A stretch of DNA of 64,000 nucleotides. It comes from Candidatus Peregrinibacteria bacterium RIFOXYB2_FULL_33_20. Lineage in GTDB: Bacteria; Patescibacteriota; Gracilibacteria; UBA1369; GWF2-33-10. Of the stretch, positions 1 to 64,000 are shown in pieces. Where the stretch lies: the NCBI GenBank assembly GCA_001788835.1, contig MFXK01000006.1, positions 16,988 through 80,987 of the forward strand, in the 5' to 3' direction. Under the pieces are notes generated by a model. It was not told where the DNA came from. It saw only the letters and a list, made by a program, of their open reading frames with translations, and searched no databases. Both the position numbers and the translations under genes were made by a program. Positions within the stretch are counted from its first letter, which is position 1; each line of letters opens with the position of its first letter.

Positions 1-1
1 C

Positions 2-1102
2 CGTGTTTATTCAGGGACATTGAACTCTGGCAGTTATATTATTAATTCTAGAACTCGTCGAAAAGAAAGAGTGGGCAGAATCGTGCAAATGCATGCTAAT
101 TCCAGGGAAGAAGTGAAGGAGGTGAAAGCTGGCGATATTGCCGCTTTGATTGGTATCAAGGAAGTGGTTACTGGCGATACTCTTTGCGATGAAGATCATC
201 CAATCATGTTGGAATCTATGGATTTTCCTGAACCAGTGATTCAGATTGCGATTGAGCCAAAGACTAAGGCTGATCGTGATAAAATGGGTATTGCTTTGCA
301 AAAATTAGCAGAAGAAGATCCTACTTTTCATATGTCTACCGACCATGAAACAGGACAGACCTTGATTGCTGGTATGGGTGAATTACATTTGGATATTATT
401 GTGGATAGGATGAGGCGCGAATTTAAGGTGGAGGCTAATGTTGGTAAACCACAAGTGGCTTATCGAGAAGCGGTGGAGAGAGAGGCGGAGGCAGAAGAGA
501 AATATGTTAAACAAACCGGTGGTCGTGGACAATATGGACACGTGGTGATTAAGTTAATTCCTTTGGAAAGAGGTGCTGGCTATCAGTTTGATAATAAAAT
601 CGTGGGTGGTAAGATTCCAAGGGAGTTTATTCCGGCCGTAGATAAAGGTATTCAGGAAGCGATGACTAGAGGTATTATTGCTGGCTATCAATTTGTTGAC
701 GCTAAGATAGAATTAATTGACGGTTCGTATCATGATGTGGATTCATCAGAGTTGGCCTTCAAAATTGCCGGGTCTATTGCTTTTCAAACGGCGGCTAAAA
801 CTGCTGGTGTGATTTTACTTGAGCCGATTATGATGGTGGAGGTGATTACTCCTGAAGACTATTTCGGGGATGTGATGGGTAATTTAAGTTCAAGGCGTGG
901 ACAAATTAAAGAAACTGGTGCTCGTGGCATGGCGAAGTTTATTAAAGCGGATGTGCCTTTGGCGGAAATGTTTGGATATGCGACGGATTTAAGGTCAATG
1001 ACGCAAGGCAGGGCAAATTACACAATGGAATTTTCTTATTATGCTAAATGTCCTCAAAATGTTACAGAAAAAATAGTGACGGAAAGAGGGATGAAAAAAT
1101 AA
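2..1102 (+). CDS. fusA: Elongation factor G, 5'-truncated at window edge (frame open from base 2: [13 protein letters not shown]...)
   Basis: Translation matches EF-G domains II-V ([48 protein letters not shown]); directly upstream of tuf. Confidence 0.97.
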
Positions 1103-1149
1103 TTAATAATTAAAAAATTAAGATTAAAAATGATTTTGCAAAAAATTTC

Positions 1150-1178
1150 TTGCAAAGTTTGAATATTTCCCTTAAAAT
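1150..1178 (+). promoter_or_regulatory. Putative sigma70-type promoter for tuf: TTGCAA-N17-TAAAAT
   Basis: -35 TTGCAA at 1150-1155, 17-nt spacer, -10 TAAAAT at 1173-1178, in the 138-bp fusA-tuf gap. Confidence 0.6.
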
Positions 1179-1191
1179 CGTTTGGCTTTTG

Positions 1192-1212
1192 GAGAGTTTT
1201 GTGAAAACTCTC
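1192..1212 (+). other. Perfect hairpin GAGAGTTTT-gtg-AAAACTCTC in tuf leader
   Basis: 9-bp perfect arms, 3-nt loop; no T-tract follows, so probably not a simple terminator. Confidence 0.6.
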
Positions 1213-1240
1213 ACTAATTTAAACTTTAAAAATTACTATT

Positions 1241-2431
1241 ATGGCAGACGTATTTGACAGAAGTAAACCACATCTTAACGTTGGTACTATTGGTCACGTA
1301 GATCATGGGAAGACAACCTTAACATCCGCTATTACTGCAGTAGCCGCCGCAAAATGGGGAGGCATCAATAAAGTGGTGGCTTATGATCAAATTGATAACG
1401 CCCCTGAAGAAAAAGCTAGAGGTATTACTATTGCTACTTCTCATCAGGAATATGAAACTCCAAACAGGCATTATGCTCACGTAGACTGTCCAGGGCATGC
1501 TGATTATATTAAAAACATGATTACTGGCGCTGCTCAAATGGACGGAGCGATTCTTGTGGTAGCTGCTACTGATGGCGCTATGCCTCAGACTCGTGAACAT
1601 ATATTATTGGCTCACCAGGTAAACGTGCCATATATAGTGGTATTCTTGAATAAATGCGATATGGTGTCAGATCCGGAGATGTTAGATTTGGTAGAAATGG
1701 AAATCAGAGAGCTTTTAACTAAATATGAGTTTCCAGGTGATGAGGTCCCGATTATTAGAGGATCAGCCTTGAAAGCCGCTGAAAATCCAAGTGGTCCTGA
1801 TGCTGAGTCTGTAGTTAAATTGTTAGAGGCTCTAGATAGTTACATCCCTGTCCCAAAGAGAGACCTCGATAAGCCATTTTTGATGCCGATTGAAGATGTA
1901 TTTTCAATCAAAGGTCGTGGTACAGTGGTGACTGGACGTATTGAGCAAGGTGTGGTGAAAGTAGGGGAAGATGTTGAAGTGGTGGGAATAAGAGAGACGA
2001 AAAAAGTGACGGTAACTGGCATTGAAATGTTCCATAAATTACTTGATAGAGGTGAAGCTGGTGATAATGCTGGCGTGTTATTGCGTGGAGTAGAAAGAAC
2101 AGATGTGGAGCGTGGGCAGGTAGTCGCAAAACCAGGCGCAATTACCCCTCATGTGAAATTTGAAGCGGAAGTGTACATTTTATCGAAAGAGGAAGGTGGT
2201 CGACATACTCCTTTCTTTAAAGGATACAAGCCGCAATTCTATATCAGAACGACCGATGTAACCGGTGCGATTGAATTACCTAGTGGTGTTGAAATGGTTA
2301 TGCCTGGAGATAACATTAAAATGGTGGTTTCTTTGGGAGCGAAAATTGCGATGGATGAAGGTTTAAGGTTCGCTATTCGTGAAGGAGGTAAAACGGTTGG
2401 AGCTGGCGTGGTAACTAAGATTATTGAATAA
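1241..2431 (+). CDS. tuf: Elongation factor Tu
   Basis: [41 protein letters not shown]. Confidence 0.99.
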
Positions 2432-2441
2432 TTTTATAAAA

Positions 2442-2765
2442 ATGACTCAGCAACGTATTCGTATTCGTGTTAAAGCGTTTGATCATGCCATTATAGATAA
2501 TGCTTGCGCTTTGGTAATACAAAGCATTGAAGAAAACGGCTCTTTGTTTATTGGTCCAATCCCTTTACCAACAAGAATAGAGAAATATTGCGTTAATCGA
2601 GCTACTTTTGTTCATGGTCGATGTAAAGAACAATATGAGATGAGAATCCATAGTCGGATGATCGATATCATTCAATGCACTCCTAAAACAGTAGAAGCTT
2701 TAAGTAATATTGATTTGCCGGCTGGTGTTGACGTGGAAATTAAGATGCTGGCGGTTGAATCCTGA
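2442..2765 (+). CDS. rpsJ: 30S ribosomal protein S10 (start refined from 2424 to 2442)
   Basis: RIRVKAFDHAIIDNA...GPIPLPT; operon position. Confidence 0.97.
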   Translation: MTQQRIRIRVKAFDHAIIDNACALVIQSIEENGSLFIGPIPLPTRIEKYCVNRATFVHGRCKEQYEMRIHSRMIDIIQCTPKTVEALSNIDLPAGVDVEIKMLAVES

Positions 2766-2781
2766 TTTTTAAAATTTCTTG

Positions 2782-2810
2782 TTGACTTTTTAATTATCAG
2801 CCTTTAAAAT
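2782..2810 (+). promoter_or_regulatory. Putative promoter for rplC and downstream genes: TTGACT-N17-TAAAAT
   Basis: TTGACT 2782-2787, TAAAAT 2805-2810, in the 122-bp rpsJ-rplC gap. Confidence 0.6.
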
Positions 2811-2887
2811 TTAGCGGTCTTACGTTAGATTGGCAAATGAGGTATAACCAAATTTGCTGACTATTTTAGTCTCTAACCTCTAATAAA

Positions 2888-3469
2888 ATGCCCGGATTAA
2901 TGGGTACAAAACTCGGTATGACTAGATTGTTTAAAGAAGATGGTACGGTGGTGCCTGTAACTTTGATCCAAACAATGCCTAATGAAATTCTTCACAAGAA
3001 AACTATAGAGAAGGATGGTTATGTAGCGTTAGTGGTGGGATTTTCTGGTTTAAAGAAAGAACAGAAAAACAGGAAATACAGGTTCGTGAAGGAGTTTAAG
3101 CTTGACGCTGGCGATTCTGCTCAGTATGAAAAAGGACAATTTTTGAATTTAGATTTATTTAAGGAAGGTCAATTAATAACACTTTCTGGGTATTCAAAGG
3201 GAAAGGGTTTTGCTGGTGTGATGAAAAAATGGAAATTTCATGGTGGTCCAGCTACTCATGGTTCACATATGCATCGCCGACCTGGTTCTATAGGTTGTCG
3301 TGCTAAACCGGGACGAATAGAAAAGGGGAAGAAAATGGCCGGCAGAATGGGCGGAGCAAAAGTTACGCTGAAGGGTCGGGAAATTGTTCTGATAGATGCG
3401 GGAAAAGGGGTGATTGGGGTGAAAGGTGCGGTGCCTGGTTCAGTTAGCAATTTAGTAGTTATTTCTTAA
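2888..3469 (+). CDS. rplC: 50S ribosomal protein L3
   Basis: MPGLMGTKLGMTRLF; HGGPATHGSHMHRRPGSIG. Confidence 0.98.
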   Translation: MPGLMGTKLGMTRLFKEDGTVVPVTLIQTMPNEILHKKTIEKDGYVALVVGFSGLKKEQKNRKYRFVKEFKLDAGDSAQYEKGQFLNLDLFKEGQLITLSGYSKGKGFAGVMKKWKFHGGPATHGSHMHRRPGSIGCRAKPGRIEKGKKMAGRMGGAKVTLKGREIVLIDAGKGVIGVKGAVPGSVSNLVVIS

Positions 3470-3484
3470 TTAATTTTTCAAACA

Positions 3485-4114
3485 ATGGCCTCAATTGATT
3501 TATATGGACAATCCGGCGAAAAAAAAGGAGAGATAAAGGTGGATGATAGAATGTTTAACGTTGAGAATTGCGATCATGCTTTAATTCATGAAGCTTTGAT
3601 TAGGCAGGATTCTAATGCTAGAAAAAACATCGCCCACACTAAGACGAAAGCAGAGGTTAGAGGCGGAGGCAGGAAGTCGAGGCCACAAAAGGGAACTGGT
3701 GGTGCTAGGCAGGGAAGTATTAGAAATCCTCATATGAAAGGTGGTGGTGTGTGTTTTGGCCCAAGAAATAATAGGAATTTTTATAAAATGATGCCTAAGA
3801 AACAACGCCGAAAGGCTTTGTTCTCGGCTTTAACTTTGAAATGTCGAGATAAAGAAATTTTAGCTTTGGAATCTTATGATTTTCCCGAGTTAAAAACAAA
3901 AATTTTTGCCGCTATGATTGAAAGGATGGGATTGCAGGGAAAGATTTTGCTGGTAGCAGATGTTAAGAATAAAATTTTGGAATTATCGGCAAGAAACTTA
4001 GAAAATGTAAAAGTTATTTTGGTTCATAATTTAAATATAAAAGACGTTTTGACTTATAATAAAGTTTTGTTCTTAAAAAACTCTCTATCTGTGATGGAGG
4101 AGATGTATAAATAA
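3485..4114 (+). CDS. rplD: 50S ribosomal protein L4
   Basis: RGGGRKSRPQKGTGGARQGSIRNPHMKGGG. Confidence 0.97.
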   Translation: MASIDLYGQSGEKKGEIKVDDRMFNVENCDHALIHEALIRQDSNARKNIAHTKTKAEVRGGGRKSRPQKGTGGARQGSIRNPHMKGGGVCFGPRNNRNFYKMMPKKQRRKALFSALTLKCRDKEILALESYDFPELKTKIFAAMIERMGLQGKILLVADVKNKILELSARNLENVKVILVHNLNIKDVLTYNKVLFLKNSLSVMEEMYK

Positions 4115-4148
4115 TTTTTTATTCTATAATAATAGTTTATAAAAGTTT

Positions 4149-4493
4149 ATGTTTGATGTTATAAAAAAAGTCATTATTACGGAAAAAAGCGCGGCAAAAA
4201 ATGATAAAGGCGTTTATGTCTTTGAAATCGTTAAAAATGCTAATAAAATAGATGTGAAAAATGCGATTCAACAGATTTATGGAGTTAAAGTAGCAACTGT
4301 TAAAACGGTCACACTGCCCAGTAAATCTCGTATGGGAAGAAGTAGGTTGCCCGTAATGAAGCGTCATGCTTGTCGAAAAGCGATAGTTACCCTTAAGGGT
4401 AATAAGACTATTGATGTTAATGTTTTCTCTAAAGAAGAAAAAGAAAAAAGTAGAAAAGAAAAGGTAGAAAAGAAAAAAAATATTAAAGTGTAG
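4149..4493 (+). CDS. rplW: 50S ribosomal protein L23
   Basis: IITEKSAAKNDKGVYVFEIVKNANKIDVKNAIQQIYGVKV; Lys-rich C-terminal tail. Confidence 0.97.
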   Translation: MFDVIKKVIITEKSAAKNDKGVYVFEIVKNANKIDVKNAIQQIYGVKVATVKTVTLPSKSRMGRSRLPVMKRHACRKAIVTLKGNKTIDVNVFSKEEKEKSRKEKVEKKKNIKV

Positions 4494-4541
4494 AACATAA
4501 AAAGCAAATCATTTTAATTTAGAATTTAAAATTTCTCTAAG

Positions 4542-5369
4542 ATGGCCATTAAATCATTCAAACCGGTGACTCCTGGAAGAAGAAATATGACGGTAGCGAG
4601 TTTCAGTGAAGTGACAAAATCAAAGCCAGAGAAGTCGCTTACTTGCTTTATAAAAAATCGAGCTGGTAGGGATTCAAATGGGACTATCTCAGTACGTCAT
4701 AGAGGCGGTGGACATAAAAGACTATATAGGATGATAGATTTTAAGCATGATAAGTTGAGGGTGAAGGGAAAGGTAATGAGCGTTGAATATGATCCTTATC
4801 GAAGTGCTTACATAATGATGGTGAGTTATACTGATGGAGAGAAGAGATATCATTTGGCTCCTAATGATATTAAAGTTGGTGATGTTGTGGTTAGCGCTCC
4901 TAAAACATCCATAAACACGGGAAATCGTTTGCAGATTGGCAATGTTCCGCCGGGTTTTAATATATTTAATATAGAATTAAACCCTGGTTGTGGTGGTAAA
5001 TTAGTGAGGTCAGCGGGGACTTGCGCTCAAGTGGTTTCTACTGATTCAGGAAAATATGTGCAGGTGAAATTTCCTTCAGGCGAAATAAGGTTAATTAATA
5101 AAGAGTGTTATGCTACGATTGGTACTGTTGGGAATCTTGATCACAATAACATTACTATAGGCAAGGCGGGAAGATCTAGGTGGATGAGAAGAAGGCCAGA
5201 GGTTCGTGGTAAAGTGATGAACCCATGCGATCATCCTCATGGCGGTGGAGAAGGCTCTAATTCTATTGGTCTTAAATACCCTAAGACTCCATGGGGCAAG
5301 CATGCTTTGGGAGTAAAGACTAGAAAACGCAAGCATAGTGATAGGATGATGATTCAGAAAAGAAAATAA
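4542..5369 (+). CDS. rplB: 50S ribosomal protein L2
   Basis: NPCDHPHGGGEGSNSIGLKYPKTPWGKHALGVKTRK. Confidence 0.98.
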   Translation: MAIKSFKPVTPGRRNMTVASFSEVTKSKPEKSLTCFIKNRAGRDSNGTISVRHRGGGHKRLYRMIDFKHDKLRVKGKVMSVEYDPYRSAYIMMVSYTDGEKRYHLAPNDIKVGDVVVSAPKTSINTGNRLQIGNVPPGFNIFNIELNPGCGGKLVRSAGTCAQVVSTDSGKYVQVKFPSGEIRLINKECYATIGTVGNLDHNNITIGKAGRSRWMRRRPEVRGKVMNPCDHPHGGGEGSNSIGLKYPKTPWGKHALGVKTRKRKHSDRMMIQKRK

Positions 5370-5417
5370 TTATAAAAATGATTCAAAATTTAGAATTTAA
5401 AATTTAAAATTTTTCCA

Positions 5418-5708
5418 ATGTCTCGTAGTTCAAAAAAAGGTCCATATGTTAATTTAAAGCTTCAGAAAAAGATAGCCGGCTTGAATGCTAGCGGTCAAAA
5501 GAAAGTGGTGAAAACGTGGGCTAGGAGCTCAACTATTTTTCCGGAGATGATTGGCCATACTTTTGGAGTTCATAACGGGAGGAAATTCATTCCCGTCTTT
5601 GTTACTGATCAAATGATTGGTCATAAACTTGGTGAATTCTCACCAACTAGAATATTTAAGGGGCATGGAGGTAAACTCGCCAAACAACAAGCTACCCCCG
5701 CTAACTAA
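5418..5708 (+). CDS. rpsS: 30S ribosomal protein S19
   Basis: [38 protein letters not shown]. Confidence 0.98.
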
Positions 5709-5727
5709 ATAATTTTATTTTAGACTA

Positions 5728-6129
5728 ATGCGTGCAATTTTAAATAAAACTCGAATATCGCCAATTAAAGCCAGGGTTATCGCGCAGGTAATTAGAGGCA
5801 AAATGGTGCAAGAAAGTTTAGATGTCCTAGCTTTAATGCCAAAAAAAGCGGCAAAAATTTTCTATAAAGTACTGAAATCTGCGGCTTACAATGCTAAGAA
5901 TAATTTTGGACAAGATCTTAAATCGCTTTGTGTTTCTAGTGTGCAAGTTAACGAAGGTGGCGTTTATAAAAGGGGAGTGCCAAGGTCAAGAGGGAGGGTA
6001 AATCCGATCAGGAAGCCAACAAGTAATATTAGAATTGAATTAGTGGCGAAAACACCGATAAAAAAGACTACACCACAAGCTACTCCAAAAATTATTAAAA
6101 AAAGCACAAAAAAGGACATTAATTCGTAA
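5728..6129 (+). CDS. rplV: 50S ribosomal protein L22
   Basis: RISPIKARVIAQVIRGK; KRGVPRSRGRVNPIRKPTSNI. Confidence 0.97.
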   Translation: MRAILNKTRISPIKARVIAQVIRGKMVQESLDVLALMPKKAAKIFYKVLKSAAYNAKNNFGQDLKSLCVSSVQVNEGGVYKRGVPRSRGRVNPIRKPTSNIRIELVAKTPIKKTTPQATPKIIKKSTKKDINS

Positions 6130-6154
6130 TTTAAAATTTAAAATTTCTTCAAAG

Positions 6155-6817
6155 ATGGGACAAAAAGTAAATCCAAAGGTCATACGCATAGGGATAATAA
6201 ATGACTGGAGCTCAAAGTGGTTTGTTAACAAGAAAAAATATTGTAATTTTTTCCATGAAGATCTTGCGATTAGAAAATTTTTACTTGAACTTTTCCCGCA
6301 TGGAATGATTGCTAGTATTGATATATTAAGACAATCAAATAAAACAGCTTTAAATATTTACACTTCCAAGCCGGGATTAATAATTGGTAAATCTGGTGAT
6401 GGGATAGAGGATTTAAAGGAAAAGCTTAAGAAAAAATTTTCTATTCAATTCTCAATTAACGTGCATGAAATAAAAAATTCTTATACCAATGCTCAATTGG
6501 TGGGAGATAATATCGCTCATCAGGTTGAAAGGAGGTTGCCTTATAGAAGAGTGGTGAAAGCCGCCTTGGCCAAAGCTAAGGAGGAAGGGGTGAAAGGTAT
6601 AAAAGTTTTTATTGCGGGTAGGCTGAATGGAGTGGAAATTGCTAGATCAGAGATGTTTATTGAAGGGACAATACCTTTGCATACATTTAGGGCTGATATA
6701 GATTACGCTTTGAGTGAAGCAAAAACCAGATATGGCATTATTGGAATTAAAGTTTGGATTTATCGAGGAGACGTGTTCAGGAAGAAAGTTAATATTAATA
6801 AAGTGGAGGAAGCTTAA
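6155..6817 (+). CDS. rpsC: 30S ribosomal protein S3
   Basis: MGQKVNPKVIRIGI; GLIIGKSGDGIEDL; RRLPYRRVVKAAL. Confidence 0.98.
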   Translation: MGQKVNPKVIRIGIINDWSSKWFVNKKKYCNFFHEDLAIRKFLLELFPHGMIASIDILRQSNKTALNIYTSKPGLIIGKSGDGIEDLKEKLKKKFSIQFSINVHEIKNSYTNAQLVGDNIAHQVERRLPYRRVVKAALAKAKEEGVKGIKVFIAGRLNGVEIARSEMFIEGTIPLHTFRADIDYALSEAKTRYGIIGIKVWIYRGDVFRKKVNINKVEEA

Positions 6818-6846
6818 AATTTCAATTTTAAATTTAATAATTTCTA

Positions 6847-7266
6847 ATGTTAATACCAAGTAAAACTAAGTACAGGAAACAACATCGCGCTAGAGGTAAA
6901 GGATTCGCTGGTTTGACAAAAGCGGGCAGTGAATTATGTTTTGGCGGTGTTGGCTTGAAGGCGGTGGAAAGTGGTGAAATAAATTCAAGACAATTAGAGG
7001 CGGCCAGAAGAGTGATTACCAGAACAATCAAACGTGGTGGAAAAGTTTGGATAAGAATATTTCCAAATAAAGCTATCACTAAAAAAGCAGCAGAGGTGCC
7101 AATGGGATCTGGTAAAGGATCGGTAGAATACTATGCTTTCGTAGTGAAGCCAGGACGTATTTTGTTTGAAATGGATGGAGTTAATGAAGCTGCGGCAGCA
7201 GAAGCATTAGCTTTGGCTGGTTATAAACTTCCGGTAAAATGTAAAGTAGTTACTAAAAATAATTAA
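6847..7266 (+). CDS. rplP: 50S ribosomal protein L16
   Basis: MLIPSKTKYRKQHRARGKG; EVPMGSGKGSVEYYAFVVKPGRILFE. Confidence 0.98.
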   Translation: MLIPSKTKYRKQHRARGKGFAGLTKAGSELCFGGVGLKAVESGEINSRQLEAARRVITRTIKRGGKVWIRIFPNKAITKKAAEVPMGSGKGSVEYYAFVVKPGRILFEMDGVNEAAAAEALALAGYKLPVKCKVVTKNN

Positions 7267-7270
7267 TTTT

Positions 7271-7450
7271 ATGTTAAGCAATAGCGAATTAAAATTATTG
7301 GGACAAAAAGATTTGTTTAAGTTAGGGGCTGAAAGTAGCCGTGAATTGCTGAAATTAACTTTGGCAGCTAAGAGTGGACAATTAAAAGCCAATCATAAAA
7401 TAAAAGAATTAAAAAAATATATTGCTAGGATTAATACGTTTTTAAATTGA
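7271..7450 (+). CDS. rpmC: 50S ribosomal protein L29 (59 aa; absent from the supplied ORF track)
   Basis: Manual translation MLSNSELKLLGQKDLFKLGAESSRELLKLTLAAKSGQLKANHKIKELKKYIARINTFLN*; L29 pattern and rplP-rpmC-rpsQ position. Confidence 0.92.
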   Translation: MLSNSELKLLGQKDLFKLGAESSRELLKLTLAAKSGQLKANHKIKELKKYIARINTFLN

Positions 7451-7480
7451 AATAAGACAATATAATAATAATTTATTAAT

Positions 7481-7714
7481 ATGCGCACAAAAACTGGAAC
7501 CGTGATAAGCAAAAAGTGTAATAAAACAATTACTGTCGTGGTTCATAGGTACAAAACTCATCCTAAGTATAAGAAAAGATATAAAGCTTCATCTAAATTT
7601 TATGCAGATGATCCTGAAAATCAGTATAAAGAAGGTGATCAAGTAGAGATCTATGAAACTAAGCCATTGAGTAAGCTAAAAAGATGGACAGTGGTTCGCC
7701 CTCAAAATAAATAA
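7481..7714 (+). CDS. rpsQ: 30S ribosomal protein S17
   Basis: GTVISKKCNKTITVVVHRYKTHPKYKKRYK...DQVEIYETKPLSKLKRW. Confidence 0.97.
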   Translation: MRTKTGTVISKKCNKTITVVVHRYKTHPKYKKRYKASSKFYADDPENQYKEGDQVEIYETKPLSKLKRWTVVRPQNK

Positions 7715-7750
7715 TAATCTAAAATTTAAAATTTAAAATTTAAAACTTCC

Positions 7751-8119
7751 ATGATTCAAAGACAAACAATGCTAAATGTCGCTGATAACACTGGAGCGAA
7801 AAAAGTGAAATGTATAGGCATACCTGGAGGTACTGGGAAAAAATACGCCAAAATTGGCGATATTATTGCGGTGTCAGTAAAAGAGGCTTTACCTAAGGGG
7901 GCTGTGAAAAAAAAGTCAATTCAGACGGCTGTGGTGGTGCGTGTGAAGAAAGAATTTAAAAGGAAAGATGGTACCTATGTAAGGTTTGATGAAAATGCGG
8001 TAGTGATTGTTGCTAAAGATAATATGCCAAAAGGAACTCGTGTTTTTGGTCCTATCGCCAGAGAATTGGCTGATAAAGGTTTCCAAAAGATTGTTAGTTT
8101 GGCTCCTGAGGTTATATAA
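7751..8119 (+). CDS. rplN: 50S ribosomal protein L14
   Basis: [22 protein letters not shown]...[28 protein letters not shown]. Confidence 0.98.
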
Positions 8120-8143
8120 TTTATTTAATAATAAAATTTTAAG

Positions 8144-8464
8144 ATGAAAATCAAAGCTAATGATAGCGTATTGATAATCACGGGTAAGAATAGATTGAAA
8201 ACCGGAAAAGTAATCAGAACCATTAAGGGGGAGGATAGAATAGTGGTGGAAGGTGTCAATTTACGCACTAAGCATATAAAAAAGACAAAACAAGGGGCGG
8301 GGAGAAAAATTCAATTTGAAGCCCCAATTCATGTCTCAAATGTAAAAGTTATTTGCCCGGAGACCAAAAAAGCCAGTAGAGTCGGTTATATTTTCCAGGG
8401 TAAAAAGAAAATTAGAATTGCTAAAAAATCGAAACAGGAATTAGATAAAAAAGTCACTAATTAA
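8144..8464 (+). CDS. rplX: 50S ribosomal protein L24
   Basis: KUOW-type N-term DSVLIITGKNRLKTGKV; VEGVNLRTKHIKKT. Confidence 0.96.
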   Translation: MKIKANDSVLIITGKNRLKTGKVIRTIKGEDRIVVEGVNLRTKHIKKTKQGAGRKIQFEAPIHVSNVKVICPETKKASRVGYIFQGKKKIRIAKKSKQELDKKVTN

Positions 8465-8532
8465 AAATGATCTTTTAATTTAAAAAAAATAATATATACT
8501 AAATCGCCTTTAAATTTTTAATAACCAGTATT

Positions 8533-9087
8533 GTGAAAGAACTTTATTTAAAATCCATTCCGGTTGAACTGCAAAAAGAGTTGAAAATAAAAAATAAATA
8601 CGCAGTTCCACTTCTTAAGAAAATAGTTGTCAATATTGGAATTGGTAGTCATATTACAAAGCAAGGCAAGAAAGATTATGAAACTTTTGTGGACAGCATG
8701 AAGTTGATAACTGGGCAATGTCCAGTAGTGAGAAAAGCAAAAAAAGCTATTTCTAATTTTAAATTAAGACAAGGCATGCCAGTTGGTTTAGTGGTAACAT
8801 TGCGAGGGCGTAGGATGTATGATTTTATTACCAAATTAATTAACATAGCTTTGCCACGTATTAGAGATTTTCAGGGATTATCAGTAAAGGGCTTTGATAA
8901 AGAGGGTAATTATAATATTGGAGTCAAGGAGCATACAATTTTTCCGGAAATTAACGTTGAAAATGTTACTAATATACATGGATTACAGATAAATATTGTT
9001 ACGAGTGCTGATAATAATTATGGAGCATTTATGTTGTTAAAGAAGATGAACTTCCCGTTTAAAGATGAAGTTCGCCCTAATATTTAA
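8533..9087 (+). CDS. rplE: 50S ribosomal protein L5 (GTG start)
   Basis: [41 protein letters not shown]. Confidence 0.97.
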
Positions 9088-9097
9088 AAATTTACTC

Positions 9098-9322
9098 ATG
9101 GCTAGAAAAGCACAAATAATCAGAACAGATAATTTACAAAAAAGTTTAGAAAAAAGCTTAACGGTAAATAAAAAAATGCCGTTTGGCGTAAGAGCTTATA
9201 ATCGATGTCATCAGTGTCATCGTGTGGGGGGATATATGAGAAGATTTAAATTATGTAGAATTTGTTTTAGATTATTGGCTTCTAGAGGAGAAGTTCCAGG
9301 AGTAAAGAAGTCTTCATGGTAA
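9098..9322 (+). CDS. rpsZ: 30S ribosomal protein S14, zinc-binding type (start refined)
   Basis: MARKAQ...[39 protein letters not shown]; two CxxC motifs. Confidence 0.96.
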
Positions 9323-9442
9323 TTAAAAAGAAAAAAATGTCATTTTTGCTTGCTGAGGATCTATTGTCAGTGAAAATTCTCTTTTCTGGAGATTCTGGCC
9401 AAGCCAAAGTGACCAAGGCTTTAAACTTTAAAATTTCTTAAA

Positions 9443-9814
9443 ATGTTAACAGATCCAATTGCCGATTTTCTGACAAGAATTAGGAACGCTCAAGGCGCGC
9501 AACACTCGCAAACAGAAATTCCTGCCTCACGCGTCAAAATTCAGCTGGCGGAGGTGTTGAAGAGCAGAAGGTATATTAAAGATTATCAAGTGGTAGATAA
9601 AAAAATTTTAGTAGAATTTAATCAGGAAAGAATGAATTTGAATTTAAGAAAAATGAGTAAACCAGGTCAAAGGATATATGTCGGATATAAAAACATTCCA
9701 AAAGTGCTAAACGGACTTGGCATGTGCATACTTTCCACTCCGGAAGGGATAATGTCAGGATTTGAAGCAAGGGCCAAAAAATTAGGAGGTGAACTATTAT
9801 GTAAAATTTATTAG
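9443..9814 (+). CDS. rpsH: 30S ribosomal protein S8
   Basis: MLTDPIADFLTRIRNAQGA; GLGMCILSTPEGIMSGFEARAKKLGGELLCKIY. Confidence 0.97.
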   Translation: MLTDPIADFLTRIRNAQGAQHSQTEIPASRVKIQLAEVLKSRRYIKDYQVVDKKILVEFNQERMNLNLRKMSKPGQRIYVGYKNIPKVLNGLGMCILSTPEGIMSGFEARAKKLGGELLCKIY

Positions 9815-9850
9815 TATTTCTATAAATTTTAGAATTTAAAACTTTCTCAA

Positions 9851-10396
9851 ATGTCACGAATAGGTAAAAAACCAATAACTTTGTTGCCTGGAGTAACTTT
9901 TGTTCAAAAGGAACAAGAGGCAACCGTAAAAGGACCGAAAGGTGAATTGAAATTTATTGTTCATAAAGATATTAAGGTAGAACTTGGTGATAATAAAATA
10001 ATTTTATCTTGCGTTTCAGAAGATCCGTTTGTGAAAACTATGTTTGGAACAACCAGAGCGATACTTAATAACATGGTAAAAGGAGTGGCAACTGGTTTTC
10101 AGAAAGCTTTGGAAATTCAAGGGGTTGGCTATAAAGCAGTGTTAAAAGGAAAAACGCTGGTTTTGAGCTTGGGCTTCTCTCATGAAGTGAATTATGTCCC
10201 TTTAGAAGGGGTTGACTTAGCTCTTGATGAAAAACAGAAAAATATTATTTATGTAAAAGGTATAGATAAACAGAAAGTCGGGGAAGTGGCCGCTCAAATT
10301 CGTGGATTTAGAAAGCCTGAGCCATATAAAGGTAAGGGTATCAGATATCTGGGCGAAAATATTTTACGTAAAGCTGGTAAATCAGCCACTAAATAA
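9851..10396 (+). CDS. rplF: 50S ribosomal protein L6
   Basis: MSRIGKKPITLLPGV; EPYKGKGIRYLGENILRKAGKSA. Confidence 0.98.
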   Translation: MSRIGKKPITLLPGVTFVQKEQEATVKGPKGELKFIVHKDIKVELGDNKIILSCVSEDPFVKTMFGTTRAILNNMVKGVATGFQKALEIQGVGYKAVLKGKTLVLSLGFSHEVNYVPLEGVDLALDEKQKNIIYVKGIDKQKVGEVAAQIRGFRKPEPYKGKGIRYLGENILRKAGKSATK

Positions 10397-10414
10397 TAAA
10401 TAAAATTAAGAAAA

Positions 10415-10765
10415 ATGACTAAAACTCCATTACACATAGTTAGGCGACAAAGACGCCATAAAAAAATCAGATCAAATATGTCTGGTACAGCTGATAAACC
10501 ACGACTGGTGGTTTATAAAAGCAATACTTCAGTATATGCGCAGTTAGTGAATGATAATAAAGGACATGTGTTATGCGCGATAACTGATTTGAAAGTGAAA
10601 GCGAAAAATAAGACTGAAAGAGCTCAAGTAGCAGGTAAAATCCTGGCGGAAACAGCGGTTAAAAAAGAAATAAAGACCTGTGTTTTTGATAGGAATGGGT
10701 ATAAGTATATAGGCAGAGTGAAAGCTTTTGCGGATGGTGCTCGATCAGGAGGATTGCAATTCTAA
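10415..10765 (+). CDS. rplR: 50S ribosomal protein L18
   Basis: RRQRRHKKIRSNMSGTADKPRLVVYKSNTSVYAQLV. Confidence 0.97.
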   Translation: MTKTPLHIVRRQRRHKKIRSNMSGTADKPRLVVYKSNTSVYAQLVNDNKGHVLCAITDLKVKAKNKTERAQVAGKILAETAVKKEIKTCVFDRNGYKYIGRVKAFADGARSGGLQF

Positions 10766-10784
10766 TTTATTTAAAAATTTTTAA

Positions 10785-11417
10785 ATGTCTAAAGCAAATT
10801 CACAAAAAGGCTCTTCTCAAAAAGAATTTGAAGAAATATTAATTTCGTTGGATCGTGTTACCAAAGTAACTGCCGGTGGAAGACAGCTTAAATTTAGAGC
10901 CTTTGTAGTTGTTGGTAATAAAAATGGTAAAGTCGGTTTAGGAATGGGAAAATCAAATGAAGTAACAGGCTCAATTCAAAAAGCGGTTAATCAAGCTAAG
11001 AAGAATTTTATGCGGGTGCCTTTGAATGGATTTACCATTCCTCACGAAATTAGTGTTAAATTTAAAAGCGCTAAAGTTTTATTAATGCCTGCGGCTCCAG
11101 GTACAGGTTTAATTGCTGGATCTTCCATTCGTCAAATTTTAGATTGCGCGGGAGTCAAAGATGTATTAGCTAAGAGATTTGGCACAACTAATAAAATTAA
11201 TAATGCTAAAGCTACCATGAAAGCCTTAGCTCTACTTAGAGAATTGCCATGGAAGAAAAATGATAAAAATAAAGATGATTTAAATAATAATGCTCAGAAA
11301 AACACTACTGAAATACAATTAGAAAAGAATGTTGATCAAAATAAAAAGCAAGATGAGGGAAGGAAAGAAGAACCAAAAGCCAAAGTTGTTAACAAAACTA
11401 ACTTAAAAAAATCTTAA
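10785..11417 (+). CDS. rpsE: 30S ribosomal protein S5 with a ~50-aa charged Asn/Lys/Glu-rich C-terminal extension
   Basis: [33 protein letters not shown]; low-complexity tail [16 protein letters not shown]... Confidence 0.97.
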
Positions 11418-11433
11418 ATTTAATTTAAATTTC

Positions 11434-11880
11434 ATGTTATTAAAAGATTTAAAAACTAAAAAACATAAAGGTAAAAAAAGAGTAGGACGTGGTAATGGAT
11501 CAGCTCATGGTACTTATTCTACTCGGGGCATGAAAGGTCAGGGTTCAAGAACCGGTGGTCTTAAGCGGCCAGGATTTGAAGGAGGACAAATGCCTTTTAT
11601 TCAAAAAATCCCTAAACTGAAAGGCTTTAAACCTTTAATGAAGACTAGGTATCAAGTTATAAACGTAGAAGACCTTAATGTTTTTGCTGATGGTACGGAA
11701 GTTAATGCTGAGTCACTTTATGCTAAAAAAATCATTTCCAAGCAAAATGCTCCGGTTAAGTTGTTGGCTAATGGCGATTTGAAAATAAAAGATTTAAAAG
11801 TAAAAGTGGCCAAATGTTCTATAAGTGCTAAAGCAAAGTTAGAAAAAAATAATTGTGATCTTCAAGGAATTACCGTTTAA
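11434..11880 (+). CDS. rplO: 50S ribosomal protein L15
   Basis: KHKGKKRVGRGNGSAHGTYSTRGMKGQGSRTGG. Confidence 0.97.
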   Translation: MLLKDLKTKKHKGKKRVGRGNGSAHGTYSTRGMKGQGSRTGGLKRPGFEGGQMPFIQKIPKLKGFKPLMKTRYQVINVEDLNVFADGTEVNAESLYAKKIISKQNAPVKLLANGDLKIKDLKVKVAKCSISAKAKLEKNNCDLQGITV

Positions 11881-11887
11881 TTAAATT

Positions 11888-13177
11888 ATGCGTAATATTG
11901 TACAAAGAATCTGGCAGGCACCTGATTTGCGTAAAAAGATTATTTTTACAGTCGCTATCTTGATTTTTTATCGTTTATTGACACATATCAGTACGCCAGG
12001 TGTTAACATAGAAGGGTTAAAAGCAATTTTTAATCGAAACAATATTTTAGGTGCTTTTAGTTTATTAACCGGTGGATCAGCGGAAAGTTTTTCTATCGTG
12101 ATGATGGGAATTTCTCCGTATATTAACGCTTCTATTATTTTACAACTTTTAGCCGTTATTATTCCTAAGTTTGAAAATTTAAAAAAAGAAGGGAAACAAG
12201 GTCAGGAAATAATAAATAGATATACCAGATATTTGACTTTTCCTTTGGCATTTTTGCAGTCTTATGGAATGATATTGCTTTTAAATTCTCAAGCTCCAAT
12301 TATTTCTGATGTTAGCGATTGGAAAATCGTATTGCCTATTATGTTGATTACCTCAAGCGGTACAGTGCTTTTGGTATGGCTGGGAGAATTAATTAGTGAA
12401 AAAGGCATTGGCAATGGCATATCATTGTTAATTTTTACTTCCATCATTTCCCGTATTCCGCAATTAATTGGACAAAATTTGTCTTTAATTACCACTGGCG
12501 ACCAGCAGCTAGTAGTTAAGTTTGCTAGCATTGCCATTATAACTTTGGTGTTGACGATTATTGTAACTTTATTCACAGAGGCTCACCGAAGAATACCAAT
12601 CACTTATGGCGCGCAAAAAAGATCAAGTGTAGATTCTAGTTTGCCGATTCGTGTTAATCAGGCGGGGATGATTCCGATAATTTTTGCCGTATCAATCTTG
12701 ACTTTCCCAGTCATCGTTGCGCAGGTTTTTAGCTCTTCTACTAATCCTTTGATTCAAAGCGTAGCTAGTTTTATTTTAAATCATTTACAGGAAACTGGGC
12801 TGACATATATTAGCACATATTTCGTGTTGATTTTATTGTTCACATATTTTTACGTTAGCATTACTTTTGATACTGATTTGGTGGCTGAAAATATTCAAAA
12901 AAGAGGGGGGTTTATTCCAGGCATAAGACCTGGGAAACAGACCAGTGAGTATATTAAAAAAGTTTCTGATGCGATGAATTTATATGGTGGCGTTTTTATA
13001 GGAGCTATTGCTACCATTCCACTATTGATACAATTTACTTTTTCGGAATGGAATTTAGGATCAGCTGCATTATTGATTAGCGGCGCCGGAATTATTATCG
13101 TCGTGGGCGTAGTGTTAGATTTGTCAAGACAAATCCAGACAGAATTAATGCTACATCATTATAAGAAACTTTATTAA
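11888..13177 (+). CDS. secY: Preprotein translocase subunit SecY
   Basis: Multi-TM; EAHRRIPITYGAQKR; FYVSITFDTDLVAENIQKRGGFIPGIRPG. Confidence 0.98.
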   Translation: MRNIVQRIWQAPDLRKKIIFTVAILIFYRLLTHISTPGVNIEGLKAIFNRNNILGAFSLLTGGSAESFSIVMMGISPYINASIILQLLAVIIPKFENLKKEGKQGQEIINRYTRYLTFPLAFLQSYGMILLLNSQAPIISDVSDWKIVLPIMLITSSGTVLLVWLGELISEKGIGNGISLLIFTSIISRIPQLIGQNLSLITTGDQQLVVKFASIAIITLVLTIIVTLFTEAHRRIPITYGAQKRSSVDSSLPIRVNQAGMIPIIFAVSILTFPVIVAQVFSSSTNPLIQSVASFILNHLQETGLTYISTYFVLILLFTYFYVSITFDTDLVAENIQKRGGFIPGIRPGKQTSEYIKKVSDAMNLYGGVFIGAIATIPLLIQFTFSEWNLGSAALLISGAGIIIVVGVVLDLSRQIQTELMLHHYKKLY

Positions 13178-13179
13178 AG

Positions 13180-13262
13180 TGGTTAGTTGTTAGCGGTTAG
13201 TGGATCAGTTCGTTTTCACAATAATTTACTTACCACTCATTACTCACCACTTATCACTCTTT
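13180..13262. repeat. Degenerate GTGGTTAGT-type units in opposite orientation (secY-adk spacer)
   Basis: agtggttagttgttagcggttagtgg ... ccactcattactcaccacttatcac. Confidence 0.5.
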
Positions 13263-13263
13263 T

Positions 13264-13896
13264 ATGGATATCATCCTTTTCGGTATGCAGGGCGCAGGTA
13301 AAGGCACCCAAGGTACAATTATGGCCAAAAAATATAACCTAGCTATTTTTGATACCGGTGCTCAATTAAGAGCTTTAATTCAAACCGACTCACTATTAGC
13401 AGAAAAAGTGAAGCTAATTATGAATGCCGGTAAATTAGTGCCAAATGAAGTGGTGATGGAATTAATTGAGAATTTTATGGAAGCCAATAAAAGCGGAGGG
13501 ATCCTGTTTGATGGGTTGCCAAGAAATAAAGAACAAGAGGAAAGCTTTAATTCCTTAATTAGTAAACATAGCCGAAACTTAAAAGGTATTTATATCGATT
13601 TAAGCCATGAGGAGGCTGTTAAAAGATTGTTGGGACGACGCATGTGTGAAAAGTGTAAAAGTATTTACCCAATTGCTTACTCAAACGATAATTGCGAAAA
13701 ATGCGGTGGTAATTTGGTAACTAGACCTGATGATAATTTAGATAGCATCAAAACCCGTTTAGATACTTTTAAGAAAGAGACTTTGCCAGTGATCGAGAAT
13801 TATGAGAAGGCGGGAATCTTAACTCGCATAGATGGACAGCAATCAATTGAAAAAGTTTCAGAAGATATATTTCAAGCTCTAGGTAAGTGTTTTTAA
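13264..13896 (+). CDS. adk: Adenylate kinase (Zn-lid type)
   Basis: MDIILFGMQGAGKGTQ; FDGLPRNKEQ; CEKCKSIYPIAYSNDNCEKCGG. Confidence 0.97.
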   Translation: MDIILFGMQGAGKGTQGTIMAKKYNLAIFDTGAQLRALIQTDSLLAEKVKLIMNAGKLVPNEVVMELIENFMEANKSGGILFDGLPRNKEQEESFNSLISKHSRNLKGIYIDLSHEEAVKRLLGRRMCEKCKSIYPIAYSNDNCEKCGGNLVTRPDDNLDSIKTRLDTFKKETLPVIENYEKAGILTRIDGQQSIEKVSEDIFQALGKCF

Positions 13897-13907
13897 AATC
13901 GAGCAAA

Positions 13908-14663
13908 ATGAATATTCATATCAAATCTAATGTTGAAATCGAAAAAATGCGCAAATCTGGTCAGGTTTTGGCTTTTGTTTTAGATCATTTAAAAAAAATT
14001 GCCAAAGCAGGCATGACCACAAAAGAACTGGATGTTGAGGCGGAAAAAATAATCAGACAAAATAAGATGTTGCCTTCTTTCAAAGGTTACAATGGATTTC
14101 CGGCTTCAATCTGCACACCTATTAACGAAGAAGTCGTGCATACTATACCGAGTGACAGGCGGCTTAAAGATGGCGATCTGTTAACAGTTGATGCTGGCGT
14201 AACGTATGAAGGCCTAATTACTGATGCCGCCGTAATAATTCCGATTGGAAGTGTCTCTAAAGAGATTACAGATTTTATTAAAACGGCTGAAAGAGCTCTG
14301 ACAGAAGCTATTTTAATGGTTAAACCTGGCAATCGAGTTGGAGACATAAGCAATGCTATTCAAAAAGTGATTGAAGGCAAAGGTTACAGTGTTGTCAGAG
14401 AATTAACAGGACATGGTGTTGGTTATCATTTGCACGAAGAGCCAACAGTTTATAATTATGGCAAAAAAGGCTCTGGCGTGAGTTTAAAACCGGGCATGGC
14501 CATGGCAATCGAACCAATTTTTACCATGGGACAAAGATATATCAAAACTTTGAAGGATAATTGGAATATAGTGACAAAAGATGGCAGTTTAGCCACCCAA
14601 ATTGAACATACAGTTCTGGTTACAGCAAACGGCTGTGAAATATTGACGCTGTTGAAATCCTGA
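13908..14663 (+). CDS. map: Type I methionine aminopeptidase (start refined to 13908)
   Basis: NGFPASICTPINEEVVHTIP; DAGVTYEGLITDAA; TGHGVGYHLHEEP; AIEPIFTMG. Confidence 0.97.
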   Translation: MNIHIKSNVEIEKMRKSGQVLAFVLDHLKKIAKAGMTTKELDVEAEKIIRQNKMLPSFKGYNGFPASICTPINEEVVHTIPSDRRLKDGDLLTVDAGVTYEGLITDAAVIIPIGSVSKEITDFIKTAERALTEAILMVKPGNRVGDISNAIQKVIEGKGYSVVRELTGHGVGYHLHEEPTVYNYGKKGSGVSLKPGMAMAIEPIFTMGQRYIKTLKDNWNIVTKDGSLATQIEHTVLVTANGCEILTLLKS

Positions 14664-14731
14664 TTTTAAGTTAGGCTGGCGACGTAAATTTTATAATTAT
14701 ATCAAAAAAATATTTTTTATGCAAAAATCTC

Positions 14732-14760
14732 TTGCAAGTCTTAAATTACTAATGTAAACT
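14732..14760 (+). promoter_or_regulatory. Putative promoter for infA: TTGCAA-N17-TAAACT
   Basis: TTGCAA 14732-14737, TAAACT 14755-14760; upstream block resembles the tuf promoter. Confidence 0.6.
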
Positions 14761-14806
14761 CCAAAAGCCTCGGTTTTTGTATATATTTTTTGAAGATAAA
14801 GTCCTT

Positions 14807-15088
14807 ATGGCAAAAAATGATGATGTCATTGAGTTGGTAGGGACAGTGGTTAAATGTCTTCCCAATACGAAATTCCTTGTTGAGGTGAATGATGATAAGT
14901 TGTTTCCTGGTGGGAAGCTGGTTGTTGAATGTTATTTGGCGGGGAAGATGAGGGTGAATTACATTAAAATTATTGCTGGCGATAAGGTAAATGTAGAAAT
15001 GTCGGTTTATGACACGACCAAGGGAAGGATTACTTATAGGCACAGTAGTAATAAAACTATTGTTGATCAGAATGAAAATTCTGATTGA
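14807..15088 (+). CDS. infA: Translation initiation factor IF-1 (start refined to ATG 14807)
   Basis: MAKNDDVIELVGTVVKCLPNTKFLVEV...AGKMRVNYIKIIAGDKVNVEMSVYDTTKGRITYR. Confidence 0.96.
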   Translation: MAKNDDVIELVGTVVKCLPNTKFLVEVNDDKLFPGGKLVVECYLAGKMRVNYIKIIAGDKVNVEMSVYDTTKGRITYRHSSNKTIVDQNENSD

Positions 15089-15122
15089 TTGATATGAATA
15101 AATTTTCAGCTTAAATTGTATT

Positions 15123-15236
15123 ATGAAAGTACGCGCTTCAGTAAAAAAAATTTGTGCTAAATGTAGAGTTATTAGACGAAAAGGCGTTTTAAGGGTAATT
15201 TGTAAAACTCCTAAGCACAAACAAAGACAAGGGTGA
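15123..15236 (+). CDS. rpmJ: 50S ribosomal protein L36 (37 aa; absent from the supplied ORF track)
   Basis: Manual translation [37 protein letters not shown]. Confidence 0.96.
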
Positions 15237-15326
15237 ATAAATTTTAAATTTCGAATTTTAAATTTTAAATTAAGAACGAATTTAAATAATCTAAAATTTA
15301 GGATCTAAAATCTAAAATTTTCTTAA

Positions 15327-15704
15327 ATGGCTCGTATTGCGGGGGTTAATCTTCCAAAAAATAAACGTATCGAAATTGCTTTAACTTATGTGGCAGGCAT
15401 AGGTCGTAGTCTAAGCAGGAAAATATTAACAGAATTAAGAATTGATGTGAACCTGAAGGCTGATGACCTAACAGAAGATGAATTGCAGAAAGTGAGAGAT
15501 TATTTAGCGAAGAATGTTGTAACAGAAGGCGATTTACGCCGTAAGGTTAGTATGGATATTAAAAGATTACAGGATGTTGGTTGTTATAGGGGATTTAGGC
15601 ATCGTTTAAGATTGCCGGTGCGAGGGCAAAGAACAAAAACCAATGCTAGAACGAAAAGAGGTAAACGTACCACTGTTGCCAATAAAAAGACTATTACCAA
15701 GTAA
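15327..15704 (+). CDS. rpsM: 30S ribosomal protein S13
   Basis: [56 protein letters not shown]. Confidence 0.98.
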
Positions 15705-15720
15705 TTAAAATAACTAATTT

Positions 15721-16119
15721 ATGGAACAACAAATAATTGCTAAAAAAAGAGGAGCAAAAAAGAAAAAAGTTCATATAACGGATGGGAAGATATATGTTAC
15801 CGCTACTTTTAACAATACAATTGTTACTATTACGGATTTAGAAGGTAATGTTTTGACTTGGGCGTCAGCTGGATCTGCTGGTTTTAAAGGGACAAGGAGG
15901 TCAACGCCTTACGCTGGACAAATTGCTGCTGAAAATGTGGCGGAAAAAGCGAAACTTTTTGGATTAGAAAGGGCCGCAGTGTTTCTTAAAGGTGCTGGTC
16001 CTGGACGTGAGCAGGCTATGAGAGGATTGAACGCTAAGGGGATAGAAGTTTTAAGCATTACCGATATTACTCCTACTCCTCATAATGGTTGCAGGAAACG
16101 ACGAACTAGAAGAGTATAA
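15721..16119 (+). CDS. rpsK: 30S ribosomal protein S11
   Basis: TFNNTIVTITDLEGNVLTWASAGSAGFKGTRRSTPYAGQ; TPTPHNGCRKRRTRRV. Confidence 0.98.
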   Translation: MEQQIIAKKRGAKKKKVHITDGKIYVTATFNNTIVTITDLEGNVLTWASAGSAGFKGTRRSTPYAGQIAAENVAEKAKLFGLERAAVFLKGAGPGREQAMRGLNAKGIEVLSITDITPTPHNGCRKRRTRRV

Positions 16120-16205
16120 AAAAATAATTTTGAATTCTTAATTTTGAGTTTTGAATTAGTGAAAAAGTTTTATTAGTAAAATACCACAACTTAAAATTTA
16201 TAAAT

Positions 16206-16829
16206 ATGGCACGTTATACTGGCCCAAAATGCAGAAGATGTAGACAGGTAGGAATAAAACTTTTCCTAAAAGGCATAAGATGTACGACAAAATGTCCCTT
16301 AGATAACGCTAAACCTTTTCCACCCGGACAACATGGTAAAAGCAATATTGGTAAAAAATCTGAGTACGGTCGACAACAGCGTGAAAAACAAAAAATGAGA
16401 TATATGTTTGGCATGAATGAAAAACAATTCCGTTTAATGTTCGAAAAAGCTTCAAAGAAAACTGGTGTCACCGGGGATACTTTGTTACAGCTTTTGGAAA
16501 GAAGGTTAGACAATGTGATCTATAGAGCTGGTTTTGCTAGTTCTAGGGATCAAGCAAAACAATATGTAAATCACGGCTTGTTTAAGGTTAATGGTCGAAA
16601 TGTTGATATGCCTTCATTTTTGGTTAAGCCAAATGATAAGTTTGAATTTAAGGCTAGCGCTAAAAAATCAAAGATATTTGAAAATTTAAAAAATTTAAAA
16701 ATTAGGCCACCACGCTGGATAAAGGTAGATGTGGTTAAAGGTGGTGGTGAAATTATTGATTTGCCAAGAAAAGAAGATTTTGAAAAAGCAGTTGCTGTAC
16801 AGTCGATAGTTGAGTTTTATTCTAAATAA
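16206..16829 (+). CDS. rpsD: 30S ribosomal protein S4
   Basis: MARYTGPKCRRCRQ; LLQLLERRLDNVIYRAGFASSRDQAKQYVNHG. Confidence 0.98.
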   Translation: MARYTGPKCRRCRQVGIKLFLKGIRCTTKCPLDNAKPFPPGQHGKSNIGKKSEYGRQQREKQKMRYMFGMNEKQFRLMFEKASKKTGVTGDTLLQLLERRLDNVIYRAGFASSRDQAKQYVNHGLFKVNGRNVDMPSFLVKPNDKFEFKASAKKSKIFENLKNLKIRPPRWIKVDVVKGGGEIIDLPRKEDFEKAVAVQSIVEFYSK

Positions 16830-16861
16830 AAATTTTATTTTTTTTACTTAAATTACCTTCC

Positions 16862-17839
16862 ATGCATATTCTTCATGAAGACATTGGTGTACCAAAAATT
16901 AAGATTACAAAAAATGGTCACGATGCCTTAGTAACAATCAGTCCGCTACCTTCTGGATATGGTATTACATTGGGTAATGCTTTGCGAAGAGTCTTAATCT
17001 CTTCTGTGCCTGGAGCGGCAATAGCAGGGATTAAAATGGATAAAGTTACTCATGAGTATTCTGTCATTAAAGGAGTGAAAGACAGCGTTTTAGATATATT
17101 GTTGAATTTGAAAGCGGTCAGGCTTAAAAAGAACAGTAAAGAGCGAGCGATTGTCAAACTGAAAGCGAGTGGAGTGGGAGAGGTTTTAGCAAGTAACATT
17201 GAAGGGAATAGTGATATTATTGTTTTGAATCCTGAACAGTATATTACTTCCATCACTGACAAAAACACTAAGTTAGATATGCAATTGATAGTAGAAAAAG
17301 GCGTTGGTTATAAGCCAGCTAATTTAAGAGATAAAGACGAAGAAGATGCTAGTATTATTTGGAATGATGCTTTCTTTTCGCCAATTAAGAAAATTAGATA
17401 TTATGTTGAACCAACTCGTGTAGGCGCTTTGACTAATCTTGATTGCCTTAATTTAGAAATTTCTACTGATGGTTCAATTCTTTCGGAAGATGCTTTGGAA
17501 TTTAGCGCTAGCCTGCTTGAATCATATTTCAGCCTATTCAAGAAAAAAGCGGAAGTGCCAGAACAAGAATTTATTAGTGATTTCTCTAAAATCGCGCAAA
17601 AAGAAATTGAAAAATTAGAGAAAAAGCCAGCGCAAGAATCTTACACTCCAGTAGAAATTCTTAATTTTTCACCTAGGACTTTGAATTCTTTGATTAATGG
17701 CGGTATTGGCTCGATTGAGCAATTGGTGCAATGCAATGAAGGTAAGTTAAATAATCTTCGTGGTTTTGGAGCTAAAGCCTTAAAAGAAGTGAAAGAAGCT
17801 TTGGCTTCTAGAGAATTAGCCTTGAAAGAAGAAGAATAA
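16862..17839 (+). CDS. rpoA: RNA polymerase subunit alpha
   Basis: SPLPSGYGITLGNALRRVLISSVPGAAI; alpha-CTD LNNLRGFGAKALKEVKEAL. Confidence 0.98.
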   Translation: MHILHEDIGVPKIKITKNGHDALVTISPLPSGYGITLGNALRRVLISSVPGAAIAGIKMDKVTHEYSVIKGVKDSVLDILLNLKAVRLKKNSKERAIVKLKASGVGEVLASNIEGNSDIIVLNPEQYITSITDKNTKLDMQLIVEKGVGYKPANLRDKDEEDASIIWNDAFFSPIKKIRYYVEPTRVGALTNLDCLNLEISTDGSILSEDALEFSASLLESYFSLFKKKAEVPEQEFISDFSKIAQKEIEKLEKKPAQESYTPVEILNFSPRTLNSLINGGIGSIEQLVQCNEGKLNNLRGFGAKALKEVKEALASRELALKEEE

Positions 17840-17893
17840 GAGTTTTTTGATAGATAGTTTTTTACTTTTTATTTTCCATTTTTTACTTAAATT

Positions 17894-18247
17894 ATGAGAC
17901 ACAGAGTTAAAAAAAATTCGTTAAACATGGCTAATGATCACAGGGTACTTTTAGTAAAGAATTTAGTCACTGATTTGATTGAGAATGGTAAATTGAAAAC
18001 CACAGAGAAAAGAGCTAAAATTATCCAATCAGAACTTGAGAAATTGATTACTTATGCCAAAACTCATAATCAATTAATGATAATCAGAAGATTGAAGCAG
18101 GTTATTTTGACAGAAAGTGCTTCTAAGAAATTTTTAGAAGAAATTTTTCCTAAATACAAAGAACAAAAATCAGGCTTTGTGCGTATCATCAATGCTGGTT
18201 ACAGAGCTGGTGATGCCGCTATACTCTGTTATATAGAACTTGTTTAA
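17894..18247 (+). CDS. rplQ: 50S ribosomal protein L17
   Basis: MRHRVKKNSLNMANDHRVLLVKNLVTDLIENGKLKTTEKRAK. Confidence 0.97.
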   Translation: MRHRVKKNSLNMANDHRVLLVKNLVTDLIENGKLKTTEKRAKIIQSELEKLITYAKTHNQLMIIRRLKQVILTESASKKFLEEIFPKYKEQKSGFVRIINAGYRAGDAAILCYIELV

Positions 18248-18265
18248 TTATTTAATTTTACTGAC

Positions 18266-18694
18266 TTGAAAACTTCTTTACCACAAAAAGGACAGATTAC
18301 TAGGAAATGGTATCTAATCAATGCTGAGAATAAAGTATTAGGAGATGTAGCCTCGAAAATTGCTTCTGTATTAAGAGGTAAAAACAGAGTGTATTTTACT
18401 CCTCACATGGATTGCGGTGATAGTATAGTAGTGATAAATTGCGAGAAGGTTAAGTTAACAGGTAATAAAGAAGATTCTAAGATTTATTATTCGCATACTG
18501 GTTACAAGGGCGGTTTAAAAAAAGCTAGAGCGTCTGAATTACGAGAAAAAGATCCAGGCCAGTTAATATATAAAGCTGTATATGGAATGTTGCCTCCCAC
18601 CAGATTGAGACCTTTAATGTTAAAAAGGCTCAAAATATATGTGGGCGAAAAGCATGATCACGAGGCTCAGCAGCCAACATTATTAGAAATTTAA
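18266..18694 (+). CDS. rplM: 50S ribosomal protein L13 (TTG start)
   Basis: KWYLINAENKVLGDVASKIASVLRGKNR; GDSIVVINCEKVKLTGNK. Confidence 0.97.
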   Translation: MKTSLPQKGQITRKWYLINAENKVLGDVASKIASVLRGKNRVYFTPHMDCGDSIVVINCEKVKLTGNKEDSKIYYSHTGYKGGLKKARASELREKDPGQLIYKAVYGMLPPTRLRPLMLKRLKIYVGEKHDHEAQQPTLLEI

Positions 18695-18704
18695 TTTTCA
18701 ATTT

Positions 18705-19142
18705 ATGGCAATTAAAAATGTTCAAAAAGAAGAATCAGTTAAAGAAGTTTTTAAGGGAGAGTATGTGTATGCTAATGGTAAAAGAAAAACTTCTATTGCT
18801 CAGGTCAGACTTTATAAAGGCAATGGCCGTATTATAATAAATGATAGAGACATTAGTGAATATGTTAAAGTGAAAGAATTGGAAAATACGATTAGATCTC
18901 CTTTTCTTTTGACTAACACTTTAAATAAATTTGATTTATCAGTGATGGTGAGGGGGGGGGGATCAACTGGACAGGCAGAAGCAATTCGACATGGTGTGTC
19001 AAGAGCTTTAGTAAGTTTTGACGCTGAATTAAGACCAACTTTAAAAAAGGCTGGATATTTAATGCGTGATCCAAGAGCTAAAGAAAGAAAGAAACCAGGT
19101 TTGAAGAGAGCTAGAAGAGCACCACAATGGAATAAACGTTAA
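18705..19142 (+). CDS. rpsI: 30S ribosomal protein S9
   Basis: YANGKRKTSIAQVRLYKG; RGGGSTGQAEAIRHGVSRAL; C-term KRARRAPQWNKR. Confidence 0.97.
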   Translation: MAIKNVQKEESVKEVFKGEYVYANGKRKTSIAQVRLYKGNGRIIINDRDISEYVKVKELENTIRSPFLLTNTLNKFDLSVMVRGGGSTGQAEAIRHGVSRALVSFDAELRPTLKKAGYLMRDPRAKERKKPGLKRARRAPQWNKR

Positions 19143-19144
19143 AA

Positions 19145-19789
19145 ATGCATTTTACTGTTTTAACCTTATTTCCAAATTTATTTGATTCTTATCTTGCCGA
19201 TAGTATTATTAAACGGGCATTGGATAAAAATTTAATCAAAATAGATTTTTTAAATATTCGTGATTTTTCGCAAGATAAACATAAAAAAGTAGATGATAAT
19301 CCTTATGGCGGTGGAGCAGGTATGCTTATGACCTGCCAGCCTCTTTTTGACGCAATTAAAGAGGCTAAGAAGAAGAATAAAGGTAAAGTTATATATTTGT
19401 CGCCAAAAGGAAAAACTTTCACGCAAAGCAAAGCAGAAAGAATGTCGAAAGACAAAGAACTTATTTTGCTTTGCGGGAGATATGAAGGTATAGATCAAAG
19501 AGTAATCGATAAACTTGTCGACGAAGAAATTTCAATAGGGAAATATGTACTGACCGGAGGAGAGTTACCTGCAATGATTCTAATTGATACTATCTCTCGC
19601 CTACTTCCAAATGTCCTTGGCAATGAATATTCACATGAAGAAGAATCTTTTTCAAAAATTTTAAATAGAAAAAAAGAGTATCCTCATTATACCAAACCTG
19701 AAATTTATGAAGGACTAAAAGCTCCAGAAGTTTTATTATCTGGACATCATAAAAAAATTAAAGAGTGGAGAAAAAAAACTTTATTATAA
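19145..19789 (+). CDS. trmD: tRNA (guanine37-N1)-methyltransferase
   Basis: MHFTVLTLFPNLFDSYL; DDNPYGGGAGMLM; LLCGRYEGIDQRV; SIGKYVLTGGELPAM. Confidence 0.97.
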   Translation: MHFTVLTLFPNLFDSYLADSIIKRALDKNLIKIDFLNIRDFSQDKHKKVDDNPYGGGAGMLMTCQPLFDAIKEAKKKNKGKVIYLSPKGKTFTQSKAERMSKDKELILLCGRYEGIDQRVIDKLVDEEISIGKYVLTGGELPAMILIDTISRLLPNVLGNEYSHEEESFSKILNRKKEYPHYTKPEIYEGLKAPEVLLSGHHKKIKEWRKKTLL

Positions 19790-19810
19790 ATAGTTTTTGT
19801 TAATTTTTTT

Positions 19811-19819
19811 TGTTATAAT
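19811..19819 (+). promoter_or_regulatory. Extended -10 element TGTTATAAT upstream of 19849 CDS
   Basis: TGn-TATAAT; no good -35 seen. Confidence 0.4.
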
Positions 19820-19848
19820 ATTTTTGTAATATTTATTAAATTTTAATT

Positions 19849-20382
19849 ATGGGATTTTTTCAAAAAATTGCAGATTTTTTTACTAGTACCCGCAGACCAG
19901 CATCCGACACGCCATTATTATCTACTGAAGAGTTAAAAAAGAAAATTTTGGATTTAAATAAAGATAGTAGACCATATCAAATTCGTCCAGCTAATAGTGA
20001 TGAAGAAGGTGTTGATTTTGTAGCGGAATGGAAAATAGTTGACGCCAAATGGTATCAAATTTTTGCTAAAGCTGCCTTGAAAGATACTTTTAAAATTTTT
20101 CTTAAATTACATTCGGAAACTAGTGAAGTTCACGCCTTAGATCAAAGGTTTACTGTGGCTTGGTCGGCAGGCATCCCTGTGCTTAGTATGTCGGTTTCTG
20201 CCTTTAGAGGGCAGCAACAATCTGTTGAATTTGGCACTAATTATGCTTTTACGGAAAAAGGTGAACTTGGACAGGTTTATAATTATCATTTTTCAACTAA
20301 TGAAATGAAAAAGCCAATTCAAGATGCGGTTACAGGTGGTGGCTGGATTTATAGAGGAGTAGTTAGAAAAGGGAAATTGTAA
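19849..20382 (+). CDS. Conserved hypothetical protein, 177 aa
   Basis: Long ORF; family not recognised. Confidence 0.7.
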   Translation: MGFFQKIADFFTSTRRPASDTPLLSTEELKKKILDLNKDSRPYQIRPANSDEEGVDFVAEWKIVDAKWYQIFAKAALKDTFKIFLKLHSETSEVHALDQRFTVAWSAGIPVLSMSVSAFRGQQQSVEFGTNYAFTEKGELGQVYNYHFSTNEMKKPIQDAVTGGGWIYRGVVRKGKL

Positions 20383-20833
20383 AAGTAATATTTTTAATCC
20401 TATTTAATTTAAAAACTACATTCTCCCCTTTCTTATAATCAAAAGCATCTAGCATCGTGCCAGAAATTTGATCAGGACGGATTCTAAGTTTTTTAAAAGT
20501 TTGTAAACTTCCGCTATAATATTCAATTTCAACATCTTTTCTATTCTGAATGGCAGTTTTTAGTTTCGCTTTAATTTCAGCAATATCAAATTCATAAACA
20601 GGATTTCCCCCAATTTCTTTTGCTTCTTTTTTTGATTTAAAATTTAATTTATTAAAAATATTTTCAATTTCATCATCTAATTCTGCACATTTCTCATCAG
20701 TAATTTGCCTTCTTATCTGATTTTCAAGAAATTCTAAAATTTCTCCATTTTGTTTTATATGTTGAAATAATTTAATAGAAGTATATAAATTTTCGAGATC
20801 TTTTGTTTCTAGTAATAAATCTATAGGAGACAT
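20363..20833 (-). CDS. Hypothetical protein with WYL-like C-terminal region
   Basis: AIQNRKDVEIEYYSGSLQTFKKLRIRPDQISGTMLDAFDYKKGENVVFKLNRIKNI resembles the WYL domain pattern; 20-bp convergent overlap with the preceding gene. Confidence 0.6.
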   Translation of the reverse strand: MSPIDLLLETKDLENLYTSIKLFQHIKQNGEILEFLENQIRRQITDEKCAELDDEIENIFNKLNFKSKKEAKEIGGNPVYEFDIAEIKAKLKTAIQNRKDVEIEYYSGSLQTFKKLRIRPDQISGTMLDAFDYKKGENVVFKLNRIKNITFTISLF

Positions 20834-20859
20834 ATAATGAAAAATGAAAAATTGAAAAT
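20834..20859 (+). repeat. Left copy of 26-bp perfect inverted repeat flanking the HAD gene
   Basis: ATAATGAAAAATGAAAAATTGAAAAT; reverse complement at 21595-21620. Confidence 0.85.
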
Positions 20860-20898
20860 TAAGACATGATAATTATACTTTAAAAAATAAATTTTAAA

Positions 20899-21540
20899 AT
20901 GATTAAAGCAATTATATTTGATATGGATGGAGTGATTGCTGATAGTGAATTTTGTCATATTGATGCGGAAATTAAAACCATGAAAATATTTGGAGTGGAT
21001 CTAACAAAAGAGGAATTAGAAGGGTACACAGGTACTACATCGAAATATATGTATGAGCATTTAAAAGCAAAACATGATTTTTCAGCTAGTTTTGAAGAAT
21101 TTTTTGAAATAAAACGCCAATTTCTTTTTGAAGATTTTGAAAAGTTTTTGAAACCAGTTGATGGAGTTATAGATTTAATTAAAAATTTGCATAAAAAAGG
21201 GTTTAAACTCGCTTTAGCTTCTAGTTCACATAGAAAAGCAATTGATTATATTTTGAAAAAATTTGAAATTTATAAATTTTTTGATGCAATTACATCATCT
21301 GAAGAAATCCAAAATTCAAAACCAGATCCTGAAATTTTCTTAAAATCAGCAGAAAAGCTAAAATTTTTGTCTACAGAATGCGTTGTCATTGAAGATGCAA
21401 AATTAGGAGTTGAAGGGGCAAAAAGGGCTGGTATGAAATGTATAGGCTTCAAAAGCCATAGCAGCCATCAGGATCTTTCAATGGCGGATTGGGTGGTTGG
21501 GAGTTTTGAAAAAGAAAAAATCTTGAAATTTATCTTGTGA
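20899..21540 (+). CDS. HAD-superfamily hydrolase, beta-phosphoglucomutase-like
   Basis: IIFDMDGVIADSE; LALASSS; KPDPEIFLKSAEKL; VVIEDAKLGVEGAKRAGM. Confidence 0.9.
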   Translation: MIKAIIFDMDGVIADSEFCHIDAEIKTMKIFGVDLTKEELEGYTGTTSKYMYEHLKAKHDFSASFEEFFEIKRQFLFEDFEKFLKPVDGVIDLIKNLHKKGFKLALASSSHRKAIDYILKKFEIYKFFDAITSSEEIQNSKPDPEIFLKSAEKLKFLSTECVVIEDAKLGVEGAKRAGMKCIGFKSHSSHQDLSMADWVVGSFEKEKILKFIL

Positions 21541-21594
21541 ATTAATATAAATATTCGTTAAAGTTTGCGGCACAGGAATGACACTGACAAAAAC

Positions 21595-21620
21595 ATTTTC
21601 AATTTTTCATTTTTCATTAT
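21595..21620 (-). repeat. Right copy of 26-bp inverted repeat; overlaps 3' end of queG
   Basis: attttcaatttttcatttttcattat = exact reverse complement of 20834-20859. Confidence 0.85.
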
Positions 21621-22623
21621 TAATTTTCCTAATCCCCCACTTCGCATGTTCCCTTATTAAAGGCTCCGGATCTTTTAAGCACTCCTCCAAAACAGGTAAT
21701 AAACTCCTATCCTTCAAATTTCCTGCAACAACACAGGCATTTCGTAAAAGTCCTTTTCGTTTGATTCGAATTACTGGTGAACCTGCAAATTTTTGGCGAA
21801 ATTCTTCATCAGTTCGAATGGAAAGAATGTCTTTCAAAAGTTGTGTATCTCCTAAAATTTTCTTTTTTAAATCTGGTTCTTTTGTTGCTTTTGCTCGTGT
21901 ATTGTGAGGACAAACATCTTGGCAAATATCACAACCATATAGCCAATCCCCTACTAAAGGACGTAAATTTTCTGGAATTGATCCTTTGTTTTCAATTGTT
22001 AAATATGAAATGCATTTTCGTGCATCTAATTTGTAAGGTGAAATTAATGCACCAGTGGGGCAGGCAGAGAGGCATTGGGTACAGGAGGAGCAACTCACCC
22101 TAAATCCCTCTCTTTTAAGAGAGGGGCAGGGGTGAGTTTTGAGTTCTATATTCGTTACCAATTCTGCCAAAAACACCCACGAACCAAATTTTTTTGTTAT
22201 TAAACATGTATTTCGTCCAATAAATCCAAATCCTGCCTTAACTGCATAGGCTCGTTCAAGAATTGGTCCGTAATCGACATAGAGTTTGCAGTTTGCAGTC
22301 GGCAGTTCGCAGTTTTTCAGGATAAATTCTTTTAATTTTTTTAATTTTCCTTCAATTACTTTGTGATAATCTCTGCCATAAGCATATTTCGCAATTTTCC
22401 CTTTTAATTCTCGGTTCTCAGCTCTCAGTTCTCGGTTCTCATTAAAATAATTCATTCCCAAAACAATAATCGTTTTTGCATCTGGAAATTTTTTTAATAA
22501 ATCTATTCTTTTTTCTGTTTCTTTTTTCATATATTCCATCTCACCTGCAAAATCAGAATTTATCCAATTATAAAAAGATTCCTTTTGATTTTTCTCCAAA
22601 GAATCAGCTCTCAAAATTTCCAC
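21607..22623 (-). CDS. queG: Epoxyqueuosine reductase; carries three repeat-derived internal segments; true start may lie upstream of the GTG at 22623
   Basis: VDYGPILERAYAVKAGFGFIGRNTCLI; CSSCTQCLSACPTGALISPYKLDARKCISYLTIENKG; CDICQDVCPHN. Confidence 0.93.
   Translation of the reverse strand: MEILRADSLEKNQKESFYNWINSDFAGEMEYMKKETEKRIDLLKKFPDAKTIIVLGMNYFNENRELRAENRELKGKIAKYAYGRDYHKVIEGKLKKLKEFILKNCELPTANCKLYVDYGPILERAYAVKAGFGFIGRNTCLITKKFGSWVFLAELVTNIELKTHPCPSLKREGFRVSCSSCTQCLSACPTGALISPYKLDARKCISYLTIENKGSIPENLRPLVGDWLYGCDICQDVCPHNTRAKATKEPDLKKKILGDTQLLKDILSIRTDEEFRQKFAGSPVIRIKRKGLLRNACVVAGNLKDRSLLPVLEECLKDPEPLIREHAKWGIRKINNEK
22092..22138. repeat. Palindromic element family A (AACTCACCC...GGGTGAGTT) inside queG
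   Basis: aactcaccctaaatccctctcttttaagagaggggcaggggtgagtt; translated in queG as KTHPCPSLKREGFRVS. Confidence 0.85.
22282..22315. repeat. Tandem AACTGCC-type repeat inside queG (encodes NCELPTANCKL)
   Basis: gagtttgcagtttgcagtcggcagttcgcagttt. Confidence 0.75.
22406..22442. repeat. Tandem GAGAACCGAGAACTGAGAGCT repeat inside queG (encodes NENRELRAENRELK)
   Basis: 25/26 nt identical to topA 43075-43100. Confidence 0.85.
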
Positions 22624-22693
22624 TAAATCAAAACCAAGAGTTTTGCTGAAATTTTTAATGTTTTCAACTAAATTTTTTATAATTATATTTATA

Positions 22694-23032
22694 TTAGTCT
22701 TCTGTTAATTTATAAAGTAATAATTTTACGGCATCAAAAACATTTTTATCGCACCAATTTTCAGATTGATTTTGTAATTCTCTTAATAGTCTTGTTAATC
22801 CATCTCTAGTTACTTTCACGGTTTCAACTAAAACACCTTCTTCAATAAATTCAATAATAACCTCTATTGTATCTAACAATTCTCTTCTAATTCTAGATAT
22901 AAGTTGAACTTTATTCCATGAGATAACTCCTTCTAAAGCTAATAATAAATTTATAGGATTATCGTTTAAAGCGTCAGCCGCTGTTCGGAATCTTTTCTTT
23001 CGAATATCTTCTTTAAGAGTTTCTTTGCTCAT
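22694..23032 (-). CDS. Hypothetical protein, 112 aa
   Basis: ORF only. Confidence 0.6.
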   Translation of the reverse strand: MSKETLKEDIRKKRFRTAADALNDNPINLLLALEGVISWNKVQLISRIRRELLDTIEVIIEFIEEGVLVETVKVTRDGLTRLLRELQNQSENWCDKNVFDAVKLLLYKLTED

Positions 23033-23052
23033 TAAAAATTTAAATGATTTTC

Positions 23053-23844
23053 TTAATATGACCCAAACACCTTCAACTCTTCAACTACCTCCCCAGTCTT
23101 CAAAATTTTCAAAAGTTCTACAGATTTCTGATCTCGGAAATCACCTTCAAAATCGATATAAAAAAGATATTTACCATTTTCACCTTTTACTGGACGAGAT
23201 TCAAGGCGGGTTAAATTTATATTGAGATAATTGAAAGGCATCAAAAGTTTCAAAAGTAATCCTGCACAATCAGTATTTGGTTTGATAACAATAGATGTAA
23301 AATTTTGTTTTTTTGGATTATATTTTTTGCTAATTATCCAGAATTTAGTTTTATTATTTTTAAAATCCTGAATGTTTTTATGCGCAATTTTTAATTTATA
23401 TTTTTTTGAAGTTTCTTCATTTGTTATGCAGGCATAATCAGAATTTTTTTGAGCAAGAAGTGCGGCTTCTGCTGTTGAAGAGGTTTTGAAAAGTTTGATT
23501 TTTGAATAATTTTTATTAAGAAAATTTTTACATTGTGATAAAGCTTGAATATGAGATGCAATGATTTTAAAATTTTTATCTTGAGAAGCAAGGCAATGAT
23601 GGATTTCCAAGTCAATTGAATTATAAATTTTTAAATTTGATTCATATAAATTGTCAAAAGTTTCTCTTTCTGTTCCATAAATTGTATTTTCAACTGGAGC
23701 TACTAAGGCATCATATTTATTTTTTTTAAATTCATCAAAAACATGACTAACAGTATCCGCAAATTCAATTTGAGCTTTTGGAAAAGCTTTTTTTGAAGCT
23801 ATGCTGGAATATGTACCATTAGGACCAAGTGTGAGGATTTTCAT
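23053..23844 (-). CDS. pheA: Prephenate dehydratase (PDT + ACT)
   Basis: LGPNGTYSSIAS; APVENTIYGTERETFDNLY; ACT motif LTRLESRPVKGENGKYLFYIDFEGD. Confidence 0.93.
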   Translation of the reverse strand: MKILTLGPNGTYSSIASKKAFPKAQIEFADTVSHVFDEFKKNKYDALVAPVENTIYGTERETFDNLYESNLKIYNSIDLEIHHCLASQDKNFKIIASHIQALSQCKNFLNKNYSKIKLFKTSSTAEAALLAQKNSDYACITNEETSKKYKLKIAHKNIQDFKNNKTKFWIISKKYNPKKQNFTSIVIKPNTDCAGLLLKLLMPFNYLNINLTRLESRPVKGENGKYLFYIDFEGDFRDQKSVELLKILKTGEVVEELKVFGSY

Positions 23845-24674
23845 AAATACTTAAATAATTTAGAGGTTTTATCCAAAGCTTTTTTACAATATCCTCCCAT
23901 AAAATCAGAAGTTTTTTCAAATTCTTTACAAAACTTTTTTAAATCTTTTTCCAAAATAATATCTTTGTATAAATTAAAACTTTCTTCCAAAATATTCAAA
24001 ACTTTTTTACTTTCAGGATTCATGATTTCAATTGCTCCATATAAATTCGGATCTTGTGCGAAAATTCTGCCAACCATTGCAAGTTCCATTTGATAAGCTG
24101 GACTTGCCACTTTTAATGTATCTTTGATATCTATTTTTAAATTCTCCAAAGCTTTGCCAAGAACTATAGCTTTGAAATGGATCAAAACCTGCACAATACT
24201 CATTAATTTATCGTGTTTTTGTGGATCTATTTTTTCTACAATGAAACCAAAACTTTTGATAAATTTCACAAATTTCTTTTCCAAAATTGTCCTTGCCGGC
24301 GAATACAAAACAATTTGATTTTTTGGGGATAAAATAGAAGGTCCAAACATAGGATGCATACCTATAACTTGAGCTTTTGATTTCAGCATTTCTTTGATTT
24401 GTAAACTTTTAAGTGAAGTAAAATCCATTACTAACTGATCCTTTCTTAAAAATTTTATATTTTTGGCAATAATTTCAGTGGCTAAATGCAAAGGCACAGA
24501 AAAAATAACGATATCGGATTTTTTGATTAGTTCTTCATTGCTAAGCTTGGTATTTAAATCGGAGATTAAAACTTTTACGTCCCCATTTCTAAAAAGTTTC
24601 GCAAAATAAGCTCCAAGGGCACCTCGCCCACCAATAATACCAATGGTATTTTTTTTAAAATTTTTATTTAGCAT
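23841..24674 (-). CDS. Prephenate dehydrogenase-like (TyrA family) protein (start refined)
   Basis: TIGIIGGRGALGAYFAKLF; VIFSVPLHLATEII; MHPMFGPS; 4-nt ATGA overlap with pheA. Confidence 0.88.
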   Translation of the reverse strand: MLNKNFKKNTIGIIGGRGALGAYFAKLFRNGDVKVLISDLNTKLSNEELIKKSDIVIFSVPLHLATEIIAKNIKFLRKDQLVMDFTSLKSLQIKEMLKSKAQVIGMHPMFGPSILSPKNQIVLYSPARTILEKKFVKFIKSFGFIVEKIDPQKHDKLMSIVQVLIHFKAIVLGKALENLKIDIKDTLKVASPAYQMELAMVGRIFAQDPNLYGAIEIMNPESKKVLNILEESFNLYKDIILEKDLKKFCKEFEKTSDFMGGYCKKALDKTSKLFKYL

Positions 24675-24705
24675 TTGAAAAAAAATATTTAACAAAAAAA
24701 TAATA

Positions 24706-24732
24706 TCCAAAAAAGCTAAAAGCTTTTTTGGA
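24706..24732 (-). terminator. Perfect palindrome TCCAAAAAAGCT-aaa-AGCTTTTTTGGA, possible terminator/attenuator
   Basis: 12-bp perfect arms immediately downstream of the 24736-25476 CDS. Confidence 0.5.
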
Positions 24733-24735
24733 ATT

Positions 24736-25476
24736 TCAAATATACTTCAAACAGAATTCTTTGGCTTCAAGGAGGAGTTTCTTCATTTCATCTTCCTTGC
24801 CGACATGAAGGTATTTGGGATTGATATCTAGAGCAATAGTTCCTTTGTAGTCTTCTTGTTTGATTTTTGCTAAGAAACTTTCCATAGGGAGTGAACCATT
24901 TTGAGGCAAAACTCCGTAATGGTTTTGTTTTACGTTGGTTAAATGGATATGAACTAGGTAATTTTTCATGCTCATGAGTAGGTCGATGATGTTTTGTTTT
25001 TTGCTGGAAGCATAAGCCGTATTCAAACAAGCATGTTTAAATTTTTTTAAATCATTAACACTATTCATGGCCGTGGCTGGTATAAAACCTAGAATTGTGT
25101 CATCAGGAGAATTCTCCAAAGCGATGGAAATAGATTCTCTTTCACGGATTTTTGGGACTTCAGTTTTGAGCCATTCAGTATATTTGAAATCGAAAAATTT
25201 TGGTGATTTGATAACAATAATTTTAGTCCCAATGGTTTTGGCAATATCGACAGCATCCAAAATTTGTCTTGATTTGCTACTGTCTTGAGTTTGAATTGCT
25301 AAAACAGGCAAATCGTATTCTTTGCATAACGCATTGATATAGTTAGCGTCAGTGGTATCCAGATTTTTCCGTGATTGCACTAATTCCAACCCGTCAAAGC
25401 CTAGTTCTTTGGCAAAACGAAAAATTCGATTCAAGCCGTATCCTTCCAGCGAAGAGGTAGTAAAAGCAATTTTCAT
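24736..25476 (-). CDS. Sugar phosphate isomerase/epimerase-like TIM-barrel protein
   Basis: MKIAFTTSSLEGYGLNRIFRFAKELGFDGLELV; SIALENSPDD; VHIHLTNVK; ALDINPKYLH. Confidence 0.8.
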   Translation of the reverse strand: MKIAFTTSSLEGYGLNRIFRFAKELGFDGLELVQSRKNLDTTDANYINALCKEYDLPVLAIQTQDSSKSRQILDAVDIAKTIGTKIIVIKSPKFFDFKYTEWLKTEVPKIRERESISIALENSPDDTILGFIPATAMNSVNDLKKFKHACLNTAYASSKKQNIIDLLMSMKNYLVHIHLTNVKQNHYGVLPQNGSLPMESFLAKIKQEDYKGTIALDINPKYLHVGKEDEMKKLLLEAKEFCLKYI

Positions 25477-25679
25477 GGAATTAGTATAAAGAAAAAAGTA
25501 TAAAGAAAAAAGTAGAATTTAGTTTCCAAAAAACCATTTTGTATTATTATAGCAGATTTTATGGAATAAGTTTAGTTGTTAAGAAGGGATTTAAATTATT
25601 GAGATTTGACATGATAGTGTAAATTTGATTGAATATAACTTTCAGGTTACTCTGAAAAATATTTTTTTAAAAAATTATA

Positions 25680-26019
25680 ATGTCGTCATATGCAAAAACA
25701 GGGTATGATGCTAAATTTTATCTTACATTTGATGATCCTCGAGAACATACAGAAATTTCCTTGGAACAATTTGTCGCTCATTTAGGCTATAATCCATACC
25801 AAAAGAATCAAGTAAAAAATCTATGTAGAGTCGTTGTAGCAAATGCTGTTTTAGAAATACGTGGATTAGTGGGATTGGCCTTCTTTATATCCTATTTTCC
25901 CTGATGATTTATTGAAGGTTGTTCATTATGATCCGAAACAAAGATTTGATTGTTGTTGGAAACAATTAAAGGAGATAGGGGAAATGTTACAACGTGAAGT
26001 GGAGAAATCATGCATTTAG
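25680..26019 (+). pseudogene. Frameshifted ORF: reading continues in +1 frame to TAG at 26019
   Basis: Frame 1 ends ...LVGLAFFISYFP*; +1 frame gives PSLYPIFPDDLLKVVHYDPKQRFDCCWKQLKEIGEMLQREVEKSCI*. Confidence 0.6.
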
Positions 26020-27323
26020 AGTTTTTTTTCGATTTTTTCTTTTTTGCCCATATATGACCTCAAAACTTCAGGAATGGTGACTGAGCCGTCTTGGTTTTGA
26101 TAAATCTCCAAAATTGGGATCAAAATTCTGGGGGAAGCAATGCAAGTATTATTTAAAGTATGGCAGAATTTAACTTTACCATCTTTATCGCGATATTTGA
26201 GGTTTAATCGGCGGGCTTGAAATTCATGGAAAGTTGAACAAGAATGTGTTTCGCCATAAGAATTGCGAGATGGCATCCATGTTTCGATATCATTTTTGTA
26301 AAATTGCCCCTGTCCCATATCTCCAGTGCAAACGGCCACGACATGATAAGGTAATTTCAGATCCTGCAGAACTTCTTCCGCGTTTTTTAAAATCATTTGG
26401 TGCATTTTTTCACTTTCTTCATCATCATTTTTACAAATTATTACCTGTTCCACTTTTTGAAATTGGTGGATTCGATATAAACCATGTGTGTCTTTGCCGT
26501 AGGTCCCTGCCTCACGACGAAAGCATGGTGAATAGCCGCAATATAATTTTGGTAAATCTCCTTCTTCCAAAATTTCGTCGCGATGATAAGAAGTGACAGA
26601 TACTTCAGAGGTCCCGATCAGATATTTGCCATCACTTTCAATATGTCCGTCAGTTTTTCGATCGACGCCAAGGGCATAAGCCTGTTCTTCGCCACCTGGG
26701 AAGTATGAAGTGCCCATCATGGCTTCATAGCCAACTAAAAGTGGGACGATGAATGGGGTGAAACCTTTTTTAACGAGTTTGTCCAAAGTATAAAGTAAGA
26801 TCGCCATCTCCAGCCTAGCGCCATCGCCTTTGAGGAAATAAAACCTTGATCCAGCAATTTTTACACCTCTTTCCATATCAATAATATCTAAATCTTTGCC
26901 AAGCTGGACATGATCTTTGATGGCAAAATTAAATTTTGGCAATTCGCCCCATTTGTATAATTCTTTATTTTCTTTGTCATCCTTGCCTTCCGGAGTTTTG
27001 TCTGAACAGGGATTCGGACACCTGAGCAGTTGATAATTCATGGTCTTTTCAATTTGCGCTAATTTATCTTCCAATTCTTTCTGATTTTTGCCAATTGTCT
27101 GCATCTCAGCCAAAACTTTTTGTTTTTCATCTCCATTTAAAGTGGGGATTTTTTTGGAAGCAGCATTTTTTTGTTGTTTGATATTCTCAATCTGCTGAAT
27201 CAAGATTCGTCTTTCCTGATCAAGCGCCAAAGTTTGTTCAATATCGAAGTTTGTGATTCTTTTTTGCTGGCAGGTTTTTTTAAAAATTTCGGGATTTTGT
27301 TTGATAAGATTAAGGTCGATCAT
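26016..27323 (-). CDS. serS: Seryl-tRNA synthetase
   Basis: MIDLNLIKQNPEIFKKTCQQKRI; TSEVSVTSYHRDEIL; CFRREAGTYGKDTHGLYRIHQF. Confidence 0.97.
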   Translation of the reverse strand: MIDLNLIKQNPEIFKKTCQQKRITNFDIEQTLALDQERRILIQQIENIKQQKNAASKKIPTLNGDEKQKVLAEMQTIGKNQKELEDKLAQIEKTMNYQLLRCPNPCSDKTPEGKDDKENKELYKWGELPKFNFAIKDHVQLGKDLDIIDMERGVKIAGSRFYFLKGDGARLEMAILLYTLDKLVKKGFTPFIVPLLVGYEAMMGTSYFPGGEEQAYALGVDRKTDGHIESDGKYLIGTSEVSVTSYHRDEILEEGDLPKLYCGYSPCFRREAGTYGKDTHGLYRIHQFQKVEQVIICKNDDEESEKMHQMILKNAEEVLQDLKLPYHVVAVCTGDMGQGQFYKNDIETWMPSRNSYGETHSCSTFHEFQARRLNLKYRDKDGKVKFCHTLNNTCIASPRILIPILEIYQNQDGSVTIPEVLRSYMGKKEKIEKKL

Positions 27324-27364
27324 ATAAGGAATGGGGTAAGGAATGAAGAATGATAGATATGCGA

Positions 27365-28282
27365 TTATTTATTTTTTGACTTTCGTTTGCGCCAGATTAG
27401 GAAGGCTATAAAAACGATTGGGAACCAGATCGCGCCGTAGACAAAGATTCTGATGCCAATCGTGGCTAAGCTTTGCAAGGCTCCAATTAGATCATTGATA
27501 GCGCCTTTCCACACGATGGAAATATTCCATTCTGGATTTGAAAATTCCGTGACTTTGATTTCCGGTGTGAAGATTACATAAACAGTGGAATAGGAGATCT
27601 GATTATCTAAATTTTTTAAAGCGCGCGACTGACTATCAATATCTGACTGGATTTGGAATAATTCGCGATAAACAGATAAAGTTTCTTCTACGGTTTTGGC
27701 TTTGTTATAAAATTCACGCACTTTTTCTTCACGCAGTTTTAAATTGGTGAGTTGAGCGTCAAGATCTTGATAATTTTCTGTCACGTCCTGGTTGGAAACG
27801 TTTTCCGATTTAACATAACCAGATTCTTTTAAATATTTCATGAAATCTTCAAATTTATCCGATTCAACTCTCACTGTTAAACTGGCTTGTTTGGGATGGC
27901 CTTCATAATAGGTTTCAGAAATTTCCGCGTGATCAATAAAAGCGCCAAATTTATCCAAATTTTGTTTGAGATTATTATAAGATTCTTCCCCGTCTTTGAC
28001 CTGAATGGTAATATTAGCAGTTTTGATGATTTTGCGATCCTCAGTTTGGATTGTTGAGTTATCAACAGAGTTTTGGTCAAAGCTAATTTTATTTTTGCTA
28101 GCCTGAGGAGTAATAGCTCCTTCGGTTATGGCAGATTGCGGCAAATAAGAGTCCTGTCTATAAACGCCTGCGTATTGGTTGCCAAGAAAAAAAGTGCGGG
28201 AAAGCAATACCAGTAAAACAATTAAAATTAATAATTTTAGTTTGTTTTCTTTAAGCAGGGAGATAAAGTATTTTTTGGTCAT
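27365..28282 (-). CDS. DUF4349-like membrane protein
   Basis: N- and C-terminal TM; RKIIKTANITIQVKDGEESYNNL; SYSTVYVIFTPE. Confidence 0.8.
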   Translation of the reverse strand: MTKKYFISLLKENKLKLLILIVLLVLLSRTFFLGNQYAGVYRQDSYLPQSAITEGAITPQASKNKISFDQNSVDNSTIQTEDRKIIKTANITIQVKDGEESYNNLKQNLDKFGAFIDHAEISETYYEGHPKQASLTVRVESDKFEDFMKYLKESGYVKSENVSNQDVTENYQDLDAQLTNLKLREEKVREFYNKAKTVEETLSVYRELFQIQSDIDSQSRALKNLDNQISYSTVYVIFTPEIKVTEFSNPEWNISIVWKGAINDLIGALQSLATIGIRIFVYGAIWFPIVFIAFLIWRKRKSKNK

Positions 28283-28449
28283 TTGGAAAAGTTAAATTAA
28301 TTAAAGCTGACTTAATATATCAAAAAAAAATGACAAAAGTAATAGTCAACTCATTCAACTTATTGCCTAATAAATTGATTTCAAATTTAAGTTGAATTAG
28401 CCCAAAGTTACTGCCATAATCTTGAATGATTTTTTAAAAAAATTTAGCA

Positions 28450-30153
28450 ATGACCAAAGATAAATTTAGCAAAGAACCTTCGCGCCAAAAACCTCAAAAA
28501 ATTAGGCATAAAATCAAAGTTCACGCCAAAAATGTAATTTCTTATTCAGCGCAAATTGGCTTGGTGTTGATTGGTTTGTTAGTGCTGGGTTTTTCTGTCT
28601 GGTGGATTTATTTTGTTCTGAATGAGCCAAAAATGCTGGCGAATTATGTACCGGATAATGCTAGCGCTTTTATAGAGTTGAATCTTAATAAATTAAATTT
28701 GGCTGATCAGGATAGTTTAGATAAATTTTTACAACAAAAAGGGCTGAAGTATGATAATTTGAATATTTTTATCAATAATTTTTTTTCCAGCCCAAAAGAT
28801 TTTGACGCCAATTCGTTCTTAGGTGACATTTATGGCGTGGCTTTTTTAGGAAATTTCAATCAATTTACTGATAAAAGTATAATTTATGCCGAGATAAAAA
28901 ATAAGAATAAATTTAATGAATTTTTAGCGGCGCTTTTAAAAATTAATAACCAGAAGAATCTTGATAGTGTAGTTTTGAACGGCAAAACATTTTATGTTTA
29001 CCCAGGAGCTCAGAGTTTGTATTTTTATTTATTTGATCATTATATTTTGTTAAGCCATGATGCTAATGACCTGCAGAATACTTTGTTGAGTATAGAAGCC
29101 GGTGATGTCTTAAGAAATACCTCAAATTTTAATTTGGCTTTGCATAATTTGCCTCAATTTAAAGCAATCTTTGCTTTTATTAATTCTCAGGATTTTTTAA
29201 ATCTAAGTGACTTAAACTCTAATCCCAAAAGCGTATTTATTAGAAATATTTTTGATATGGCTGATTTTTTGTCTTTTACCGGATATTTGGATCAGAATAA
29301 TTTAATCGTTGACTCTTATTTAGGGTTTTCTCAGCCTTTTAAAGATGCTTTTCAGAATTTAAGCGTGAGGAGTCAGTACAAAGGAAATTTATCAGCAATA
29401 GTTGATAATTCTTTTGATTTTGTTTTGGCTGGCGAGAACATGCAGATGGATTATGAGGTGATGAAAGGAGCCTTTGATAAGATTCATCCTTCCATGGGAT
29501 TGTTGATGGATGGGGTGTTAAATGCGCAGTTAGAGAAATTATTTGGTCCGGGTTTTGATACTAAGGAAGTATTAAATTTACTCTCCTCTGAGTATCAATT
29601 GGCTTATAAATATAATGGTCAATCACTTGATTATGTTGCGGCAATTGATATTTCTGGAATATTAGCAGCTTCGGATTTAGTGGATAAATTACTGACAGCT
29701 TTTGTAACACAAAATCCTTTTGCCGTGCCTAGACTAGAACAAATTACTTTACCTGATGGTACGCCAAGTTCGAAATTGGTGACTGATTTGGAAAATGTTG
29801 AGGAAAGTCCGGCTATGAATTATAAAAATTTTATTTTAAAAGTTTTGCATTTTTCTCAATCAACGAAAAATTGCGTGATTGCAGTGAACAACCGGACAGT
29901 GATTATTTCTTCTAATGTCGATTTAGTAGAAAAATCAATCGATAATTTAGGGACACTACAAAATAATGTAGTGCCAGAGGATCTTAAATCATACAGCGAT
30001 CAAGTGATGTATTTATCTAAGGAATTTTTGGTTAAAAATGTAAATAATGATTTTATAAAGAATTATTTAGGCAATATTTGGAGTGGAGAAAAAGTTTCCA
30101 GTGAAGGAATTTATGTCAGGATGAAGCAGGAGATTAAGGAGGAGGAAGAGTGA
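28450..30153 (+). CDS. DUF3352-like membrane-anchored protein
   Basis: N-terminal TM then YVPDNASAFIELNLNKL. Confidence 0.65.
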   Translation: MTKDKFSKEPSRQKPQKIRHKIKVHAKNVISYSAQIGLVLIGLLVLGFSVWWIYFVLNEPKMLANYVPDNASAFIELNLNKLNLADQDSLDKFLQQKGLKYDNLNIFINNFFSSPKDFDANSFLGDIYGVAFLGNFNQFTDKSIIYAEIKNKNKFNEFLAALLKINNQKNLDSVVLNGKTFYVYPGAQSLYFYLFDHYILLSHDANDLQNTLLSIEAGDVLRNTSNFNLALHNLPQFKAIFAFINSQDFLNLSDLNSNPKSVFIRNIFDMADFLSFTGYLDQNNLIVDSYLGFSQPFKDAFQNLSVRSQYKGNLSAIVDNSFDFVLAGENMQMDYEVMKGAFDKIHPSMGLLMDGVLNAQLEKLFGPGFDTKEVLNLLSSEYQLAYKYNGQSLDYVAAIDISGILAASDLVDKLLTAFVTQNPFAVPRLEQITLPDGTPSSKLVTDLENVEESPAMNYKNFILKVLHFSQSTKNCVIAVNNRTVIISSNVDLVEKSIDNLGTLQNNVVPEDLKSYSDQVMYLSKEFLVKNVNNDFIKNYLGNIWSGEKVSSEGIYVRMKQEIKEEEE

Positions 30154-30237
30154 AAGCTGATCCGGTAAATGAAGGCTCTGGCGTTTAGCTTAAGAATTCT
30201 GTTTGATTTGTTTTTTTAGTCCCTATTCTTTAATTTT

Positions 30238-32148
30238 TTGAACACTATTTCTGGTAAATCTTGGCGAAAGGGCTGGTATCATTCAAAAAAAGCGCCAGAA
30301 GAAACAAGTTTTAGTAAAATTTTAAGATTTGGCGGGATTTTTTTGTTTTTGGCAGTGATACTGCTGATAGTTTTGCTGTGTTTTCAGTTTTTTGCCAAAG
30401 TCAAACAATTGGAAAATAAGTTTTCTGAGACGGATATCGGGCAATTTGAAGTGGTCTTGAATGATTTTGGGCGGCAAGTTAAAGGCTTATCTGTGGATAA
30501 TGATATTGTTAAAAAAGATAATAGTTTGCTTAAGTCCGTGACAGTCGTGCAAGAAGAATATAATAACATTCTAAAGCAGTTTAATGGACTTAAATATCTA
30601 AGTCCCAAGTTATTGATAGTTTTTGGACAAAAAGCTTCTATCACTGATTTTTTAATTGAAATGAATGATAAAATTTCCTCTATGGCTGATTCTTTGAATA
30701 AAATCAATACTATCATTGAAGCTCATCAATTAGTTTTTCAACAAAATCAGCAATTTCGGTATTATGAAAATTATTTTACCGAGGTCGTGTTTATTATTAA
30801 TAAATTTGAACAGCACTTGCCGGCGATTTTGAGTCTACTGGGTGATCGCTATCCTCGGCATTTTTTGTTACTTTTGCAAAATTCCAGTGAAATTAGGCCG
30901 ACTGGCGGATTTATTGGCGGTTATGTGACTTTTGACTTGGACGAAGGTTATTTACAGAATTTGAAATATTTAGATGTTTACCAGTCAGATGGACAGTTGG
31001 CAGATGTTGATCCCAGTATGATTCCAGAAGAAGTGTCGCAAGTGGCTGGCCGACAGTTTGGCCTGCGCGATGCCAATATTTCGCCTGACTTTGCAGTGTC
31101 CGCAAAAAATATTTTTCAGCTTTTGGAAGCCTCAAAACAAGATAGTGCCGATCCAATTATAGCGATTGATTTAACTTGCGCCAAAGAGCTTTTGGCCTTG
31201 ATTGGAGAGGTGGAAATTCCAGATTATAATTTAAAACTAAATAAAGATAATTTTGAAACAATTTTGAGTTTTATTGTGGAATCCAAGCAAAGTGGAGCCA
31301 AAAATCCCAAACAAATTTTCGAGAAATTGATTCCGGCTTTTATTGATGCTTTAAAAAAATCATCAGTTAGTTTTTATGATTTAAGTGTCTTGAGTTCTAA
31401 ATTGGTTCGGGAAAAACATCTTCAGGCCTATTCCAGCAATGAGGATATTGAATCTTTTTTTGATGATTATGGCCTTGCCGGCAAAATTTCAGTTGATCCG
31501 AATAGTGATTATCTGAACGTGATTGAAATTTCGGTCGGTGGCAACAAAACTGATCGCTGGATTAACGAAAGTTATACCCATAGCACTTTGATGAATGAGG
31601 ATGGCGATGTTTTTGATGAACTACATATCAAGAGGATTAACACGATGGATGAGGAATTTTTTAATGAACAAAAAGAGTCTTTAAAATCTTTAGGATTTGA
31701 TCTTGATCAGTATAGCGATATTAAATTAGCGGATATTCTGTTCAGCGGTGTGAATCAGGATCGATTTCGAGTTTATGTGCCTTTAGGCTCGATTTTGCAA
31801 AGCGCCAGCGGTTTAAATTTAGAAAAAATTTTGACAAAAATTGATCAGAATTTGCATCTTAGCTATTTCGCTTTTGAAGATAAACTGGCTATGGATAAGT
31901 CAAAAGAGATTATTTTGGTCTATAAATTACCTTTTAAGCTGAATTTAAATGGGGATGAATACCGCTTGAAAGTTGTCAAACAAGCGGGTAAGGATAGTTT
32001 GAACTTTGAGAAAAAATTTATTTTTGATGATAAAGTAAAAGCTTATAAATTTTATCCTGATAATTTTACCAAACTTGAAAAAAGCGCTTATGACCTTCAA
32101 GCACTTTTAAATTCGGAATTGAATATCGGGGTGGTGGTGGCGGAGTAG
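30238..32148 (+). CDS. DUF4012-like membrane-anchored protein (TTG start)
   Basis: FLLLLQNSSEIRPTGGFIGGYVTF. Confidence 0.85.
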   Translation: MNTISGKSWRKGWYHSKKAPEETSFSKILRFGGIFLFLAVILLIVLLCFQFFAKVKQLENKFSETDIGQFEVVLNDFGRQVKGLSVDNDIVKKDNSLLKSVTVVQEEYNNILKQFNGLKYLSPKLLIVFGQKASITDFLIEMNDKISSMADSLNKINTIIEAHQLVFQQNQQFRYYENYFTEVVFIINKFEQHLPAILSLLGDRYPRHFLLLLQNSSEIRPTGGFIGGYVTFDLDEGYLQNLKYLDVYQSDGQLADVDPSMIPEEVSQVAGRQFGLRDANISPDFAVSAKNIFQLLEASKQDSADPIIAIDLTCAKELLALIGEVEIPDYNLKLNKDNFETILSFIVESKQSGAKNPKQIFEKLIPAFIDALKKSSVSFYDLSVLSSKLVREKHLQAYSSNEDIESFFDDYGLAGKISVDPNSDYLNVIEISVGGNKTDRWINESYTHSTLMNEDGDVFDELHIKRINTMDEEFFNEQKESLKSLGFDLDQYSDIKLADILFSGVNQDRFRVYVPLGSILQSASGLNLEKILTKIDQNLHLSYFAFEDKLAMDKSKEIILVYKLPFKLNLNGDEYRLKVVKQAGKDSLNFEKKFIFDDKVKAYKFYPDNFTKLEKSAYDLQALLNSELNIGVVVAE

Positions 32149-32162
32149 ATTGAAGTACTAAT

Positions 32163-32546
32163 TTATCCTAAATATTCATAAGTGCCGTTTGGGTATTGTC
32201 TTACTTTAATTCGATCAGCAGGTTTTAATCTTCTAGCAGTTTTTGGATCTACTGGAATTATTAATGGGCTACTTGTTTCCGTATTTAATTTAAGGCTAAT
32301 AAATCCATCACGGATACGCGTACCAACTTGAGCTACTTCTAATAATATTTCCTTAGGTCCTCCACTCCTTCTTGTGGTCTCTTTTGTTGATTGATATTTA
32401 AGTAAACTCCTTAAAATTCTTATTTGATCTGGCGGTTCTAAATCAACAAAGCTTGTACCTCCTAAATTATAAGCTAATCTATCTTTCATTTCTTGTAATT
32501 CATTATCTGAATTGTTAGGTGTTCCATTTTGAGTATTTTCCAACAT
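32163..32546 (-). CDS. Hypothetical protein
   Basis: ORF only. Confidence 0.55.
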   Translation of the reverse strand: MLENTQNGTPNNSDNELQEMKDRLAYNLGGTSFVDLEPPDQIRILRSLLKYQSTKETTRRSGGPKEILLEVAQVGTRIRDGFISLKLNTETSSPLIIPVDPKTARRLKPADRIKVRQYPNGTYEYLG

Positions 32547-32702
32547 ATTTTAGATTTTAAAAAATAAGCGTACTAACTAATTATAGCATGTAATATAAAT
32601 ATTGTCAAGATCGGTCAGACCTTTTTAAATTAGCATTTATTTTTTAGGAAATAAAGGGAAAAATATTGGTAATTGTGTTAAAAGTCGAATTTTTGTTTTT
32701 CG

Positions 32703-33356
32703 TTAAATTTTTGGATTTTGATGCTTTTTAAGCGAAGTTGTGACACTCAATACTTCCAAAATTATAATGGCAAATAATACGGCATTTGTATCACTAAAGT
32801 CACCAACATACTTTAAACCGAGGTATAAAACTAAAATTTGTGAAATGTTACGAGGCGCTTGTTTTAATATATCTTGTAATGCTACTTTGATCCTGAAATC
32901 AGGAAAAGTGCAAGATATTTCTCTTTCTAGTCTTTGCATCAGCCTATCGCTGTTATTTTCAGTACTTTCATTAGCATCCAGTAATTCATATATTCTCGTT
33001 AAATATTGATTTACATCATTTCTTAATTTACTTATTTCTTTTTCCTTTAACGGTTTAAGGCAGCTAATATTTAAAAGTCCGGACAGGGTATTTCTAAACT
33101 TAAGGATTTCTTGATAAAGGCCTAAAGCTTTTAAAATGCTATTTAATTCTGTTGAATCCTTTGCTTCTTTAGCCTTACATTGCTTTGAATATGCAGAGAA
33201 AATAGTTTGTCGTATCCTATTTAGAATTTTAGTAATTTCTTGCTCAATTGCTTCTCCTGACCTCAAATCTTCTTTTGTGGGGCTATATTTTGTCATTATT
33301 CCTGTTTCAGGAATTTGAGTTAGTACTATCTTGATTGATTGATTATCTAGCTCCAT
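32703..33356 (-). CDS. Hypothetical protein with C-terminal hydrophobic segments
   Basis: ORF; LVLYLGLKYVGDFSDTNAVLFAIIILEVLSV. Confidence 0.6.
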   Translation of the reverse strand: MELDNQSIKIVLTQIPETGIMTKYSPTKEDLRSGEAIEQEITKILNRIRQTIFSAYSKQCKAKEAKDSTELNSILKALGLYQEILKFRNTLSGLLNISCLKPLKEKEISKLRNDVNQYLTRIYELLDANESTENNSDRLMQRLEREISCTFPDFRIKVALQDILKQAPRNISQILVLYLGLKYVGDFSDTNAVLFAIIILEVLSVTTSLKKHQNPKI

Positions 33357-33478
33357 GATTGTCGTTTAAATGGTTTTAATTTAAACATATTACAGCTGAA
33401 CAGTCAATATAAAATTTAAATACCATATTATTGACTTATATGAGTCAGGTAATTAGCAATAATGGAATTGTTTTGCGA

Positions 33479-34456
33479 TTATTTTGCTGAGTTGCTAGGT
33501 AGTTTATGGCTGGCTACTTGAGGATATCCTCTTAAAAAATCTTGAATATTACAAGAATTTTTGCCTTCCAGTTGCAGTTGTTTGATAATAATGGAACCGT
33601 TGGTGGTGGCAATGTGCAGGTTATTTTGACTATCTAAGAATGTTTCACCAGGGCTTTTGGTAGGATTGGCTTCAGCGATTTTGATCTCTAACAGTTTTAG
33701 TTTTTTTTCTTGAAAAAAAGTATAGCAAGACGGCCAGGGGACAAAAGCTTTGATTTTATTTAAGATGATTTCACTGCGATCTTCTTTCCAATTAATTTGG
33801 CCGCTTTCTATTGTGATTTTCGAACAATAAGTGGCTAGAGAATGATTTTGGGCTTGTTTAGAAATTTTTTGCGCAATGATTTTTTCCAAAGTTTCGCTAA
33901 GCACTTGTCCGCCCTGCAAACTTAATTTATGGCCAAGAGAGATTATATTGTCGTCAGGGGTGATTGGTAATTCTTTTTGAGTATAAATTGCTCCGGTGTC
34001 CATGGATTTTTCCATGTCCATGATCGTAATGCCGGTTTTTTTATCTCCATTTAGAATAGCGGCGGCAATGGGGGAAGCGCCTCGATATTTGGGAAGAAGC
34101 GAGGCGTGGACATTAATACATCCATGTTTAGGAATTTCCAAAATTTCTGTTGATAAAATTTGTCCAAAAGCCACCACTACAAAAAAATCACTGTGAAATG
34201 ATTTTAAAATATTAATTAGATTAATATCTTTATTTAAATTAGGGGTCTGATAGATTGGAAGAGTTTTTATGTCATTATCTATTATGAATTGCTTTAGGGG
34301 GGGAGCAGTTAAGATTTTGTGGCGGCCGATGACTTTGTCAGGCTGGGTAACTAGAGCTTGTACCTGAAATTTGTCATTTTTAAGAAGACATTTTAAGCTG
34401 GCAATGCTAAAATTTGGCGTGCCAAAAAAAACAATTTTTATTATTTGGTTTTTCAT
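33479..34456 (-). CDS. fmt: Methionyl-tRNA formyltransferase (start refined to 34456)
   Basis: VFFGTPNFSIASLKCLL; INVHASLLPKYRGASPIAAAILNGDKKTGITIM. Confidence 0.95.
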   Translation of the reverse strand: MKNQIIKIVFFGTPNFSIASLKCLLKNDKFQVQALVTQPDKVIGRHKILTAPPLKQFIIDNDIKTLPIYQTPNLNKDINLINILKSFHSDFFVVVAFGQILSTEILEIPKHGCINVHASLLPKYRGASPIAAAILNGDKKTGITIMDMEKSMDTGAIYTQKELPITPDDNIISLGHKLSLQGGQVLSETLEKIIAQKISKQAQNHSLATYCSKITIESGQINWKEDRSEIILNKIKAFVPWPSCYTFFQEKKLKLLEIKIAEANPTKSPGETFLDSQNNLHIATTNGSIIIKQLQLEGKNSCNIQDFLRGYPQVASHKLPSNSAK

Positions 34457-34496
34457 AGGCTTATTATAACAAGATTTTTTAAATTTATTAAGGTTT

Positions 34497-35372
34497 ATGG
34501 GGTTTAAAAAAATTTTGGCGATCATAATTGCTTTGATTTTTATTTTTATATTTTTCTTAAGCAACTTAAGCTTAGCTTTGTTTGATACTTATTTTAATCA
34601 GTCATTTTATGATAATAATTTAACTGATTTTGTCTATCTGGAATCAAGGGAAATTTTTATTAATGCCTTGAAACTTAACAATGCGGATATCTCTCAGTAT
34701 TTTACAGATTCATTATTAGAGGCTAGTTTAGATAAATTTTATCAAAAAAAAGATATTCAGAAAATTATTGATGATTTGATTATGGATATTAAAACTTATC
34801 AGCCAGGAAAAAATATTATGATTTCTTTTCAGCAATTGAAGCTTGATTTTGAAAACATTATCGATGAATTGTCACAATCGTCTACCAATAATATTTCCAA
34901 ACAAGCTGATATAGTGGGAATGGATTTTTATGAATATTTTCCTAATCAATTTAATTTTTCCGCTAATTTTTCTCGATCGTTTATTGTTAACATGCAGGTG
35001 TTTTTGAATTATCGTTTGCTAGCAAAAATCATGATTAACAGCCTTTTGGTGTTGTTTATCGGTTTGTTTTGTTGGCTAATTCATCCTGAGTGTTTAATGA
35101 AAATAAGAGCCTGTTCTCTGTTATTAATGGCTAATGTGTTTTTAAATTTAGGATTTTTATACCTTGTGATTGGGAAGATGAAGATGTTTTTCACTCAAAA
35201 TTTTCCATTGAAAACTGTTAATTCTATTCCTACCGATATTGGCGATCAGATGTATGCGTTTTTAATCAGTCCCTTGTTTTATCAAATGCTTAAATTCCTT
35301 TTATTTATTTTGATATTAAGTATAATTTTATTATTAGTGAGTTTTTACCATAAAAAAATTATAAAAAATTAA
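34497..35372 (+). CDS. Hypothetical membrane protein
   Basis: Several hydrophobic segments. Confidence 0.65.
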   Translation: MGFKKILAIIIALIFIFIFFLSNLSLALFDTYFNQSFYDNNLTDFVYLESREIFINALKLNNADISQYFTDSLLEASLDKFYQKKDIQKIIDDLIMDIKTYQPGKNIMISFQQLKLDFENIIDELSQSSTNNISKQADIVGMDFYEYFPNQFNFSANFSRSFIVNMQVFLNYRLLAKIMINSLLVLFIGLFCWLIHPECLMKIRACSLLLMANVFLNLGFLYLVIGKMKMFFTQNFPLKTVNSIPTDIGDQMYAFLISPLFYQMLKFLLFILILSIILLLVSFYHKKIIKN

Positions 35373-35381
35373 AATAAATTT

Positions 35382-35756
35382 ATGGCGCATTTTCGTTATT
35401 TATGTTGGATTCTGCTTGCCGCTTTACTTGGTTGGGCCTCAGTGATTTTGGTAATTTATAGGCTTGACCCTTTTGAATCCACTAATTTGGCGATTGTTTT
35501 GCTTTTTATTAGTTTATTTATTGCCTTCACGCCAAGTTTTGCTTTTATTGGATTTTTAATTCGCAAAAAAATCCATCACAATGAAATCTTTTATAGCCAT
35601 ATTAACATTGCCTTGCGACAAGGTCTGTTATTATCAATTTGCGGTTTGAGTTGTTTGTTTTTATTGTTGATAAATGCTTTGACTTGGTGGAGCGGTCTTT
35701 TTATTGTGCTGTTTATTACCCTGATTGAAGTTTATATTTCTAGCCAGGAGAAATGA
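35382..35756 (+). CDS. Hypothetical membrane protein
   Basis: Four hydrophobic segments. Confidence 0.65.
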   Translation: MAHFRYLCWILLAALLGWASVILVIYRLDPFESTNLAIVLLFISLFIAFTPSFAFIGFLIRKKIHHNEIFYSHINIALRQGLLLSICGLSCLFLLLINALTWWSGLFIVLFITLIEVYISSQEK

Positions 35757-35778
35757 GAAAGCTGTGGGCTAGCGACTG

Positions 35779-36153
35779 TTAGCTGTTTACACTTACGGCA
35801 ATGGTAATGACAGTCTGGACGATGACATAAGAGACTAAAATAATCAATAATCCATAAACTACATATTGTAATCTTTTTTTAGCATTGTCTAATTGTCCAC
35901 CGCTTTCTCCACGTGAGGTTGCCATCATAATTCCGGCACTTACCAACATCATGATCGCTAGAGGGCCGGCGATTTTGATTAGTTTGCCGGCAAAAAACTG
36001 TAAATAAGCATTAATCGTGTCGCTGTCATAAGCGCCGACTTTCAAGCTATTTGGTAAATTACTTGGCTTATATTTATCGGGGATGGTTACTGCGGCATAA
36101 ACATTTTGCAGATTTACCAGATAAATTATGAAAATGGTAAAAAGTTTTTTCAT
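35779..36153 (-). CDS. VirB2/TrbC (T4SS pilin)-like two-TM protein
   Basis: Signal peptide; LAIMMLVSAGIMMATSRG...LDNAKKRLQYVVYGLLIILVSYVIV. Confidence 0.65.
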   Translation of the reverse strand: MKKLFTIFIIYLVNLQNVYAAVTIPDKYKPSNLPNSLKVGAYDSDTINAYLQFFAGKLIKIAGPLAIMMLVSAGIMMATSRGESGGQLDNAKKRLQYVVYGLLIILVSYVIVQTVITIAVSVNS

Positions 36154-36167
36154 TATAATAGTAAAAA

Positions 36168-36584
36168 TTAATCAAAATCAAGACGGGCAATGCCATAGAC
36201 AACGCTGTAAGACAGTCCAATGACAACAATGCCGTATAAAGAATATTTAATGATATTCTTGGCTTTTGATTGCATGTCACTGTCGGCGGCAGACATGATA
36301 TACATAATGCCGGCGACTGATAGCGAGATAAAACACAACGTTCCGACCAGTCCCAAGACCAATCGAGCAATGCTAGCGGCAAAAGTTTTGTAATCCTGAT
36401 CGGGCAGTCTTTGCACATATTGCAATTCCTCATTATTGGAATTAGTACTGCTACCACTATCAATATATTGCACATTATATTTTTGAAATAAATTAGCAGG
36501 GTTAATATTTTCTGCCAATACAATATTGTGAATCATAAGGGAAATAAGAAGAGCGAGGATGGTATAAATAAATTGTTTGATCAT
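36168..36584 (-). CDS. VirB2/TrbC-like two-TM protein (start refined)
   Basis: SLSVAGIMYIMSAADSDMQSKAKNIIKYSLYGIVVIGLSYSVV. Confidence 0.65.
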   Translation of the reverse strand: MIKQFIYTILALLISLMIHNIVLAENINPANLFQKYNVQYIDSGSSTNSNNEELQYVQRLPDQDYKTFAASIARLVLGLVGTLCFISLSVAGIMYIMSAADSDMQSKAKNIIKYSLYGIVVIGLSYSVVYGIARLDFD

Positions 36585-36607
36585 AAAATATAAAATTTTT
36601 ATTATAA

Positions 36608-37099
36608 TTATTGTGATGATGCTTGCTGGCAGGAGCCGGCATTGGTTTTTTGATCTGTGATCACATATACCTGACCGACAGGACATACTACTATGTTTTT
36701 TGGTCTTTGCGTGGCATCAATATAATCGATATAACCAATAATATTGACAATGCTATAAGACAAAATTCCTAACATTAATCCAGCCAAAGCGTAAATAATC
36801 GTATTTTTGGCGTTATTAGCATGTTCTTCGTTTTGAAATGACATTAAATATTGAACACCGCCATAAATTAAAAATATTAAACTAGCGCCACCAAGGATGC
36901 CCAAACTGCCTTTGACAATAGTGGGGATCAAGTTGTTTGTTAGATAGTTCTTATTCTGATCAGCGCTATTGCTTACTGGCCCTGGGAGAGTGGCTGGTTT
37001 TGGAATGGTTGGCGCTTGAAAATTATCAGCATAAGTTATACTCTGCATCAAATTGATGACAATTAGAGCTGAAAATATCAATAATATAAATTTTTTCAT
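36608..37099 (-). CDS. VirB2/TrbC-like two-TM protein
   Basis: LIFLIYGGVQYLMSFQNEEHANNAKNTIIYALAGLMLGILSYSIV. Confidence 0.65.
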   Translation of the reverse strand: MKKFILLIFSALIVINLMQSITYADNFQAPTIPKPATLPGPVSNSADQNKNYLTNNLIPTIVKGSLGILGGASLIFLIYGGVQYLMSFQNEEHANNAKNTIIYALAGLMLGILSYSIVNIIGYIDYIDATQRPKNIVVCPVGQVYVITDQKTNAGSCQQASSQ

Positions 37100-37101
37100 A
37101 T

Positions 37102-37545
37102 TTATTCTAAAACATAGAAAGTAGGATTAAGCGTATACAGAATTAGGGCGGAAAGAAATAAAATAGCAATGCCGATAAAAGATTTGAAAATACGATCTTT
37201 GACCGCGCTGTTATCTTCCTCTCCCCGCAAAATTAGTTGTATACCGCCAATAACAATTGAAAATACGGCAATTAAGCCTACCAATCCTGCGCCATAAACA
37301 TATATTTGGCTAATGTAGTTTTTGATAAAATCAATGCCGGTTTTACCTTTGATACATTTAGTGGAGCCTAGAGCTTCATTTAATTCGACATAAATTTCGC
37401 CCTCTTTTGCCTCGCAAGGGGTATCTTGAGAATTACCATCAACTGGCGGAGTGCTTTCGTCAGCCAGCGCCACTATCGGCATAGTAATTAATGACAGGCT
37501 GAGTAATAAAATAATTATGCTAAGGATTTGTTTGTGAGATTTCAT
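37102..37545 (-). CDS. VirB2/TrbC-like two-TM protein
   Basis: FSIVIGGIQLILRGEEDNSAVKDRIFKSFIGIAILFLSALIL. Confidence 0.6.
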   Translation of the reverse strand: MKSHKQILSIIILLLSLSLITMPIVALADESTPPVDGNSQDTPCEAKEGEIYVELNEALGSTKCIKGKTGIDFIKNYISQIYVYGAGLVGLIAVFSIVIGGIQLILRGEEDNSAVKDRIFKSFIGIAILFLSALILYTLNPTFYVLE

Positions 37546-37554
37546 GTTAATTGA

Positions 37555-37995
37555 TTACATAAATAGTGATTGGACGAAGATGACAATTATATAAGCGGCA
37601 AATAAAAGAATTAGACCAATGACCGCTGCAGAAATCATATCTTTGGCTTTGTTCATTTCTTCTTCGCGTCCAGCAATCAGCATGATTCCGGCTACTACTA
37701 TGATTAGGAAAGCAATTGAGCCGGCAACTTTAGTTAGAAAAACAATAGTTGACAGGATCAAAGCCACGGCTGGACCATTAGTGGTGTCATTAAGATACGA
37801 TTGAGTTTGCGAACCCTGGGCATTTTCATCGCAATCTTGAACGCTTAAAAATGTTTTTACCTCGAATTGGTCAATACGGTTGCTTTCTCTTGGTGGACAC
37901 TTGCCATAGCTAATCGGCGCTAATATCGTCAATAAACTAAAACCGGCCAGTAAGTAGAAAGCATATTTTTTAAAATTTATCCGCATAAAAATCAT
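37555..37995 (-). CDS. VirB2/TrbC-like two-TM protein
   Basis: LIIVVAGIMLIAGREEEMNKAKDMISAAVIGLILLFAAYIIV. Confidence 0.65.
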   Translation of the reverse strand: MIFMRINFKKYAFYLLAGFSLLTILAPISYGKCPPRESNRIDQFEVKTFLSVQDCDENAQGSQTQSYLNDTTNGPAVALILSTIVFLTKVAGSIAFLIIVVAGIMLIAGREEEMNKAKDMISAAVIGLILLFAAYIIVIFVQSLFM

Positions 37996-38052
37996 TAATA
38001 ATCTTTATATTTTAGCATTTTTGGGCGGAAATATCTATGCTATTTAAAAGGC

Positions 38053-38652
38053 TTAGTATCCCAGCTCCTCATCCACTAAGATGATAGTAATACGGTTTTT
38101 TTCAGGAGATTTTTTGATTACGCAAAAAATGTTTTGAATGTCTTCGGCGGTATATTTGGGTTTTTTGTTGTGTTTAAGAGCTTTTTGATTTAGCCTCTCT
38201 ACATTTTTTGGGGTAGCGATCTTATCAATTCTGACGAAGCCCTGCTCGATATTTTTTACGATTTTGTTTTTGCCAACCACCAAGAGAACTTTTTTTGGGC
38301 CGTAAATTTGAGCGGCAACCCGGTTGCCAGAGCCGTCGACATTGATTAGACAACCTGATTCGGTGACAGCGTTGGAACTGGAGATATAAATATCAGCCAG
38401 TAGTCCTTGTCGGCGGCGTTTAATATTTTCTTCCATGGAAATGCCTATTTCATACTGGTCAAAAAGCTGAAAAGTTTTTTGTTGACGAAGCCAATCTAGT
38501 AAGCCAATTTCACGAATTGTTTCTGATCCACCCAGACCGACAGACTGCAGATTTTGGAAGAAAGTTTTTGCTTGCTCCAAAGCTTGCTGGGTGTTTTTTG
38601 CGGAGATTACTTGAAACCCGTTGTTTTCTAGGTTGGAGATGGTTTTGTTCAT
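38053..38652 (-). CDS. LUD-domain (LutC/YkgG-like) protein
   Basis: VGLGGSETIREIGLLDWL; GLLADIYISSSNAVTESGCLINVDGSGNRVAAQIYGPKKVLLVVGKNKIV. Confidence 0.88.
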   Translation of the reverse strand: MNKTISNLENNGFQVISAKNTQQALEQAKTFFQNLQSVGLGGSETIREIGLLDWLRQQKTFQLFDQYEIGISMEENIKRRRQGLLADIYISSSNAVTESGCLINVDGSGNRVAAQIYGPKKVLLVVGKNKIVKNIEQGFVRIDKIATPKNVERLNQKALKHNKKPKYTAEDIQNIFCVIKKSPEKNRITIILVDEELGY

Positions 38653-38722
38653 AAAAAGTTTTTTTAAATTAAATTCGTATTAGTGATGGCAAGATTTGAG
38701 CATGAAATTTTAGCTAACAGAT

Positions 38723-40012
38723 TTAGAACAAAGTAGCTTGCTTGCCTAGGGTACTGTTTTTTTCTTCATCAGAAAAAATATTGACCGTGCCGAATTCGCC
38801 GTCATAACCAGCCTTGATCTGGATTTGGCCAAGACGCATTCTGTTAATGCCTTCGGCAATCATTGAATTAGAGGCTTTTTGAATGTCATCAATTCTGGCA
38901 TCTAACAAAATTTTAAATTCATTGCCAAGTTTTTCCAACATATTTTGGTACATTTGCTCGACTTTTTTGCTTTTTACCGTGGATTTGAAGACTTCAGCAA
39001 TAATTTCCGGCAGGGGAATGATACTATAAAAAGGTCGAGCTTGATTTGGTTTAAAATTTTTAGGCTTATCAGCTAGTTTCTCTACTCGGTGCATGACGCC
39101 GATCGTAACTTTTTTACAGCATTTTGGACATAAATAATTATTTTTGATACTTTCTTTGGGGCTTAATCTAATTTGACAGTTTCTGTGCCCGTCTAGGTGA
39201 TATTTACCTTCCTCCGGGAAAAATTCAATGGTAGCTTCAAAAGCTTTTAAATCATTGTTCCTCAAAGCTTTGGTGATGGCGTCATAGGAAAGATCAGTGT
39301 TAAAAACATTAGCTTCGCGTCCAAGCTTACGGGCGGAATGGGCGTCAGAATTGGAAATCAAAGTTAAATTATTGATTTTTGACCAGCGCCAGTTCATTGC
39401 AGGATCAGAAGAAAGTCCAGTTTCCAGAGCATAAATATATGGAGTTAAATCTTCAAAGCACTCTTCCAGACTATCAAAACCGGACATTGAACCAAAAACA
39501 GAAAAATGAGGAGTCCAGATGTGAGCAGGAATCAGCATACATTCTTCGGAAACATTTAAAACAATTTCTAAAAGTTTTTTTGCATCAAGTCCAAGAATAG
39601 GTCGGCCATCAGATTTTAAATTTCCTATTTTATTTAATTTAGAAATAATTTTGGCTGCATATTCAAGTTTTGGCGCAATAATTAGGTTATGAGTTTTACG
39701 AACTTTATCATTTTTTTTGTAAATTGAGCTTATTTCCACGCTAAGCATGAATCTCATTTCATTTTTGCAGCTGGCAGGGATTTCTTTAGCAAGATCTTTT
39801 TCAAATTCTTTTTTTAGTTTAAAAAGTCCTTCTTCGGCAGGTTCAAGCGTATCTTGAATTTCTTGAAAATATTTGGGATGAGTAAAATCGCCGGTGCCAA
39901 TTACGTTTAATCCTTTTAGCTGTCCCCATTTAGCTAAGCTGATAATGTTCATCTCTTTGGAAGTGGCGCGGGAATAATGCGAGTGAATGTGAAAATCAGC
40001 CTTGAAGGACAT
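38723..40012 (-). CDS. PHP-domain endonuclease Q (EndoQ)-like protein
   Basis: FKADFHIHSHYSRATSKEMN; LISNSDAHSARKLGREANVF; CPKCCKKVTIGVMHRVEKLADK. Confidence 0.85.
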   Translation of the reverse strand: MSFKADFHIHSHYSRATSKEMNIISLAKWGQLKGLNVIGTGDFTHPKYFQEIQDTLEPAEEGLFKLKKEFEKDLAKEIPASCKNEMRFMLSVEISSIYKKNDKVRKTHNLIIAPKLEYAAKIISKLNKIGNLKSDGRPILGLDAKKLLEIVLNVSEECMLIPAHIWTPHFSVFGSMSGFDSLEECFEDLTPYIYALETGLSSDPAMNWRWSKINNLTLISNSDAHSARKLGREANVFNTDLSYDAITKALRNNDLKAFEATIEFFPEEGKYHLDGHRNCQIRLSPKESIKNNYLCPKCCKKVTIGVMHRVEKLADKPKNFKPNQARPFYSIIPLPEIIAEVFKSTVKSKKVEQMYQNMLEKLGNEFKILLDARIDDIQKASNSMIAEGINRMRLGQIQIKAGYDGEFGTVNIFSDEEKNSTLGKQATLF

Positions 40013-40057
40013 GGAATGATTGCTAATTCTTAAATTGTTGATTGGGGGATTGTTTTT

Positions 40058-41098
40058 TTAAAACTGTTCTGTGAATCTTAGATCACCGCCACTTAGCATT
40101 CGAATATCATCAATGCCATATCTCATCATTACTAAGCGAGTTAAGCCAAAGCCAAAAGCCCAGCCTTGATATTCGTCAGGATTGATTCCGCCAGCGCGTA
40201 ATACGTTGGGATGCACCATGCCGGCACCCATAAATTCGACCCAGCCGGATTTTTTGCAAGTTTTACAGCCAGCCCCGTCACAAATCATGCAGGACATATC
40301 AAGTTCCAATCCTGGTTCCACAAAAGGAAAATAACCTGGTCGGAAGCGGACTTTAATTTCTCTTTGAAATAATTTGGATAAAAATTCAGCCATCACGCCT
40401 TTGAGATGAGCCAATGAAATGTTTTTATCAATCATTAAGCCTTCCACTTGATCAAAAGTGTGCTCATGGCAGGCGTCAAGTGCTTCATTACGGAAGACTC
40501 TGCCCGGCACAATAATTCTTAGTGGCGCGCCATATTTTAGCATGGTTCTGATTTGCACTGGTGAGGTTTGAGTCCTTAGAACCAAACGTCCCAGTTTCAG
40601 ATCAGCTTTTTTGTCAATGAAAAAAGTATCTTGCATGTCTCTGGCGGGATGCGTAGCCGGCATGTTCAAATCATCAAAATTAAATTTTTCCACTTCTACT
40701 TCTGGTCCGTCCGCCACTTCAAAGCCCATGCCATGAAAAATGTTTTCCACTTCATATTGAGTGGTGGCCAAAGGATGAGCGTGACCAATATTATATTTAG
40801 CGCCTGGAGCACTAATATCAATAGAATCTTCTTCCAGTTCTTTTAAGATCATTTCATTTTCCAGCATTTTTTCTTTTTGGACAAAAGCCTCTTCCAGGTT
40901 TTTTTTGATAACATTAGAAAATTTGCCAATAGTTGGACGCTGGTCATTTGGTAAATCTTTTAGGCCATGAAGAATTTCTGTTAGTTTTCCTTTTTTGCCG
41001 AGATAAAAAATTTCGTGATTTTTTAATTCATTTAGGTCTTTAGAATTTTGGATTTTTTTCAAAGCTTCAGTTTGTAGATTTTCCAGTTTTTCTTGCAT
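40058..41098 (-). CDS. pheS: Phenylalanyl-tRNA synthetase alpha subunit (start refined)
   Basis: GHAHPLATTQYEVENIFHGMGFEVADGPEVE; PVQIRTM; GWAFGFGLTRLVMMRYGIDDIR. Confidence 0.96.
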   Translation of the reverse strand: MQEKLENLQTEALKKIQNSKDLNELKNHEIFYLGKKGKLTEILHGLKDLPNDQRPTIGKFSNVIKKNLEEAFVQKEKMLENEMILKELEEDSIDISAPGAKYNIGHAHPLATTQYEVENIFHGMGFEVADGPEVEVEKFNFDDLNMPATHPARDMQDTFFIDKKADLKLGRLVLRTQTSPVQIRTMLKYGAPLRIIVPGRVFRNEALDACHEHTFDQVEGLMIDKNISLAHLKGVMAEFLSKLFQREIKVRFRPGYFPFVEPGLELDMSCMICDGAGCKTCKKSGWVEFMGAGMVHPNVLRAGGINPDEYQGWAFGFGLTRLVMMRYGIDDIRMLSGGDLRFTEQF

Positions 41099-41188
41099 GT
41101 TGGGGGAAAATTTATGAAAAAAAAGAGCAACTTTATACAAATCTTAAATTACAGTAAATATTTTTTTCTATCAAGCCCAGAGAAAACA

Positions 41189-41220
41189 AAAAAAGTCCCG
41201 TCATTATGGCGGGACTTTTT
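41189..41220 (-). terminator. Rho-independent terminator (AAGTCCCGccataatgaCGGGACTTTTTTT on minus strand; bidirectional)
   Basis: GC-rich stem flanked by A/T tracts, downstream of HU gene. Confidence 0.85.
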
Positions 41221-41244
41221 GAGTAATCCGTGAGGAAAAGAAAA

Positions 41245-41517
41245 TTATTTAACTTTTTCAGCTAATGATTTTCCTGTTCTCCAGCGAACAACTTTTCTTG
41301 CTGGGATCTTAAGGGTGCTACCAGTTCTTGGGTTAACACCATTGCGTGCTTTTCTTGAAACGACTTTCCATGTGCCGAAGCCTGGAAGAGTTACTTTACC
41401 ACCTTTTTTAAGGGTTACGCTAACAGCTTCAATCATAGCATTTAATGCTTTTGTAGCTGCTGCTTTTGAGATACCGGCGTGTTTCGCCATGGCATCCACA
41501 AGACTTCCTTTTGTCAT
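41245..41517 (-). CDS. HU-family DNA-binding protein
   Basis: LVDAMAKHAGISKAAATKALNAMIEAV; LPGFGTWKVVSRKARNGVNPRTGSTLKIPARKVVRWRTGKSL. Confidence 0.95.
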   Translation of the reverse strand: MTKGSLVDAMAKHAGISKAAATKALNAMIEAVSVTLKKGGKVTLPGFGTWKVVSRKARNGVNPRTGSTLKIPARKVVRWRTGKSLAEKVK

Positions 41518-41883
41518 GTTGGTTAAGTTAGGAAATAATTAACTATTGATTATATAAGGCAAAACTCGAGCTTTTACAAGCGATTTTGCTCTAGAAGTGA
41601 CTTTGATGATTAACGGTTGAAGTTTTTTTATAATAATTGGCTTTTGATCATCATTTTGTGGTGTCTTTTAAAATAAAATTATAAAATTTTTTACTGACAT
41701 GGCTAGTAATTACTAAATGTTTTTTTGTAAATGTAAAGTCATTTATCTGAGAATTTTGTGATGGTTTTGCTGATTAAATGCGGATTTTTCCGAATTTTAG
41801 TTGTATAAAATTTTTTTATTAATTTGACTCGATGGATAAAATTCTTTATGAATTTCTTTGATTTAAGATTTAAAATATTTACA

Positions 41884-44130
41884 ATGGCTTCAAATTTAGT
41901 AATCGTTGAGTCTCCCACCAAAGCTAAAACTATTTCCAAATTTTTGGGTAGTAAATATGTTGTTAAGGCTTCCATGGGACATGTGCGGGATTTGCCTAAA
42001 TCAAACATGGGCGTTGATATTGAGCATAATTTTGAACCGAAATACATCATCCCAGTGGATAAGAAAAAAATTATTTCCGAACTCAAATCTTATATTAAAA
42101 CCGATACAACGGTATGGCTAGCAACTGATGAGGACCGAGAAGGAGAGGCTATTGGTTGGCATTTAACCAAAGCTTTGAATCTGACTAAGCAAAAAATTTA
42201 TCGCATTGTTTTTCATGAAATCACTAAATCAGCTTTGGATCAATCTATTAAAAATCCCCGGGATATTGATATTAATTTGGTGAATGCGCAACAGGCTAGA
42301 AGAGTTTTGGATAGATTGGTTGGTTATGAACTTTCGCCGTTTTTGTGGAAGAAAGTTAGATATGGCCTGTCAGCCGGTAGAGTTCAAAGTGTGGCCGTGC
42401 GATTGATTGTAGATCGGGAAAATGAAATTAGAGCTTTTAAATCGGAAGAATATTGGTCAATTACGGCTTTATTTAATAAAAAGAATGATTTTGAAGCCAA
42501 ACTTCATTTTATTGATAGTAAAAAATTTAAATTATCTAATGAGAAAGATGCACAGCAAGTTTTAGAAAATTTAAAAAATGCTAATTATGTAGTGTCAGTC
42601 ATTGAGAAAAAACAAATATCAAGAAATCCTGCGCCACCTTTTACCACCTCCACCCTGCAACAGGAAGCAGGCCGAAAATTAAATATGTCGGTTAGCAAGA
42701 CCATGCTGGTAGCGCAACAATTATATGAAGGTTTAGATATCGGAGAGGGATCAGTTGGTTTGATTACATACATGAGAACGGACTCTGTAAATTTATCTAA
42801 GCAAGCTTTGGATCAGTCTGGAAACGTCATTACGGAATTATTTGGCAAAGAATTTACTTTAGTTAAACCTAGATTTTATAAGAGTAAGAAAGGCGCTCAA
42901 GAAGCTCATGAAGCGATTCGTCCGACCGATTTATCCAGAACGCCAGAATTTTTGAAAAAGTTTTTAAATAAAGAGCAGTATAAATTGTATGAATTGATTT
43001 GGAAAAGGACTTTGGCTTGTCAAATGGCTGAAGCGATATTTGATAGGGTGTCTGTGGATATTGAGAATAGAATTGAGAACCGAGAACTGAGCGCTGAGAA
43101 GGATAAATTATATACATTTAGAGCGACTGGCCAAACCGTGAAATTTCCTGGCTTTATGAAAGTTTATAAGGAAAGTTTTGACGAGCCGCAGGAAGATGAT
43201 GATCAGGAGAAAATTTTACCTAATTTAGTCGAAGGCGATGAACCATCATTGAAAAAACTTACTGAAAATCAGCACTTTACTGAACCGCCGGCCAGATATA
43301 CAGAAGCCAGTCTGGTGAAAAAGCTTGAATCAGAAGGAATAGGCAGGCCAAGTACTTACGCCCCAACCATTTCAACTATTATTAAAAGGCAATATGTGAT
43401 TAAGGAAAAAGCTTGTCTGAAACCTACTGACACGGGCGAGGTCGTGAATAATATTTTGGTGAAACATTTTAGCCAGATTGTAGATTATCAATTCACTGCC
43501 AAAATGGAGGAAGATTTAGATAATATTGCCGAGGGTAAAATTAAATGGGAGCCGGTTATTGATAGTTTTTACCATCCTTTTCATGATAATATCACACAAA
43601 AACAGACGGATTTACAAAAATCCGACCTGATTACCGAAGAAACTAACGAAATTTGTGATAAATGTGGGGCCAAAATGGAAATTAAACTAGGACGATATGG
43701 TAAATTTTTATCCTGTTCTAATTATCCGACCTGTAAAAACGCTAAACCTTTGCGCAAAGATGGCGAAGATAAGGAAATGAAGAAGTTGGAAGCCAAATTA
43801 AGCGATAAAAAGTGCCATAAATGTGGCGAGCCAATGTTGATCAAAACAGGCCGGTTTGGAGAGTTTTTGGCTTGCAGCGGTTATCCAAAATGTAAAAATA
43901 TTGAATCTATTGTGAAATATACAGGCGTTGATTGTCCAGTCTGCAAGGATGGAAAAGTTATTGAAAAAAGGACCAAAAGAGGGAAAATTTTTTATGGATG
44001 TAATAAATATCCAAAATGTAAATTCGCTAGTTGGGATGAACCGGTGAACGAAAAATGCCCTAAATGTAAAAGCTTGGTGGTCAAGAAAAAAGACAGCTTG
44101 AAATGTTCTAAATGCGATTGGAAGAAATGA
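41884..44130 (+). CDS. topA: DNA topoisomerase I with four C-terminal Cys4 zinc-ribbon segments (start refined)
   Basis: MASNLVIVESPTKAKTISKFLG; ATDEDREGEAIGWHL; ITYMRTDSVNLS; CxxC pairs at C-terminus. Confidence 0.97.
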   Translation: MASNLVIVESPTKAKTISKFLGSKYVVKASMGHVRDLPKSNMGVDIEHNFEPKYIIPVDKKKIISELKSYIKTDTTVWLATDEDREGEAIGWHLTKALNLTKQKIYRIVFHEITKSALDQSIKNPRDIDINLVNAQQARRVLDRLVGYELSPFLWKKVRYGLSAGRVQSVAVRLIVDRENEIRAFKSEEYWSITALFNKKNDFEAKLHFIDSKKFKLSNEKDAQQVLENLKNANYVVSVIEKKQISRNPAPPFTTSTLQQEAGRKLNMSVSKTMLVAQQLYEGLDIGEGSVGLITYMRTDSVNLSKQALDQSGNVITELFGKEFTLVKPRFYKSKKGAQEAHEAIRPTDLSRTPEFLKKFLNKEQYKLYELIWKRTLACQMAEAIFDRVSVDIENRIENRELSAEKDKLYTFRATGQTVKFPGFMKVYKESFDEPQEDDDQEKILPNLVEGDEPSLKKLTENQHFTEPPARYTEASLVKKLESEGIGRPSTYAPTISTIIKRQYVIKEKACLKPTDTGEVVNNILVKHFSQIVDYQFTAKMEEDLDNIAEGKIKWEPVIDSFYHPFHDNITQKQTDLQKSDLITEETNEICDKCGAKMEIKLGRYGKFLSCSNYPTCKNAKPLRKDGEDKEMKKLEAKLSDKKCHKCGEPMLIKTGRFGEFLACSGYPKCKNIESIVKYTGVDCPVCKDGKVIEKRTKRGKIFYGCNKYPKCKFASWDEPVNEKCPKCKSLVVKKKDSLKCSKCDWKK
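43059..43105. repeat. Tandem GAGAACCGAGAACTGAG-type repeat in frame within topA (ENRIENRELSAEKDK)
   Basis: 43075-43100 is 25/26 identical to the queG repeat at 22406-22442 (reverse strand). Confidence 0.8.
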
Positions 44131-44142
44131 TGAGCCCGAAAG

Positions 44143-44545
44143 CCCCTTTTTCAGTCATAAGCCGAATCCTGTTCCTCCTATGCTAAAGCTTCGAAGGGTT
44201 GATCATCTATCTAATTTCTATATCACTATAGAACTTAAGCGATTATGAAGCTGGCGCATTTGAGACTTTGTTGCGTAAATCCAGTCTTCCCATATAATCT
44301 TGCAGCCTGTAGAGTTTGCCAATCCAATATCATTACTGATATAGGGTCCCTGCTGAGCGAGGGCTTTTCACCTTTTGCCCTCCTACACCAAGGTTTCGGA
44401 GGGTTAGTATTGTCTCTGTGGCACTGGTCCTATTTTAGGCATTACCCTAAAATGATAGTCATTAGCTATTACAGCGTCTTAAAAGCTGTTCGGACTTTCC
44501 TCCTGTTTTGAAAAAACAAACAGGCGATCATTCCTGAAAAAGGGG
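44143..44545 (-). ncRNA. rnpB: RNase P RNA
   Basis: Minus strand reads ...CAGGAGGAAAGTCCGAACAGC...GGAACAGGATTCGGCTTATGACTG; P1 pairing CTGAAAAAGGGG (44534-44545) with CCCCTTTTTCAG (44143-44154). Confidence 0.95.
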
Positions 44546-44569
44546 AATTATTATAAGAAGATTTGGTTT

Positions 44570-45883
44570 TTAATGCAAGAAATTCAGCAAAAAGACACTT
44601 AAAATTCCGACGGCGCTGGTAATTAAGAAATTTTTGAATATAATTTTAGAAAAATTTCTGGAGCCAAAAATAAAAGCAATTAAGCCTTTGAAAAACATGT
44701 TGGAAATGGCGACGATTACCACACCTTTGGCTGCAGTAAAGATTAAAGCTGGACTTTCGCCTGCCAGTTTGACCATGGATAAAGAAAAAACATCCACATC
44801 TACCATACCAGAAATCACAGCCGCTAGATAAAGGCCTTTTGAACCTAAATATTTATTAGCAAATTCAATTATAAATAGAGTGAAAATAAAGAAAACAGCA
44901 AACTTGATACCAGTGAAAATTTTGAAAGGACTTGTCGTGATGGCTTCATTTTTTTTATGTTGCACTTTATGGTGATTTTGTTTTTTTAAAATATATAAAT
45001 TAATTAGGACCTCCATTATGCTGGCGAAAAGCATCAGAGAAATTGGCAAAAGAATTAACTTAAACAATTCTAAATTAAATACTGATATAATTGCTGATAA
45101 TCTGATAAACATTACTGCCGAAGCAATAATCGTGCCGCAGGCTAAAATTCGGTATGATTTAATATTGGCATCTAATTTGCTTTTTTCTGACATGGATTGA
45201 GTCAGCGCGGTGGATGAAGCTAGGCCACCGATTAAACCGGTAAAAATAGTGCCTTTGCTTTCGCCGATAATTCGATTCAAAATATAACCGATGAAGCTAA
45301 TGCCTAGAATCAGCAAAATCAATATCCAAACATCGTACGGTACAAAAATTCCCCAGGGATCGATGGCTTCGTGAGGTAGGATTGGCAGAACTATACAAGC
45401 CAGAATGGCAAATTCAATAGTGGCCAAAAATTCTTTATCATTAATTTTATTAACAAATTCGTGCAAAGATTTTTTTCCAGATAAAATCAAAGCAGTGATA
45501 ATGCAAAATATTATGGCCAGTAAATAATTGAAATATACTAATACGCCAATTAAATAGGTCATAATTGCTCCAACTTCAGATGTAATACCATTTATTTCCT
45601 TTTTTTGAAGTTCTATAAAATAATTTATTGAAATAAGTATGATTAAACCTGCAAATGATACAAAAGCAAAGATGGAATTTGTTTCATTATATATAAGCAT
45701 ACTTAAGAACCCAATCATTGAAATTAAAGTGAAAGTTCGGATGCCTCCAAATTCTTTTAAATTTTCTTTTTGCTGAACTTTTTCACGTTCAAGTCCAATA
45801 AAGGCTCCAATGAATATAGCAATAAGTAATTTAAAAAGAATTTCTAAATCAATTCCGTTTGAAAATAATTGTAAAAAGTTCAT
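44570..45883 (-). CDS. MgtC/SapB-like N-terminal + DUF4010-like membrane protein
   Basis: LLIAIFIGAFIGLERE...GGIRTFTLISMIGFLS; GGLASSTALTQSMSEKSK. Confidence 0.85.
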   Translation of the reverse strand: MNFLQLFSNGIDLEILFKLLIAIFIGAFIGLEREKVQQKENLKEFGGIRTFTLISMIGFLSMLIYNETNSIFAFVSFAGLIILISINYFIELQKKEINGITSEVGAIMTYLIGVLVYFNYLLAIIFCIITALILSGKKSLHEFVNKINDKEFLATIEFAILACIVLPILPHEAIDPWGIFVPYDVWILILLILGISFIGYILNRIIGESKGTIFTGLIGGLASSTALTQSMSEKSKLDANIKSYRILACGTIIASAVMFIRLSAIISVFNLELFKLILLPISLMLFASIMEVLINLYILKKQNHHKVQHKKNEAITTSPFKIFTGIKFAVFFIFTLFIIEFANKYLGSKGLYLAAVISGMVDVDVFSLSMVKLAGESPALIFTAAKGVVIVAISNMFFKGLIAFIFGSRNFSKIIFKNFLITSAVGILSVFLLNFLH

Positions 45884-45930
45884 TTTTCCTAATTAATCTT
45901 ATTATTATAGCAAAAAACGAGAAGGAGCTC

Positions 45931-46095
45931 AACTCACCCCCCTGCCCCCGCCTCTCTTAAAAAAGAGGGGGGAATTCTGACGAGTAACTCACCTTCTCTG
46001 CCCCAACTCTCTTAAAAGAGAGGGGGGTGGAAAAAGTCCCTCTCTTTCAAGCTTGTCCTCGACTCCGATCGGGGAAGAGGGATTTAGGGTGAGTT
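45931..46095. repeat. Cluster of family-A palindromic arms
   Basis: aactcacccccctgcccccgcctctctt...aactcaccttctctgccccaactctcttaaaagagagg...ccctctctt...aagagggatttagggtgagtt. Confidence 0.85.
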
Positions 46096-46991
46096 TTTAG
46101 CATCAAATATTTTTCAGCATTTGGGAAAAGGGCTTTTTCTGGAATTAATCCAACTAATTCGGATTCAAGAATTTCAAGATTATTTTCACTACATTCTTTT
46201 TTTATAAAATCAAAAACAGTTTTTGGCGATGTAATTGTGTAGTCTGTGAGGTTCATAGAAATTTGGATTTTATGTTGGTTTTTTAATTTTAAGGCTAAAG
46301 CTTTGACACATGGAAGTCCTCCATTGCTTTCACGGATTTTTTTTGCAATATTAGTTGCAATCCTAAAGATGTTAAGATTCCTGTTTTCACAGGAATGACA
46401 GTGAGTGGAATAAGAATGACAGGTCGAAATATTTATATTAAATGCAATCAGGATTTTTCTTGCGCCAATACAGATTCCACCTGCTGAACCAATTTTTTTT
46501 GGTCCAAAATCAGGGTTTAGATCTTCATTTGTTTTTATCTCATTTTCTAATTTTAAAAAACCTTGATTTCGAATATGGCTTAAATTTTTACGTTCAGGCC
46601 TTTTGGCAGAATATTCAAACAAATAAACAGGAATTTTTAAATTTTTTCCAACTTTTTTTCCTAGTTTTTCTGCAATTTGGCAACATTCATCCATGGATGA
46701 ATTTCTAAGTGGCACAAATGGGACTACATCTGTTGCGCCAATAAATGGATGAACGCCAGAATGTTTATTTAAATCAATAATTTCTGAGGCTTTTTTGATG
46801 GCATTATAAGCTCCATTTAAAATGTTTTTTTCGTTTCCAGTAAAAGTTACAACTGACCTGTTATGATCAACATCACTCGAAAAATCCAAAATTTTAATCT
46901 CAGGAATTTTTTTAATTTCATCAAGAATTTGATTCAAAATTTTTGGATCGCTGGTGGAAAAATTAGGGACACATTCAATGATTTTGGACAT
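46047..46991 (-). CDS. Glutamate formiminotransferase (FTCD N-terminal family) with repeat-derived internal segment and C-terminus
   Basis: ECVPNFSTSDP; HNRSVVTFTG; HSGVHPFIGATDVVPFVPL; MNLTDYTITSPKTVFDFI. Confidence 0.9.
   Translation of the reverse strand: MSKIIECVPNFSTSDPKILNQILDEIKKIPEIKILDFSSDVDHNRSVVTFTGNEKNILNGAYNAIKKASEIIDLNKHSGVHPFIGATDVVPFVPLRNSSMDECCQIAEKLGKKVGKNLKIPVYLFEYSAKRPERKNLSHIRNQGFLKLENEIKTNEDLNPDFGPKKIGSAGGICIGARKILIAFNINISTCHSYSTHCHSCENRNLNIFRIATNIAKKIRESNGGLPCVKALALKLKNQHKIQISMNLTDYTITSPKTVFDFIKKECSENNLEILESELVGLIPEKALFPNAEKYLMLKTHPKSLFPDRSRGQA
46375..46422. repeat. Family-B palindrome (TGTCATTCCTGTgaaaACAGGAATCT) inside the formiminotransferase
   Basis: agattcctgttttcacaggaatgaca; encodes THCHSCENRNL. 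Confidence 0.85.
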
Positions 46992-47039
46992 GTAAAAATC
47001 AAAAAATCTATGACTAATTTATCATAAAATAGAAAAATT

Positions 47040-47921
47040 TTACTCTGAAATTTCTGGTGGTTGAGCTGTATTTCCTGATATTATTTTTACTGTATCATCC
47101 ACCTCTTCATCATCAGAGACAAAATTTTCAAGTTTTAAATCTTCAGCATTATATCCTAAATGTATACCACCATCATCATCAATGTCATCGATATAACTGT
47201 TTATTATAATATTATTAGAATCGGCTTGTACATCACAGAATGGGTGGACTATTGGACTGGTTGGAGTGATAATTTTAACTGAATTATCAACTTTTGTTGG
47301 TCCTGTTATCACTTCAGAAATGGGAATTTCTTCCCAATCATCAGGAACAGTAATGGACATCGCCATTTCCTGTATTCTTTCTGTGATAGATGGTTCCTTT
47401 CTAAGTAACTTTCTGGTTAGTCTCCTTACTAATGATGAATTTTGTCTTACAAGTGATATATTTTGAGCTGAAATATATGTCGCTAAAACTTTATCTAATA
47501 TTATATATAAACTAGTATTGCTTAAACTATTTTTTGATTGAGTAGAATTAGATGGACTATCGTTTGATGGATCTATTTCTAAGGCTAAGTCATATCCAAT
47601 TTCTTCTGTTATATATGCTAATCTACGTTGATCGTTTAATAAATTTTTTAATAAAATTATCGCTTTATCAAAAGATTGTCTTGCATAATTATTATTATTT
47701 AGCCTAGCTTCTCTAAATCTAATATATGCTATTTTTTCATTACGAGGAGCAGTTTTTTGATCTAATTCTGCCACTGGTTCATCTCTTGTTTCTCTGCTAT
47801 ATTGTCTCGCTAAAGTTGGTTGGCTGTTACCTGCTTCTGTTGTTTCACTTTTATTTAAGACTCTTTGCTCTTTAAATAAACTTGAATAAGTCCCCATAAA
47901 AATAGATTTAGAAGATGTCAA
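47040..47921 (-). CDS. Hypothetical protein with acidic C-terminus
   Basis: ORF; NSYIDDIDDDGGIHLGYNAEDLKLENFVSDDEEVDDTV. Confidence 0.6.
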   Translation of the reverse strand: MTSSKSIFMGTYSSLFKEQRVLNKSETTEAGNSQPTLARQYSRETRDEPVAELDQKTAPRNEKIAYIRFREARLNNNNYARQSFDKAIILLKNLLNDQRRLAYITEEIGYDLALEIDPSNDSPSNSTQSKNSLSNTSLYIILDKVLATYISAQNISLVRQNSSLVRRLTRKLLRKEPSITERIQEMAMSITVPDDWEEIPISEVITGPTKVDNSVKIITPTSPIVHPFCDVQADSNNIIINSYIDDIDDDGGIHLGYNAEDLKLENFVSDDEEVDDTVKIISGNTAQPPEISE

Positions 47922-48038
47922 TACTATACCACATTTTTTGGTTTTGCAAACGGAAAAGAGAACTTAGAAATTTAAATTTATATAATCTATATTATCATAA
48001 TCTTAACTGACATTATTTAATAAAAAAAAAATCGAAAA

Positions 48039-49118
48039 ATGATTTATAAAAAAATAATTATCAAAATTGGAACTAATGTTTTGACGCATGATGATGGGAG
48101 ATTGGATTTAGAAATTATGCGAAATATTGTTGAGCAGATAGCTAATTTGAAAAAAAATGGAATTGAAATAATTGTTGTTACGTCTGGCGCGGTTGGATCT
48201 GGGAAATTTTTAATTACCTTGCCTGAAAATCTGAATGAAGTTACGAAAAAACAGGTTTATGCGGCCATTGGCCAGCCAAAGTTGATGAGTTTGTATTCTG
48301 AATTTTTTATGAAATATGATTTGATTTGTGCTCAGATTCTTGCCACTAAGATGGATTTCTGTGATAAAACTCATTTTAATAATATGAAGAGTTGTTTTGA
48401 AGGAGTTTTTGGCACAAATGTGATTTCAATTGTGAATGAAAATGATACTGTTTCAGTTCGAGAATTGATGTTTACTGATAATGATGAACTCGCTGGTTTG
48501 CTTGCGTCTATGATGGGGGTTGATAGTTTAATTATTTTGACAAATGTTGATGGTGTTTATAATGGAGATCCGAAAAAACCTGAATCACAAGTTATTCCTG
48601 AAATTAAGTATGAAGATATTGCCAAGTTGGAAGATTTTATTTCACCAGAGAAGTCTAAATTTGGAAGAGGAGGAATGCTTACCAAATCTGGAATTGCAAA
48701 GAAATTGTCAAATCTTGGCGTAACAACGCATATTATTAATGGTAAAAAAATAAATTCAATTTTAAAAGTTTTAAACAATGAAATAATTGGCACTAAATTT
48801 ATTCCAAAAAAATCATTATCAAGTGCAAAAAGATGGGTTGCTGTTGCTGATGGATACGAGAAGGGAATAATTTATGTTAGTAAATGTGCAGAAGAAGTTT
48901 TGATGTCAAAAGATAGAGTTGCAAGTTTATTACCAGTTGGAGTGATTAAAATTGATGGAGAATTCAAAAAAGGAGATATTTTGAAAATTAAAAACGAAAA
49001 AAATGGAAATTTAGGCTATGGAATGGCGCAATATGATAGTAAAATGGCAAGAGAGTTTATGGGGCAGAAGAATAAAAAGGAGTTGGTGCATTATGATTAT
49101 TTGTATATAGATGTATAA
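48039..49118 (+). CDS. proB: Glutamate 5-kinase (AAK + PUA)
   Basis: IIIKIGTNVLTHDDGRLD; VTSGAVGSGK; SIVNENDTVSVREL; KFGRGGMLTKSGIAKKL. Confidence 0.93.
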   Translation: MIYKKIIIKIGTNVLTHDDGRLDLEIMRNIVEQIANLKKNGIEIIVVTSGAVGSGKFLITLPENLNEVTKKQVYAAIGQPKLMSLYSEFFMKYDLICAQILATKMDFCDKTHFNNMKSCFEGVFGTNVISIVNENDTVSVRELMFTDNDELAGLLASMMGVDSLIILTNVDGVYNGDPKKPESQVIPEIKYEDIAKLEDFISPEKSKFGRGGMLTKSGIAKKLSNLGVTTHIINGKKINSILKVLNNEIIGTKFIPKKSLSSAKRWVAVADGYEKGIIYVSKCAEEVLMSKDRVASLLPVGVIKIDGEFKKGDILKIKNEKNGNLGYGMAQYDSKMAREFMGQKNKKELVHYDYLYIDV

Positions 49119-49121
49119 AAA

Positions 49122-49160
49122 GTTCCTCTCTTTGAAGAGAGGGATTTAGGGTGAGTTTTT
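49122..49160. repeat. Partial family-A element between proB and proC
   Basis: gttcctctctttgaagagagggatttagggtgagttttt. Confidence 0.75.
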
Positions 49161-49172
49161 AAAATTTATTTT

Positions 49173-49997
49173 ATGAAAAAGATTGGCATAATTGGTATCG
49201 GTAATATGGGATTTGCAATTTTGGAGGCGTTAGTTAAGAAATTTGATGTTTCAAATTTGTATATTTCAGATACAAGTGAAGAAAAAATTAAAAGCGCAAT
49301 AAAAAATTTAAAAATTCCCAAAAATAATTGTTTTTTGGATTTTAATGATCTTTTGAAACAAATTGATATTGTGATTTTGGCGATTAAACCTCAAGCGTTT
49401 GAAGAGTTTACGAAATTTATAAAAATTGATTTAAAAGATAAAGTTGTGATTTCAATAATGGCGGGAGTTTCGATTGAGAAAATTAATAAATTTTTAAAAA
49501 TAAAAAAAATAATTCGATCAATGCCAAATCTTTGTGCACAGGTTTCACAAGCTTTGACTGGATGGATCTCTTCAAAAGAAGTTTCCAAAACAGAAAAAGA
49601 AATTGCAAAAAAAATATTTAGAAGTTTTGGAGAAGAGATTGAGCTTAAAAAAGAAGATAAAATAAATGAGCTAACAGCTTTGTCAGGATCAGGACCAGCT
49701 TATTTTTTTTATTTGACAGAACTTCTTGAAGAAAAAGCAAATTTTTTTGGGTTTACAGAAGAAGAAGCAAGAAAGATTGCTGAAATTACATTTATTGGAA
49801 GTGCGAAGGTTTTGGAAAAATCTAGAAATCTGCCATCGGCACCTTTAACTTCTATGGATTTAAAAAATGCTGTTACGTCGAAAGGTGGAACAACAGAGGC
49901 GGCATTGAAATTTATGGAAGAAAATAAATTTGGTGAAATTTTTCAAAATGCGGTAGAGTGTGCGAAGAGAAGGGCGGAGGAGATGAATGGAAAATGA
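49173..49997 (+). CDS. proC: Pyrroline-5-carboxylate reductase
   Basis: KIGIIGIGNMGFAILEALV; IRSMPNLCAQVSQALTGW; LTALSGSGPAYFFYLTE; AVTSKGGTTEAALKF. Confidence 0.95.
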   Translation: MKKIGIIGIGNMGFAILEALVKKFDVSNLYISDTSEEKIKSAIKNLKIPKNNCFLDFNDLLKQIDIVILAIKPQAFEEFTKFIKIDLKDKVVISIMAGVSIEKINKFLKIKKIIRSMPNLCAQVSQALTGWISSKEVSKTEKEIAKKIFRSFGEEIELKKEDKINELTALSGSGPAYFFYLTELLEEKANFFGFTEEEARKIAEITFIGSAKVLEKSRNLPSAPLTSMDLKNAVTSKGGTTEAALKFMEENKFGEIFQNAVECAKRRAEEMNGK

Positions 49998-50019
49998 GAG
50001 AATAAATACTGTCGTCAGC

Positions 50020-50203
50020 GTCATTCCAGATTTAGTCTGGAATCCAGTAGAGGACTAACTCGATAGTATTGTGTTTTATTTTATGTGGAGAATTAGTTAG
50101 AAAAAATAAGAAGATACAATTTCATGATAGATTTTATTTATATAGGAAGTTAGTGAATAAATAATGAGTATATTTACTGGATTCCAGCCTTCACTGGAAT
50201 GAC
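50020..50203. mobile_element. MITE-like non-coding inverted-repeat element (family B termini)
   Basis: GTCATTCCAG..CTGGAATCCAGTA ... TACTGGATTCCAG..CTGGAATGAC, each end itself a hairpin. Confidence 0.55.
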
Positions 50204-50256
50204 TAGCAGGCGAGAATGACTATTTAATAATTTTTTACTTTTAAACAATTTATTTT

Positions 50257-51891
50257 ATGAAAAAAATTCTTAGTTCTCTCTTTTTTCTTTTCACTTTTTT
50301 CTTTTCACTTCATACTACTTGTGCATTTACTGATGTAACTTATAAAGATCCTCAGTTTAATGCGGTAATGTATCTTTCATCTCCATATTATAATTTATTT
50401 GATGGAGCGGCTTCGACTTTTCGACCCAATGATTCACTAAATAGGGCTGAATTTTTGGCTGTTATGATTAGGTATTATAATTTTGGTTCAAGAGAACTTA
50501 CAATGGATCAGGATCAGGTAAAGGCAATAGTTGACAGCAGGTGTAATGATGTAGATTGGTCAGAATGGTATGCGAAATATATTGCTTTTGGTCTTCAAAA
50601 TGGAATGATGAATGGTTATCCAGATGGTTCATGTAAACCTGCAAATACAATTAATACTGCTGAAGCAGTAAAAATTATAAGTTCAACTTTGGATTTTGGC
50701 AGAGGGATTGATTTTGCGTCTTATGAGGGAACAAATTGGTATGATAAATATATTAATGCTTTTAATGATCATTTTGTAACTGGCTCAGGTACAGTTTTAA
50801 CTCCAGATAAAACTTTAACAAGAGCGGAATTTGCTTTAATTTTATCTCAAGCCTTGCAGTCTTTTTCATTGACAAGTTATGAACAAATAGGATCGGCAGT
50901 TCAAAATAAAACATGGGCAAATGTTGCTAAAACAACTCAATTAACTGATGCTTCAACTGATGGCATGTATAATGTTTATCCTATTGTTTATGATGCAAAT
51001 CCAGATACAGGTTATTATATGAATAGAGTAAAAAAACACTCTGATGGTAAAAATAATTATTTTATTTTAGATACTTATAACTACAATAAAAGGACTTTAT
51101 ATTTGAAATTATCAGATGGTAAAGATTTATTTTCTGTTTCAGATACATATCAAAGTCAATACAATTCATTTAAAGATACATATGAAAAAATGATGTGGCG
51201 TATGAACGGGAGACCATTTGAGATTCAAAATGAGAATTTTTTGTATGATAGTAAAAGTAATACTTCATATTATGGGATATTTAAATTAAATAAATGGGAT
51301 GATTATTCTGCTAATTATGATGCAAATCAATGTTTCAGCGAGATGAATACGTTTTCATATAGTTTTAAAGATTCTAAATTTAAATCACTTGGCACAACAA
51401 CTAGTGCAGAACTTTCTTTGTGCGGGATTGATTTTTTGAATATTAGTGCTGGTAAATTACTGATAGAACAAAATACTGGTGATAAAGCCAGAACAGTTAC
51501 CACATATTATATTGATTTAAATAATGGAAATTTGAGTTTACTTTCTGACGGACAAATTGAATATTATAGCGTGCTTGACAATCCAAATTTTGTAATTGCT
51601 GTTGATTATGATGGGCGTTTAATAAATTTGATAAATTTAATTGATTTAAAAGATATACCTATTGCCTATAAAACGTTTGATATAGAAGATTTTCAAAAGA
51701 AATATGCTGATGGATGTTCAGATTTAGAAACTCTAACTTGGTCCGCAGAAAAAAATGAAATTTATTTTGACATGACTTGTACTGGGAAAGGTATGGCTGG
51801 GGCTTCAGTTTCCACAGAATATTTAGTGAGTTTCTTGTATGATTATGCGAAAAAAGCTTTAAATATAAAAAAGGAAACACAAATCGAATAA
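50257..51891 (+). CDS. Secreted protein with SLH (S-layer homology) domains
   Basis: Signal peptide; FRPNDSLNRAEFLAVMIRYYNF; NGMMNGYPDGSCKPANTINTAEAVKII; LTPDKTLTRAEFALILSQAL. Confidence 0.88.
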   Translation: MKKILSSLFFLFTFFFSLHTTCAFTDVTYKDPQFNAVMYLSSPYYNLFDGAASTFRPNDSLNRAEFLAVMIRYYNFGSRELTMDQDQVKAIVDSRCNDVDWSEWYAKYIAFGLQNGMMNGYPDGSCKPANTINTAEAVKIISSTLDFGRGIDFASYEGTNWYDKYINAFNDHFVTGSGTVLTPDKTLTRAEFALILSQALQSFSLTSYEQIGSAVQNKTWANVAKTTQLTDASTDGMYNVYPIVYDANPDTGYYMNRVKKHSDGKNNYFILDTYNYNKRTLYLKLSDGKDLFSVSDTYQSQYNSFKDTYEKMMWRMNGRPFEIQNENFLYDSKSNTSYYGIFKLNKWDDYSANYDANQCFSEMNTFSYSFKDSKFKSLGTTTSAELSLCGIDFLNISAGKLLIEQNTGDKARTVTTYYIDLNNGNLSLLSDGQIEYYSVLDNPNFVIAVDYDGRLINLINLIDLKDIPIAYKTFDIEDFQKKYADGCSDLETLTWSAEKNEIYFDMTCTGKGMAGASVSTEYLVSFLYDYAKKALNIKKETQIE

Positions 51892-51984
51892 GGCAAGTTA
51901 AAAAAGTTGACTATTAAAAATAGAGTCATTATTTTTCGTACGAACTATTATTAATTTACTAATATTTATTTTGTTTTTTTATTT

Positions 51985-52548
51985 ATGATGCAAATTAATC
52001 AAAAAGTTGATGAGTTTAAAACCCAAGCTTATTATCAAGGTAAAATCACAGACATTAAGTTGTCTGATTATCAGGGGAAATGGATAGTAATGTTTTTTTA
52101 TCCGGCTGATTTCACTTTTGTTTGTCCAACGGAACTGGAGCAAATGGCTCTTTTGTATGAAGATTTCAAAAAAATGAAGGCAGAAGTATTTAGTGTTAGC
52201 ACTGACACGGTTTTTGTTCATAAGGCTTGGCATGATAAATCTCCATCTATTAATAAAATTACTTTTCCGATGTTGGCTGATCCTAGCGGAAAAATCTCTA
52301 AATTATTTGGCGTTTATATTGAAGATGAAGGTTTAGCTTTAAGAGGGTCATTTATTATTGATCCTGATGGCATTTTGAAAGCTTATGAGATTCATGATTT
52401 GGATATTGGGCGAAGCGCGGAAGAATTATTGCGTAAATTACAGGCTGCTCAATTTGTGAGAGAGCATGGTGGAGAAGTATGTCCAGCTAACTGGAAGCCG
52501 GGAATGAAAACTTTGAGGCCCGGTTTGGATTTGGTAGGCGAAATATGA
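51985..52548 (+). CDS. Peroxiredoxin (AhpC/Prx1 type)
   Basis: WIVMFFYPADFTFVCPTELEQM; second Cys EVCPANWKPG. Confidence 0.95.
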   Translation: MMQINQKVDEFKTQAYYQGKITDIKLSDYQGKWIVMFFYPADFTFVCPTELEQMALLYEDFKKMKAEVFSVSTDTVFVHKAWHDKSPSINKITFPMLADPSGKISKLFGVYIEDEGLALRGSFIIDPDGILKAYEIHDLDIGRSAEELLRKLQAAQFVREHGGEVCPANWKPGMKTLRPGLDLVGEI

Positions 52549-52699
52549 TTAAATAATAATAGGCGATCGATAAATGGTGGTCAGTAGAGCTGTGCACAAC
52601 TGGCCATCGGCTATCGGCTGCTTATAAAAAACTTCAAACTTTAGGCTTGTAATTCGTAACCATAATTATTGCCGATTTTATCCCTTTATTTTTATCTAT

Positions 52700-53278
52700 A
52701 TGTATACTTCTCAAAATTTTGATCATTTACTTGGTCTGCCTGGTTTTTCTGATCAGATGCTTACTAATCATTTTGCCTTATATCAAGGTTATGTAGTTAA
52801 TAGTAATAAAAATTTGGAGCTGATGAAAAAAACTTTGGATGAAGGTGCTATGTATGAATATGCTGAGGTTAAAAGAAGATTTGGTTGGGAATTTTCTGGC
52901 ATGAGACTGCATGAATATTATTTTGATAATTTAACACGGGAATCTCAGCCATTAGCGAAATCATCAGTATTGTATAAACAAATTGTTAAAGATTTTGGTT
53001 CTTATGAGGTTTTTGAGAAAGATTTTCGCGCCACTGGAGGCATGAGAGGTATCGGTTGGGTAGTGATGTATTTGGATAAAATAGCCAATAGATTATTTAA
53101 TGTTTGGGTTAATGAACATGATCTGGGTCATTTAAGCGGAGCAGAGCCAATTTTAGTGATGGATGTTTTTGAACACGCTTATATGCTTGATTATGGTTTA
53201 AAAAAAGCTGATTATATGGACGTTTTTATGAATGTAGTTGATTTTAGTAAAATAAATAATCGATTTATGGCAAATTGA
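52700..53278 (+). CDS. Fe/Mn superoxide dismutase
   Basis: LHEYYFDNL; MRGIGWVVMYLD; MDVFEHAYMLDYGLKKADYMDVFM. Confidence 0.92.
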   Translation: MYTSQNFDHLLGLPGFSDQMLTNHFALYQGYVVNSNKNLELMKKTLDEGAMYEYAEVKRRFGWEFSGMRLHEYYFDNLTRESQPLAKSSVLYKQIVKDFGSYEVFEKDFRATGGMRGIGWVVMYLDKIANRLFNVWVNEHDLGHLSGAEPILVMDVFEHAYMLDYGLKKADYMDVFMNVVDFSKINNRFMAN

Positions 53279-53300
53279 ACTTTTTTTTGAGAAAATCTAG

Positions 53301-53309
53301 TGTTATAAT
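53301..53309 (+). promoter_or_regulatory. Extended -10 TGTTATAAT upstream of lipoprotein gene
   Basis: TGn-TATAAT 35 bp upstream of ATG 53344. Confidence 0.5.
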
Positions 53310-53343
53310 CGAGCCGCTTTATTCTCTAAAATTTATTTCATTT

Positions 53344-53544
53344 ATGAAAAAAGCAACAGCCATCTCTATGCTTTTAGTAATAGTAGCGGCTTTAACATTG
53401 GTTTCATGCAAACAAGCTGAGACTACTGTTCCTGCTGATGATACTACTACACAGCAAGAACAAACAGTTATTGAAACACCAGTTACTGATATAACTACTG
53501 AGACTCCAGCAGATACAGCTACTGAAACAACTACTCAAGAATAA
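53344..53544 (+). CDS. Small Thr/Glu-rich lipoprotein (start refined)
   Basis: MKKATAISMLLVIVAALTLVSC lipobox, then ~45-aa T/E/P-rich tail. Confidence 0.75.
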   Translation: MKKATAISMLLVIVAALTLVSCKQAETTVPADDTTTQQEQTVIETPVTDITTETPADTATETTTQE

Positions 53545-53564
53545 TGTGTTTTAGTTCGTTTTTG

Positions 53565-53606
53565 AAAAAAGCTCTGTTTATTGATTTAAGCAGAGCTTTT
53601 TGTTTT
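53565..53606 (+). terminator. Rho-independent terminator, bidirectional between lipoprotein and purH
   Basis: AAAAAAGCTCTG...CAGAGCTTTTTGTTTT. Confidence 0.8.
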
Positions 53607-53625
53607 AAGAGCTGTCACGAACATT

Positions 53626-55185
53626 TTAATGTCTGAAGCATCTGATGCCACTAAAGATCATGGCTAGTCCTAATGCGTTAGCTTTGGCAATTATTTCTTT
53701 GTCTCTAATGGAACCGCCTGGTTGAATAATAGCCTTAATTTCAGCTTCACCAGCTTCTTCGACGCTATCTGGGAATGGGAAAAAAGCATCACTGGCCATG
53801 ACTGAACCTGGAACTTTGTCACCACCTTTTCTTCGGGCAATCATTACGGAATCAACTCGAGACATTTGGCCAGCACCGATACCGGTCGTCACTATTACTT
53901 GATTGTCTAGTTTCTTAGCAAAAATAATCGCATTTGATTTGACATGTTTGCAGACTTTGAAAGCGAACATTAAAGCTTCAATTTGATCTTCAGTTGGTGC
54001 TTTTTCGGTGATTAATTTCAAATCTTCTTTTTTAATTTGATAAGTATTGGCATCTTGAATTAATAAACCGCCAGATACTTTTTTGAAATCTTTTTTTTCA
54101 GAGTCAATGGTGAGCGGACCGGTCTCCATTAATCTTAAATTTTCTTTTTGTTTTAGTTTTTCCAGCGCCACCTGTTCAAATGATGGACAAATAATCAATT
54201 CCACAAATAATTTATTATCTAAAATATAATCTGCCATTTTGGCCGTAAAGGGACGATTAACAGCAATGACACAGCCAAAAGCTGACAGTGAGTCTACTTG
54301 ATGAGCGTATTCAAAAGCTTCTTCAATTGACTGCGCCTCTGCTACTCCGCAGGGGTTATTATGTTTTACAAATACAGCGGCAGGATTGCTGAATTCTTTT
54401 ACTAATTCCAAAGCTGAATCAGCATCAATAATGTTGTTGAAAGATAATTGCTTTCCCCCCAAGACTTTGGCGTTAGTGACATTATCATGCTCTTGATTGT
54501 TGAGATTGCGGAAAAAAGCCGCTTTCTGGTGGGGATTCTCACCATAACGCAAATTCATTACTTTTTCATAATGACCTAAATTTAAGATTTCATTGTCGTT
54601 ATTTTGGCTTCGCAGATAATTGGAAATCGTCAAGTCATATCGATAAGTTTTTTCAAACACTTTTAGAGCTAATTTCCGTCTTAATGATAGTGAAGTATCA
54701 CCATTTTTTTGGATTTGTTCTAAAACTTCATTGTAGTCATTAATGTCAGTCACTACTGTTACTGATTGGAAGTTTTTGGCGGCTGATCTGAGCATGCTTG
54801 GTCCACCAATATCAATATTTTCAATCGCTTCGGCTTCAGTTACCCCTTGTTTCGCTATTGTTTGTTCAAATGGATAAAGATTCACTATCACCAAATCGAT
54901 CATGTTTATGTTGTTATCTTTAGCTTGTTTTTGGTGTTCGGTATTATCTCTAAGTGCCAGTAGTCCGCCATGAATTTTGGGATGTAAAGTTTTCACACGT
55001 CCATTCATCATTTCTGGAAAATCAGTGTAATCGGAAACATCCATAACTTTGATATTGGCTTCTTTTAAAATTTTGGCAGTTCCTCCGGTTGATAAGATTT
55101 CGATATTTAATTCTTGCAATTCTCTAGCAAAGTCAATTATCCCAGTTTTATCTGAAACACTTATTAAGGCGCGTTTAATAGACAT
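53626..55185 (-). CDS. purH: Bifunctional AICAR formyltransferase/IMP cyclohydrolase
   Basis: RALISVSDKTGIIDFARELQ; GGTAKILKEA; GRVKTLHPKIHGGLL; KHNNPCGVA; SDAFFPFPDSVEEA. Confidence 0.97.
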   Translation of the reverse strand: MSIKRALISVSDKTGIIDFARELQELNIEILSTGGTAKILKEANIKVMDVSDYTDFPEMMNGRVKTLHPKIHGGLLALRDNTEHQKQAKDNNINMIDLVIVNLYPFEQTIAKQGVTEAEAIENIDIGGPSMLRSAAKNFQSVTVVTDINDYNEVLEQIQKNGDTSLSLRRKLALKVFEKTYRYDLTISNYLRSQNNDNEILNLGHYEKVMNLRYGENPHQKAAFFRNLNNQEHDNVTNAKVLGGKQLSFNNIIDADSALELVKEFSNPAAVFVKHNNPCGVAEAQSIEEAFEYAHQVDSLSAFGCVIAVNRPFTAKMADYILDNKLFVELIICPSFEQVALEKLKQKENLRLMETGPLTIDSEKKDFKKVSGGLLIQDANTYQIKKEDLKLITEKAPTEDQIEALMFAFKVCKHVKSNAIIFAKKLDNQVIVTTGIGAGQMSRVDSVMIARRKGGDKVPGSVMASDAFFPFPDSVEEAGEAEIKAIIQPGGSIRDKEIIAKANALGLAMIFSGIRCFRH

Positions 55186-55274
55186 TGTAGGAAATTATAA
55201 ATTTTTAAAAGCGCCTATTTTATAGGGTATTTTCGGCAAAAAATCAATAAACTCGTAATTTTTGATTTAAAATT

Positions 55275-55520
55275 CTATGGTAAATCAATTCCTCCTTTCG
55301 ACCAGGGATTGCACCTTAGAATCCTCCAGGCGCTTTTAAAAAGTCCTTTAATGATGCCGTGTTTTGCAATAGCCGTTTTTGAATATTCAGAACAACTAGG
55401 GGTGAATCTGCAATAGCCTCCTGGAAAAATTGTTTTAGCCCAAAAACTATGATCAGGAGATAGTAGTTTTTGATAAATTTTTATTAAAAAAATCGGTATT
55501 TTTTTAAATTTAAAATCCAC
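55275..55520 (-). CDS. yidD: Membrane protein insertion efficiency factor
   Basis: IYQKLLSPD...CRFTPSCSEYSKTAIAKHGIIKGLFKSAWRILRCNPWSKGGIDLP. Confidence 0.95.
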   Translation of the reverse strand: MDFKFKKIPIFLIKIYQKLLSPDHSFWAKTIFPGGYCRFTPSCSEYSKTAIAKHGIIKGLFKSAWRILRCNPWSKGGIDLP

Positions 55521-55539
55521 AAGGCAAAATTTAAAATTT

Positions 55540-56697
55540 TCACAATCCTGGTACCGAGAAGAAATTCAATGGGTTCAATTTGACGCCATCTTTTTGAATT
55601 TCAATATGAGAGTGAACGCCTGTAGCTCTGCCAGTTTCACCCATTTTAGCAATGATTTGTCCTTGAGCGACTCTGTCGCCAACCTGTACATAAACTTGAC
55701 TGTTATGGGCAGTTAGCACGTCATACCCATTGTCACAATGAATACTGACATATAAACCATAACCGCCATTATATCCGTTTCCTTTGGCTATCTTAACTAC
55801 ACCGTCGCAAGCCGCAACGATATTTGGGAGCCAGGATTTATCTGGCCTGGAAATGTCTAAGGCGGCATATCCATGGCCTTTTGGACCTCTAGAATATCGG
55901 CCATTCACCGGTACTGGGTTGATAATGCCAGAATTAGATGGGCTGGTTTTCATTATTTGAGTGCCAATGTTGACATAGCCATTGCCTTTTACTGAAGCAG
56001 TTTGAGCGATGTAAACAGGACGTGGCAGTCTAGCGCCTGGCAGAAGGATTTTTTGTCCGGCGATTAAAGCACTAATGTTATTTCCGGTTTTAATATCATC
56101 TTCATTGATGGAATATTTTTTGGCAATAGAAGAGAAGGTATCGCTTTTTTGAATCTCATAAAGTAAACCATCAGATGGCAAAATTATTAAATTTTGTCCT
56201 ATTTTTAGAAGTTCGCCGCCGCCTAGGAATGGATTGTTTTCCAAAACAGTGCTGACTTTTAGTCCAAAAATAGTGGCAATTTCAGAAACGGTATCGCCTC
56301 GCTGCACTTCATAACCAATGGCTTCTTTCCTGTTACTATAATCACCTTTGCTAGTCACGGGCATTGATTTAATCAAATAACCATCGTCATCCAAGAATAC
56401 GGGGTCGGTCATAGCATAGGCGCTAGGGATGGAATTATCGCCAAAATTTTGGTCAAATTGAAATGATGATAGAAATAGGAAAACAACGCTTAAAATGGTA
56501 ACAACATAAAATAATTTTTCTTGAGAAGGTAAAGTCTGAATTTCTAAGTGGGTAATTAAGTTTTCGAATATGCACTTACTAGAATTATGATCTATTTTTT
56601 TAAATTTAAAGGAATTAAAAATTTTCATGAATAAATTTAAGCTTAAAGCTTGCAAAATATAGCATTTATTCTGAGACAAAGCAATCCACCAAGACAA
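55540..56697 (-). CDS. LysM (x2) + M23 metallopeptidase
   Basis: YEVQRGDTVSEIATIFGL; GHGYAALDISRP; TGRATGVHSHIEI. Confidence 0.92.
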   Translation of the reverse strand: MSWWIALSQNKCYILQALSLNLFMKIFNSFKFKKIDHNSSKCIFENLITHLEIQTLPSQEKLFYVVTILSVVFLFLSSFQFDQNFGDNSIPSAYAMTDPVFLDDDGYLIKSMPVTSKGDYSNRKEAIGYEVQRGDTVSEIATIFGLKVSTVLENNPFLGGGELLKIGQNLIILPSDGLLYEIQKSDTFSSIAKKYSINEDDIKTGNNISALIAGQKILLPGARLPRPVYIAQTASVKGNGYVNIGTQIMKTSPSNSGIINPVPVNGRYSRGPKGHGYAALDISRPDKSWLPNIVAACDGVVKIAKGNGYNGGYGLYVSIHCDNGYDVLTAHNSQVYVQVGDRVAQGQIIAKMGETGRATGVHSHIEIQKDGVKLNPLNFFSVPGL

Positions 56698-56717
56698 GCT
56701 GATTTTTACGGCTTTTT

Positions 56718-57887
56718 TTAGGAAAAAAATTTTTCGTATTCATTAACCATTTTCTTCAAATCAAATTTTTCCTGGCAAAGTTTATAAGCGTTTTCGATAA
56801 TTTTTTGTGTTTTTTCTGGATTTTGAATGTACCAGTTTATTGCTTTTTCCAAAGCTTCTGGATTTTTGGCCGGAATAATTTTGCTATGCACTTCATCTTC
56901 TAAATAATCAGAAATACCGCAAACATTTGTTACAATTGTTGGAATTTTTGAGGCCATGGCTTCAGCAATAACTAGGCCAAATGGATCATGCTCGGATGAT
57001 GGAAGTACGAAGATATCAATATTTTTAAAAAATTTTAAAATTTCTTCGCGAGAGAGTTTGCTAAGAAGATGAATGTGTGGAGCGGAGGGGGAGTTTTTTA
57101 TTAATTTTATTAGATTTGCTTTGTCTGGTCCTTCGCCAACGATAAAAAGTTCTGCGTTTTGGATATTTTTAAAGGCTTTGATTAACGTGTCTATACCTTT
57201 GTCTGGAGTTAGGCGAGCGATGCAACCAATCCTTTTGTCATTCCTGTGGAAACAGGAATCTTTATTGTCTGTGGGACAAGATTCCTGCTCTTGCAGGAAT
57301 GACAGATGATCGATACCGTTTGGGATGTCGACAACATTATGAGCCCAGGATAGATATTTGGCTGATTGTTTTGAGACGCAAATAATTTTGACGAATCTTG
57401 ACCAAAGTTTATAAAAAATTTTCCATGGATTTGAAGTTAGCCATTTGCCAATGCGGGCATGTTCAATCCAGATGATTTTTGGAGAAGAAAGAAGAAAGAA
57501 AAAAGAAAAAAGTTTAATAATAGGAGTTAGAAGTAGTTTTTCCGATAAAGAAAGCATGTAAATAGCTTTTAGTTTATAGCTGTTGGCTTTTAGGATTTGG
57601 AAATATTTGAAAAAGAAATATACAAAAATAAATGGGCTAAGGAGAGTGAAGGTGAGGAGTGAGAATTTGGAGACGGGAGGGGAGGGGAATAATTTTGAAT
57701 TTTGAATTTTGAATTTTGAATTAAGTTTTTGTAATTTTATAAATTCTTTGCTTAAGATTGGACAGCTGGTCCATAAGATAATATCCCAACCGCGTTTTTG
57801 TAGAGTTTGCGCTAAATTAATGGTATGCTGTTCTTCTCCTCCGAACTGTGAACTATACGGAAATCTTGTTATAAGTAGGCTAGGCAT
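56718..57887 (-). CDS. Glycosyltransferase family 4, interrupted in frame by several repeat-derived segments
   Basis: TRFPYSSQFGGEEQHTINLAQTLQKRGWDIILWT; RIGCIARLTPDKGIDTLIKAF; VLPSSEHDPFGLVIAEAMASKIPTIVTNVCGI. Confidence 0.92.
   Translation of the reverse strand: MPSLLITRFPYSSQFGGEEQHTINLAQTLQKRGWDIILWTSCPILSKEFIKLQKLNSKFKIQNSKLFPSPPVSKFSLLTFTLLSPFIFVYFFFKYFQILKANSYKLKAIYMLSLSEKLLLTPIIKLFSFFFLLSSPKIIWIEHARIGKWLTSNPWKIFYKLWSRFVKIICVSKQSAKYLSWAHNVVDIPNGIDHLSFLQEQESCPTDNKDSCFHRNDKRIGCIARLTPDKGIDTLIKAFKNIQNAELFIVGEGPDKANLIKLIKNSPSAPHIHLLSKLSREEILKFFKNIDIFVLPSSEHDPFGLVIAEAMASKIPTIVTNVCGISDYLEDEVHSKIIPAKNPEALEKAINWYIQNPEKTQKIIENAYKLCQEKFDLKKMVNEYEKFFS
57236..57304. repeat. 69-bp (23-codon) family-B double-hairpin inverted repeat inside the GT4 gene
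   Basis: tgtcattcctgtggaaacaggaatctttattgtctgtgggacaagattcctgctcttgcaggaatgaca. Confidence 0.9.
57484..57512. repeat. AAAGAAAAAAG-type purine repeat inside GT4
   Basis: agaagaaagaagaaagaaaaaagaaaaaa; similar tracts at 25490-25512 and 62887-62911. Confidence 0.6.
57691..57722. repeat. (AATTTTG)n tandem repeat inside GT4 (NSKFKIQNSKL)
   Basis: aattttgaattttgaattttgaattttgaatt; another copy at 57896-57914. Confidence 0.8.
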
Positions 57888-57953
57888 GCAATAATAATTT
57901 TGAATTTTGAATTTCCTATTTAATATTACCTTAAATATGGATAAAAAAAAATT

Positions 57954-58835
57954 ATGAATAAATTTAGAATAAAAAAAGTTGGAATTTTGGCAAAAGTTGG
58001 GCTTAATTTTGAAAAAAAGTTTTTTCTAGAGTTAATTGATTTTTTAAAAAAAGAAAAGAAAGAAGTTTTTTTGGATATAAATGCTTCTGCAATTATTGAT
58101 GGCGCAAAAGGCTTAAATAGAGATGAATTAGTAAATAAAGTAGATTTGGTTATTACTCTTGGTGGCGATGGAACAATTTTGAGTGCCGCACATTCCATTA
58201 CAAATCATAAAATAGTTTTTTTAGGGATTAATTTTGGCAATGTCGGATTTTTGACTGAAATTAAAGAGAAAAAAAATGTTTTAAATATTTTGGAAAGTAT
58301 TTTTAAAGGTAATTATATTTTGGATGAACGAGCAATGCTGAGAATAACTCTTTATAGAGAAAATAAAAAAATAAAAACATTTTTGGCGTTAAATGATGCT
58401 GTTATAAATCAGGGGAATTTAGCTAGAATTATTTCGTTAAAAGTTGATATAGACAGAAGAAAAGTAGCTCAATTTCGAGCTGATGGTTTAGTTATAGCAA
58501 CACCAACAGGATCTACAGCACATTCCTTGTCTGCAGGTGGTCCAATTGTTCATCCTTCACTTGATGCTTTGCTTATGACTCCAATTTGTCCAGTTACGCT
58601 TTCTAGTCGGCCAATTCTTTTGCCAAATAATGAAAATATACACATCTATATTGAAACAGATCGCAAAAATATGCCTCACGAAATTGCGCTTACAATTGAT
58701 GGACAAATTCATTTCCCACTTAAATATGGTGACAAAATTTCAATTCGTAAATCATCAAAAAAGATATATCTGATTAGATTGGAGAAGGAGAGGTATTACA
58801 AGAGTTTAAGGTCTAAGATAGGGTGGGCTGGATAA
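57954..58835 (+). CDS. nadK: NAD kinase
   Basis: VITLGGDGTILSAAH; GINFGNVGFLTEI; RADGLVIATPTGSTAHSLSAGGPIVHP. Confidence 0.95.
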   Translation: MNKFRIKKVGILAKVGLNFEKKFFLELIDFLKKEKKEVFLDINASAIIDGAKGLNRDELVNKVDLVITLGGDGTILSAAHSITNHKIVFLGINFGNVGFLTEIKEKKNVLNILESIFKGNYILDERAMLRITLYRENKKIKTFLALNDAVINQGNLARIISLKVDIDRRKVAQFRADGLVIATPTGSTAHSLSAGGPIVHPSLDALLMTPICPVTLSSRPILLPNNENIHIYIETDRKNMPHEIALTIDGQIHFPLKYGDKISIRKSSKKIYLIRLEKERYYKSLRSKIGWAG

Positions 58836-58896
58836 ATAGTATTGCATATGTTAGAGGTCTAATATATTATATTAGTGTATACTTAGACATCTAACT

Positions 58897-60207
58897 ATGT
58901 TTAATCGTAAGATAATTACATATTTATCTTCTTGGAAAGATAATGTTGATAGGAAGCCACTTATACTTCGAGGTGCAAGACAAGTTGGCAAGACTAGTAT
59001 TGTTAAATATTTTGCAAAAAAATATTTTCATAATTTTGTTTATATTAACCTGGAGGATTTTAAAGATCTAGATGCTTTTTCTGGGAATATGAGTATTGAA
59101 GAGTTTGAGAAAAAAGTAAAAATTTTTAAAAAACAAAATTTAAGCAAAGGTACGCTTGTTTTTATAGATGAAATTCAAAATAATCCGTATTTGATAGCCT
59201 TATTAAGATTTTTTTACGAAGAGAGACCTGATTTGTATATTATAGGGGCTGGATCGCTTCTTGAAATTAAAATTAAACAACAAAAATTAAGCATGCCAGT
59301 TGGGAGAGTTGAATATATGTTTATGTATCCACTTGATTTTTTTGAATTTTTGGAAGCAAAAGAAGAAATAAGTCTTTTGGATTATTTGAAAACAATTGAT
59401 TTTGAAAAACCGATACCTTATTCAATTCATAAAAAAGCATTAGATATTTTTAGTGAATATATTTTTGTTGGAGGTATGCCGGAAGTTGTTAAGGTTTTTT
59501 TGGCTAAAAATAATTTTGATAGTGTTCGTCATGCATATGGGAATTTATTGCAAAATTTTATTGATGATATTGATAAATATACAGATAAAAATGAATCGTC
59601 AAATTTAATCAATATTTTTAAAAATGCTCCTTTTTATAGTGGTTCAAAAATAGTTTTTGAAAACTTTGCTAACCTTGGATTAAAAAGTAAATCTGTGTCA
59701 GATGCTTTTCAAATATTACAAGATACTATGCTGGTTTCTTTGATTAATTCAACTAATTCATTAAGTCTCCCACTCCAGTCAAAATCTAAAAGAGCTAAAA
59801 AGTTAATTTTTTTAGATAGTGGATTTTATAATTATGCTTACAATATTCCTTTTGATTTAGATATATCTCGTTTTGCAGATTTTTATAAGGGAAATATTTT
59901 TGAACAAATTTTAGCACAAAATATAATTGCTCAAGATATATATGGAGATAAAGATTTATTTTATTGGTCAATTGATAAAGATAAAGGTTCGCTTGAAATT
60001 GATTTTTGTTTTAGCAGTGGCGTAAATATTTATGGGATCGAAGTTAAGTCAGGGGTTGATAAAGTATCCAAGTCACTTGTTTCTTTTGCAAATAGAATCA
60101 AACACAAAAAACTTATAAAATTTCATACGGGAAATATTTTATTAGATAGAAAAAATCAAATACTTAGTTTACCAATATATTTGTGTCCTAGGATTTATGA
60201 ATTATGA
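58897..60207 (+). CDS. AAA-type ATPase with C-terminal DUF4143-like domain
   Basis: LILRGARQVGKTSIVKYFAKKY; GTLVFIDEIQNNP; YFVGGMPEVV-like EYIFVGGMPEVVKVF; YGIEVKSG. Confidence 0.93.
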   Translation: MFNRKIITYLSSWKDNVDRKPLILRGARQVGKTSIVKYFAKKYFHNFVYINLEDFKDLDAFSGNMSIEEFEKKVKIFKKQNLSKGTLVFIDEIQNNPYLIALLRFFYEERPDLYIIGAGSLLEIKIKQQKLSMPVGRVEYMFMYPLDFFEFLEAKEEISLLDYLKTIDFEKPIPYSIHKKALDIFSEYIFVGGMPEVVKVFLAKNNFDSVRHAYGNLLQNFIDDIDKYTDKNESSNLINIFKNAPFYSGSKIVFENFANLGLKSKSVSDAFQILQDTMLVSLINSTNSLSLPLQSKSKRAKKLIFLDSGFYNYAYNIPFDLDISRFADFYKGNIFEQILAQNIIAQDIYGDKDLFYWSIDKDKGSLEIDFCFSSGVNIYGIEVKSGVDKVSKSLVSFANRIKHKKLIKFHTGNILLDRKNQILSLPIYLCPRIYEL

Positions 60208-62840
60208 ACAGAATTTTTACATTTAATTGTCGCCTGGGCCGCCGCTAGCCTTGCAATTGGGACTCTATATGGACTACAGCTAACGAGATCAAGTCCTAGT
60301 TTTTGTGAAATCATGATTGAGTCTGGATCTCCGCCGTGTTCACCACATATGCCGATTTCAAGATTTGGTTTTACTTTTCTTCCGAGTTCAATGGCAATTT
60401 CCATAAGTCTGCCAACACCTATTTCATCAAGTTTTTCAGTTGGATCATGTTCCATAATATTTTTTTCTATGTATTGAGGTAAGAATTTACCTGCATCATC
60501 ACGGCTTAAGCCATAAACAGTTTGTGTCAAATCATTTGTTCCAAATGAGAAGAAATCAGTGTATGGGGCGATTTTATCAGCAACAAGACATGCTCTAGGA
60601 AGTTCAATCATTGTCCCAACATTATATTCGAAATTTTTGTAGGAATTTTTATCTTTTTCAATCATTTCTTTGGCGATTTTATCAACCATTTCTTTTAAAA
60701 CTTTAATTTCGTTTGTGTGTACAACCAATGGAATTTCAATTTTTGCAATTACTTTGATCCCATCTCTACTTGCAATAGCTCCGGCTTCTAAAATTGCTCT
60801 AACCTGCATTTCATAAATTTCAGGATAAGTTATGGCAAGTCTGCACCCTCTGTGACCAAGCATTGGATTAACCTCATGAAGTCTTTCAACAGTGTTTTTC
60901 AGAGTTTCAAAAGGGATGCCCATGTCGTCAGCCAAAGCTTGGATTTTTTTATCTGTTTGCGGCAGGAATTCATGTAAAGGCGGATCAAGAAGTCTAATAG
61001 TTACAGGAAGTGCATTCATAACTTTAAAAATTTCAACAAAATCAGTTCTTTGCATTGGCAGAAGCTTTTCAAGATATTTTTTCCTTTCTTCTACATTCTG
61101 AGCCAAAATCATTTGTCTGACAAAAGGGATTCTGTCGTCTTCGAAAAACATGTGTTCAGTCCTGCAAAGTCCAATACCTTCAGCGCCGAAATCCCTTGCG
61201 ACCTTGGAATCAATTGGAGTGTCAGCATTAGTAAAAACTTTCATTTTTCGCACTTCATCAGACCATTTCATTATAGTTTCGAAATCTCCAGTTAATCCTG
61301 GTTTAACCATTGGCATCTCGCCAATCATTACTTCGCCTACAGAGCCGTCAATTGTTATAACTTCACCTTCTGCAATTTCAGTTTTGCCAATAATTATTTT
61401 TCTGTGTTTTTTATCTATAATCATTTCACTTGCCCCAGCGACACAAGGTTTGCCCATGCCTCTTGCAACAACAGCCGCATGGCTTGTCATACCTCCTGTT
61501 GCAGTCAAAATACCTTCAGAAGCATGCATGCCATGAATATCTTCTGGACTTGTTTCACGGCGGACAAGAATTACTTTTTCTCCGTCATTGTGCATCGTTT
61601 CAGCATCATCAGGGCTGAAAACAACTTTGCCTGAGGCCGCTCCAGTTGAGGCGGGAAGGCCTTTTACAACAATAATTCTTTTTGCTTTTGGATCAATTGA
61701 GGGGTGAAGTAATTGATTTAAAGATTTAGCCTCAATTCTCATTAAAGCTTCTTCTTTTGTAATTAGTTTTTCTGCAACTAAATCCACAGCAATTTTCAAA
61801 GCGGCTTTAGCTGTTCTCTTGCCATTTCTGGTTTGAAGCATGAATAATTTGCCTTTTTCAATTGTAAATTCAAGATCCTGCATATCTCGATAATGTTTTT
61901 CAAGCTTTTCTTTTACATCAATAAGTTGCTTATAAATGACAGGATTTTTCTTATCAAGTGTAGCAATAGGCTCTGGAGTTCGAATACCAGCCACAACATC
62001 TTCTCCCTGAGCATTTATCAGATATTCACCAAAGAACATTTTTTCTCCTGTTGAGGGATTTCGAGTGAAAGCAACACCAGTTCCTGAATCGTCTCCCATG
62101 TTACCAAAAACCATTGATTGCACATTTACTGCTGTTCCGAGGTTATGAGGAATGTCATTTATTTTTCTGTAAGTTATAGCCCGATTATTGTTCCACGAAC
62201 TAAATACAGCCTCGATTGCTTTCAAAAGTTGATCTTGAGGATCTTCTGGGAAATTTTCTCCAGTTGTTTTTTTAACAATCTCTTTGAATTGTATGACAAG
62301 TTCTTTTAAGCTTTTTACGCTCAATTCTGTATCAAGTTTAACTTTTGTATCTTCTTTTTTCTCTTCCAAAACTTCTTCAAAATAATCATGAGAAATGCCC
62401 ATCACAACATTTCCAAACATTGTTATAAATCTTCGGTATGAGTCATAAGCAAATCTTTCGTCATTTGTATTTTTTATTACTCCTTTCACCGTATGATCAT
62501 TTAGCCCTAAATTCAAAATTGTATCCATCATTCCAGGCATTGAGAATTTTGCACCACTTCGGATAGATACAAGAAGGGGATTATCTCCATCTCCAAATTT
62601 CTTGCCTGTAGTTTGTTCAAGCTTTGATAAATATTCTTTTAAATCTTTATCAAAATTTTCCGGATATTTTTTATTTTTCAAAAATTCCAAACAGCATTTA
62701 GTAGAAATAGTAAATCCAGCTGGAACAGGTAGACCAAGGTTAGTCATCTCAGCAAGGTTCGCACCTTTACCACCAAGTTCAGCTTTCATATCAGCATTTC
62801 CTTCTGCATGTCCTTCACCGAAAAAGTAAAAATATTTCAT
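60195..62840 (-). CDS. ppdK: Pyruvate, phosphate dikinase (start refined)
   Basis: GGKGANLAEMTNLGLPVPAGFTIST; GGMTSHAAVVARGMGKPCVAGA; GIGLCRTEHMFF; FFSFGTNDLTQT. Confidence 0.97.
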   Translation of the reverse strand: MKYFYFFGEGHAEGNADMKAELGGKGANLAEMTNLGLPVPAGFTISTKCCLEFLKNKKYPENFDKDLKEYLSKLEQTTGKKFGDGDNPLLVSIRSGAKFSMPGMMDTILNLGLNDHTVKGVIKNTNDERFAYDSYRRFITMFGNVVMGISHDYFEEVLEEKKEDTKVKLDTELSVKSLKELVIQFKEIVKKTTGENFPEDPQDQLLKAIEAVFSSWNNNRAITYRKINDIPHNLGTAVNVQSMVFGNMGDDSGTGVAFTRNPSTGEKMFFGEYLINAQGEDVVAGIRTPEPIATLDKKNPVIYKQLIDVKEKLEKHYRDMQDLEFTIEKGKLFMLQTRNGKRTAKAALKIAVDLVAEKLITKEEALMRIEAKSLNQLLHPSIDPKAKRIIVVKGLPASTGAASGKVVFSPDDAETMHNDGEKVILVRRETSPEDIHGMHASEGILTATGGMTSHAAVVARGMGKPCVAGASEMIIDKKHRKIIIGKTEIAEGEVITIDGSVGEVMIGEMPMVKPGLTGDFETIMKWSDEVRKMKVFTNADTPIDSKVARDFGAEGIGLCRTEHMFFEDDRIPFVRQMILAQNVEERKKYLEKLLPMQRTDFVEIFKVMNALPVTIRLLDPPLHEFLPQTDKKIQALADDMGIPFETLKNTVERLHEVNPMLGHRGCRLAITYPEIYEMQVRAILEAGAIASRDGIKVIAKIEIPLVVHTNEIKVLKEMVDKIAKEMIEKDKNSYKNFEYNVGTMIELPRACLVADKIAPYTDFFSFGTNDLTQTVYGLSRDDAGKFLPQYIEKNIMEHDPTEKLDEIGVGRLMEIAIELGRKVKPNLEIGICGEHGGDPDSIMISQKLGLDLVSCSPYRVPIARLAAAQATIKCKNSVHNS

Positions 62841-62986
62841 AGACAAAAATTATGTTTAAAAAGTTTTATAATTTAATTTAGGATAAAGAAAAAAGAAAAA
62901 AGAAAAAAGTTAAAGGGAAATTAAAACTTGACAGAGAGAGGGATATGTATTACGATATAGATGTTTTATTTTTTAACTATATATTT

Positions 62987-63268
62987 ATGTCAAATGAACA
63001 TCTTCCTGATGAACAGATACCTTTAGATGGGTCTGAACTTTTACCAGCTGATGACATCTTACCTGAATCTAAATTTCCATTACTAAATAAGATTAAATTT
63101 TCGTCTGAACCTCCATTACTAAATAAGTTGATTGAATCTCAGCCTACCCCTCCATTACTAAATAAGATTGAATTTCGGCCTACCCTTCCATTACTAAATA
63201 AGATGCCTGAACCTCCATTAGAAGAAGATAGGCGAGCAGTCAGAAAAAAAGCAGAAGATATACTTTAA
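62987..63268 (+). CDS. Hypothetical disordered protein with four (P)PLLNK repeats
   Basis: FPLLNKIKF / PPLLNKLIE / PPLLNKIEF / LPLLNKMPE; DNA unit ccattactaaataag repeated 4x. Confidence 0.6.
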   Translation: MSNEHLPDEQIPLDGSELLPADDILPESKFPLLNKIKFSSEPPLLNKLIESQPTPPLLNKIEFRPTLPLLNKMPEPPLEEDRRAVRKKAEDIL

Positions 63269-64000
63269 AACTTCCCTTTCATATATTCTTTCAATTCTGT
63301 TCTAAGTTCTGGTCTTTTTAGTGCAAAATCGATTGTGGCTTTGAGGAAACCAATTTTATCTCCTGTATCATATCTTGTACCTTTGAGTTCAAGGCCATAA
63401 ATTGATTGTTTTTGAAGAAGTATTTTCATGCCATCAATAAGCCTTAGTTCTCCATCTTTGCTTTTTGGTGCTTTTTTCAAAGCATCGAATATGTCTGGAG
63501 TCATGATGTATTTGCCTATTATTGCTAGATTGGATGGACTTTCTTTTGGTTTTGGTTTTTCAACTAGTCCTTTGGCGGTATGGACTTTGCCATTTGATTT
63601 AAGTGGATTGAAGATTCCATAATTTTGACTTTCAGATTTATCGATTTGAGTTAGGGCAATAATAGGACAATTAGTTTTTTCGTAAATTTTTATCAATTGT
63701 TTTGAGGCTGGTATTTGGCTATCAACAATATCATCGCCAAATAAAATTAAAAAAGGTTCGCCATTGATAATGTTTTGCACTCTTAAAATTGCATCCCCAT
63801 CACCCAATGGATATGGTTGACGTACATAGATGAATTTTGCCATATTTTCAATGTCTTTTACCGCCTTGAGAAGATCTTGCTTACCTTTTTCGACTAAATT
63901 GTATTGAAGCTCAAAAGAATGATCAAAATGATCTTCAATTGCTCTTTTTCCACGACCAGTTACTAAGATAATTTCTTCAATTCCTGAATTAACAGCTTCT
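63265..64000 (-). CDS. galU: UTP-glucose-1-phosphate uridylyltransferase, 5'-truncated at window edge
   Basis: EAVNSGIEEIILVTGRGKRAIEDHFDHSFELQYNLVEKGK...IYVRQPYPLGDGDAIL; GDDIVDS. Confidence 0.92.
   Translation of the reverse strand, partial: EAVNSGIEEIILVTGRGKRAIEDHFDHSFELQYNLVEKGKQDLLKAVKDIENMAKFIYVRQPYPLGDGDAILRVQNIINGEPFLILFGDDIVDSQIPASKQLIKIYEKTNCPIIALTQIDKSESQNYGIFNPLKSNGKVHTAKGLVEKPKPKESPSNLAIIGKYIMTPDIFDALKKAPKSKDGELRLIDGMKILLQKQSIYGLELKGTRYDTGDKIGFLKATIDFALKRPELRTELKEYMKGKF

Follow-up and report, generated by a model that had tools for sequence, protein, structure and literature searches.

A CGTC-type REP dimer within a GT4 glycosyltransferase gene of a Peregrinibacteria genome, and related repeats lying in frame in core genes

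The window, a stretch of 64,000 nucleotides from Candidatus Peregrinibacteria bacterium RIFOXYB2_FULL_33_20, carries a gene for a GT4 glycosyltransferase whose coding sequence contains a pair of inverted hairpins (Table 1). The sequence of this 69-bp pair is exactly as the first-pass annotation gave it, and its in-frame position was equally well founded: the ORF is intact, and its Glycos_transf_1 domain is found above the Pfam cut-off (1.9e-39). Folded as RNA, the element reaches -35 kcal/mol, with z-scores of -7.0 and -8.6 on the two strands, and none of 200 shuffled sequences was equally stable. The single Rfam family matched in the window is the bacterial RNase P RNA class A, at 44142-44542. 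A different repeat, TTTTGAATTTTGAATT, lies in frame near the N-terminal region of the GT4 (57692-57725, read as LNSKFKIQNSK) and recurs directly upstream of the gene (57895-57915).

Table 1. Features of the window, and ORFs of the genome that carry S-family arms (S and L, short and long repeat families; HH, head-head)
Feature	Positions	Strand
GT4 glycosyltransferase, 389 aa, element as interdomain linker at about residues 195-217	56718..57887	-
S-family CGTC-type REP doublet, HH, TGTC tags outward, 69 bp	57236..57304	.
REP arm TGTCATTCCTG-TGGAAA-CAGGAATCTT, 8-bp stem, 4-nt loop GGAA	57236..57262	+
Spacer, 15 bp, sequence unlike other S doublet spacers	57263..57277	.
REP arm TGTCATTCCTG-CAAGAG-CAGGAATCTT, 8-bp stem, inverse orientation	57278..57304	-
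Single S arm read as CHSCENRNL in the FTCD (formiminotransferase) gene (about 46047-46991, -)	46374..46400	-
Intergenic L-family doublet of a CGTC-type REP; CCA tails, long spacer, every frame closed	50019..50204	.
One-site S-bearing ORFs (Pfam): PGI, riboflavin synthase, formiminotransferase, GT4, two Mur ligases, amidohydrolase, HisIE, HisF, HisH, Maf, WecG/TagA, O-antigen ligase, UvrC, PrmC, Sua5, YggU, NadC, PdxT		
Two-site S-bearing ORFs (Pfam): GMP synthase, DHFR, polysaccharide pyruvyl transferase, ATP-grasp protein		

The arms of this element are repeated throughout the genome. Scanning the 1.5-Mb sequence with the arm pattern GTCATTCCNGNNNNNNCNGGAATC, with up to 3 mismatches allowed, gave 52+57 matches, compared with 2+4 in a reversed control. 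Sorted by tail, the arms form two families. The short family, S, has 27-bp arms with the tail CTT, in which TGTCATTCCTG and CAGGAATCTT enclose 6 nt, and these are found either alone or in inverted pairs spanning 68-71 bp. The long family, L, has the tail CCA; its arms end in CCAGTA, and its doublets extend over 130-360 bp around a long AT-rich spacer. The first-pass annotation had likened the GT4 element to the 184-bp element at 50020-50203. The two do share the hairpin core, but they belong to different families, S with CTT and a short spacer and L with CCAGTA and a long AT-rich one. Among the ten S doublets the spacers are all 14-17 bp long and their sequences are unrelated, so that the geometry is nearly constant without any conserved spacer being found; no target-site duplication was found at the doublets either. 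The unconserved spacer and the absent duplication weaken the view that the doublet inserts as one unit. L arms, embedded in longer conserved flanks, lie at the ends of contigs C1, C8, C9, C11, C12, C19, C27, and C30, and there probably form part of some larger unit, present in multiple copies, at which the assembly broke.

CGTC REPs were defined by Di Nocera et al. (2013, PMC3733652) as a group that includes dRS3 and RPE-4/RPE-6. Most REPs are intergenic, intragenic copies occur in several species, no transposase is associated with them, and most, though not all, CGTC-1 tails fit CCA (PMC3733652). The S family resembles CGTC-1 in its unpaired terminal tag, here TGTC, in its stem, ATTCCTGC / 4-nt loop / GCAGGAAT, of 8 bp with A-T first, in the presence of some copies inside ORFs, and in the lack of a dedicated repeat-flanked transposase (PMC3733652), PF01797 being absent and DUF559 genes unbracketed by the arms. 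All ten S doublets are head-head dimers with tags outside; pairs were sought in this orientation only, and the arm list holds no tail-outside pair. The S tail is CTT rather than the usual CCA, which L has, and this speaks against the CGTC-REP reading. The S family also differs from CGTC-1 in its many singletons, in its unconserved doublet spacers, and in having over half of its loci in genes, whereas REPs are mostly intergenic (PMC3733652). Judged by these features, the element at 57236-57304 consists of two CGTC-type REP units paired head to head, with CGTC-1 as the nearest family. Its superfamily is that of Neisseria dRS3 and Rickettsia RPE-4/RPE-6.

The placement of S and L arms with respect to genes is strikingly different. 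Of the 49 S loci, a number that includes 3 doubtful members, 28 lie inside coding sequence, across 24 long ORFs, and the frame is kept in 28/28 (p about 4e-14 against 1/3). The in-gene arms use five of the six frames, and the one never used is that with a TGA. L arms are found inside a gene in 0/40 cases (Fisher p = 6e-10 versus S); one sits upstream of a start codon. This absence is likely because an open frame is lacking in 9 of the 11 complete L elements, while S elements are mostly open: single S arms average 4.6 open frames of 6, any given arm being open in four or five, with an obligatory TGA in the sixth. Of the S-bearing ORFs, 23 of 24 pass Pfam cut-offs, all as ordinary enzymes (Table 1), and an acyltransferase-like ORF has no Pfam match. 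The genes affected include murC, murD, guaA, folA, hisF, pyrC, and uvrC; the amidohydrolase is, in our reading, a dihydroorotase. The remaining S copies lie upstream of starts, at gene ends, or between genes, and none was found to split a gene. Thus, the S copies behave as RPEs are described, in that the repeat is in frame and the ORFs are left undestroyed.

It had been anticipated that genic copies would have lengths divisible by 3 and intergenic copies would not. Neither expectation held: the in-gene doublets measure 69, 69, 68, 71, and 68 bp, and the non-genic ones 69, 69, 70, 70, and 69 bp. What preserves the frame is the overall change at each site, bases flanking the arms included, rather than any set length of the element. 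A further palindrome family apparently gives rise to peptides such as PHPSLKREG, PPPTPPLQRRGEENLF, and SPPCPRSLEREG, within proteins or at their ends; the ORFs concerned are murD (L010), trpG (L088), and the O-antigen ligase (L071).

In the GT4, the element occupies the linker, variable among orthologs, that joins the two Rossmann domains; this interdomain placement had been proposed from the DNA alone. Modelling of the insertion site agrees: AlphaFold2, with a 14-sequence alignment, gave a confident GT-B model (pLDDT 89.3) in which the sole very-low-confidence segment, with values below 50, comprises residues 203-214, inside the element. The modelled structure matches GT-B enzymes of family GT4. 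Orthologs were found in 14 other genomes of the order, and a search of the wider contig collection with the protein returned no related loci. The linkers of the orthologs show little sequence conservation and range from about 10 to 30 residues; that of the nearest ortholog (60% identity) has 18 residues, NGIDLNEFKKIKKLEFELQKF-KIG, and that of this GT4 has 26, NGIDHLSFLQEQESCPTDNKDSCFHRNDKRIG. The encoded peptide given by the first-pass annotation has the right residues, of which the element proper accounts for SFLQEQESCPTDNKDSCFHRND, with D, H, and part of L coming from the flank. The element was also described as 23 extra codons; it is in frame and corresponds to about 23 residues, but compared with the orthologs it is no clean addition, since the native linker is replaced or constituted by it. 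The element supplies nearly all of the linker, and we infer that it either replaced an older one or entered beside it with the rest subsequently lost. A glycosyltransferase in genome G021 (L255) carries an arm in what is apparently the same linker.

Related genomes show how widely such insertions are shared. Ca. Peregrinibacteria bacterium RIFOXYB2_FULL_32_7 (G001) belongs to the same family as the window genome but to another genus. At the 20 S sites that can be compared, the arm is absent from G001 in 18 and present in two, murD and hisIE, where identical 24-nt arms occur in both genera. These two genes are 84 and 90% similar between the genera, which is unusually high, and the shared insertions could reflect either vertical descent or recent transfer. 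In Sua5, the window genome (L075) and the G001 ortholog (L134) carry different repeats at one site, which suggests an insertion-tolerant hot spot. In G021, from another family of the order, 26/42 arms satisfy the in-ORF criterion, and a few of those ORFs look spurious. Arm-bearing genes include purL; further ones are tsaD, pgm/pmm, carB, recF, and pheT, whose identities come from Pfam matches or from our own reading. When a single exact pattern and a single criterion are applied throughout, the fraction lying in genes comes to 23/47 for the window genome and about 14/79 for other Patescibacteria. It is 8/148 among the matches listed from contig-scan stretches, many of them from Flavobacteria, a rough yardstick that includes two G001 stretches and some ORFs that look spurious. 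Exact arms occur in 86/380 sampled genomes of the phylum. On this comparison, another family of the order also has in-gene CGTC REPs, and so, with weaker support, do other Patescibacteria.

REPINs are defined by a GTAG tag and a RAYT (Y1) gene in the genome. Here the tag is TGTC, and no member of the Y1 transposase family was found in the window genome, but the arrangement of two inverted REP hairpins, tags outward, around a spacer is that of a REPIN (PMC3116915). dRS3 shares the CGTC-1 hairpin class but occurs mostly in large clusters (PMC3733652), unlike the S copies, which are dispersed and often intragenic. In Rickettsia, RPE-4, RPE-6, and RPE-7 lie in genes, in exposed segments, and contain an ATGAC motif (PMC3767692). 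The likeness of the S family to RPE-4 and RPE-6 is close: these are CGTC REPs in frame in core genes, ATGAC also ends the S arms (PMC3733652; PMC3767692), the rickettsial copies occupy solvent-exposed segments, and pheT is hit in both Rickettsia and G021. However, the host belongs to another phylum, and the copies here are short singles or doublets of 68-71 bp. Since an RPE is by criterion found in Rickettsia, the S repeat resembles an RPE in its behaviour without belonging to that class. The contrast between S and L is that of the Correia elements, whose 107-bp form, with open frames, occurs in genes and whose 155-bp form, with stops, does not (PMC2229807); the sequences are unrelated, and Correia elements differ in TIR and TA target type.

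Repeat identity, copy number, frame, orthologs without the element, and modelled position are matters of observation. We consider it very probable, from the sequence comparisons, that a CGTC-1-like REP dimer that multiplied in the genome now constitutes the GT4 linker and is translated. A non-autonomous palindromic repeat would have been mobile and multiplied in a Peregrinibacteria-type genome, and a copy in a gene would survive only if it left the frame open and added its peptide to a loop, linker, or terminus able to tolerate it. The S family would be fit for such in-gene life because its arms are open in most frames. One doublet would have landed in the variable linker of the GT4, where its translation would yield about 23 mostly disordered residues. 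Most in-gene copies are presumably neutral.

It is tempting to think that the in-gene copies have been put to use, with mRNA hairpins tuning translation or decay, or linkers helping the enzymes, so that selection keeps them. The stable RNA hairpins with GNRA-like loops fit such a role, as do the many core genes affected and the murD and hisIE insertions common to two genera. Yet 18 of 20 sites are not common to the related genomes, the use of five reading frames means that no single peptide is favoured, the sites fall in variable loops and linkers, and recent transfer could explain the sharing of two genes so similar; we regard use as unlikely. The strong self-folding of the hairpins in the coding strand raises a further idea, that the element is absent from the protein, being either cut out of the transcript or bypassed by the ribosome in the manner of an intron, IStron, or byp-like element. 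Skipping would not need all in-gene copies to be in frame and stop-free, as they are, nor avoidance of the arm frame with the obligatory TGA, and Rfam matched no intron or ribozyme family in the window other than RNase P, all of which makes this reading highly improbable. A chance palindrome, or an assembly error in a single gene, would be suspected from the fragmented draft genome, with L copies at several contig ends; the roughly 109 matches against 6 in the control, the recurrence of these arms at corresponding sites in a genus whose genome was assembled independently, and frames open throughout led us to reject it, and we give it the least credence.

As to what might mobilise the repeat, two candidates were tried and rejected. 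PF01797 (RAYT/Y1) was not found in the window genome, at 96% completeness, nor in G001 or G021, assemblies in which gaps remain; across the 20 REP-bearing genomes tested it is present in 13, following no rule. For the DUF559 nuclease, a CGTC arm occurs anywhere in the stretch at only 2/10 loci, and arms bracket it on both sides at 0/10. Separately, the EPSP synthase of the window genome contains an in-frame DUF559 (PF04480) nuclease-like domain (contig C16, L058:2714-3150); in this aroA ORF (L058:1754-3556) the domain is bracketed by palindromes CCCCCTTGATAAAGGGGG and CCCCTTTATCAAGGGG. The same kind of flanking, by C4/G4 palindromes, is seen at another intact DUF559 gene (G145, L353). DUF559 with its palindromes is possibly a mobile nuclease-palindrome unit.

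The name REP implies an extragenic element, and the best-known palindromes that code for protein are those of Rickettsia and Wolbachia. Intragenic CGTC REPs were known before in other groups; the open-access literature, to which our survey extended, yielded no account of them in Peregrinibacteria or any other Patescibacteria. In two families of one patescibacterial order, some 15-25 core genes each are decorated in frame by CGTC REPs, which provides a second, phylogenetically remote case for studying the conversion of mobile DNA into protein sequence. Within one genome, the contrast between S and L offers a simple rule, that open frames decide in-gene residence. The findings also carry a warning for annotation: where patescibacterial proteins contain odd insert peptides such as KIPAFAGMT, CHSCEGRNL, and DSRLRGND, these derive from repeats. 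It is conceivable, though we hold it doubtful, that one Peregrinibacteria REP lineage has become specialised for coding sequences: with most frames free of stops and no stop-rich spacer, it would spread through essential genes as a recurrent source of new loops and linkers, and this would have happened independently in two or more families of the order. On the sequence evidence, many core enzymes of this organism seem to contain segments translated from a mobile repeat, as happens in Rickettsia.
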